Shown one piece after another: positions 1-64,000 of a stretch of DNA of 64,000 nucleotides (position 1 is the stretch's first letter; every line of letters starts with the position of its first letter). The notes beneath the pieces were generated by a model, which worked only from the letters and a program-made list of their open reading frames with translations, ran no database searches and was not told the origin of the DNA. Origin of the DNA: Bolinopsis microptera (Eukaryota > Ctenophora > Tentaculata > Lobata > Bolinopsidae); NCBI RefSeq assembly GCF_026151205.1, contig NC_087079.1, positions 11,832,635 to 11,896,634 on the forward strand, read 5' to 3'. The position numbers were made by a program, and so were the translations under genes.

Positions 1-200
1 GAGCAGCGGTTATACGTTTAGAATTTCCAAAGTCCTTGAGAAAATGCAAAAGAAAACCGCACAATTCCCGCACAAATTTCGAAAAAATCGCCGCACATTT
101 GCCGCATAATTGGTAAAAATTTACCGCACCTTACCGCACATTTTACCTTTATAGTCGGGTGCGGTACCGCATAATTTCGATTTTTTTTACCGCACCTAAT
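1..200. repeat. Degenerate CCGCAC-rich repeat tract
   Basis: Short, imperfect repeats of the type ccgcac / ccgcataat / aaaatcgccgcac fill this stretch. Similar words (aaatcgcg, cgccgcac) occur inside the inverted-repeat element at 20805-22112, so this may be a decayed relative of that element cut by the window edge. No open frame or splice-flanked coding segment is visible. Confidence 0.4.
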
Positions 201-365
201 ATGTGCCTCTGTTGCTACGCAACGATACAGTAGAACATTGTTAAAATAACGCCATTATTCTAACGTCTATTTTTTCAAAAACACTTTCACGTCCATAATT
301 ATGTACGCTAAAAATGATTTCCGTCCACATAATGTCTGCCCAAATAATGTCCGATAACTGATAAG

Positions 366-412
366 GTATAAATACTAAATACTAAATACTAAATACTAAA
401 TACTAAATAATA
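366..412. repeat. Microsatellite, 8-bp unit taaatact
   Basis: About five perfect tandem copies of an 8-bp unit, with looser copies continuing to about 500. The surrounding 200-715 interval is AT-rich and shows no gene. Confidence 0.7.
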
Positions 413-713
413 TTATATTTGATACAAGAGACAATTTGACTAAATTATGTAAGATACTAAAAATACTAAGTACTATTTTCTAAATACTAAATACTATATA
501 CTAGATTCTAAGGCGCCCTGCTATCATTATATTACTCGGACTATGCATAATTCAAAGTTACGTACGGTTTAAATAAATAATTGAGCTATTATATTGGTAC
601 CTGTTAATTAGTCAGACTACACACTCAACTACTCCCTAATACTAGTCACTTATCTGCTTACCTCCCTTTAACTGCACTCAAACTTTATCGTGTCACTATT
701 TGTACTATAAGTA

Positions 714-866
714 TAACTAGGTATATGACTATTTGTACTAGGTATATGACTATTTGTACTAGGTATATGACTATTTGTACTAGGTATATCACTATTTGTA
801 CTAGGTATATCACTATTTGTTCTAGGTATATCACTATTTGTACTAGGTATATCACTATTTATCACT
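714..866. repeat. Minisatellite, 21-bp unit
   Basis: About seven copies of a 21-bp unit containing ctatttgtactaggtatat. Because 21 is a multiple of three the array stays open in several frames, which explains the apparent repetitive open frames here; they are not genes. One more copy lies alone near 2487-2513. Confidence 0.85.
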
Positions 867-1197
867 CGAACTCCATTAGTAATACCAAATTTCCTTCTCC
901 GCTCTTTGGAGATGTGCAAAATTCCCAGAAGATCGATTGGAGTATCAAAATTTGTTTAGCTGCCATAACACAAGTTAAACCATTTTTATTCCTGAAAATA
1001 TCTTCATTCAAAATGACCTTGTTAGTTTTTGAATCGAAACAATGGATCAATATGCAGTTCGTATTCTAGAACCTCGTGCATAATTTAGTTAACTTTAAAT
1101 AATGGTCAGTCTTAAATCCAGGAATAATTCAGTTCGCTGTGTAGAGAGCGTACAGTTACCTTGAATTTGAGTGTTTCCAGTATTGCAGGAACTCTTG

Positions 1198-1421
1198 CGT
1201 GACGGGTCCGGGACTCTAGGGCAAAAGACTCTAGGGCGTGAGACTTTAGGGCGGCGCCCTAACCCTAACCATCACCCTAACCCTAACCCTAACCCTTATC
1301 CTAACCCTAACCCTAACCCTAACCCAAACCCAAACCCTAACCCTAACCCTAACCCTAACCCTAAGACCCTAGAGTCTTACGCCCTAGAGTCTTACGCCCT
1401 AGAGTCCGGACCCCGTCACAG
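1198..1421. mobile_element. Foldback element with telomere-like (CCCTAA)n core
   Basis: The left arm (about 1198-1254, gtgacgggtccggg followed by gactctagggcg-type repeats) is the inverted complement of the right arm (about 1365-1421). Between them lie about 100 bp of ccctaa repeats, some degenerate to cccaaa. The arms themselves are made of short repeats of ctagggcgtaagact. The structure resembles a small foldback or MITE-like element with a telomeric-type core rather than a chromosome end, because unique sequence continues on both sides. Confidence 0.65.
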
Positions 1422-1744
1422 TTTACTGTATATAAGTAATGTCTTTTTATTTTAATGTTTATGATACTGTGGCACTTTGTCGTTATACCGTGTTTCACTA
1501 CGAGAGCTGGCAATTTAACAAGGTAATATGGTACCCCCGCCCCAGTCTTATCTCTCCATATCTTCAGAACTTGCGGCACAATGTAAATGTAAAATTGAAC
1601 TTGTGCTGCAAATTAAACTTGTGCTGCTAGACATTTACTACTAACTACACTGCAGTAGTGGTACTACAACTTCTACTAACTACAGTGAGAGCCGAGAGGT
1701 AGAAACTGGCGATCGAATGAGAACGTGTTAATAAAGGGTGTTTC

Positions 1745-1852
1745 TCCGCACATAGTAGTGGCGTAGCGTTACGATCGTTACGCTGGTTACGCCACTGTAA
1801 CGTTACGCTGGTTACGTTACGCGTAACATTACGCCGGTTACGCCACTGCTTC
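1745..1852. repeat. CGTTACG/GGTTACGCC palindromic cluster
   Basis: Dense direct and inverted copies of cgttacgctggttacgcc-like words. The flanking 1430-1745 and 1855-2660 intervals show no supportable gene. Confidence 0.5.
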
Positions 1853-2667
1853 ATAGACACTGTGTTATATAGTGTTCTAGTGAATATACACCTATATTAT
1901 ATACACACTAGATAGAGCTTAATTAAAGATACTATTTACACTGCAGGAAATATGTTATCGTATATTCTAGATTCATCTCAAATCAAATTTGTGTGGTTTG
2001 CCAGTTTGGAGAACTATTGCAGAATAAAGTTTATATTTGATAAATCCGGTATATGTTTAAACTATGATTGGTAAAAGTCGTGGTAGTATTAAGTATAGTA
2101 TATAATAGTAACTGTCCTTTATAGCGTGGTAATATACCGGTACTAGTATATTATATACACTGACCTCCCACATAATTGTATGCTGTTGTTGTAAATGTTG
2201 TTATAATTTAATTACTGAATATGTAACATTTTATACTTATATGGAAAAGGGATGATAATACATTTTTCATGGAAGGCAGAGGTGATATTTTTGTTCGTTT
2301 TATTCTACTATTCTGGAACAGTTTAGAACTTTGTTACCGCCTATATAATATCTTTACTTGAAGTTGGATTTTTCGTTAGTTTCAAGTTTATGTACGTGTT
2401 ATCTGCACTGATAATTGTAGCCGGGCTAATGAGTGCACAGGTAATTGTGGTATATAGACCTAGTGTTTGTGACAGAGAATGATTCCTATTTGTACTAGGT
2501 ATATCACTATTGCTCCCGCTCAAAACAGATAGGCTGACCATCTTTTATCACATTCTGCTTTAAGTTGGAGCTGTCGTGTTTGCCTTCAAAAAACGTCTTA
2601 TCTTATCGAGTAATTGACTACTAATAAAATATTAAATGTTGTTGAGGAGTCAGCTACATTGCTGTAC

Positions 2668-2856
2668 TGGTTGACCGGTAACCTGACGTAGTACTGATAT
2701 ATAACAGTATAATGACCGGTAACCTGACGTATTACAGGTATATATAATGACTGGTAACATGACGTAGCACAATATATTGTCTCCAGAGAGGTATATAATG
2801 TGGGTGTTATGTACAATATATTGTCTCCGGAGAGGTATATAATACTTTGTAAGCCT
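2668..2856. repeat. Short tandem duplications
   Basis: Three imperfect copies of a unit containing gaccggtaacctgacgta are followed by two copies of a unit containing acaatatattgtctcc and gagaggtatataat. Nothing codes convincingly here. Confidence 0.55.
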
Positions 2857-3017
2857 ACCTCCCAATATCGTGATTGAACCTTGTGTCGACTGTAGTGTAG
2901 TGGTCTGTTGTTTGCTGAACTGATCAAGACAGCACCTGTCTTTCGTAGCACCTTTCTAACTGCAAGTCTTTTGTAACCTACAGCAACTTTACGCAGACGG
3001 CTACTACACACTAATTA

Positions 3018-3632
3018 TACGGTCACTATACGGCCACTGTACGGTCATTATACGGTCACTATACGGCCACTGTACGGTCATTATACGGTCACTATACGGC
3101 CACTGTACGGTCATTATACGGCCACTATACGGTCATTATACGGCCACTATACGGCCACTGTACGGTCATAATACGGCGACTATACGGTCATTATACGGTC
3201 ACTATACGGCCACTGTACGGTCACTATACGGTCATTATACGGTCATTATACGGCCACTATACGGCCACTATACGGCCACTATACGGCCACTGTACGGTCA
3301 TTATACGGTGACTATACGGTCATTATACGGTCACTATACGGCCACTGTACGGTCATTATACGGTCACTATACGGCCAATGTATGGTCACTATACGGCCAC
3401 TATACGGTCATTATACGGCCACTATACGGTCACTATGCGGCCATTGTACGGTCACTATACGGTCACTATACGGCCACTATACGGCCATTATACGGCCACT
3501 ATACGGCCACTATACGGTCATTATACGGCCACTATACGGTGATTATACGGCCACAATACGGCCATTGTACGGTCACTATACGGTCACTATACGGCCACTA
3601 TACGGCCATTATACGGTCACTATACAGCCATG
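3018..3632. repeat. TACGGTCA/TACGGCCA minisatellite
   Basis: About 55 copies of an 11-bp unit (tacggccacta, tacggtcatta and variants). The long repetitive open frames here (YGHYTA-type peptides) arise from the repeat period and are rejected as genes. The next stretch, 3633-4980, contains no supportable gene. Confidence 0.9.
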
Positions 3633-4982
3633 AATGCTAAATGATCCACCCCCTGCTTCTCCTATGATGCACGTGATACCAAGATTCGCTGGTATCTTCC
3701 AACTATCAAACCAACGCCCAGTAGTAGTAGTAGCAGTAGAGGTCCAAGAGCGTGGGTGGGCGGGAGTTAGCGCTCCTCTGCGAAGTGCGAATGTCCACAC
3801 CAACCACCTACACGTTACTATAAACAAACTTACTATTTAGTATATGTGTATTGTAAACAAGTGTTAGTTGCTAGATACCTCTACTAGCTTATAAGCTTAT
3901 AGTACACTATCGTTGTCTGTTTCTTTAGTTCACAACCCCGGATATTAATTTCACCTGTTAATCTGAACAAGGTATCAAATGATGTAGTTTTTTAACTGTC
4001 CTGCTTCTGCTTCCGCAAATACCACTAACATTACCGCACTAACGTTTTGCTATATATAGCTCACATAATAGGATAATATTTACTTGTAATTTATTTACAG
4101 CAGTATACGCACTCCTTTTCTAAACTTCAGGCCGTTTTGCGCCCGATCAATGACCTGCCTTACTTTGTCTGTCACGAAGTAGGTAGTGATAGATATTTGT
4201 AACGTAGTAGGTAGTAATAGATAGTACCTACCTATTGCTATTGGTGAATGTTGCAAAGTTGTTTCGTTATTTTATAATATTTTTATTTTTATTAACCTCA
4301 ATAGTAACATAGTAGTATTAGCCACATTCTGAAACTAGGTCCGTTTTTATGAAGATAAATGTTGCAGTTGAAGTAGAAAAGATATCTGCGAGAGTAAAGC
4401 AGTAAGCACGTGTGTTTATGAGATGATGAAACTTACCGATCAGTTGATTAATCCTCCCTTATTAACCATGCTAACTACTTGTAGCAGGTATCTAGAACTA
4501 CTTGTGCTCATCAAGTACCTTACTCTAAATTAAATCACATTTCTTCCGCTCAATATATATTATATAAACAAGCTATATAGTATATATTACATGCACAAGC
4601 TAACCATGCGGTAATCCCATTGGTGGGTGTCGTTACTAAACTTATCTGATTGGTGGTGTCGTTAATAAACTTATCTGATTGGGTGTAATATAGCGCGACG
4701 TATGAGCCCCTCCTTTCAATTCATTACCCTTCTCGTCCCTGAACGTTTCTATACGGTTTGACAGGGGCAAGCAAGGGATCTGACCTGCTTCTTATTGGTT
4801 ATCATCTGAGGAGAGGAGGTGTCTTCTGATTGGAGCAGGGATCTGGCATGATTAGCACAGTTTGCCTCATAACAAGTTGGAACTGTTCTGGTAGCTGCTC
4901 CGTCCTACCCCCTCCTTTTTCTTCCTCACATCACATCATACTGTACTCACTTTACTCTAGTATTACTAATACACCATCTATC

Positions 4983-5135
<153 letters not shown>

Positions 5136-5136
5136 G

Positions 5137-5346
5137 CTTGGGAGATGTTATCACACCATTTCACCCCTTCGCTGGGAGATGTTATCACACCACTTCACCC
5201 CTTCGCTGGGGGATGTTATCACACCACTTCACCCCTTCACTGGGAGATGCTATCACACCACTTCACTCCTTCACTGGGAGATTTTATCACACCACTTCAC
5301 CCGTTTACTGGGAGATGTTATCACACCACTTCACCCGTTTACTGGA
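5137..5346. repeat. Minisatellite, 34-bp unit
   Basis: Six copies of a unit containing gggagatgttatcacacca and cttcacccctt, directly abutting the (CT)n tract. The stretch 5347-5920 that follows shows no gene. Confidence 0.85.
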
Positions 5347-5921
5347 TCCCTGCTATTCAATCTTGATTAAACTGAACAGGTGTCTTTAGTAAGCCTGTGT
5401 TTAGTTAGATACCAGTTATTGAGCGGGTTACTGTGGTTTATGGTTATAACCCTTGTGTGACGATGACTATTATCTTGTCCCACTGAGGATTAGTTCTGAT
5501 ATTTCTTCATACTAGCCTAAAATATTTCCGAGTAATTTGGACCTTCTGCTTGTTTTATTTTAGCTCGTAGCTCATACTACATTATACTATCTCGGAACGC
5601 CTATTTGTGGAATTTTGCCTTCCTGATGTTACTGTCGTCATTTAACCTCCACAATTTAACATAAATAATGTAAAGACTGTGCGAATGTTAAGAATTTTCG
5701 CAGTCGTTATTTTCTATTTGTGTGCACAAGTAATTATCAGACTGTCTCCATTTATAGAGTGAATTTTTTGTTATTAACTAACTTGTTTTCTGGACGTTTT
5801 GCATACCTGGATATATTATTATATATATTCTGTATACCTAGAAATCATGTGTTTATTTAGTTGTTTTGTGTCTGTGAGGGTAACTTGGTAGACTTGTAGG
5901 TTATTAAAATCATAAACCTCC

Positions 5922-7062
5922 TTAAATCAGGTCCTTAAACCAGGTCCTTAAATCAAGTCCTTAAATCAGGTCCTTAAATCGGGTCCTTAAATCAGGTCCT
6001 TAAATCAGGTCCTTAAATCAGGTCCCTAAATCGGGTCCTTAAATCGGGTCCTTAAATCAGGTCCTTAAACCAGGTCCTTAAACCAGGTCCTTAAATCAGG
6101 TCCTTAAACCAGATCCTTAAACCAGGTCCTTAAACCAGGTCCTTAAACCAGGTCCTTCAACCGGGTCCTTAAATCGGGTACTTAAATCAGGTCCTTAAAT
6201 CAGGTTCTTAAACCAGGTCCTTAAATCAGGTCTTTAAACCCGGTCCTTAAATCAGGTCCTTAAATCGGGTCCTTAAATCGGGTCCTTAAATCGGGTCCTT
6301 AAATCAGGTCCTTAGACCAGGTCCTTAAACCAGGTCCTTAAATCAGGTCCTTAAACCAGGTCTTTAAATTGGGTCCTTAAATCGGGTCCTTAAATCGGGT
6401 CCTTAAATCAGGTCCTTAAATCAGGTCCTTAAATCAGGTCCTTAAATCAGGTCCTTAAATCGGGTCCTTAAATCAGGTCCTTAAACCAGGTCCTTAAATC
6501 AGGTTCTTAAATCAGGTCCATCAGGTCCTTAAATCGGGTCCTTAAATCAGGTCATTAAAAGCTTAAACCAGGTCCTTAAACCAGGTCCCTAAATCGGGTC
6601 CTTAAATCGGGTCCTTAAATCAGGTCCTTAAACCAGGTCCTTAAACCAGGTCCTTAAATCAGGTCCTTAAACCAGATCCTTAAACCAGGTCCTTAAACCA
6701 GGTCCTTAAACCAGGTCCTTCAACCGGGTCCTTAAATCGGGTACTTAAATCAGGTCCTTAAATCAGGTTCTTAAACCAGGTCCTTAAATCAGGTCTTTAA
6801 ACCCGGTCCTTAAATCAGGTCCTTAAATCGGGTCCTTAAATCGGGTCCTTAAATCGGGTCCTTAAATCAGGTCCTTAGACCAGGTCCTTAAACCAGGTCC
6901 TTAAATCAGGTCCTTAAACCAGGTCTTTAAATTGGGTCCTTAAATCGGGTCCTTAAATCAGGTCCTTAAATCAGGTCCTTAAACCAGGTCCTTGAATCAG
7001 GTCCTTGAACCAGGTCCTTAAATGAGGTCCTTGAATCAGGTCCTTGAATCGGGTCCTTAAAC
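5922..7062. repeat. Minisatellite, 13-bp unit with higher-order duplication
   Basis: Roughly 85 copies of aggtccttaaatc and variants (aaacc, aatcg). A rare-variant pattern at about 6060-6370 (tccttcaaccgg, gggtacttaaatc, gtccttagacc, tttaaattggg) recurs in the same order at about 6620-6940. This shows a block duplication of about 560 bp within the array. Confidence 0.9.
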
Positions 7063-7950
7063 AACTGTTGAACTTTTTAGTAGACTCGAATGATTTATGA
7101 TTATAGTCTAATTCACACTTAGTCGTTACCGAGTCAAGGCAAAATGTGAGTAGAGACTTTGTTAATGTATAGTTATTGAGGTCACTATCTATATTATATT
7201 TTAAACTTGACGAAATCCTCCTGGCAACGGGGAAAACTGACCCTTCTTTTTGAACAATTTCAGCTCGCAAATGGAGTTGGAACTTCGCGATTTTTAGCAG
7301 GGTTGTAAAAAAAGGAAATACACCCGTTATAAAATTCTTAGAATTTTGATTTAGGCTTTAGATTTTTTCTAATTAACGGCGAAAGTGAGGTTAAATAAAC
7401 GTTAGAATAATGGCGTTATTTTAGCAAAGGTAAACTGCGTCGTTGCTTAGCAACCTAAAAATATTGCACGTGCCCGAGCAAGCACTGGTTAGCAACGCGC
7501 GTTGCCATGCTTTATCATACGTCATGACCAGCTCTCATTTAGACTCACGCTATGACTATTCATAACTTTGGTTGTGATTGATATTTTTGATGCGGTAAAA
7601 AGTATCGTTTAGGGAATCCAAGTACTTACAACGTTGTTGTCATTGTCAAATAAAATCCATGATTTGTACAGTTAGTATAGGGAGTTGTACAGTTAGTATA
7701 TAATTATAGAGTTTAGTATAACAGAGCTAGACGATGAAAAGAAATTAAAACATAACTGATTTATAAAATTTCCTCCAACAAAGCTTTCGACTAACGGGTT
7801 TCTAGTACTATATAGTATATATGCTATACCTATCATTATATAATACTAGTACTATAAAATGTATAGTTACAGGAATGTGACCTCTCCTTAGTACAATAAC
7901 CTGCTTCAAGGCTCAAGCACTGTCCAGTCACACATTTAGTTTGCGGTGAC
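7063..7950. other. No gene seen
   Basis: AT-rich sequence without supportable exons. It includes words shared with the start of the window (about 7385-7450: an acgttagaataatggcgttatt segment resembles the complement of about 238-275), suggesting dispersed repeat fragments. Confidence 0.4.
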
Positions 7951-7959
7951 TGTCATTCA

Positions 7960-8168
7960 GTCATCATGGTAACCACATTAACCACATCCGTGAGTGACCT
8001 CATTAACCACAGCCATGAGTGACCTCATCAAACACAGCCATGAGTGACCTTGGTCTTTATCCTTAAGTGAGTGAGTCCAGGTTACCAGGTTACCAGGTTA
8101 CCAGATTACCAGATTACCAGGTTACCAGGTTACCAGGTTACCAGGTTACCAGGTTACCAGGTTACCTC
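7960..8168. repeat. Two small minisatellites
   Basis: Three imperfect copies of a unit containing cacagccatgagtgacct (7960-8050) are followed by about ten copies of the 9-bp unit ccaggttac / ccagattac (8076-8165). A few copies of the second unit also occur near 56709-56745. The rest up to 9823 shows no supportable exon, although the missing first exon of the p190-type gene could lie there. Confidence 0.8.
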
Positions 8169-9823
8169 AACCTCTATTAGAAAACAAATGAGTGCAGGTG
8201 ACCTCTATTTTACTTTGCGTTGGGACGCGAGCCTCACCACGATGGAGACCTATGGTGACTGTCATGAATATGATAACCATTTGAAGCCACTCTGAAAATA
8301 TTTGAACGCAGGGCCACACACGGCTCCAGTTTACTCACTTTATCGCGTGCACGCTCGCTTAAACTGCTGTCGGGAATACTAGTCAGGTACAATTAGTAAT
8401 CTGCTGTATCTTCTATCTGCGCTTTCTTTTTGTGTCGACTTCTTCTACAGAACGACTCTCCATTTTGCCTCTTTATCCGTTCTATCTGTTGTGCGGAAGG
8501 AGTGGTTGTCCCATTATCACGTCTGTTGGCAGTTGTTATTTGTTTCTCACCTTGTTAATATACTGTAGTAGTGTACTATTAACCGCTTGGTTGCTTTCAC
8601 TTTATGTAGCCGTGCTAAAGTGTATTTTATTCAGCTAGCAATGTACTTTATTTTTTCAACACATTGAGCATACACATAATGTGACATATAATATAACACT
8701 GTAATAACGAGACATTATATTTTATCCTTCTACTTTCTTATTTGTCTCGTTATCCTATTTTTTATATTTTTAAAGTTTCATTTCTATTTTTCAGCATTTC
8801 TTGGTTTGTCTCGCTGATTCGTCATGTGAGCGGTTTATATAGTGTAGTAGCCTTATATATATAACCTTATCCTGGATACTCGAGGGTTTTTGTTTGAACA
8901 GCTTGCTGTCAACGTAAATAACACATATCTTACATCATAGCGTATGAATAAAGATCATCGTGTTAAGAAATTCATACCAAGATGCAAGACGTGTAATGAA
9001 CATTTTTTAATAGGGAAAGTGAACATAACAGGAAAACTGAAAAGTGAACATTACAGGGAAATGTTAATTTAGTTTCGTTATAAAACACGTATTTCTATTT
9101 TACCGTGCTTGCAATACGAGCTTGTATTAATACGAGTTTGCAAATTTTTATCAAGAATAACAATTTCTATTTTGTTATGATTTCAACTCATAGCTAGCCG
9201 CCCCAGTAGCGAATATTTTCACAAAATCTTACTGTCAGTATGAATAATGATTATTAATAATAATTAAAGTTCACTCAATTAAATTATTACTAATTATAGT
9301 ATGATGCTTCGTGCTTCTAATTATTACTAAATATGCTACTACCACCAATGCTCTGTCATTTTCTTTTTTTTTTTAATTAAATACTTTTCAAATTTTACAT
9401 AGTACAGCAATAAATGAATATAAAATATAATCGTTCAAAATATTGCCCCCATCTGTAAAATATCATGGGTACTCAAACATTAAATTAATTTCGTTCTCTG
9501 GTTGGTAATTGGGCTGTTACGATGTTGGCACAGTTCCAGTAGTAATCCTTGAAATGGAGCACTAATACCAGCAATGTATGACTTGCACAGTAAAAGAACT
9601 ATTTATAACACTAGTTGCACAGGTGTTCCCACCCAATCGATTTCTACTATTTAATAGCCCAATCAAATAAATTGTCTGTAGATTCAATTCACTGAATACT
9701 AGACATAGCTTCATATTTTTAAATGAATCACCAGACAGATATCCTTTATTAATATTTAACACGGTTAACTAGTCAGCTAATTAACTAATTATCAAGTTAA
9801 CTAACACGGCCCTCTCCCTGCAG

Positions 9824-17796
<7,973 letters not shown>

Positions 17797-20794
17797 GTAA
17801 TTAGGCAGCTGATAGTTACTTAGTAGATAAGTCACCTATTAAAACTAGTTTGAATAAGATGACTTCTATATTTTATTCTTTAGAATCTCCTTAACAGTTG
17901 CAGTGTCTCACTACAACTGCTGTAGTACAATCTTCTCTAAATCGTGAGAAACTGACGCGTCTCTATTTTGTGTATTTGCTGTTATGGAATATGGATTACT
18001 GTTATAGGATTACTGTTATAGGATTACTGTTATAGGATTACTGTTATAGGATTACTGTTATAGGGTTACTTACTCCGTCTGCATACTCAACCCATTTCAT
18101 AACCATTTATACTCAGTTGCACTGATCGCTAGACAGTATTTGATTCAATGTACATTATCGTTTTAATGGGCACGAGTCTACGACCACATCAGAAAATAGA
18201 GAGGTTAATATAGAGGTTGCATTTACCGTAGGAATATTAAAGTCTAGAGCTCTTGCGTTTCTATCTACACGCTAAATTTCAAGCAATAGCATAGCTATTT
18301 TAGTTCGCCTGGAAACCCTTAAAGTTGAACTGTTGCAGACTCCAGTTACTTCCCAGCAAGTAGACTTGGATTTGGGAGTCACTCCCTAACAACACGGAAC
18401 CTGAAATTTATGGAACGCTCTACTGCACAGTGCACCTGATACATAAATTCCATTCTTTTTATTACCCAGCCTAATTATTTAATTTGTTGATATTCTTTCA
18501 CATAATTTGTAGATATGGTTATATTTTGCACGTATAGTATATGGAGCTGCACGTGAGTGAAGGCCATTAAGGGCTCCCTTGCCATTAGGTTCAGTGTTCA
18601 CTGAGCCGAGTAATTCCAACGTTTAGTCACGTTTACTGGGGGGGGGGGGGGGGGGGAGAGGGGGGGAGGGGAGAGGGAGGAGGTGGGTCACTACACTTTA
18701 CTACTATACGATCTTCCATCTCAAAACCCTTAATTTTTTTAAGTTGTTCAGGATTAAGTTAGACGGGATGTAGGACTTTGGGGGCCTCTATCCCCCTACT
18801 AATTAATATTATATGTGGTAAGTGTTATCTGATCAATCTACTCCTTATTTTCTCTCTTTTTTCATATTACTATTTGTCTTCAACATTTGTGTGTGCTACA
18901 TTGGTCGATATGCTATATTGAATATGGAGCTGCTAACTGTCAAGGGTCACTCGTCATTGTTTCTCTCTTACGATAAAAGTTTCCAGCTTCGTGACGACAA
19001 ATGAGGGGTTTCAACAAAATGAGGGGTTTCAACAAACTGCCAATAAAATCTATTTTGAACAAATGAGCCCATGACCTTGCTCCTATCATATGCAGTCTCT
19101 TTGGACTGTAGGTTCAGTGTATATATAACTAACACGTGTGCACTATTTTGTCAGTTGTTAAGTCCTTTAAAAATGTTGTCAATTATATAATGCATGATAA
19201 GTTTCAAGTTATGCTGCATGCTCATGATACAGCTAATCTGTTAAGTGACAGGAAGATGGGTCAAGATGAAACTAAATGTCAATACATATTACAGTGTTTA
19301 GTACTGATGAGAGACAGGTTACCTTTAACAGAAAACACGGCGGCGTCAGCAGCAGTAACTGAAACCACTCACAAAGAACCATCAGGCTGCTAGCACGTGT
19401 TTACCACGTGAATCTTATCACCACGTGATTCTTATCACACTATTGAATTGACCTGCTCCAACTTCTCCTCTTGCTCATTTGTATGCTCTTATCCCCGGTG
19501 CCGCACGTTCAATGCTTATATGCAGTCGTACTATTCATGATCAGATTACATTTTATATTTTACAGTACTTGTTGCTTGTTATATACAATTGTTTAAGTTC
19601 AGTATTGCAGAACTTTGTTATTTCTTGCTCCTTATTTTTTACGCAACATCCCTTATTGCGCATAAAACGTGCAGTTAAACCACCATTACCAGGCGCCTGT
19701 CCAGGTGCTTGAGGGTTATCTGATGCATTGCTTAACTGGGTACAGGAGGTTTTCTGTGCAATTTCGTATTTATAAACTATTGATAACAGAACATTATATT
19801 GTCCCACTGCAAAAGTTCTTTTCTATTCAGAGTTTTGTTAGATATCATGTTGGAAAATAGCTTTGCTTTGCGCTTTATGTAGCACGTTACATGCTTAATT
19901 AAGCAGGTAGCTGTAAACACTGTGTAAACATTATCTAATCTCTATGTGAATAACAGTTGACGGGGTGTTATTCTTGTCAAGTAGCTGAATTGGAGAACAA
20001 GTTTATAAGTAGTCCTGTCACCAGACCAATTGTCAGAACTGTGAGGGGTGCATTTCTACTGTGTCCACTAGTGTCTAGTATCTTTAACCATTTGTTAGAA
20101 CTGTGAGGGGTGCATTTCTACTGTGTCCACTTACCACTAGTGTCTAGTATCTTTCTAGAGTGGGCAAAAAACTGCAGGGTTTTCCTTTTGGGACTTGTTT
20201 ATTAAAGGAAGTATGATTCTTAGAAACTAGAAAGGGACTCATCACATATCCAGAACTTGGCACGTAGCCGGGACTTGTTTATTTATGCAGGACGGAGGCT
20301 CGTGGTTGGAACACTAGAATTTGGCAGTATAAGAGAAGGATAATAAGACAGTAGCTTGCTAACTCCGGAATCTCGCTGTGAATTATCTTATTAAAACGTC
20401 AAAGTCGTAATATATATGCACAATGAGCCTGTAATATTACTGTAAAATGAGCACATACTAACCTCCCCTTGTCCGCGCTGTCTACCTCGCTGTCTGCTTC
20501 TCTTGCTCTGCTGCTTGGGAGTTCGTTATACTCTAGTAGCAGGATTACATAATTCTCTGCTTTTACTATGCTAGTTTATTGAGTCATATGCACAATAGTG
20601 TGTCGCCTACCGGCTCCCGGACAAAGGTTATTTTTACAGCAATTAACTTGTAAATTACATATTGGTACAAAGAAGTTACTAGTTTTGGAATTGGTGAGTT
20701 AGTGGGCTAAACCCCACACCGGACCAGTATTTTACACAATACTACTCCTATAATCCTGTACACTGACTGGACCAGTATTTTACATAATACTACT
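17797..20794. other. No supportable gene; small repeats
   Basis: Contents recognised: about five copies of a 14-bp unit ggattactgttata (17995-18065), a G-rich tract (18639-18685), and a direct duplication of about 66 bp containing gaactgtgaggggtgcattt (about 20036-20160). An open frame at 19136-19393 has no recognisable similarity and no clear splice context, so it is not called. Confidence 0.5.
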
Positions 20795-22122
20795 GCTATA
20801 ATCCAAGGACAAAAGAAAATCGCGATTATTTAGGCCAAAAATCGCCGCACTGCGACATGCCAAACTAGGCGAAATCGCGGAGAAAATATCGAAAATCGCG
20901 GCTCGTTAATCTAGTGAGATTAGCTATAAATACTGAGCAGTGCTTGCTTTTAGATCAGCCCTTCCAGACGATCTCGAAAGTTCCTCCCAGCTCGCCAGAC
21001 CTCGCCAGAACGGAACTCGATGTTCCACTTCATGAGCTGTATTGAGTTCGCTAACGTTTTTATAAAGTTATAATATAGATTGACTAATATAATAACCCTT
21101 GCCTTCGGCCGAGACCACACAGATATTCTGGAATTATTAGTATAGATTGTCTTAACAAGATTAAGACAATTGTCTTAAGACAATCTCATGATTTAATGTC
21201 ACAAATTAACTCCTATAAACTAACCTTATGCCTAACACATTACATATCCTATTTCCTCATCTTTACCCTTGTTCATCTTCTCGCACAATTCCTTAAGTAG
21301 GGTACGTCATCGTCATGTGAATGTTTGCAGTTTTCCATACATTGATTGGGGTGTCTACTGTCGACTATTACTAATGGTCAAGTTTTACATATTGTGTAGT
21401 GGTTAAGTTTTATATGTCTAGTGGTCAACTTTATGTCTAGTGGTCACGTTTTAGGGACGTTTTTGGCTAACAATGTTACGTCAGCAGACGAGTGGGTTAA
21501 GAAATGCTTGTGAAAGTGGATTCTTGGAAACCAGTTGTTTTCCACAGTTTATGCTACCCTGATCATTGTGAGCCTAACATATTTTATTCGGTTTAATTTA
21601 CTGAAGTTCGTATCTATTAGTAGTACCTACCTCTCGATATACAATTTTGGACTCGAGGCTTACCCCTTGTAATGCGATCTCGGACTGCAGGCGGGAGCTC
21701 TGTTATCCATTATCAGAGGTAAGTATCGAGAATTACTCGGACCGAAAATTTTCTAAGTCGAAATTTTTTCGAAGATTTTCTGGAAACTACATTTGTTCAT
21801 GTTTCATGCTACCCTGATCATTATGAGCTTCTGAAGTCCGTACATACATTCGGAAGGCTGTGGATGTGATTGGTTCCATATACTTATAAAGAACGTGATA
21901 TTTGGCCTGAAGATTTAAAGGAGAATGCGCAAATTTGGTCCTCAGATTTAAAGGAAAATGCGCAATTTGTCGCGAGAACTGAAATAATAGCGATTTGTCG
22001 CGAGGATCTGAGAAAATCGCGATTTGTCGCGGCAAACGTCAAAAATCGCAATTTGTCGCGGAGAATGGGAAAATTCGCGATTCCGCACGTGCCGCGATTT
22101 CCTTTTGTCCTTGCTATAATCC
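20795..22122. mobile_element. 1.3-kb inverted-repeat DNA element with 10-bp target duplication
   Basis: The element 20805-22112 begins with aaggacaaaag plus aaatcgcg and ends with the complement (cgcgatttccttttgtcctt). It is flanked by the identical 10-mer gctataatcc at 20795-20804 and 22113-22122. It sits inside a 45-bp minisatellite, copies of which lie on both sides, so it inserted into the array. Both subterminal regions are crowded with cgcgatttgtcgcg-like words. An internal sequence containing ctaccctgatcatt occurs twice (about 21553 and 21810). No transposase is seen, so it is non-autonomous. TSD length suggests a Mutator-type element, but the superfamily is not established. Confidence 0.82.
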
Positions 22123-22935
22123 TGTACACCGGACCAGTATTTTACATAATACACTCCTATAATCCTGTACATCGGACCAGTATTTTACATAATACACTCC
22201 TATAATCCTGTACATCGGACCAGTATTTTACATAATACACTCCTATAATCCTGTACATCGGACCAGTATTTTACATAAATATAATACTACTCCTATAATC
22301 CTGTACATCGGACCAGTATTTTACATAAATATAATACTACTCCTATAATCCTGTACACCGGACCAGTATTTTACATAATACACTCCTATAATCCTGTACA
22401 CCGGACCAGTATTTTACATAATACACTCCTATAATCCTATACACCGGACCAGTATTTTACATAATACACTCCTATAATCCTGTACACCGGACCAGTATTT
22501 TACATAATACACTCCTATAATCATGTACATCGGACCAGTATTTTACATAATACACTCCTTTAATCATGTACATCGGACCAGTATTTTACATAATACACTC
22601 CTATAATCATGTACATCGGACCAGTATTTTACATAATACACTCCTATAATCATGTACATCGGACCAGTATTTTACATAATACACTCCTATAATCCTGTAC
22701 ACCGGACCAGTATTTTACATAATACACTCCTATAATCCTGTACATCGGACCAGTATTTTACATAATACACTCCTATAATCCTGTACATCGGACCAGTATT
22801 TTACATAATACACTCCTATAATCCTGTACATCGGACCAGTATTTTACATAAATATAATACTACTCCTATAATCCTGTACATCGGACCAGTATTTTACATA
22901 AATATAATACTACTCCTATAATCCTGTGTACTGAT
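22113..22935. repeat. Minisatellite, about 45-bp unit
   Basis: About 18 copies of a unit containing cctgtacaccggaccagt, attttacataatac and tcctataat. Two further copies at about 20715-20805 lie on the other side of the inserted element. Length variants carry an extra aaatataat. Confidence 0.92.
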
Positions 22936-23164
22936 TCCTTAGTTGTAGAGTGAGGTGTGGTCACTGGGTTTCCCTGTAATTCATTTAACCTTTCCCTACC
23001 TACCTACCTTTCAAGGTAATCAAATTGCTTGTCCCATGTATTTTAAAATCTCACCACAGTAATTTGCTTACTTGACGTCTTTCAAGCTAGTGATCCCTTA
23101 TTCAGATCAGGACACTATTTTCACGCTCCGCTACCCTTGCTATTGTACTCCAGTACGGAAATTT

Positions 23165-23365
23165 GGCAATCTAGCTAGGCACACTTGGGGCACCAAATTG
23201 AAATTCCTGGGGCACAGTTGGGGCAAAAAGTTACTTGGGGCACAGTTGGGGCATAGTCGATTGTGCCCCAAGTGTGCCCCAAGACGTGTGCCCCAAGAAG
23301 TGTGCCCCAAGACGTGTGCCCCAAGACGTGTGCCCCAAGTGTGCCCAGCTAGATTACCAACTGGC
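23165..23365. mobile_element. Near-perfect palindromic (foldback) element
   Basis: The left arm begins ggcaatctagctaggcacac and continues as ttggggcac repeats. The right arm is the complement, gtgccccaag repeats ending gtgtgcccagctagattacc. The arms of about 90 bp would form a long hairpin. No coding content is seen, and the structure fits a MITE-like foldback element. Confidence 0.7.
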
Positions 23366-24420
23366 CCTCCAGCTCTCCAGTACTACTGCTCCACTGACTT
23401 TAGTATTTGCATTTTCTATCACAGCCTCGGCGTCTATCCTTCTATACATTTTCTTTCGGCTTTTCTACGTCTTTGTTTTAAAATCCAAGCAATTTTAAAA
23501 TATTTGCGTTATCGTTGTCCCTGTATGTTTAACCATAAGCCGTTATATTTTGAGAGCCTCAACTGACGCTGCTAGAGTTATCTAATATAAATCCGCTCCT
23601 TTATCAATTTTAAACGCGGCAAACTTCAAAGACAAGTATTAAACTCCTTTGACCAATCCTGCCATCTGTTGGGTGTGGAGGTCACGAATAACCTATTACA
23701 TCCGCACTGCGATGACTAATAGCCATCTGTTGGGTGTGAAGGTCACGAATAACCTCCTACAAGCTACATCCGCCCTTTACCCGCACTTTGCATAACAAAT
23801 ATTTTGAATATTTCCCAGCAGTGCTGAGTTTACTGCAATTTCATGGCTCGACAACATCTGAAAAAGCGTTACATTCTGCTTCACAAAAGTTCTATAGTCC
23901 ATTGTTAAAGTTTGTGGCCGATGTTTGAGTGTAGTAATTTGTTACTCTGACAATCCACCCTAGTTATATCGTCTTATTATTCCTCATTCCATCATTTTAC
24001 CCATTTCTCTGCTCATTCTGCATTCCTCCCTCCATTAGAGGCAAAAACGGCCCGTTTTGTTGACTACCGGGATATTGAAAACTGGTTGAGTGTGTTTTCC
24101 TCCGTCTACACCCTACTACTAGTGTGTTCTCCTCCGTACATTGAGTAAAGTGTGTGGAATATAAAGTAAGATGAGGACGTATCCTCCGTTTAGAGCAAGG
24201 TGGTGAGTGCTAACAATACCACCTCGCTACCTCGCTCTCAGCTCATTAGATCCCTCCTATCATCTTGTGTGTGTTCATAGGAGCTGTGCAGATTCGCTTT
24301 CAGTACTCTCCATTAGTAGTTTATGCTACTTCATTGCTACTTATTATAATGATTATTTTAATTGTTTATTATCATCGATCTTAATTTCAAGTTGAACAGT
24401 GATATCTACTAACAGCCATC
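23366..24420. other. No supportable gene
   Basis: A direct duplication containing agccatctgttgggtgtg and aggtcacgaataacct appears at about 23660-23695 and 23720-23755. Otherwise AT-rich sequence with no splice-flanked coding segment. Confidence 0.4.
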
Positions 24421-24424
24421 GCAA

Positions 24425-24998
24425 ACTCTTCTGTGTCTGTTTACGAACACTGTATTACTGCAGCTAGATTACTGTGTTTGTGTTTACGAACACTGTATTA
24501 CTGCAGCCAGGTTACTAATACTATTTGTGTTTACGAATACTTTATTACTGTAGCTAGATTACTATTTGTGTTTACGAATACTTTATTACTGTAGCTAGGT
24601 TACTATTTGTGTTTACGAATACTTTATTACTGTAGCTAGATTACTATTTGTGTTTACGAATACTTTATTACTGTAGCTAGATTACTATTTGTGTTTACGA
24701 ACACTGTATTACTGTAGCTAGGTTACTATTTGTGTTTACGAACACTGTATTACTGTAGCTAGGTTACTATTTGTGTTTACGAATACTTTATTACTGTAGC
24801 TAGATTACTATATTTTGTGTTTACGAATACTTTATTACTGTAGCTAGATTACTATTTGTGTTTACGAATACTTTATTACTGTAGCTAGATTACTATTTGT
24901 GTTTACGAATACTTTATTACTGTAGCTAGATTACTGTGTGTGTTTATGAACACTGTATTACTGTAGCTAGATTACTGTGTGTGTTTACAAACACTTTA
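24425..24998. repeat. Minisatellite, about 40-bp unit
   Basis: About 14 copies of a unit containing tgtgtttacgaatacttta and ttactgtagctagattac. Confidence 0.9.
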
Positions 24999-25299
24999 CT
25001 TCGTTACGCGTGACTCTGGACGATCAAACTTTTTACACGTCTGATTTGAGATATTGCTACATTTTATTTGACCACTATCTTCCATCGTCCACACAATTAC
25101 CACGTGGGTGGCGTCTCAATCACTACACAGTAGAGTAGTAGCATATACAGCAGTAATCATGAAATTAAAACACGAGAATAACGTATCTATATTACTGTTG
25201 TGGTGTGCACGCTCACTGTGCAGTGTGCGTCAGGTTGTATTATAGATGAGGGCTATCAGCTAAACACTGCTCCGTTTAATGGGATGATGGTATTACTTT

Positions 25300-26185
25300 T
25301 CAATATCATAAGTCTCATCACACGGCTCCTTCATAAGTCTCATCACACGGCTCCTTCATAAGTCTCATCACACGGCCCCTTTTTAAGTGGTTTTTAAGGT
25401 TTTCATTCAACTATCATTGGTAACCCGCTGTAGATTAGGTTTTACCAGTGATTGAAGTGATATATACATACGTTTAGGACGGCGTGCTTTATTTCGTTTG
25501 ATATATTATAAAATTGGTGGTGCGCAGCAGTTTAATAATATTATACAGTAAGCTGTAGACCCCTTTATTGCCTCTCCCTGCTGTAGATCCCTTTATTACC
25601 TCTCACTGCTGTAGACCCCTTCATTAGATCCCTTTATTACCTCTCACTGCTGTAGACCCCTTTAATACCTCTCACTGCTGTAGATCCCTTTATTACCTCT
25701 CACTGCTGTAGACCCCTTCATTAGATCCCTTTATTACCTCTCCCTGCTGTAGACCCCTTTATTAGATCCCTTTAATACCTCTCACTGCTGTAGACCCCTT
25801 TATTACTTCTCACTGCTGTAGACCCCTTTATTACCTCTCACTGCTGTAGACCCCTTTATTAGATCCCTTTATTACCTCTCCCTGCTGTAGACCCCTTTAT
25901 TAGATCCCTTTATTACCTCTCCCTGCTGTAGATCCCTTTATTACCTCTCACTGCTGTAGATCCCTTTATTACCTCTCACTGCTGTAGATCCCTTTATTAG
26001 ATCCCTTTATTACCTCTCCCTGCAGTAGATCCCTTTATTAGATCCCTTTATTACTTCTCACTGCTGTAGACCCCTTTATTAGATCCCTTTATTAGATCCC
26101 TTTATTACTTCTCACTGCTGTAGATCCCTTTATTACCTCTCACTGCTGTAGATCCCTTTATTGCCTCTCACTGCTGTAGTCCGTT
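25300..26185. repeat. Two minisatellites (25-bp and about 28-bp units)
   Basis: Three copies of a 25-bp unit containing ataagtctcatcacacggc (25306-25378) are followed after a short gap by some 25 copies of a composite unit, ctgctgtagacccctttatt plus acctctca or agatccctttatt (25550-26178). Confidence 0.88.
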
Positions 26186-26429
26186 ATTACTTATTCTTTT
26201 ATTTCTGCTGAATTGGTCACCTCGCATGAATTTCAATTTCTAAATTAAAACAAAGCCCTCTCATTTACCATTGCTTGACGCTTGTATGTACTCGACATTG
26301 TTCAGCAATCCAATATGTCATGAGTTGCCATGGCAACGCCTGGTTCTGCACGTGCGACGAAGTCAGTGATTATTATGACAGTTAACAGGGGATCTATAAT
26401 TGGCCCTATTGTTGTCTCGTACCTTTGTC

Positions 26430-26525
26430 GTCAGCCAATCAGCTTGCAAGCACGTGTCACGTGACTGCCAACTGACCAATAGTAACGCAGATAGTGGTCA
26501 GTTCAGCGTTAATTTTATAATGGCT
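26430..26525 (+). promoter_or_regulatory. Candidate promoter of the downstream proline-rich gene
   Basis: Two CCAAT boxes (about 26435 and 26476), two E-box-like sites (cacgtgtcacgtg, 26451-26463) and a weak TATA-like ttttataatgg (about 26513) lie 230-320 bp before the proposed start codon. Motif-based inference only. Confidence 0.4.
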
Positions 26526-26750
26526 TGATCCAGGTGGCTCTATCTCGGCTGATTGTTGGGTGCCCTGCGTGCACCCATCCCACCCTGCGTGCACTTAATT
26601 GTTACCTTTTTTATAAACTATTTTATCGTAGCTAGAACTTTTGAAACAAGTCTGAAGTTTGGTAGCTAGAACTGAAGGTTTGCTTGTCGTTTCTTTCCTC
26701 ATTGGAACGTAATATATAATCAGTGATTTGACAAACCACACAGCGTCGTC

Positions 26751-29424
26751 ATGGTTTCTCTCATGTGTTTGTCAGTGAAAGTGAAAGTGAAATTTAATAA
26801 GCTGCACTTTCGGAACCGGAAGCTGAAACATATTAAATATCGGAGAGGCAAACCCGACAAGTTTTCTCAGGTAGGAATTAAGTAAATAACGTGGAATTGT
26901 TATGTTCATTGAAAATATTATTTTGATAATTTACCAATTTTTTGTTAAACTAAGTGGTGTATATTTTCTTTTTTCCTTGAATATAAATAGAATTATATTT
27001 CCAATTATTCTGTTCTTAGTTTGAGCCACTAATTAAATTAATATTGAATATACAGCTAAACCCCTCTGATTGGAAGTGTAAGCTAGAACCCCTGGTAGGT
27101 ACTAATTAATTAGTTTGCTAATTAATTGCGCGTGTAACTGACAAGTTCCCCCTCAGAGTGACCCCGGAACTAGTTCTGGTACGAGGAGCACTAGTTCTAT
27201 AGACACGGACTGTCAGGCTAACATCAACTACGGCAGACAGATCGCGCTCGCTAAGGGACCACCTCCCAGCCTAGGTGCGTTCTGCATATCAGTACCTGCA
27301 TTTTAGCAATATCATGGTGCTGAAGATACTGAACAGTAAGATCGTTATTGTCATGATATTGAGTATTCAGTGGTAACAGCGTTCCCTCCCAGGTTCAGTT
27401 GGATCTAACGGACTATTGGAGGGTGACAGCAGTGCTGTGTCCACAGAGCACCCTCCTTCAATCCCGCCCCATGTCCCCACCTCAGCTCCTCCTTCTACTT
27501 CCACATCTGCTTCTCTTCCTCCTCCTTATGCTAACGTTTTCTTATCTGATGAGGGACAGGTCAACTTATTTCCTTTTTTATTCATTTTTACATTTTTCTT
27601 TTTTATTGATTTTTACATTTTCCCTTGTATGCTTTTTACATTTTCCTTTGTTATTGCTTTTTACATTTTCCTTAGTTATTAATTTTTCTCACTAATGTTG
27701 AATAAGCCAAGTTCTAACTGCCAGCCAGAATTGTACTTTTATTCTTATCAGTAATTTTGTGCCAAAACATCTTCTGAGAAAAATAAATCTTAATTGACAA
27801 TTGAAGAAGAATAAAAGAAGAAATAATGTTTTGTTGCAGGTTTCTTTCCTGGAGGATGAGAAGACTGAAGATGAGCTGAACTCGGTTGATGAGGATCATG
27901 ATCTGCCTCCCTATCCTGAAATAATGTTCACTTCTGATCAGGGTGTGACGTAAGTACCCTCACATATTTTCCCTTGTCAATGGTGACGTTTACATGTTAT
28001 TGTCTGTGCGCATCCAGACTCACAAATATGAGGTCCATCAATAGCAGACTATTTAGTAGCCACCTCTCCAGGGGTGTAGTAAGATGGGGGACACCCCTGT
28101 ACCTCTCCCTCCACGCTATCCATCATTACTCTCTAAATAATTCATTTCATACAAATGATGAATAAGATTTATATTGTCAGTACCCCAATTACAGTAGAAG
28201 AATAGTAAGAAACGTTGGGGTTGTCTAGTAATCATACCCCCTCTGAGCTATTACTAACATATGGTATACTTCTTCAGGTCAGTTGATCTGAATAGAGATC
28301 TAGAGGAGATGAACACACTAGTAGGTGAGATATCTAGTTTAGTGTGGCAGAACGAGCCACTCCCTCCCCCTCCCTCGGACTACCTCACTCCCACTACCAT
28401 CCCTGACTTTGAGAAAACACCCACTAATGAAGTAGCATCCCCTAATCTTTTCCTAGATAATACCGAGACTGATGGCAACAGTTTTGACTACCCTATTAAC
28501 ACCGTGAGTGAAGAGTGTTACGAGAATTGTCAGTTACCTGAGCTGCCTCCCCGACAGCCGGCCCTGCCGCCCAGAGGTGACAACTCCCAGGATAGCTCCA
28601 CTTCATCACGTGAAATTATCGTAGAGCAAGAGATAGTTCCTGATTCCAGGCCACAGTTACCACATCGAATTCCGTCGACGAACAGGGATAAGTTGGGTCC
28701 GTCTGTGCCTCCTCGCGATAAAGCGATACAATCACGTGATTCTACTCTCCCATCACGTGATTCTACTCTCCCATCACGTGATTCTACTCTCCCATCACGC
28801 GATTCTACTCTTTCATCGCGTGATTCTACTCTACTATCGCGTGATGCCACTCTTCCATCGCGTGAGGTTGTTCTTCAGTCGCGCGAGGTTGTTCTTCAAT
28901 CACGCGACCTCTCGCTGCCTCCAAGAACCATTCCTCTGCCGCGTCGAGATTCTTTAACCCAGCCCCGAACGAGCAGCTCTACTACGGCTATCTGCCGCGG
29001 AGTTGGACACAGTCAAACCTTACCACCTCATATCCAGCCCCGAGCTCTGGGAGTACTACCCCCACAGAGAATCCCGGGTCCTGTGCCCCGCCACTCCATC
29101 TCAGAAAACGGAACCGGCCCTCCCAACCTCCCTCCCAGAATCAAAGTAGACTCCTCTCCAAACATGCGGAACGAGCCGTCCAGCCCCCACATGCCGACTA
29201 GAGTTCCCCTACCTCCATCCCGATCCAACACCATTCCCGTGTACTCAGCGGTCGAGCCGCAGAGAGGCTCCTTCCCGCGAGTTATTCACCAGCGTGAGTT
29301 CTCGCCCTACGTGGTGCCCAGTGCGCCGCGCATCGACAGGTGGGAGGAGTATACTAACAGTTGTGTGGACAAGAAGTCACAGACTTTAAAGAAAAAGGTC
29401 AAAGTTAAAATCCCCCAAAGGTGA
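26751..29424 (+). CDS. Proline-rich, probably disordered protein of unknown family (6 exons)
   Basis: Exons 26751-26870, 27056-27094, 27157-27274, 27393-27559, 27840-27949 and 28278-29424 join in phase with AG/GT borders to 566 codons plus stop. The N-terminus (MVSLMCLSVKVKVKFNKLHF) is basic and without a clear domain. The middle is Ser/Pro-rich and acidic. The long last exon has many SH3-ligand-like motifs (LPPRG, VPPRD, LPPRT, LPPRI) and a tandem heptapeptide, RDSTLPS, about residues 335-395, encoded by a 21-bp minisatellite. It ends in a basic KKKVKVKIPQR. The composition suggests a cytoplasmic adaptor, but no family is recognised. The ATG was chosen because it gives a clean first exon after a promoter-like region. 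It could instead be a 3' part of the upstream gene, but phases do not link directly. Confidence 0.75.
28729..28915 (+). repeat. Coding minisatellite, 21-bp unit (heptapeptide RDSTLPS)
   Basis: Six copies of cgtgattctactctcccatca followed by diverged units (EVVLQSR, DLSLPPR), all in frame within the last exon of the proline-rich gene. Confidence 0.88.
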
Positions 29425-30764
29425 TCCTAGGTTAGCAAGCTTATTTGGTACTGATTGTGATTGCTACCACTGAGCAAGTTTCGGAGATCCACTCCTCTCG
29501 TTGTGTGCTAACTAATGACCTGTAACCATGGTAACTGTATAATGTGATGCCAAATTTTATATAGTTTTAGGCACGATGGTGTAAAAATACACTGACTTGA
29601 CTAATTTTAGTGTATTTGTTTTTGTCGGTTTAACGATGACTGATAAGATTGCGCCATTTTCACAGAGAAATCATCAGGGAACAATGAAAATGAGCCTCCA
29701 GTTATCACGTGAACAAACATCTGACATTCATATAGGACCAAATAGTGTTTAGGTTATTAGGTATTGCTCTCGATCTCAGTCAAACTCTGTAAAATTATTA
29801 CGAAGGATGGACCATCAATTAGTGTTTGTTTATTTGACCCGATGAATCTTCACGGGTTCCAGTTAGCTATAATATTCGTGATAATAATCGAAAACTTTTT
29901 GTTCCACGTTCGTGTCACAGTATTACATGCCTAAAGGTTCAAAAGTTTTATTCGTTGGATTGATTAGTAATAGTATTGTAAATGTAATTATTAATTTTCG
30001 ACATTTCTTGTTTAATAATGAATAATCTAACTGTTAACATTGCAGTTGGATATTAATTATTTAAATCTTTTATATTAATCATGACGGGCGTTTGACTTTG
30101 AAATTGTTAACAGAATCTGTATCAGTCAATTAACTAACCGTGCAATTAACTTTTAGATTTACAAATCAGATTCAGTTACCAATACCATGGTTGCAGTTAA
30201 CAAACATGACGTGTTCTGCATAAAGTCACAAAATACACAAGCAATGGGAAGTTAATGACGGGTAGAATATTTGTAAATTTGCGTCCATAAATACCATATT
30301 TATTCTATACAAGTTTTAATTCTTCACTTAATACTCCAGTAATTACTTGAAGTAAACCAGAAACCTACACCTTGACCTAACCATGGATCTTCGCATACTA
30401 AGTGGGGGCGCGCTACTCCTAGGGCTCTCGTAACTGGTTAGAGCAGCCAAAAACCTACACCATACACGTGGCTTTACAGATGTTACCCGGCGATGAATTG
30501 AAACTCTGATCGGCGCCGCGCGCTGGTCGGCAGGTTGTAAACTTGCAACACTGGACACTTTAACTGTTAACGGGTGATACTCGTAAAATATTTGTCCTGA
30601 ATATTACACCGTCGACGAGTCCAACTCGGCGCACGTCTTGGCAGATTGTAAACCTACAAGTACAATGAACACTTGGCTTAACTATTGACCATCTTTGATC
30701 TTGCTGGTCTAATTTGCACATTGCAGGCCGCTAGGCCATAGGCTAGCGACCTGTTAGATTTGTA
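29425..30764. other. Intergenic; 3' flank and repeat fragments
   Basis: Immediately after the stop the sequence is AT-rich and presumably holds the 3' UTR. From about 30340 it carries GC-rich fragments (gggggcgcgctactcctaggg, ggcgccgcgcgctgg) that resemble the insert in the adjacent inverted arm at 31080-31140, so it looks like nested repeat debris. No gene seen. Confidence 0.4.
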
Positions 30765-31290
30765 TAATGATAGCTAATCACTCGACTGTCGCGCGACGTT
30801 TATATTACCAACACCAAACACGTTCTCCAGGTGGCCCTGAATGACTATTCGAAACCCTAACCACCTAATCTGATCCCTACCCCAGTGCCCTGCCTTAGGG
30901 CTAACCCAATCCCTAACTAAAGCATATGCAATATGCTCAATGCTGAAACCCTAAATTATATCAACTTTCTTATAATATGGTCATATCACGTGATCGAGAC
31001 AGTTTTTCGCCATGATAATGATATCTCGCCAGGGGAGCATTTAAAGTTAAACCCTATCACTTCACCTAACCATGTGCTTTCGCGCCGCTGCGGGCGCGCT
31101 TGTTTCACAAGCCCGTGAGGCGGGCGCGCGCTACTGCATACTGCAAGGGCTCTGGATAGAGCAACCCTATCACGGCTATCACCTATGTCATGGGGGTTAA
31201 TCGGAATCATGATCAGCGTCCGAAAATACATCGATTTTTTTTTTTTTAATTTTTATGTTGGGGCACCCACTTTACCTCCCTATTGGGAGG

Positions 31291-33285
31291 GGCTAATATT
31301 AAATGGTAGTGGAGTCTGTGCAGCTCTCCCAGCCCACCTTATTTTACTGATTTGAAGGTCCCATTTTATTGACCCAGTACAGGCTAATATTAAATGGTAG
31401 TGGAGTCTGTGCAGCTCTCCCAGCCCACCTAATTTTACTGATTTGAAGGTCCCATTTTATTGACCCAGTACAGGCTAATATTAAATGGTAGTGGAGTCTG
31501 TGCAGCTCTCCCAGCCCACCTAATTTTACTGATTTGAAGGTCACATTTTATTGACCCAGTACAGGCTAATATTAAATGGTAGTGGAGTCTGTGCAGCTCT
31601 CCCAGCCCACCTAATTTTACTGATTTGAAGGTCCCATTTTATTGACCCAGTACAGGCTAATATTAAATGGTAGTGGAGTCTGTGCAGCTCTCCCAGCCCA
31701 CCTTATTTTACTGATTTGAAGGTCACATTTTATTGACCCAGTACAGGCTAATATTAAATGGTAGTGGAGTCTGTGCAGCTCTCCCAGCCCACCTAATTTT
31801 ACTGATTTGAAGGTCCCATTTTATTGACCCAGTACAGGCTAATATTAAATGGTAGTGGAGTCTGTGCAGCTCTCCCAGCCCACCTTATTTTACTGATTTG
31901 AAGGTCACATTTTATTGACCCAGTACAGGCTAATATTAAATGGTAGTGGAGTCTGTGCAGCTCTCCCAGCCCACCTAATTTTACTGATTTGAAGGTCCCA
32001 TTTTATTGACCCAGTACAGGCTAATATTAAATGGTAGTGGAGTCTGTGCAGCTCTCCCAGCCCACCTAATTTTACTGATTTGAAGGTCCCATTTTATTGA
32101 CCCAGTACAGGCTAATATTAAATGGTAGTGGAGTCTGTGCAGCTCTCCCAGCCCACCTAATTTTACTGATTTGAAGGTCCCATTTTATTGACCCAGTGCA
32201 GGCTAATATTAAATGGTAGTGGAGTCTGTGCAGCTCTCCCAGCCCACCTAATTTTACTGATTTGAAGGTCCCATTTTATTGACCCAGTACAGGCTAATAT
32301 TAAATGGTAGTGGAGTCTGTGCAGCTCTCCCAGCCCACCTTATTTTACTGATTTGAAGGTCACATTTTATTGACCCAGTACAGGCTAATATTAAATGGTA
32401 GTGGAGTCTGTGCAGCTCTCCCAGCCCACCTAATTTTACTGATTTGAAGGTCCCATTTTATTGACCCAGTACAGGCTAATATTAAATGGTAGTGGAGTCT
32501 GTGCAGCTCTCCCAGCCCACCTAATTTTACTGATTTGAAGGTCCCATTTTATTGACCCAGTACAGGCTAATATTAAATGGTAGTGGAGTCTGTGCAGCTC
32601 TCCCAGCCCACCTAATTTTACTGATTTGAAGGTCCCATTTTATTGACCCAGTACAGGCTAATATTAAATGGTAGTGGAGTCTGTGCAGCTCTCCCAGCCC
32701 ACCTAATTTTACTGATTTGAAGGTCCCATTTTATTGACCCAGTACAGGCTAATATTAAATGGTAGTGGAGTCTGTGCAGCTCTCCCAGCCCACCTAATTT
32801 TACTGATTTGAAGGTCCCATTTTATTGACCCAGTACAGGCTAATATTAAATGGTAGTGGAGTCTGTGCAGCTCTCCCAGCCCACCTAATTTTACTGATTT
32901 GAAGGTCCCATTTTATTGACCCAGTACAGGCTAATATTAAATGGTAGTGGAGTCTGTGCAGCTCTCCAAGCCCACCTAATTTTACTGATTTGAAGGTCCC
33001 ATTTTATTGACCCAGTACAGGCTAATATTAAATGGTAGTGGAGTCTGTGCAGCTCTCCCAGCCCACCTAATTTTACTGATTTGAAGGTCACATTTTATTG
33101 ACCCAGTACAGGCTAATATTAAATGGTAGTGGAGTCTGTGCAGCTCTCCCAGCCCACCTAATTTTACTGATTTGAAGGTCACATTTTATTGACCCAGTAC
33201 AGGCTAATATTAAATGGTAGTGGAGTCTGTGCAGCTCTCCCAGCCCACCTAATTTTACTGATTTGAAGGTCCCATTTTATTGATA
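31291..33285. repeat. Minisatellite, 91-bp unit, about 22 copies
   Basis: Highly homogeneous units containing ggctaatattaaatggtag, tgtgcagctctcccagccca and attttattgacccagtaca. The array ends 12 bp before the acceptor of the SWIM-finger exon, and each unit carries tttactgat plus a T-rich tract ending in cccag, an acceptor-like arrangement. Few variants (a/c in ggtcacat versus ggtcccat) imply recent expansion. Confidence 0.95.
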
Positions 33286-33297
33286 TTCCCACATCAG

Positions 33298-34140
33298 AGG
33301 ACCAACTTGTACCTGCAGAAATTTCTGCAGGACTCACTTCCCCTGCAGACATATGTTTCAAGCTATAGATGATGGTTTGATGGTATGGGAGGACCTGCCT
33401 GAGGATTACAGAAACATACCGTTCTTCATAAAAGATAAAGGTCTGTTTAATTGATCTTTAATCTGTTTGCATGTTAACATTCCAATTTTAATATTGAGGT
33501 TTATAACTTTTTCATGTGTTATGGCCGACGGTCGTGCGTCCCCGTCAATGTAGGAGGTGTGGAGCATTCCGAATGACAGTAGAGAAAATTTTGAACGTTT
33601 CAACAGTAAATGTTATGTTACTAAAGCATCACTTCGACTCCAAGGCGAGGCATCCGTGTGAACCCTGGTTTTTATCAGGGTTGTACAGACAAAGATGATT
33701 TTGTCTGTTAAAGTGGGTAATCACCCTCTGACATCTGAGTCATAAATCACACATCCGCAAGTTTTTCCAGGTTTTCCCTATTATATTCTTTGCTTCCAAT
33801 TCTTATAAAGTTATAATAGTCAAAATCCAATATTATTTTTGCAGGAAGTGATATTGGGATATGGCCAGCTGATGTAAACAAATGTTGTGATTATCCAGCA
33901 TCAGAAGATGAAGATGAAGAAGAAGAAGAAGATGAAGAGGTTGGAGAAAATAGGAATGCGAGAAAGAAGAAACGGGATATAGACTATAAAGGAGATTGGC
34001 GGGAGGTTACAAACAGATTTATTTCATTCGTTAATGATCCCGGGTTTGACGTGATGGACGATGATGTCCGTACATTATTTTTAAAGAAACTTACAGATAC
34101 CGCCAATGATATGGCACCCTATGTTTACAAAAGAAACTAA
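33298..34140 (+). CDS. SWIM zinc-finger protein C-terminus, transposase-like (partial)
   Basis: Two exons, 33298-33440 and 33845-34140, join in phase (G|GA) and end in TAA. The first encodes CTCRNFCRTHFPCRHMF, a good match to the SWIM pattern CxC...CxH found in MULE/FAR1-type transposases and ZSWIM proteins. It is followed by DGLMVWEDLPEDYRNIPFF. The second carries an acidic run (EDEDEEEEEDEE) and a basic KKK patch before VYKRN. The catalytic transposase core expected upstream is not visible; the space there is taken by the 91-bp array. Position between inverted arms suggests it is the remaining 3' part of a Mutator-like transposase; a host ZSWIM-like gene is the alternative. Confidence 0.6.
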
Positions 34141-34299
34141 TACAGATATTATAAATAACATACGTCTGATAATATATAATCAGCAATCATTTATAGATAT
34201 TAGATATTAAGCCAACCGTGTAATGATATTCTACCGCACTAAAGGTAAGCTTTATATCTCAGTATTTTAAATCTCCTTCTCGGTATTTAATCTTCGTCT

Positions 34300-34950
34300 C
34301 CATTTCTGATTAGTGTTCATTCTCTGTCTCAGTGTTCATTCTTTGGCTCTCTAATTAATCTCTTTCTCACTGTTCATTCTTTGTCTCATTGTTCTCTGTT
34401 TTACTGTTCATTCTCTGTCTCACTAATTGATCTCTGTCTTACTGTTCATTCTCTATATCACTATTCAATCTCTGTTGCAGTGTTCTGCAATTCTCTGTAT
34501 CTCTTATTAATTCTCTGTCTCAATGTATATTCACTGTTTCACTGTTCATCCTCCGTCTTAGCGTTAATTCTCTGTCTCACTGTCCATTCACTGTTTCACT
34601 GTTCATCCTCAGCGTTAATTCTCTGTCTCACTGTCCATTCACTGTTTCACTGTTCTTTCTCAGCATTAATTCTCTGTCTCACTGTATATTCTCTGTTTTA
34701 CTGTTCTTCCTCAGCGTTAATTCTCTGTCTCACTGTATATTCTCTGTTTTACTGTTCTTCCTCAGCGTTAATTCTCTGTCTCACTGTATATTCTCTGTTT
34801 CACTGTTCATCCTCAGCGTTAATTCTCTGTCTCACTGTACATTCTCTGTTTCACTGTTCATCCTCCGTCTTAGTATTAATTCTCTGTCTCAGTGTTCATT
34901 CTCTGTCCTGCTGTTTAATCTTCGTCTTACTTTTCAATTTCTTTCTAAGT
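34300..34950. repeat. CT-rich minisatellite
   Basis: Imperfect units of attctctgtctcactgt / gttcatcctcagcgtta, becoming a regular unit of about 60 bp at 34545-34890. The long open frame (LILCLTVHSLF repeats) follows from the repeat and is not called a gene. Confidence 0.85.
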
Positions 34951-36720
34951 GTTACAGTGAGAAGAAAAGAAAGCCGTATGATGTTGTTGTTAAAAGCTTG
35001 TCCCCTTCAATTAAAATGATATTTCGACATATAGAAAACGATGTAATGGAATTTTAGATTTTGTTACAAAATATGGACAGTTTTGTTATTGTTTTTGTTA
35101 TTGTACAAAACGTGAGGCGCGGCGACATAATAAATTTTAGAAATGCTCGCGCATTTTGATGATCTGGCGCGCGTCCACTACCATTTAACGTTTACCATTG
35201 GGAGGCTACGTCCGTCATTAGTGACTAACGTCTATTGGGGTTCCTCTGGTTGTAGGTGTCAGTAGGTTTGGGTCACTTGGCATGGGCTAGTGATCCCGCT
35301 CCTCCAAAGGATAAAGCCTGGTGAGCGACGTTTCCCGTTAGGGAAACTGTCATAATGCTCGTTCACGGGAGAACACCACCCATGCCTAAATGTTCTCCCG
35401 GGTACTCGATAGAACAGGCTGCCCCCTGTCATTCTAGTGGGCTGACAGGAACCTACCAGGCATGCCTGAGCCTCCGATGGAATTCACCCATATCTTTGTT
35501 GTTTTTGTGTTATATCTTTGTCTTTGCGCGGCTCAATTTCCGCGCTATACTACTGACTACAGTGCTGATTCACGAATTTACATGCGATATTTGAATTTTG
35601 AGTAGACCCTTTTTTGTCGCAATTTGGCAATTTCTTTGTTCACGTAATTATTGCTAATTTTAAGTTTTAAGTATTTGCTGGTAATAATCTAAGTGCTATA
35701 TCTCCAATAGCTGGCAGTTTGTCTGATTGTTAGATCCCCTCTAACTGGTAGCGGCCCTAAGGCTGGCAGTTTGTCTGATTGTTAGATCCCCTCTAACTGG
35801 TAGCGGCCCTAAGGCTGGCAGTTTGTCTGATTGTTAGATCCCCTCTAACTGGTAGCGGCCCTAAGGCGGCATGTGAGTGAATGAGTGAGTAATAAAGTGA
35901 GGTGTAGGAGAAGTGGGGAAGAAAACATGAATATGAAAGTATGGTACACTGTTGCCAGCTGACTCACCAGCAACAATGCAAGTCCAAGAAGAAAGAAGGA
36001 GAGACACTGTCCGTTATCTGGGTGTGCCACCACCGACAGTGCTCCCACTTCTGTGGGGCCGAGGGTGTTAGCTCCAAGAACCAGCCGTGAGCGAACAGCA
36101 CCTGACCCCCTCTATGGTTAACTTTAGAATAACAGGACTATGCTTTTCTCCAGGCCAATCCGTTCAGTAACCAGCTGACCCAGCACCACCTCTGATGGAA
36201 GATGTGGTTCGGATTGGACTTCGCTAGGATTTGTCAGTTTTTCTGTAGACACTAATGCTCCCTCGAGGAAAGACATGAGCCCCGGCGAAGCTGACCAAAA
36301 ACGTGGCACTAGGGATTCTCACCCTGCAAAAATACATCGATGCAAGTTGGTTTCAACTGTCGTGCCACTGCGGGTTTATGAAGATATAAATAGCCTAGTG
36401 TGGTCCTCGCAGGTAAGAAAAGAGCACCGCGCATAAATATTGGCGTGCAATGTAAACGGCGAAACGAATGCGCACAGCAGTTGTTTGTTATTGTCTTACG
36501 TTGTATGACCCGCCGCGCACGGGTGTGCGGCTCCCCTTTGATTCACGATGTCAATCTTTCTGCAATCTGCCTTCGCATTTCGTCAATCTGCATACGTTGG
36601 TTGCGAGAAGATGCGCGGCTCAGTAGCGCATAGCCAATATAAAATAATAGCGCTACAAACAGTCGAGCTTCGAGATTTTTCTAAAAGTGAAAAGGCCCCC
36701 GACCGTTGAGAATTGAGATC
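34951..36720. repeat. Non-coding interior with 52-bp triplication
   Basis: Three near-identical 52-bp copies of a unit containing ctggcagtttgtctgattgt and taactggtagcggccct lie at 35711-35868. Around them (35100-35500, 35870-36400) is GC-richer sequence that reads like decayed transposon sequence, but I could not assign it. No gene called. Confidence 0.5.
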
Positions 36721-37185
36721 AACTTCAATCGATGTATTTCCCAACGCTGATTCCGAATCACCCCTATACTATGACATAAAGTTGAAATGCTCCCCTTATA
36801 GCATAATATTGTCGAAAAACTGTCTCGATCACGTAATATGACCATATAGGATACAATGATACAAGGATGCATTGGTTTAATTTCAACGATACAGGGGGAG
36901 CCGCGCACTCGTGCGCGGCGGGTCCTACAACGCATGACAAAGAGATTTGTATCACGTCGTTGCCCCCATCGTCGTTTCACTCTACCCCTGTAGAGTTTCT
37001 ACGATACAGGGGAGCCGCGCGGCGGGTCATACAACGTATGACAAAAACAAAAAAGAGGTTGGGTTAGGGTTATATATACTCAATATTAGGCTTGGGATCA
37101 GATCAGAAGGCTAAGATTTTGAATAGTCATTCAGGGCCACTAAGAGAACGTGTTTAAAAAGTCACGTGACAGTCGAGTGTATCGC

Positions 37186-38912
37186 TCCTACTAAATCGCT
37201 TGCCCAAATTTTAAGAAAATTTTTGTGAGAAGGCCCTTTGGGTATGAAATTGATTTGAATCGGTGTATTTTTGGACGCTGATTCCGAATCACCCCCCATG
37301 ACGTAGGGTAAAAATGCTTCCTTGGAGAGTTATGGGCAAAAAACCGTTTTGGTCACGTGACAGGCTAGTAAAACATGAATTCGATTGTTTAGGGCTCGGG
37401 TTAGGGTTAGGGTTGTGGTAAGGGTTATGGATAGCTTCGGGGTTAGGGTTAGGGTTAGGGTTGGGATTAGGGTTTATGTGAAACCGTTTTGTACGGCTGC
37501 AAAACCATAAAAACCAAAGTCACGTGAAATGTTTGGGCGAGCGAATTAGTAAGAGCCCGAGTGTATAGTGATTAATCATCATCCTAATGAAACTGGAAAT
37601 CCCAGTCCTGGTAAAAAATTGGCCGTGACCGGGGAACGAAATCCTGGTCGCGGATATAATGCCGTATTTTGACCAGGATTTTTTCTAAGTTTTAAAAATG
37701 TTGTTTGCTAATGCTGTTAAATTATCAACAAAAAACCTTTTGCACAAATTAACGATTTTAAAAAAACTGAAGTTTAAAGCAAATCCCCCCCCCCCCCCCC
37801 CCCAATTAATCAGCAAAACACTGTCAGAGTTAAGTGCCAGATTGTTGGGTGAGCTGTTCTTGCTTGTGGTTGTAATCAGTAAGGGATACCATTGGATTGT
37901 GTCAGGTTTTAGTGTCAAGAAAACAACAAATCAAGAAAACAACAAATTTCTATTTAAATCAATTATAGCAAAAATTTGAAAGACTTTAAAGTTCTTCTAT
38001 TACTAAGGAATATACTACGGGTATGGTGACTTGGGCTATTGAGTTGTTAGGTATATTAGGATTAGTAAACAATAAACATGCGCTTGCATTGTATTTATAA
38101 AACTAGAAATTAGGGTTCACGTTAAAATGGAGAAGCAGGCTGATCTTGGAGAGAGCAGACCGTAAAGTTTCACACCCACCAGGGCTACCTACCTACCACA
38201 GTTGTTCTTTTTGGTTTATCAGCTTGTATTGTTATATTTGTGGACCCCAAGTCACCACACTATAAAGAAGTATGTAATAAAATAAGTTAAGTTAATGTCA
38301 TCATATCAGTTTTAAATAGTAAAAGTTGAGTAGAGGATTGAATTTCCTAGTTAATTTAGTGGTTCAAACGGTGAGTTTGAAGTGCTGGTTTATTGTGGTG
38401 AGCTGTGCTTGTAATCAGTAAAGGATACCAGGGTTGTAGTGTCAGAATTGTAAATTAACGCATGTTACCCTTTGCGATGTCCTCATCATCTGATTCATCA
38501 GTAAATCTAACTTCCTCTTCATTTAACTCCATAGCCATACTCTCGTCGTACGAGTCATCTTTGTTCAGGGGTAATAGTACGTATGTTTTACGCTAAAATC
38601 AAATGTAGAATATTCTAGAAATCCAATACACTGATCAACCAACTTGCTGACATAGCATATCGTTTAAATACAGCACCTAACACCATTATAAATTATAAGG
38701 TCAAAGAATATTGAATGTAACATTTTTGTAAGCTACCATCCCATTCCCGATCCCGGTCGTATTCCCAGTCCCGTCTTATTCCCGGTCCTGGTCTTATTCC
38801 CGGTCCCGGCTTAATCCTGGTACCAGCACTTTTTCCAGTCCCGGGCAGGCAAAAAAAGCAGTCACGATCAATCCTTGAAGATGACTATGAATTAAAAATT
38901 GATCACACAGTT
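37186..38912. other. Repeat fragments upstream of MCMDC2
   Basis: Holds a partial extra copy of the candidate MULE arm (37240-37370), degenerate gggtta telomere-like repeats (37390-37475), a C tract (37787-37803) and gaccggg/cccggtc-rich stretches at 37590-37680 and 38745-38850 that face each other and may be ends of another decayed element. Between them, on the minus strand at 38465-38575, an acidic reading frame (ELNEEEVRFTDESDDED) could be a transposase remnant. The MCMDC2 promoter should lie in the last part, but no motif stands out. Confidence 0.4.
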
Positions 38913-41900
38913 ATGGAAGAAGAACATCATTGTAAACTGTACAACTGGCTTGTTCAAAGTGATTCTCTCAACAAATGTCAGAATCAGGTATTTCTATTAA
39001 TTCTATATATTGGTTTTGCTTTTAGTTAAAATGTCAGATCAATAGATCAGGATAAAAATAGTTCTATAGTTGTAAAGATTTTTACTTTGTAAATAACTGT
39101 ATATAATTCTGACAGTGATTCTGGGGTTTGATTCTAAAATAGTTCTATAGTGAACTAAAAATGTTCTCTCTGTAAATAACTGCATTGTTCTGACAAAAAT
39201 TTCAAAGTGGGTGTTTAATCTGTTTATTAGATTTTGGTAAAATTTTGATGATTACCTTCATGTCCACAGTTTCATGTTATTACTCACTCTACCATATTCA
39301 TTAACTTATTACTTATTATATATTATATGTTTTGATTTTAAGTCCTCAGAAGGGCACTTAATTAACAGTTTTTGACTGCACAGCAGATTAAAGCTTTTTT
39401 AAATAATTTTTATTCTTATTTCATTACTGTATGAACTTCATTCTAATTCAAATTGTAATTCTAAATTAGTCAATTCTGGAAGCTGATATTTTGATCACTG
39501 TTCATGTTGCTGTTATTAACACATCTTATTGCAAATCAGATTGAGGCGAGTAGAGTTTTGCAACGAATTGAAATCTTTGTGGACACTTTGGCAATCCTTG
39601 AGTTTGATGGTTATCTGGGAAATTGTCTTGTTGGAAATTATTTGCTATTTTGCAAGCTGAATCAAGAGGTGGCATGTCTAAAATTTGATGTTTTTAAAAG
39701 CAATAATATTAATATGTTATTCATTACATGAACAACTTGAATACTTGTGTATGATTTTGATAGATAATAATTGTGTGCGGAAGTTTATTGAATTATTAAA
39801 AATAACTATTAAGACCTTTCTCAGGTGCTTTTTGAGGTGTTCAAAGAAACAATAGAATCTGTCAACCAACTCTGGTGTATTATCAGACCCACTTCAGCCT
39901 TGAGGATTGAAAATCCTGAGCTTTTAAGCTCAGTTGACTCAACAGCTATGGTATTAACTTAGTCCTGAGTTGGTGCCAGCTGTTTTTTAAGACCTAGAAA
40001 ATTAAGCAGGGGGTGAAAAATGATAACAAATGATACTCCCTCAATATTTGCATTAGAATATGTTAAACTGTGTACTGCAGTCTCTCTAGGTAAACTATTG
40101 GGGACGTGTGATAGCCGCCAGGGATCCAGTACCTTACACACAGTCAACACAGTACCGCTGCTCCGCAGAGTTCTGCAACGGTGCTCACGACTCCTCTCAT
40201 ATCAGGTTCACATCATTTACTGATTAGGTACTCAGCTGCATGACACCTGCAATGAATTGCTAATTACACAGCTCATCTGAGGTTTTCATGCAAATTTGTT
40301 TTAAAAAACCGTCATGATATGAGGTTACCACACCCTTCCCAAATGAACTAGTAAGATTACATGTTTGAGGCCTTGATAAACCATTCCTGACTTAATAGCG
40401 TGCTGCGTTTTGTTTGGGACACCCTATGTATAATAACACAGTGTATATAGTGCACCCTGTATAATAACAGTTGTATAATCAATTGATTCCTAAATATCGA
40501 TAATATTATATATTGATGCAATCATTTTGCTAATTTGAAGAGTTGAAGAAAAAGCGATGAGATTTGTATTGCAGGGTTTACACACTGAACTCTAGAGAGT
40601 GTGATGTGATCAACTCTAATCTGCGCTGCACTGAGTGCAGTGGGCCTCTCCACGAGGATGTGGCAAACAGAACTATTGGCAGGCGCATGTCCATCTCCCT
40701 CCAGGTAAAATCTTAACTCCGGGGGCCGGGGGGGGGGGGGGGGATCAAATATGCAACTAAAATGCACAAGATTTCTCAGCTGAATAAACATACTCTACTC
40801 TAACACTGTACAGTGGGTCTTGGAAATTGGTTGTTAGTTTTGAATTATCTCTTCAGCTCTTACGTGTGGAAGGAGATGAGGCAAGGCATTATGTTGACTG
40901 TACTATAGATGTTCTTGTTCGTGACGAGCTTTTAACTCAAGTTACTCTGGGTAATACTAATTCACTCTTTCAACGGTAATATTTAATATTTAGCAGAAAT
41001 AAGACAGTTTTTTTGAATACTACAAACATGCTGACTTTAATATAGTTTTAAATCTAATATAGTTTTAATTCTATCATATTTTAATTGTAGGCATATTGAG
41101 ATCGCATTTTACGCTAGTTTACAGCACTTTTCCATAATTTATTAATTTCTTCACTTCAGATGACAGATCAGTTTTAGACACATTTTCTGTATCAGAACAA
41201 GCCAAATATTTGAAACTACTTGAAAAATGTTTTTATCTTTTATAACTATACTAAGCAAATAAATGCAGATTCAACTATCTCCAATTGCCCAGAATTGCCT
41301 AATATTCAAACTTATCGTCTCTATGTTTTACTAAGTAAGTAAAGTAATCTTCAGAACTGCATCACGGTGTACTCAGTAGTAAAGTAGTCGGGCAGGTCGC
41401 TCACCCAGGTTATTATCCCCAAGTCAGCACTCTCAGCCTCCAACAACATGTTCTGCCAGGAAGAGTAGCTGCTGCAGTCTCCCATACTCTCACTGTGGCT
41501 TTCTCCGCTAGATGTTGCGAACTGGAACATATCCTCCGATCCAACTGAAGTAATCATCTCAAAGTTGAAATCTTCAAGATAGTCCAAGTTGAGATACTCG
41601 GAGCAACCTCTGTTTCCTGACCATGGTCCATTGAAATAGAACCGTTTGTAACCCGTTAGCAGAACCTCTTCATCCTCAATTCTGGCATAGATAATGAAGT
41701 TTGTATGACCAAGTCTTGTTCCATTTCCATTGTACAGATTGACGTTTACACCCTGGTATAGATATTTGTCTGCCACTTTATTTTCAGTGAACTTCAACTT
41801 AAATACTGGGAGGTTTGAGGAGGTGAAGGGTCCGACCTCGTTGGATGTTGAGTTGAAGATGGGTGTCCACTCTGAAACAGTGATTAATTGTAAATTTTAT

Positions 41901-44900
41901 TACCGAACCTGGTGCACAGGACACTAGAGTACAGCTGCACTACTACTGTTCACATTTGTATCTTACTTCGGACATTCCAACAGCCATGTTTGTTACAATT
42001 ATAGGAAGCCGAAGGATTCAATTATTCATAAGGCCAGTGACGGCTAAGGTAGTGTGTACCATACTTTCTTCACGGTCACCCGGGTGCCGAGATTTCGCTG
42101 CAATAGGCAGCTCTTCATTTAACTTTCACACCCGATTTCTCGAGCATTTGGATGAGTGGATCAGAGAGGACTGTGCCGTATATTCTAGCTAAATCTACCA
42201 GAGAGGACTGTGCCCTATATTCCCGCTAAATCTACCAGAGAGGACTGTGCCCTATATTCCTGCTAAATCTATCTAGGAGGTGTTTTACCTGTTTGGTTAT
42301 CAGTTGAGTTATCTGACTGCAGAGTGATGTTGAGAGAGACGTGTCCGGAGTACTTGTAGGATGTGCAATATATTGAAGTGTCGTTGTGACCTGCTGTAAA
42401 GTTGTTAACGAACCCCTCTATGTCAGTAGAAATTGTGCCGTTGTTCCAATCGTAGGTACTTCTGTTGAATCCAGCGCTATACCAAGGGGAATCTGGAGAG
42501 AGTTTTGAGAAAGATTGTCCGTTAACGTACATTTCAAAGGTGTGATCTTCTTCAGGAGCAGCTATTGAGCAAGTTATAGAGCTTCCTTGTCCTATTATTG
42601 CATTTTGAGCTTTGGGACCTCTGATGTGGAAAATCACCTCTGTTTCTGAAATAGAATTCAAGTTTAACGGCTTATGATTCATTCTGGTAAAGTTTAAAAC
42701 GGCGAGTTTAATAACAGATTTTAAATTCAAATTTGTATGAACTACTCTGCCGTATATTCCCGCTAAATCTACCAGAGAGGACTGTGCCCAACATTCCTGC
42801 TAAATCTATTTAGGAGGTGTTTTACCTGTTTGGTTATCAGTTGAGTTATCTGACTGCAGAGTGATGTTGAGAGAGACGTGTCCGGAGTACTTGTAGGATG
42901 TGCAATATATTGAAGTGTCGTTGTGACCTGCTGTAAAGTTGTTAACGAACCCCTCTATGTCAGTAGAAATTGTGCCGTTGTTCCAATCGTAGGTACTTCT
43001 GTTGAATCCAGCGCTATACCAAGGGGAATCTGGAGAGAGTTTTGAGAAAGATTGTCCGTTAACGTACATTTCAAAGGTGTGATCTTCTTCAGGAGCAGCT
43101 ATTGAGCAAGTTATAGAGCTTCCTTGTCCTATTATTGCATTTTGAGCTTTGGGACCTCTGATGTGGAAAATCACCTCTGTTTCTGAAATAGAATTCAAGT
43201 TTAACGGCTTATAATTTATTTTGATAAAGTTTAAAACGGCGAGTTTAAAACAGATTTTAAATTCAAATTTGTATGAAACTACTCTGCCCTATATTCCCGC
43301 TAAATCTACCAGAGAGGTCGACTGTGCCCTATATTCCCGCTAAATCTACCAGAGAGGTCGACTGTGCCCTATATTCCCGCTAAATCTACCAGAGAGGACT
43401 GTGCCCTATATTCCCGCTAAATCTACCAGAGCCCTATATTCCTGCTAAATCTATCTAGGAGGTGTTTTACCTGTTTGGTTATCAGTTGAGTTATCTGACT
43501 GCAGAGTGATGTTGAGAGAGACGTGTCCGGAGTACTTGTAGGATGTGCAATATATTGAAGTGTCGTTGTGACCTGCTGTAAAGTTGTTAACCAACCCCTC
43601 TATGTCAGTAGAAATTGTGCCGTTGTTCCAATCGTAGGTACTTTTGTTGAATCCAGCGCTATACCAAGGGGAATCTGGAGAGAGTTTTGAGAAAGATTGT
43701 CCGTTAACGTACATTTCAAAGGTGTGATCTTCTTCAGGAGCAGCTATTGAGCAAGTTATAGAGCTTCCTTGTCCTATTATTGCATTTTGAGCTTTGGGGC
43801 CTCTGATGTGGAAAATCACCTCTGTTTCTGAAATAGAATTCAAGTTTAACGGCTTATAATTTATTTTGATAAAGTTTAAAACGGCGAGTTTAAAACAGAT
43901 TTTAAATTCAAATTTGTATGAAACTACTCTGCCCTATATTCCCGCTAAATCTACCAGAGAGGTCGACTGTGCCCTATATTCCCGCTAAATCTACCAGAGA
44001 GGTCGACTGTGCCCTATATTCCCGCTAAATCTACCAGAGAGGACTGTGCCCTATATTCCCGCTAAATCTACCAGAGCCCTATATTCCTGCTAAATCTATC
44101 TAGGAGGTGTTTTACCTGTTTGGTTATCAGTTGAGTTATCTGACTGCAGAGTGATGTTGAGAGAGACGTGTCCGGAGTACTTGTAGGATGTGCAATATAT
44201 TGAAGTGTCGTTGTGACCTGCTGTAAAGTTGTTAACCAACCCCTCTATGTCAGTAGAAATTGTGCCGTTGTTCCAATCGTAGGTACTTCTGTTGAATCCA
44301 GCGCTATACCAAGGGGAATCTGGAGAGAGTTTTGAGAAAGATTGTCCGTTAACGTACATTTCAAAGGTGTGATCTTCTTCAGAAGCAGCTATTGAGCAAG
44401 TTATAGAGCTTCCTTGTCCTATTATTGCATCTTGAGCTTTGGGACCTCTGATGTGGAAAATCACCTCTGTTTCTGAAATAGAATTCAAGTTTAACGGCTT
44501 AAGATTCATTTTGGTAAAATTTAAAACGGCGAGTTTAAAAACAGATTTAAATTCAAATTTTTGTGAAACTAACTTATACTTCTTAAATTAAATTACGGAT
44601 CATCAAATAAAGCTAATAATCAGTGACCTATGTAAGATTCTTAACAGGTTAATATGTTTTAATGTTCAAAAAGTGCATAAAAACACACTGAAACTATTTC
44701 AATTACCATTAGCAGCACCACATTCGAATGATTCGCATTTTTTGGATATTTTCTTCTCCACTTTAGCACAAATTTTCCTCTCCTTCTTCTTCATCTTCTC
44801 AACTGTTGTTGTGCAGTTCTTGAAGATTTTCGCTTGGTAACCTCTCTCAAGACAATTTTCTAATATTGGCACATTTTTCTTGCAAAACTTACTGCCGGCC

Positions 44901-46388
44901 TCAGCAGCCACTGAGAGGAACACCAGACCAAGAATTAGCTTTACAGATAACATAGTCATTGTTCTGAAAAAAGTCAACAATCAACAGAATGGTTAAAATT
45001 AGACTTATTTCATTTGAAAAATAACTGAAATCCCAGATTATTTTAACTGCTGAATTAGTGACTTGTGTTGAAGAAAATTGTGAAATTTAAACTTTTCAGA
45101 CTATTTTGTAAAATAACGAAATTCTACTTAAATACTTAAATTAAAACGTGTATCAAATTCAACAAGTGGGATATAAGGAAATGGTACGAATGTCACCGCA
45201 TGGGAGTTGGCACACTTTATAATTCGAACATCTCACTGGAAAAGTCAAACTGAAGTCCAATGTGGCCAGGTGGAGGGGGGGGGGGGGGGAGCTGAAAGCT
45301 CTAGTTTAAGCTAATTATATTTACAAAAACTGGCACTATCCAAAAAGCCCGACGCTCAGTAAAACGGTGGAATTTGACCGACACGTAATAAGGTAATATC
45401 TAGAGCATGTGGGCCGAACCAGCCAAATAGCAGATGATTGAGAAGTATAAGGGGGGTGGGGGGGGGGGGGGGGGGCGGGGGGTTGTGATGAACAATACCT
45501 CTTTTTTGTATTGAAACTCATCTGCAGCTGAATTATCTGTGCAAACATTCCATTGTTCACCTGATCTTTCCTCTTTCTTCAAGATTAAATTAAATTACGG
45601 TACAAACACAGGTGTGATTAACACAGGTGTGTTTGATAAAAGGAGTTTTATTGAACTCTCCAGTTTTATAGAGCTAAATTCCTAGTTGTTAATAACACCT
45701 GTACCTGCCGAGTTCCCATTATTTAACTATCCCTTTATTAAATTGTTAGAGATTAGAACAACTAATGATCTTTCAAGCCTCAAAATCTTTTAAATTCTAA
45801 ATCAACGTTCAAATGTGTAAATATTAAGACAATGTTCTATGTTGGCTGAGAAACCTTCCAGAGAAGATAGTGATTAGTCTCTGATAAATTTATGATAATT
45901 CTGTGTATGCGACAAAGCGAAAATTATCTTTTAAGGTAAAGGAAACTGTTCAACGTTTCAATGTGGCTACATCATATTCATGTTCTAAAAAGATTATAAT
46001 CAAAAATTCAAAACGTAAAAAATATTAATCGGATGCAAAATTAGTGTACTAAAAATTAATAACGTTAAATTCAAATAACTAAATCCAAAAAGTCTTGAAA
46101 CAAAATTATTTCAACATCCAATGAACATACGACGCCAGACGTTTCTAGAAAATTATACAACCCTGAATAAATAAGAAATACTGTACAGAAAGGATAGTGA
46201 TGTTAAAAATAATAATGCTACTTGTGTTAATAGGATTATATTATTGTTTTACATTGTTATATTATACACTATTTAACAACCAGCCCCCCAGGAAGCACAG
46301 TTTCAATAGTTGGGTTGCAGTACACTAAACTCAAACCCGGAACTAAACGCTACGTCTTAGAGGCGGTAAGTTTCCTATCAGTTATATC

Positions 46389-46420
<32 letters not shown>

Positions 46421-49400
46421 GGGCCGGGGGCAGATCAAGAGTTTACATTTAATTGATAGAATATAACGTATTTTGCTTCTAGTCTTTAGAAATTATTATA
46501 AGTGCCATGCTACTTTTGTTACTATGATATAAATGTTATTTTATTGTAGGGTTTGAGAAAGAGCTAACTTAACACGTCACGTGTTAGCCTATTTGAATAT
46601 TAAATATCTGTAGCAACCAAATATTTTATTATTATTATTATCGAACTTTACACAAATCCAAAGTAGTTACTAAGAACATCCTAAAGACCTGATAAGTCTA
46701 CTTTCAGAAAGACTTGCAGAACTGAAAACTTACTATAAATGCAAAAAATGTAACTTAAAACTGAAATTATCAAACTAAACAAATTCAAAATAAATTTCTC
46801 CACAATTGGCGGTTCGAGGCTAATTGTGGAGAAATTTAACCCTTATAATTATCGGGGATAATTTTTCTCCGCCCCACCTATCTTCTGGTTTTATCTGTTA
46901 CTAATGAAATAAGTCAGTGGTCGTTCGAAATCCAAGGAGGCTAGTAATTGTTAAATTGCCAATTTAGATTATATTTTAGAGCAAGCTCAAGTTTTATAAG
47001 CTTTAATGTGGTTAAAGAAGTGTCTAATCTAGTTAGACGCTACAATAATCACTTGTAGGGGGGGGGGGGGGTGTAACAATTATAGCTCGCTAGTTTGTAA
47101 TTACCTGCCACTTCCACCACCCTTCACATGAGGTAACAGAGTCCCAGATATTGGGTCTCCTGTGTAGTAATAACCACTCTGAGAGCATTAGTAGGATTAA
47201 CAGGCTCACTAGCTATACAAACTACGTGCTGTGTGGTTGTAAGATAAATAAAGTAATTCCCAGGTTACAGGCTCTAATCACTGAAATATAAGGAATCTTG
47301 ATAGTTAAGATGTACAATATATAATATCAAGTATATAAGTATATAATAGTATATGGACACGTTCATTTGAGTTTGAGGATATTGGTAAATATAAGTGACC
47401 CTATTAAAAGGCACAGTGTAGTTGACTTAGTCACACTATGAAATTACACAAACCCTTGATGGTTAGGATAATCGTCTCATCCTCTAGGCTAACTTTGTCA
47501 CATAACGATATCTTAATCAGGTGATAAGATATCGCTTAAATACGGCCGGCACGGAAATGGTTACATTGTCACACTATAAACATGTGACAGTGTAAATATG
47601 GACCCCTTGCTGCCGTTTTTGAACAAAATTTTGAGTGTCCAGTTGATTGGATGGGTACATATGACCATTACCTACATATTTGAAGACTTTTTTCGTTAGA
47701 TGGTGCACTCAGGTTTACTCTGTCACACATTTAAGAAAATATGTGAACAATGTTTAGGGAACCCTGATAAGCAATGCTGAGTAGTGTAGGTTTAGTTAAT
47801 GGCCTGGAAGTGCTAGGAATTGTTATTATATCATATAGTCGCAAGGAATTAAAACACAGAAGGCACAGACAAGTTTACTTTGTCACATAATCTTGATGAT
47901 ATCTGAACATGTGTGAAATTGAACAAATAATGATATACCAGCTTAAACCCTTTGTATTACGTACTATGGATCAAACAACACTGCTAGTACCATGCACCAG
48001 TCACATAAATCATTATCGAGTGGTAATATGTTAACAGTGTCACAATTAAACTACCGCAACATGGTCAAAAATAGGGTAATTTTGTCACAAACAAATTATT
48101 ATAACTCTGTCAGCTCCTTGCTGGCAAAATAACTAGTTTATCGAAATTTTTTTGATGATAAAATTACATAGTATTCTAATAGAGGTATAGTTCTTCAAAA
48201 TAGGGGCAAGACATGTTTACTTTGTCACATCAGTTATTATAAGAGTTAGGTAATCGTCATCAGATTAACCGATCTTTTTCGTAGTATGGATCGATTAATA
48301 TAGGCAATAAAGCATCCTAATTCCTATGCCAATTTTAACACACTATCTTGATATTGTTGGGGCAGGAAAAGGTAATTTTGTCACATTTTTAGTGACTTTG
48401 AAAAATTTAACCTAAAATTGCTAAACTTGAGCTCTGATGTTCTGGACAATATTCTACCAATCGTTTCTGAAAGAGTATTGAATTCTAATACAGTTATAGA
48501 TCTTCAAAATAGGGGCAAGACATGTATACTTTGTCACATCAGTTATTATTAGAGTTAGGTAATCGTCATCACATTAACATATATTCTTTTGTAGTTTGGA
48601 TTGATTTATTTAGGTAATAAAGCAGCCTATGCTAATTTTTACACACTATCTTGAAATTGTTGGGGCAGGAAAAGTTAATTTTGTCACATTTTTAGTGACT
48701 TTGACAAATTTAACCTAAAATTGTTAAACTTGAGCTCTGATGTTCTGGACAATATTCTACCAATTTTTTCTGAAAGAATGTTGAATTCTAAAAGAGTTAT
48801 AGAATATGTAGATCTTCAAAATAGGGGCAAGACATGTTTACTTTGTCACATCAGTTATTATAAGAGTTATTATAAGAGACTATTTCATTATATATTCATT
48901 GTTTTTAACCTATTTACGATTTCATATAATTTTTTGTGACAATGTAAACATCAACTGATCTTAACTTGCATCAACTACATTGTCATCATGTAAAGTTTTT
49001 CCGCCTTTCAAACCAAAATCAGATATAAATAATTCGCCCAAAATTTTAAATTCCATATATTGTGACAGAATTGACCTCATTTCCCAATAACCAAGTGCCT
49101 GTAATAGCTAACTATTCAAAGCAACATATTTTAGGGCTATGGTTGTTACTCCGTACTTGGTAGATCAACCATCAAATAATGAGTAAAAAGGGTTTTGAGG
49201 ACACCTCACAGTAGAATAGAGGTATGGTATTCTGAGTGTGACAAAGTTACCTAAATATTGCCTTGTAACCGTTCGATCCGTGCCCTTTAACCAATGTTGT
49301 ATCATAATTGTTAGATTGACCTAATCTACTATGTTTCAGACCAAGGAATGATAATTAGACAACTGCGGTTAACTAAGTCACAAAAATGTGACATTTGAAA

Positions 49401-52400
49401 CATTATAGTGCCTAACAACAATAGATTTTCTTTCTGAGCAGTGCATATGGGAGTATGGGTTACGTGGCTAATGTTCAGAACTTCTGAACGTGCTAGGTTA
49501 ATAGATGTCAAAATTAAGCCACTATCGTCAAAAACGCTATTATTTTTGTTTACCAATATCCTCAAACTCAAATGAACGTGTCCATATATATATAAGTATA
49601 TATTCCATAATTTTGATATCTTTCCACAAATTTTGAAATCGTGAAACCCATATCTCAGTTATAATAATTATCCGTTACAGGTAAATGTGGAACAGATCAC
49701 CTCCCCAGTTCCTCGCTCCATACCTCGCTCTATAAAGGATATCTACTCAGTGAGGGAGAGGTCGCCATGGCAACTACTTTCTCTACTTGCTTTCTGTGTT
49801 ACACCCCAGTCTCTCCCTCAGGGTGCTTACCATACTGTCAAACAGGTACTTAATGTTTAACAATGTGTGTTATAGCAATGTAGCTTACTACGAGGACCAA
49901 AAGTTTTTGATAATTCTCTGTTTTGACTTTAAGTTTTTTTTAAAGCGTACTGAGAGACTCCCTAACTCCCAGCTGCTGTTGCTGAGCCTGATAAGGACGG
50001 GTCCTGTAAGGGACCCCACCTCCCCTCTCTATCTGCCCACTAACTCCCTAACTCCCAGCTGCTGCTGCTGAGTCTGATAAGGACGGGTCCTATAAGGGAC
50101 CCCACCTCCCCTCTCTATCTTCCCACTAACTCACTAACTCCCAGCTGCTGCTGCTGAGCCTGATAAGGACGGGTCCTGTAAGGGACCCCACCTCCCCTCT
50201 CTATCTGCCCACTAACTCACTAACTCCCAGCTGCTGCTGCTGAGTCTGATAAGGACGGGTCCTATAAGGGACCCCACCTCCCCTCTCTATCTGCCCACTA
50301 ACTCACTAACTCCCAGCTGCTGCTGCTGAGCCTGATAAGGACGGGTCCTGTAAGGTACCCCACCTCCCCTCTCTATCTGCCCACTGCTCACCCCGACCAC
50401 CTCCCCTCTCTATCTGCCCACTAACTCACTAACTCCCAGCTACTGCTGCTGAGCCTGATAAGGACGGGTCCTGTAAGGGACCCCACCTCCCCTCTCTATC
50501 TGCCCACTAACTCCCTAACTCCCAGCTACTGCTGCTGAGCCTGATAAGGACGGGTCCTGTAAGGGACCCCACCTCCCCTCTCTATCTGCCCACTAACTCC
50601 CTAACTCCCAGCTACTGCTGCTGAGCCTGATAAGGACGGGTCCTGTAAGGGACCCCACCTCCCCTCTCTATCTGCCCACTAACTCACTAACTCCCAGCTG
50701 CTGCTGCTAAGTCTGATAAGGACGGGTCCTGTAAGGGACCCCACCTCCCCTCTCTATCTGCCCACTAACTCCCTAACTCCCAGCTGCTGCTGCTGAGCCT
50801 GATAAGGACGGGTCCTGTAAGGGACCCCACCTCCCCTCTCTATCTGCCCACTAACTCACTAACTCCCAGCTGCTGCTGCTGGGTCTGATAAGGACGGGTC
50901 CTGCAAGGGACCCCACCTCCCCTCTCTATCTGCCCACTAACTCACTAACTCCCAGCTGCTGCTGCTGAGTCTGATAAGGACGGGTCCTGTAAGGGACCCC
51001 ACCTCCCCTCTCTATCTGCCCACTAACTCACTAACTCCCAGCTGCTGCTGCTGAGCCTGATAAGGACGGGTCCTGTTACCTGTAAGGGACCCCACCTCCC
51101 CTCTCTATCTGCCCACTAACTCACTAACTCCCAGCTGCTGCTGCTGAGCCTGATAAGGACGGGTCCTGTAAGGGACCCCACCTCCCCCCTCTATCTGCCC
51201 ACTAACTCACTAACTCCCAGCTGCTGCTGCTGAGTCTGATAAGGACGGGTCCTGTAAGGGACCCCACCTCCCCTCTCTATCTGCCCACTAACTCACTAAC
51301 TCCCAGCTGCTGCTGCTGAGTCTGATAAGGACGGGTCCTGTAAGGGACCCCACCTCCAGCTCCCCTCTCTATCTGCCCACTTACTCACTAACTCCCAGCT
51401 ACTGTTGCTGAGTCTGATAAGGACGGGTCCTATAAGGGACCCCACCTCCCCTCTCTATCTGCCCACTAACTCACTAACTCCCAGCTGCTGCTGCTGAGTC
51501 TGATAAGGACGGGTCCTATAAGGGACCCCACCTCCCCTCTCTATCTGCCCACTAACTCACTAACTCCCAGCTGCTGCTGCTGAGTCTGATAAGGACGGGT
51601 CCTATAAGGGACCCCACCTCCCCTCTCTATCTGCCCACTAACTCACTAACTCCCAGCTGCTGCTGCTGAGTCTGATAAGGACGGGTCCTATAAGGGACCC
51701 CACCTCCCCTCTCTATCTGCCCACTGCTCACCCCGACCATCACCCCTCTCTCAACCTGCTCCTCCAGTCCCCTCACACTCTACACTCCTCTCGTCTCCTA
51801 GCTCTCATGGCTCTGTTAACTGATGTGCAGGTTTAGTTCTAGTGTGCTACTTTGTTAAATATACATGTATTTAGGTATTAATATTTGGGTTATTTTTTAC
51901 ATGAATTTTGAAATGTAATAATTTATCTATAATTTAAAACAAAAATCGAACTGTTTGACCTATTTGTTAGATTTTAAGGCCATTCAAAATTTGGACATAA
52001 GTCTTGAAACACCTGCACCCTGTACTTGTAGATTCCTAAGAAGTTTTATTACTTTAAAATCCCCTGTAAGTGAAAATCATAATATGAATTTGCTGAAGGA
52101 AAATTACAATTGTTATCCTTAATGTAGATTTTCCAGGCCTTTAAAAGTATGAACACTCTGGGTGGAGTGAGAGATGGGAACACACTTCACGCGGGGCTAT
52201 TAACCACCTCATCTGGTTTGTAGATTATAAGTTACTACCTACATGTTGCTTTAAGTTGCTTGAATATAGATTGTAACTATTTATCACACACACAGATATT
52301 TAACTATTTATTGTTGTTATTTATATACTAGTTTAAAACCCGTGCCCACGGCAGGGACTTCACTATCGCAGTTGAAATGCAAAAGTATAAACCCGCCGCG

Positions 52401-55400
52401 CCTATCACCTTAATAACACCAGAATGTGTGTGTGTGTGTGTGTCTGTCTGTCTGTGTGTAATTTCCGGTCGGTTACACAAAAAAAGCGGTAAGAGTTACG
52501 GGACTGGTTTTTTCGGTATAGTGCCGACAAAACTCTGATGAAGCCCATACGAAATTTTTTTTTAAATCGGCCGGTGGTAAGTGGTTTAATTGATGGTTTT
52601 GTACCACAAATGTTACATAAAATTGCTTGAGCAGAACAGCTAGAGTTACGGGGCTTGCTCTCTCTCTCTCATTACTGTATTATATGTGATAGCTGCATTT
52701 AAGTAGCGTCATAATTGGATTAGCCCGGAATATTCGCTGTAATGTAATACCATAAGCTTATTAGGGGAGGAGGACTGTTAGTGTTTGGGTTCTGTTTGGA
52801 CCGCATGAGAGAGAGAGTTCATACGACAATGTTATGCGTGTTTTCAAATATAATATGCGGGTGTGGTGCGGAGTTAACAAGGGTTAATTTCTATAACGAT
52901 TTAAAGAAAAATAGAAAGCGGTTCAAGAATCAAGACGGGAGTGATAAGGTGTAATACTCGGTCCCGGTGTTCAGACCTTATGATCATGGAGTGTGGTGCC
53001 TCATGGCTAATAATGACTGAAATATCCACAAGAAATAACTGATTATGAGATTATTGTTTAAGAAACTATTGGGTCACCTAATGCGGATTTTGACTCAGCG
53101 GGTAATTACTCCTACCCTTTTTAACTGCGGCAGTGAAATCCCGGCCGTAGGCCGGGTTACACTAGTTATATAATATATTCGAAAACATGCATCACATTTT
53201 CGTAGTTAAAACGGTGCAAAAGTATGAACTCGCTCAGTCCAAACACACCGCAATTTAATTGTGAATGCCTCTCACATATCTAATAGTAATAAGTGATAGG
53301 CAATCTTGAGGTCCCCTGCCAAATTACCTAATTATATAGTAAATCTGTAGTAACTATAAGGGGAGAGAGGTTGAGTAAGTGAGACACTTTAGTATCACAA
53401 TTCACATTTGGGTAAAAAATGATCAATTAAACCACTTACCACCGGCCGATTTAAAAAACCTTATTCATGTGGCTCGGTTAGAGTTTTGTCGGCACTATAC
53501 CGAAGAAATCAGCCCCGTAACTCTTACCGTTTTCTTGATAAAGCCGTTCGAAAATTACACGCGAACGAAAACACACATCTTGATATTATTAGTATAGATT
53601 ATTAATTTACATATTAATTATTCAATCATATACAACTAATTCTAACTACTGTATTGATACAGGTGGTGTAGCAGTGGTTAGTGATGTGGATCTAATGAAG
53701 AAGGAAGATGTGCTCTTATTAACATCTACTCTTCAAAACAGAGCTGTCATTATCGGCAAGAAGAAAACTGAAGTAATCCCTATTAATTTAAACATTGTAC
53801 CCCCCCCCCCCCTGTAGCTGTGCACATTGTACCCCCCCCCCCCCTGTAGCTGTGCACATTGTACCCCTCCCCCCCCATATCATGTAGCTGTGCACATTGT
53901 ACCACCTGTGGCCTGTAGCTGTGGACATTGTACCCCCCTGTAGCTGTGCACATTGCACCCCCCCTGTAGCTGTGGACATTGTACCCCCCTGTAGCTGTGC
54001 ACATTGTACCCCCCTGTAGCTGTGCATATTGTACCCCCCCTGTAGCTGTGCACATTGTACCCCCCTGTAGCTGTGCACATTGTACCCCCCTGTAGCTGTG
54101 CATATTGTACCCCCCTGTAGCTGTGCACATTGTATCCCCCCTAGCCTGTAGCTGTGCATATTGTACCCCCCCCCCCCCTGTAGCTGTGCATATTGTACCC
54201 CCCTGTAGCTGTGCACATTGTACCCCCCCCCCCTCCTGTAGCTGTGCAAATTGTACCCCCCCCCCTGTAGCTGTGCACATTGTACCCCTCTTTCGTGCGC
54301 ACTATGTGTTGTCTGGCCCTTGTTTTGCACAGTAAAATTACTAGTCACTTCAGTAGTGTTAACCTCAGATATTCCCCCTGGAATGTGCTATTTGGGGTTA
54401 TCAGTCTAACACAACAAAGTCATCTACTTCTGCCTGGGACATTGTATATAAGGTACCATGATTACTCTTTACACTGTTACACTGTTACACTGTTACACTG
54501 TTTCGCATTACTCACTACACATTACATATTAAACTGTTACACTGTGTCATGTGTTACACTATATATAGGTTACAAAGGAATGCGACGAGACTGCAAGTAT
54601 TGAGAATGTTCTAGAAGGAAGTACTGAAAGTTTACTACCTGAGGTAGATGTTAAGGCTTACTTAGCACTCGCCTCTACCATCTGTGTGCAGGTTTTATAT
54701 GTTTTAATGTTTTCTGATTAGGCGTAACATTTATATTACAGGTGTAACATTTATATTATAAAGATTTTGCAGCTGTTTTTATTAACTTTCACTGCAAAGT
54801 TGTTAAAGTGTGTAAGTTATTATTTGTTTTCAGTATGATAAGAGTTGCACGAGGCTGATAGCAGGATACTGCCAGGCCTCTAAGTCAGTTAGATACGGTA
54901 GTGACTGTGAACAACCACAGCATGCCTCCTATACACTTCACCTGTTGGCGGGAAACCACTCCAGGATCAACTTTAGGGATATTGTGAGTTAAAGCTCCTG
55001 GTTCGTTAAACCTGTTAAACAGTTTGTCTCAATAGATAGTTTTGTTTGACGCTATTTTGTGTGATGGTAGGTAGTATAGACCTTGTTACAGTGTTGATTA
55101 CAGGTACTGGATGTTGATGCAGTGGCCGCTATAAAACTGTACGAAGAGAGCTTATTGTCGTCTCAACATTACTCCTCTGTACACATAACGACCTCCACTC
55201 ACATAAATCCAGGTTATTATTAGATAATTAATAATTAGATAATTAATAACTAGATAATTAATAATTAGGGCAGGGTAAATTAGGACAAACTTTACTGTCA
55301 CTGCGCTTCAATGCTGAAGTATTGTAAATACTTGTTGTTTATTGATAAAACTTTGGTGGAAACAATCTGCATATTGTTACAAATCCCCCTCCCCCCCGCC

Positions 55401-55570
55401 CCCCCCCCCCAACATATAATAATATGACAATGTACATAATACTGTTACAAGGCGACGAAGATGAGTATTTAGGTGACAATGTAGACGGAGCAATGGAACA
55501 GTTTTACTCCAAATTAGTTCAGTTCTGTTCGACTCATATTGCTGGATTCTCTCCTCATAACGAAGATTGA
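38913..55570 (+). CDS. MCMDC2: MCM domain-containing protein 2 (MCMDC2), 15 exons
   Basis: Exons 38913-38987, 39540-39668, 39825-39950, 40090-40205, 40575-40704, 40857-40950, 46292-46365, 49681-49845, 51657-51830, 52137-52215, 53663-53772, 54569-54691, 54834-54983, 55104-55212 and 55452-55570 join in phase to 590 codons plus stop (vertebrate MCMDC2 is about 680, so an N-terminal exon may be missing). Recognised landmarks are PYTQSTQYRCSAEFC with a second pair CTEC (zinc ribbon), GAYHTVKQLLLLSLIRT, a Walker-B-like GGVAVVSDVDLMKKED, and C-terminal VLDVDAVAAIKLYEESLL. The family is the MEI-217/MEI-218-related meiotic MCM paralogue needed for recombination in animals; nuclear action in meiotic cells is inferred. 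Walker B has D-x-D instead of the usual DE, so ATPase activity is doubtful. Intron 6 hosts an opposite-strand gene. Confidence 0.85.
41351..44959 (-). CDS. Secreted protein with four near-identical Ig-like domains (6 exons), nested in MCMDC2 intron 6
   Basis: Exons in transcript order are 44959-44707, 44472-44116, 43827-43471, 43182-42826, 42645-42289 and 41871-41351, together 733 codons plus stop. The first encodes a signal peptide (MTMLSVKLILGLVFLSVAAE) and a Lys/Cys-rich segment. Each of the next four is exactly 357 nt, phase 1-1, and encodes one Ig-like domain (ITCSIAAPEEDHTFEMYVNG ... HNDTSIYCTSY) with several N-glycosylation sequons. They differ by only a few residues. The last exon (EWTPIFNSTSNEVG ... 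DYFTTEYTVMQF) encodes an unrecognised C-terminal domain. No membrane segment is seen, so secretion is likely. The ATG follows a splice-acceptor-like ttttttcag, implying a 5' UTR exon. Ig repeats suggest a recognition or adhesion role, but none is shown. Confidence 0.8.
41945..42150 (-). mobile_element. SINE fragment (same family as 12470-12815)
   Basis: Shares its body with the SINE at 12470-12815 (attccaacagccac, gaagccgaaggatt, ggccagtgacgg, taccatactttctt, cccgatttctcga) but lacks the tRNA-like head. It lies in the intron before the last exon of the Ig gene. Confidence 0.7.
42158..44100. repeat. Tandem duplication of an Ig exon plus flanking intron (about 645-bp unit)
   Basis: Exon starts recur at 42289, 42826, 43471 and 44116: spacings 537, 645 and 645. 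Introns are copied with the exons. The spacers hold a small minisatellite, ccctatattcccgctaaatc plus taccagagagg and cgactgtg (42180-42265, 42755-42800, 43285-43460, 43930-44095), whose copy number explains the unequal spacing. Near-identity of exon and intron indicates recent duplication or gene conversion. Confidence 0.9.
44960..46291. other. Rest of MCMDC2 intron 6
   Basis: AT-rich sequence with G-rich tracts (45276-45289, 45451-45482). It should contain the promoter and 5' UTR exon of the nested Ig gene, but no convincing motif was found. Confidence 0.4.
46792..46837. other. Perfect-arm hairpin in MCMDC2 intron 7
   Basis: The arm aaatttctccacaatt is mirrored as aattgtggagaaattt around a loop of about 14 bp containing ggttcgag. 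Function unknown; it may be a terminator-like or transposon remnant. A 41-bp G-run lies nearby (46391-46428). Confidence 0.6.
47350..49588. mobile_element. 2.2-kb terminal-inverted-repeat element with mirrored TTTGTCACA motifs
   Basis: Termini are perfect inverted repeats of about 39 bp: tatatggacacgttcatttg at the left, and caaatgaacgtgtccatata at the right end. The flanks are TA-rich, so the target duplication (possibly TA) cannot be delimited. The interior has about 18 copies of a ttgtcaca-type motif: predominantly ttgtcaca in the left two thirds and its complement tgtgacaa in the right third. It also has three tandem copies of a roughly 310-bp unit (starts near 48203, 48514 and 48826, each with aggggcaagacatg). 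No transposase is visible, so it is non-autonomous. It lies in MCMDC2 intron 7. Confidence 0.8.
49945..51725. repeat. Exon-derived minisatellite, 86-bp unit, at the MCMDC2 exon 9 acceptor
   Basis: About 20 copies of an 86-bp unit precede and merge into exon 9 (51657-51830). Each unit carries cccactaactcactaactcc, with two branch-point-like ctaac motifs, then cag, then the first 69 nt of the exon (LLLLSLIRTGP-RDPTSPLYLPT). The last unit is the real exon start; only it continues into the rest of the exon. One internal copy (about 50385-50400) contains gctcaccccgacca, which belongs to the exon continuation, showing exchange between exon and array. Unit length is not a multiple of three, so the array must be spliced out or used selectively. 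Confidence 0.92.
52325..53168. mobile_element. Non-autonomous inverted-repeat element in MCMDC2 intron 10
   Basis: The left end (ctagtttaaaacccgtgccc, 52328 onward) is mirrored by the right end (ggccgggttacactag, ending about 53165), with cgg-ccg-rich inner parts and ttcact/agtgaa. This ACCCG...CGGGT end type is common in invertebrate MITE-like elements. No coding content. Confidence 0.6.
53410..53608. mobile_element. Inverted partial copy of the preceding element
   Basis: Complement of about 52480-52600: accacttaccaccggccgat, agttttgtcggcactatacc and cccgtaactcttaccg appear in reverse order, ending ttattagtatagatta. The two copies in opposite orientation could pair over about 150 bp in the unspliced MCMDC2 transcript. 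Confidence 0.65.
53795..54292. repeat. Minisatellite, 26-bp unit, after the MCMDC2 exon 11 donor
   Basis: About 18 copies of ctgtagctgtgcacattgta plus a variable run of C. The array begins about 25 bp after the donor of exon 53663-53772. The opposite-strand open frames (MCTATGG, QLQGG repeats) are repeat artefacts. A small gttacact repeat follows at 54473-54502. Confidence 0.9.
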
Positions 55571-57292
55571 AATATTATGTTACTTATGCATTATGTTACA
55601 AGAATTTTCTGTTATATAAAAGTTGTCTCAATTCATATACTTACTTACTTTCATTATAGAATTAAAATTGTAATTATATGAGTTTAAATTCTGAAATTTC
55701 GGTTTTAACATTTTTGTGTATAATTCTATTATTTATCACACAACGGTTCAGATATTATGACTATGGTTAACAATTTTTGTTGAAAATTATGTGAATTTTG
55801 TAATTTTGTAACAGCATGTTTCATTGTTTGCGTATTCTCTAATACCTTAGTAACATCATGTTTCATTGTTTGCGTCTTCCCTAATACCTCAGTAACAGCA
55901 TGTTTCATTGTTTGCGTATTCCCTAATACCTTAGTAACAGCATGTTTCATTGTTTGCGTATTCCCTAATACCTTAGTAACAGCATGTTTCATTGTTTGCG
56001 TATTCCCTAATACTTCAGTAACAGCATGTTTCATTGTTTGCGTATTCCCTAATACCTCAGTAATGTTCAGGCTGAATTATCTGAGCTCTTGGGCATTAAG
56101 TTGAAGGAGCGTGTCCCTTGATCCAGCTCACTAATTACACGTGTCTAGACCACTGCCTCCCCACACAGCAACATGTCGGGCTAGTTAAAGTTCCAGAAAC
56201 TGGACACTTTATCTGCCAATAGAGTTCCCTAAAGATTTTTAACACAGCGTCACGGTAACTGCATGTTGCAAAATAGCACCTGCCTAATGATCGGACACCA
56301 ACGCTCTAACAATGTTTAGTGATTCCAAGCGGGGCCTAATAGCTCGCCTCATGTTTGATTTGTTTTCAGTTCTCAAGTTAAATCCGAACCTCTGTTGTAA
56401 AATAAATCGACGAATTATCAACTAATACTGTCTAAAATCTTAATTCAACTTTATCGGGATTATCTATAATTTATGAATAATATCGGCCTCTATAATACTT
56501 CTTATTTGCATGTGACAAATCATTTATACATTTCATCATAAAATACACATAAAATTCAAACACGCCAATAATTCTGACACCCTGCTGTATGAGTCTATCT
56601 GTTGTTGCTAGTAATTCTAAAGTTAAAAGGTTAAAGTGCATATCAACGCACTAAACTACGAAGTAAGGAGTGTGTGAACGAGTTGGCCTGCAAGTGTTTG
56701 CACTATTATACCAGGTTACCAGGTTACCAGGTTGTATACCAGGTTACTGGTATTACTGAGATCCTCTTCAACCAGGATATTATTACCCTGCTATTATACC
56801 TTCTTCTTACTTTACAATAGTTCACAGTTTCATTGTGTCCCTCCAAACTATCTCTTCTATTTCCTCTTCTAATTCCACTTCTATTTCCACTGTTGTTTAT
56901 CTGAATTTATCTCTTCTTTTCAAATTATTGTTATCTGTACCAGCCAGAACTTAACACAATTCAATTTTATTGATCAGCTTCGACAAAATCGTAAAAGAAC
57001 GAACACAGAGAAGGACTAGAGTAACTCACTAAAAATGTGTATGATATCTGTGTAGCTAAGTTCTCTTAGCCAGTATCTATGGACATTCCCAACTGAGTGA
57101 AACTATATCAGGAGGTGGTTAACATGTGACTGCTCACGAGCTGAGGAAAGCAGCTACAGTTGACACGTGAAACGAGAAGCATTGCTCGAAATAACCCGTC
57201 TGATTTTCCGGGCATTGTGCCTCTCGTGTCTCTTGTGTCTCTTGTGTTTCTATACCATTTTAGAATCTGCGCGCTAACACCAAACGATTTCC
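55571..57292. repeat. MCMDC2-SUZ12 intergenic region with 42-bp minisatellite
   Basis: About six copies of a 42-bp unit containing agcatgtttcattgtttgcg and tattccctaatacc lie at 55811-56068. The remainder (56070-57290) shows no gene. It includes a cggtaact/ccaggttaccaggtt cluster near 56709-56750 and must contain the SUZ12 upstream region. Confidence 0.7.
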
Positions 57293-60200
57293 ATGCGAAC
57301 CAACGTGGTTAACCGACGCGCACATATAGAAATTAGGGAGCATGTTTTGGCGGCAGCATCGTATTTCATATCAATGTCGGCTAACAATTTGTCTCTTGTT
57401 AGCAATATGTTAGGAACTAACAAAGACCCCAGAACGGCCCATACCAACAGAAATGACTACGAGCTTTTCCTGCAAGCCTTTCAGAAACCCACTCAAATAT
57501 ACAAACTTCTTGGCTACAGGCACTGTGTCAATGTGAGTTGAGATATCAGTATTTTAGTTACTTTAACATGTTTGATTTGTTCTATTGGAACATATAAGTA
57601 TTGAAATCGGATAATAATATCACTCAGTAAAAATTTCTATCCGTGATACATTCAGCCTCTGTTCCTGCACCGCACATTGTCCTACATGAGACACAGACAT
57701 GTTCCAGTTAGGAGACAGCACAAATCAATAGAGACACTTGTTAAAGAGCTCAACAAAAAGGTAATTAGCATTATTACACGGTTGATGGTAGGGTTTATCG
57801 TGTCGCCTTTTAGAGTTAACTTCATGTATTATAATATAGAGTATATATTAGACATATATTATAAATTGAGTTTGTAGCGTATATATGACGCTTTGCCCTT
57901 GTCAGAGGGTCTATCATTATGAGTTTAGATTGAAATTGGCTAATCTCCTCTGAATTGAATACAAATAACACACGTTATTGCCGACGTTTCGCCCCCATGG
58001 CTTCTTCAAGGCGGAACAAAAACTTTGTTACATAGTGACCTGGTAAATATCCAAATTAATACATAAAACTCTGAGAAACATTAAAAATAAATGGGAAGAT
58101 TCTAAGCGGTAGAAAATTTTTAAAGCAAAAGATAGATGTTAGGCCAAAGAATCTAGAACTGTCCAATATTTGAGAGCTAGACCAACGTACACAGAACAGC
58201 AACGAAAATAGCTTCCTACTCCCTAACATTTTCGGGGAAACTGAAAGGGTGCCACGTACATATATTATGATGACATTTACATAATAGCCCATGTGGTCTT
58301 TTGCCACGAGTCTGCTTCAGGTGAGAGCTGAGTGTTTATTTTAGAACAAGATTTCACATACAGTGAAGCTGAACCAGGAGATAGACCATCAAATCTCATG
58401 CCTGTGTATTGCTGGAACAGGTATGTTGATGACTGTATCACTATAGGGGAAGGAACAGAAAATGACGTCAGTCAACTCTTTAAGTATGTTAACACGCTTA
58501 ACCCGAAAATTCAGTTCACATATGAAGCTAACCCTAAACAAATAGACTTCTTAGATCTCACTATCCACTTGCAAGAGAACTCAGATAAACCACAATTCGA
58601 ACTCTTTATAAAACCGACAAGTTTGGGCATATTCCTCAACTACAACTCTGGACATCCGAGAAGTACTATTATGAATAGTGCTAGGAACGAGTTGTTAAGA
58701 GCAGTGAGAAATGGGTCTACAGACGAATTCAAACAACGTGGTGTAAATAAAATCAAAGACATGTTACTCTCCAACGATTTTACACCCAGTGTTATAGAGA
58801 GGTTGACGAGGGAAATAAACAAAGATAAACCACCTAACCAGACACGACTGAGAATCACACAGTACCTAAGCCTCCCATATGTTAATGAATACCACAAACG
58901 GAAAGTATATCAGATTCTACGTCAAAATGATCTATTGGACAAAACCAAAGTATCATTTTATCCGGACAAGAAACTGGGAGAAATACTCACTAGATCAGCA
59001 CTACACCCTACACCATGTAACAAACAGAGTGCTTCAAAGTGCTATGATTGTGATGATCTATGTATGCAGAAGAACATAGCGTACAAACTGACATGCAATA
59101 TCTGCAATGCAAAGTACTGTGGTGAAACAGGCAGGTTCAAACGCAACAGATGCTGGGAACACCTAAAATCTGTAAGGAATAAAAATAACAAGACAGCCAT
59201 GGGGAAACATTATCTCATGTCACACCCTGAAATAAAAGAAATTCCTATCGAACCATTTAAATTTGAAGTCCTCAAAGTATGTAAGGATTATGCAGACCGA
59301 ATGATCTGGCAATCACTGTATATCAAGCAGTTACTTCCTAAAAGAAACACTCAGTTCTCACCTGAAGCAGACTCGTGGCAAAAGACCACATGGGCTATTA
59401 TGTAAATGTCATCATAATATATGTACGTGGCACCCTTTCAGTTTCCCCGAAAATGTTAGGGAGTAGGAAGCTATTTTCGTTGCTGTTCTGTGTACGTTGG
59501 TCTAGCTCTCAAATATTGGACAGTTCTAGATTCTTTGGCCTAACATCTATCTTTTGCTTTAAAAATTTTCTACCGCTTAGAATCTTCCCATTTATTTTTA
59601 ATGTTTCTCAGAGTTTTATGTATTAATTTGGATATTTACCAGGTCACTATGTAACAAAGTTTTTGTTCCGCCTTGAAGAAGCCATGGGGGCGAAACGTCG
59701 GCAATAACGTGTGTTATTTGTATTCAATTCAGAGGAGATTAGCCAATTTCAATCTAAACTCATAATATATTATAAATATTAAATAGTACCAATAATTTTC
59801 AATTTTCCTACATTACATATCTTTTCTTTAGGCAACCGCTGAGGAGCGGAACAAATCTAGAGAGGGCAGCTACAAAATCTCCATCACTGGCATCGACAAT
59901 AAAAGTGAGTGGACGTGGGTATTTCAGCAGACAGGTGTTGTTTACTGCTTTATCTGGATCATTATTTATCTACGTGATTATCAGAAATTTAACTGCTTTG
60001 TTTGGAGTCGTTCACATATTACGTAATCATTTTTTGGAACATTTTTACCCCCCCCCCCCCCCCTCCGTAATCAGTTTTACACATAGCTATTGTTGCAAAA
60101 TTACACTAGCGTAATCATTCGGAAACCCCCCCCCCCCCCCCCCAGCTGATTTCGTAATATGTGAACGACCCCTTACGATAGTTGAAATTTCAGTCCTCGA

Positions 60201-60613
60201 TTTTATAATGATCCATTGATACCGTCAGCAGTTCGCTTGAAGAAAGAAGATTTTGTTCCATTTTAATATTTGCTTTTCAGCAAACCCAGCAAAGAGCACA
60301 GAGACGTACGATATCCAGCTGTTTTTACATAAGATAACCAACAAAGACAAATCGGTAGGTCTGCTTTCATTGTGCAACTATTTGATAACAAGTTTGTTTT
60401 TGAAAAGTAACCATGATTTAATGTAGTTGACTGTAAAGTTTGAGTAAATGTTGGTTTCGCTAAGGTACATTCCTGGAGGAGCATGAATAACACCTGTTAT
60501 TTTACAGGAGAAGACTGTTGGGAGGAAGCTAACTTTACAACATAAACTACAAATTGTACAACTTTTCGAGAAAAATCCGAACTTGGCGGTGTCAACTGTC
60601 GCTAGAGATTTCG
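57293..60613 (+). CDS. SUZ12: SUZ12 N-terminal part with an in-phase CENP-B-type HTH exon (partial, 5 exons)
   Basis: Exons 57293-57532, 57656-57760, 59832-59904, 60281-60354 and 60508-60613 are phase-matched with AG/GT borders (199 codons so far). The first four match the conserved SUZ12 N-terminus: DYELFLQAFQKPTQIYKLLG, PLFLHRTLSYMRHR, YKISITGID and YDIQLFLHKITNK. SUZ12 is the scaffold of Polycomb repressive complex 2 in the nucleus. The fifth exon reads GRKLTLQHKLQIVQLFEKNP and LAVSTVARDFG, which resembles the CENP-B/Tigger N-terminal helix-turn-helix (RQLTFREKSRIIQEVEENPD in CENP-B). It has no ATG and a good acceptor only 153 bp after the previous donor, so it is an internal exon of the same transcript. 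The VEFS box and zinc finger of SUZ12 are not in the window. The first ATG is provisional. Confidence 0.82.
57914..59767 (+). mobile_element. Penelope-like retroelement (3' part) with inverted arms, in SUZ12 intron 2
   Basis: Arms of about 410 bp (57914-58327 and 59358-59767) are nearly perfect inverted copies, an arrangement known for the pLTR-like repeats of Penelope elements. Between and into them runs an open frame, 58332-59405. It has the C-terminal part of the reverse transcriptase (RYVDDC catalytic motif, QIDFLDLTIHL) and then the GIY-YIG-type endonuclease region with its Cys-rich lead (YKLTCNICNAKYCGETGRF, R..EH). The upstream RT motifs are absent, so the copy is 5'-truncated. The intact frame and matching arms suggest a recent insertion. 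Confidence 0.88.
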
Positions 60614-60910
60614 GTAAGTTGCCGGATTACCGTGGATGGATTTTATTATATAGTTTACTATTTACATTTTAATTTAATGTTGTGTGAAACGTGAGGAAAA
60701 CGTAATATAAACTTATTTTGAACTTAAGTGAGTAACTTAGGATTTTAAGGATTGTTAACATCCAGCACATAATATTCTGTTGTTGTTTGTTTCATCAAAT
60801 TTTACCACCATTTTGGAATGACCATACCCGTTCGGTTTCAAATTAATAAATAATATTAATAGAGTAAACTGGGTAAGTAACAATAAGAAACAAGAAATTT
60901 GTTGTCTTGT

Positions 60911-63768
60911 TTATTCCTCCTTCTCCTCCTCCCCCGCCCTGCTTGCATACATTGTGTAGGCGTAGTCACTCACACCTATGTTGTTGTTCCTGTGGGGAAA
61001 TGAGTTATAAAAACTTATAATACATAGTACAGTAGTTATATATTATTGTCATACTAGATTAGACATTAGACATTTATAATATATCCCAAAAAAACTTAAG
61101 TTACAGTGAGACACACCAATAAAATTTTATAATCTATTATATATCTAATATTTATATATTGAAAGAAAACTTTAATAGGTGTTCGTATGTTGGTTAGGTT
61201 TGCTAAATTACAATACCGAGATGTAACCTACTTGGATCTGGAGTGTTGGAAGTAACCCCTCTGGCCCCACCCGGATCCCCAGCTGTTTCTCAGCTCCCAG
61301 TAGCTGGAAGTGTACCCTACAGCCACCACGATGTGGTTCATTGCTCGTGGACCGTGGTTCTGAGGCCTTAAAACTCCTGCGGAGGGGGTTATTCTACCTT
61401 AGTTCAAATATTCTACTACTTTACTGCTAAGTTCAAATATTCAACTACTTTACATACCCCCCCCCCCCCCCCCCCCCACTTTAAATACCCCGGCCCCCCA
61501 CGTTTGAGGTAACAATGTTGGTACCTGATTTGTACGCCTCTACAGACACCCCGTGGAAGTTGTACAGAAGTACCGCTACAGGTCCTCTAGATATAGCACT
61601 AGCTAGGTTACTGTCACCACGAGCCTGCCAGATCCTGGTCACTCTGATCTGCATAGCGTTCTGGTAGTTGTTGGCATAGCAACGCTGCTTGCTAGTTCGG
61701 TATCTGAACAGAGAGCGGCACTAACATTAAAGTTGCTATTAACTAGTAAAAGCTGAATAATGTTGCTTATATTCTGATCAGATAATATTTTCTACACCGC
61801 AATCCCCTGATATCCGCTTACACCATCTCCTGCTGTTCAGTAACCAGACAGACTGCATAGATGAAAATAAGTTCAAAAAGTGACACCTTAACTTACCTGA
61901 ACATTTTAAACTAAGGAAAAGGGCTATTTAGGTATTTATTTACAGTGGTGCTAACTTGTATTGAGAGTTGGTAGCGAGCGGCACTAACCTACACTAACTT
62001 GTATTGAGAGTTAGTAGCGAGCGGCACTAACCTACACTAACCTGTATTGAGAGTTAGTAGCGAGCGGCACTAACCTACACTAACTTGTATTGAGAGTTGG
62101 TAGCGAGCGGCACTAACCTACACTAACCTGTATTAAGAGTTGGTAGCGAGCGGCACTAACCTACACTAACTTGTATTGAGAGTTGGTAGCGAGCGGCACT
62201 AACCTACACTAACCTGTATTAAGAGTTGGTAGCGAGCGGCACTAACCTACACTAACTTGTATTGAGAGTTAGTAGCGAGCGGCACTAACCTACACTAACC
62301 TGTATTAAGAGTTGGTAGCGAGCGGCACTAACCTACACTAACTTGTATTGAGATTTGGTAGCGAGCGGCACTAACCTACACTAACTTGTATTGAGAGTTA
62401 GTAGCGAGCGGCACTAACCTACACTAACTTGTATTGAGAGTTGGTAGCGAGTTTGTTAGTGTTTTTGATGTAGTTGAGGGCGTTGTAGTGATAACCTCCT
62501 CCACATGAGCCCGCGTTGGAGCAATCTAGAACTTGTTGCTCAGACAGAGCAGTGTAACGACCCGTTAGCATTGATTGGAATCCCTCAGTTACTCCAACTG
62601 CTCCAAATGCCCAGCAGCTGCCACATTGGCCTGGGAAAGTGTATATAATTTTGGAGCTTGTTTTCTGTTTTAGTAATCATAACGTTCGAAAGAACAAGGA
62701 TGGTGACCATAAAAGCAAAACGAAAAGACGAAGAAGACAAAGTACCCTGGTTCTTGACGGCCCCGTATCTGTGTTTGTGAGAGATGGAGGAGCCCCAAGT
62801 TGGGCTGTTCCCGTCAGCAACATACTCTTCAACATCCTCCTCCACCTGGAACATAGCTCTACATCATGACGTTATAAACCCTATATATTAGATAGTGGAC
62901 ATCTCATGTATCCCGTTTAGCCCCAGTCAAATACTAAGGAGATTTTATCTTGTTAGAACTGTCATTGAACCAAGTGGTATCGTGCCCCCCCCCTCCCCGG
63001 TGTGTTTACAAGCCTGTTCTGTAATGTTGGCTCCGTGGTATTGAACCTTCTCCTCCTCTGTCAGGTCCGCAAAGAATGTAACTCCAACTGTGATCTCTTC
63101 TTGATCTTCATTCACTTTAGCTGCCTCCTTCACGAACTTCCTGCAGTTATAGCCAATAACATTTCACCACTGCTAGTGCTGAACAAGAGGCACGCCCCTG
63201 TTCCATAGACAGGCCCCGCGGGGTGATATTTACCATGAGATAACGTAGTATCTGTTTAAATACTTCGAACTTGCTAGTAATTATTGTGGACTTGTTTATA
63301 CTTAGTTAACCAGGATAACCCCCTCCCCCCCCCCCCGGCCCCCCAATAGAGGTACCTGAAGATTCCCATTCTCATCCTAGCCTCCCCATTATTCTGGTAG
63401 ACTCTGTGATTCTCCTGTCTGAACTGTGTGAAGAGCGCCTGCAGCTTCTGAGGACTGTCAGCTGCTAGTTTTATAGCTTCTCTCTCCTCATCAGCCCCAC
63501 ATAGAGCAACCAACCATAATATTAAGAACAGCTTCTGAAAAGGTTCGTGTTCAAACAATTACAATGACTCCTTGTAATTCTGAAACATCGAACTTAGATT
63601 AACCTCGCTGATCTGAATAAGTGTTATTATAAATACACTTATAATAAGTGTTATTAGAGTTATATAATAATATAAATACACTTATAATAAGTGTTATTAT
63701 AGTCGTTAAGTTTCAAAGAAAAAGAAGGAAATAGCGCGTCTATCCTCAGAGCTAACTGAACCTACCAT
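60911..63768 (-). CDS. Secreted papain-family (cathepsin L-like) cysteine protease, 8 coding exons
   Basis: Exons in transcript order are 63768-63766 (ATG only), 63534-63356, 63140-63010, 62856-62746, 62630-62429, 61703-61502, 61359-61232 and 60989-60911. They join in phase to 344 codons plus stop, the usual size. The product has a signal peptide (MKLFLILWLVALCGADEE), an I29-type propeptide (RMGIFRKFVKEAAKVNEDQ), the active-site motif NQGQCGSCWAFGAVG, a GSCGGG motif, catalytic His in AMNHIVVAVGY and Asn in RNSWGSGWGQRGYF. Expected role: lysosomal or secreted proteolysis. The late Cys of the usual N-x-CGI motif is replaced (NNNIGVSDYAYT), and the C-terminus has an acidic tail EEEKEE. The ATG-only coding exon is inferred from ATG|gtaggt and the good signal peptide it creates. 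The end of exon 61703-61502 is the least certain border. Confidence 0.83.
61953..62452. repeat. Minisatellite spanning a cathepsin exon end and its 5' splice site, 43-bp unit
   Basis: On the minus strand the last 24 nt of exon 62630-62429 (ctcgctaccaactctcaataca plus a) and the donor gttagtgtaggttagtg are repeated about 11 times toward 61957. The first copy is the exon end. Each copy keeps a potential donor gttagt, so the intron begins with a row of 5' splice sites. Units alternate between ttgtattgagag and ctgtattaagag variants, suggesting two-unit amplification. Confidence 0.9.
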
Positions 63769-64000
63769 ATTGACGTGATAACAATTAGTAGTGTTGATGA
63801 TATTTTAGAGATTATAAACGTTCAAACAGGTGCTATATCTAACAAATTCAATAGACTCTAAACAAAGAAAGGCAGACCATGAATCACACCTGAGATATGA
63901 AAACTAGCATTTCCCCATTATAAGTGGTAAGATTGGTGCTAGTCAGGTGCTACTCAAAGCGATATTTAACATGTTTTACGAAAATCCTATGTGAAACCCA
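63769..64000. other. Upstream flank of the cathepsin-like gene
   Basis: The proposed start codon at 63768 faces this AT-rich flank. No clear promoter motif is visible. An inverted and direct repeat of acacttataataagtgttatta lies inside the first intron at 63634-63700. Confidence 0.35.

Follow-up and report, generated by a model that had tools for sequence, protein, structure and literature searches.

A tandem array of an intron end and exon start in a likely MCMDC2 gene resembles the 'mirage' minisatellites of amphioxus

Introduction

Minisatellites that lie across exon-intron boundaries, termed 'mirages', are known from amphioxus Adh3 and from the amphioxus globins BflGb6 and BflGb9 (PMC3087553, PMC3902484), with PGBD5 and TnC as further examples (PMC3902484). 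In these mirages both splicing and length instability were examined, and splicing is reported to be undisturbed (PMC3087553, PMC3902484). Comparable arrangements are described in other settings. In intron 7 of the human factor VII gene the 5' splice site is repeated, and normally the most upstream copy alone is reported to be used (PMC6627357). In human segmental-duplication genes, the expansion of internal tandem repeats where exon meets intron can alter splicing or give rise to introns, and a repeat-retaining transcript is also supported for 66% of the intron modifications (PMC2812944). Exon four of the earthworm metallothionein gene has duplications that are described as absent from the final transcript (PMC12783039).

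Here we describe an array of this general kind found in a stretch of DNA of 64,000 nucleotides (the window), where 20 near-identical 3' splice sites, the authentic one included, stand in front of a single coding exon. Among open-licence PMC papers, we found no report of this array.

Results

Anatomy of the array

TRF detected a tandem array with a period of 86 at 49957-51725 of the window, reported in two pieces (49957-50385, 5.0 copies, 96% matches; 50397-51725, 15.3 copies, 95% matches) because of one odd unit. Cutting the sequence after each CTCCCAG gave 20 exon-start copies, 19 upstream ones and the true exon's own, with starts from 49973 to 51657; a 21st match to the pattern, at 51795, was discarded as an unrelated TAG/CT within the exon. 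The 86-bp unit joins the last 17 nt of an intron (AACTC[A/C]CTAACTCCCAG) to the first 69 nt of the exon that lies at 51657-51830. Both the minisatellite of about 20 units and the presence in each of the first 69 nt of the exon (51657-51725), as claimed in a first-pass annotation of the window, were therefore recovered, by TRF and by cutting at the acceptor.

Identity between the copies is about 97%, and 16 of the 19 upstream units are exactly 86 bp long, the longer ones being those at 50317 (123 bp), 51042 (93 bp) and 51307 (92 bp; Table 1). The same annotation had noticed sequence from deeper in the exon within one internal unit, and we find that unit 50317 indeed carries 14 nt of it (GCTCACCCCGACCA), which within the window occurs only at 50386 and 51726, which means that the array at some time took in an exon-side end.

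When the exon and its acceptor were compared with the whole genome (the window's own assembly, 264,652,675 bases or 264.65 Mb in 232 contigs, best candidates scored), all 20 matches listed fell within the array. A transposable origin was rejected, since the unit is exactly an intron end plus an exon start and the 20 listed genome matches are all here. On the minus strand no frame of at least 60 aa runs across the array, and an Rfam search of the window gave no match at the gathering score.

Table 1. Features of the array and its host gene, in window coordinates (a slash marks an exon border; intron letters of modelled donors in lower case).
Feature	Position	Strand	Remarks
Exon upstream of array	49681..49845	+	165 nt, both borders in phase 0, donor CAG/gtactt; exon 8 of the first-pass annotation
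5' part of intron	49846..49956	+	111 nt ahead of array; presumed original acceptor context would survive only before unit 1
Tandem array	49957..51725	+	20 units, each the last 17 nt of the intron + the exon's first 69 nt; array ends inside the exon
Chimeric 123-bp unit	50317..50439	+	50386-50399 = 14 nt of deeper-exon sequence (as 51726-51739), re-joined to the repeat at CCA microhomology
Example of potential donor, GTAAGG	50989..50994	+	unit 50956
93-bp unit	51042..51134	+	7-bp insertion shifts GTAAGG to +40
92-bp unit	51307..51398	+	insertion of 6 bp
Intron end of terminal unit, authentic acceptor (no. 20)	51640..51656	+	17 nt, AACTCACTAACTCCCAG
Authentic exon	51657..51830	+	174 nt, phase 0-0, first 69 nt within array, donor CAG/gtttag
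Predicted hairpin GGGTCCT-ATAA-GGGACCC, true exon	51683..51700	+	RNA folding; the same hairpin in GTAAGG units loops the potential donor
Six downstream exons	52137-52215, 53663-53772, 54569-54691, 54834-54983, 55104-55212, 55452-55570 (stop)	+	complete MCM-like frame

The host gene

Eight exons on the plus strand (49681-55570) were placed by eye and then checked by script for AG/GT borders and a joined frame. Together they give one open frame of 1029 nt with a stop at its end, encoding 342 aa, and the seven modelled introns measure 120-1811 nt. This frame supports the start of the array-bearing exon at 51657, where the first-pass annotation, provisionally numbering it exon 9, had put it, and its end at 51830. 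An exon finder built on codon usage, with 27 long frames and the eight modelled exons as its training set, could not tell short exons from background when other arrays over exon boundaries were sought, and was set aside.

All 11 of the PDB matches of the 342-aa peptide up to an E of 1 were MCM proteins, each match being weak (best E 0.061). The two array-side exons alone had no match in PDB, and no Pfam family was found for the two-exon peptide or for the spliced C-terminal half; a match of an N-terminal piece to the Pfam family DUF7815 was set aside as being at chance level (E 0.12). The gene also fits vertebrate MCMDC2. At the Walker B position the peptide reads AVVSDVD, against CLIDEFD in MCM2, in a weak alignment with the junction 52215/53663 inside it; such a degenerate Walker B is as expected of MCMDC2 proteins, from which the conserved Walker motifs are described as absent (PMC5070785). 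On these comparisons, the host gene is likely to be MCMDC2.

Another gene, on the minus strand (41354-44980), is apparently nested in the MCMDC2-like gene, with a candidate exon of the latter at 40575-40704 on one side and the exon at 49681 on the other. It contains four tandem copies, about 540-645 bp apart, of one exon that by eye is Ig-like, and 37-40-bp minisatellite arrays are found between some of these copies.

Acceptors and splice signals made by the repeat

Each unit had been credited with a cag acceptor and two branch-point-like CTAAC motifs. The acceptor is present in all 20 copies, and the pair of motifs in front of 18 of them, the acceptors at 49973 and 51399 having one motif each. 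In most copies the first CTAAC (starting at -19) is the product of the repeat junction, CCCACT+AAC; ahead of unit 1 it is missing, and ahead of unit 51399 it has been altered. From unit 2 to unit 20, the pyrimidine-rich tract upstream of the acceptor (CCTCCCCTCTCTATCTGCCC in most) comes from the coding part of the copy that precedes it. With a CTAAC made at a repeat junction and a pyrimidine tract derived from coding sequence, the authentic exon now has splice signals that arose by duplication. The original context of its acceptor is presumably GCGTACTGAGAGACTCCCTAACTCCCAG, upstream of unit 1, which would place that context 1.7 kb upstream of the authentic exon.

The acceptors of units 2-20 do not look weak, having both a pyrimidine-rich tract and a CTAAC, and their local context is nearly identical to the authentic one. 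The layout of the array bears out the proposal that, of about 20 near-identical acceptors, the last alone would lead into the full exon. The earlier remark that 86 is not a multiple of three, and that the use of upstream copies would usually break the frame, turned out to be an understatement: for each of the 19 acceptors upstream, the read-through frame is closed by a stop 25-35 codons beyond the preceding exon, also in cases where its whole length is divisible by three.

Potential donors and a predicted hairpin

The units also contain potential donors, which the first-pass annotation had overlooked, as it had the junction-made CTAAC and the named precedents. CCT/GTAAGG is found in 13 of the 19 upstream units, in frame at +33 in 12 and at +40 in one (unit 51042). 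The 33-nt piece between acceptor and +33 donor encodes LLLLSLIRTGP in all 12 units, and placing all 12 pieces before the true exon leaves the frame open, without a stop. Counting from +33, the next acceptor follows after 53 nt in 16 of the 19 units and after 59, 60 and 90 nt in the rest. ATAAGG stands in place of GTAAGG in units 50059 and 50231, in the last three upstream units (51399, 51485 and 51571) and in the true exon, and unit 50870 has GCAAGG at the donor position.

Pairing with the 5' end of U1 gave the array donor a duplex of -4.8 kcal/mol. Among eight donors of the gene, namely those of seven modelled exons and that of the candidate exon ending at 40704, one had a duplex of -3.3 kcal/mol (GAA/gtaatc) and the other seven ranged from -5.5 to -8.3. 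Folding predicts that the potential donor lies in the loop of a 7-bp hairpin, GGGUCCU-GUAA-GGGACCC, with -13.0 kcal/mol and a z of -2.3 for a 25-nt piece. The hairpin is only moderately better than shuffled sequences; two whole units give z -2.1 and -1.0, and the exon in context gives -1.55. Masking of the potential donor by such a structure is plausible in this model.

Turnover of the units

Twelve of the 86 columns vary between units, 10 of 69 in the exonic part and 2 of 17 in the intronic part. Adjacent units show 2.16 differences, compared with 2.68 in random order (permutation p 0.012). Units 50231, 51485 and 51571 and the true exon's own unit are identical over 86 nt, which indicates that homogenisation includes the exon. 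The first unit is divergent, with a mean of 4.2 differences against 2.7 overall, but unit 51399, within the array, diverges no less. Of 10 pairs of shared variant sites, 9 show every one of the four possible combinations, implying exchange or recurrent mutation. Exonic differences are synonymous in 6 of 10 cases, the expected fraction being 0.32-0.36 (P 0.06-0.11, not significant), and in the 33-nt segment at 4 of 5 variable sites (P 0.05-0.09, not significant).

Genomic setting

Tandem repeats make up 25% of the window, as against 13% of a 284-kb stretch that includes it. Of the arrays in the window, 66 after merging, a single one overlaps the eight modelled exons at any point. In so minisatellite-rich a window, an array over an exon boundary is not very surprising.

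Three other arrays (53792-54288, 54720-54758 and 55219-55268) start 20, 29 and 7 nt past donors of the MCMDC2-like gene and leave the exon borders uncrossed. By a post hoc count, 3 of 7 donors have an array 7-29 nt downstream where 0.22 would be expected (P 0.0014); in this genome, arrays may have a tendency to begin next to the ends of exons. The top-scoring array of the window is a different one, with a 91-bp unit, 21.9 copies and 98% matches (31291-33283). Elsewhere in the window there are 18 internal telomere-type CCCTAA repeats (1257-1364) and a 357-codon open frame (58332-59402) that by eye resembles a reverse-transcriptase element with a GIY-YIG-like end, of the Penelope-like kind.

A genome search with the Pfam family Myosin_head (65 of 94 candidates scored) showed, among the 73 matches listed, no run of three or more copies per exon stretch; exon pieces as short as the array's 23 codons could escape this search. 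Mirages with detectable exon pieces appear not to be frequent in the myosin family. Two pairs of matches (C3:9158961/9159442 and C6:14613342/14613659) partly overlap. The adjacent pair whose sequence was read, C3:9154012-9154203 and 9154255-9154485, was rejected as a mirage, being two diverged whole exons and hence ordinary alternative exons: neighbouring variants of a single motor-domain exon, with about 50 bp between them, in a myosin gene that we take to be of the muscle type.

Discussion

A probable neutral array

We think it quite probable that the array is a neutral minisatellite of the 'mirage' type, tolerated via exon definition and spliced to its terminal copy. A segment reaching from -17 to +69 nt around the intron-exon boundary would have been tandemly duplicated, and the duplicate would then have been amplified and homogenised by unequal exchange or conversion reaching into the living exon, giving an array that would have no positive function. 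Such an array could be tolerated because exon definition decides splicing: a genuine donor follows, after 174 nt, the terminal acceptor only, so that the upstream copies would be treated as intron. With the potential donors, which 13 of the 19 upstream units carry, exons would mostly be 33 nt long and split by 53-nt introns, and it is perhaps due to these dimensions, together with the predicted hairpin, that these donors would stay silent. We infer, from the arrangement of the sequence, that the terminal acceptor is used and the other acceptors are not.

In keeping with this, neighbouring units are more alike than chance order would give, the exon's own unit is homogenised with others, one unit is chimeric, and all 19 read-through products contain a stop. 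The spacing of 53 nt is well below the 120-1811 nt of the modelled introns, and the potential donor pairs with U1 worse than seven of the eight gene donors and sits in a predicted hairpin. The amphioxus mirages, reported to leave splicing undisturbed, and factor VII, with one repeated donor normally chosen, are precedents for such tolerance. At the same time, one gene donor (GAA/gtaatc) pairs worse still, which counts against the argument, as do the acceptors of units 2-20, which do not look weak, and the hairpin, which is only moderately better than shuffled sequences. A real constraint on the copies, of the kind that the non-significant synonymous excess could reflect, would argue against pure neutrality.

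Could the copies do something?

The array could act as a brake on splicing, with some transcripts joining upstream copies, meeting a premature stop and being destroyed, so that copy number tunes the output of the gene. The stops after all 19 upstream acceptors, 25-35 codons on, and the acceptor contexts of units 2-20, nearly matching the authentic one, would suit such a role. However, the stops are inherent to this 86-nt unit and selection is unnecessary to explain them, variable columns are, by raw counts, similarly frequent in the intronic and exonic parts, and published mirages are reported, in the accounts cited, not to disturb splicing (PMC3087553, PMC3902484). We therefore regard a brake as unlikely.

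A very unlikely alternative, in our estimate, is that CAG/ and CCT/GTAAGG bound 33-nt in-frame cassettes (LLLLSLIRTGP), any number of which could be included, giving the protein a stretch of variable copy number. That acceptor and donor lie 33 nt apart in 12 of the 19 upstream units, with one peptide and an open joint frame, fits this, as does the synonymous nature of four of the five variable sites in the segment, but this excess is not significant (P 0.05-0.09). Moreover, the cassettes would need introns of 53 nt in 16 of 19 cases, when the smallest of the seven modelled introns has 120 nt, and a moderate donor that is bound in a predicted hairpin. A repeated peptide would, we presume, also duplicate part of the conserved MCM core.

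In most upstream copies the acceptor is followed after 33 nt, in frame, by a potential donor held in a predicted hairpin, and this raises the idea of a self-insulating decoy, in which a mis-spliced copy would yield either a harmless 11-residue insert or a destroyed transcript, and selection would have shaped which copies seed the exon. The pattern that suggests it is the ATAAGG of the living exon and of the last three upstream units, all of which thus lack the donor GTAAGG. We consider this highly improbable.

Finally, since tandem arrays are error-prone in assembly the copy number may be inexact, but that the real locus has one or few copies and was inflated by misassembly is barely credible, as a misassembled single copy would not invent shared and private variants and three insertion units, one of them chimeric.

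What the array may tell us

The locus amounts to a natural experiment in 3' splice-site choice, with 20 near-identical acceptors, 19 of them in near-identical context, and only the last of use; the question that it raises is whether the last among 20 near-equal acceptors wins. If the last copy alone is used, as a neutral mirage would have it, exon definition overrides a first-come choice, and if several copies are used, proximity or scanning matters. The array suggests, too, that a coding exon in use can be homogenised together with a minisatellite, in which case the sequence of that exon would be partly hostage to repeat turnover. Lancelet genomes are generally larger than the 264.65 Mb of this assembly. 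Should the animal be other than a lancelet, mirages are spread more widely than the cases so named in print that we found among open-licence PMC papers.

Comparison with known systems

In human segmental-duplication genes there is likewise minisatellite expansion at exon-intron boundaries, but the repeats there average 30 bp x 4 and belong to recently duplicated primate genes (PMC2812944). Factor VII intron 7 resembles the array in having highly homologous tandem repeats that contain potential splice sites, vary in number and have one site normally chosen, and differs in that 37-bp units repeat the donor, the most upstream of which is used by oriented scanning (PMC6627357); here, it is the 3' splice site that is repeated, and only the most downstream copy leads into the full exon. 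Alternative tandem exons, such as those of the myosin gene in the same genome, are also tandem exon copies within one gene, but the myosin pair consists of two diverged, apparently complete exons, unlike the roughly 97% identical exon starts of the array.

The amphioxus mirages come closest. They too are minisatellite-like tandem copies across an exon-intron boundary, keep AG/GT signals in many units and are described as turning over by exchange within the cluster, and in BflGb6, as here, the 3' end of an intron is repeated together with the 5' part of the next exon (PMC3087553, PMC3902484). The host gene is different, and BflGb6 haplotypes are described with 6 and 3 units of 150-160 bp, compared with 20 copies of 86 bp here. 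Moreover, the exon-side copy of our array is identical to its two neighbours, whereas the boundary units of BflGb6 are described as excluded from homogenisation. With its minisatellite-sized tandem units, its kept splice signals and a spanned boundary that follows from the open frame, the array matches the anatomy of a mirage, and we judge it to be a large further case of this known type, with a copy number above that of BflGb6.
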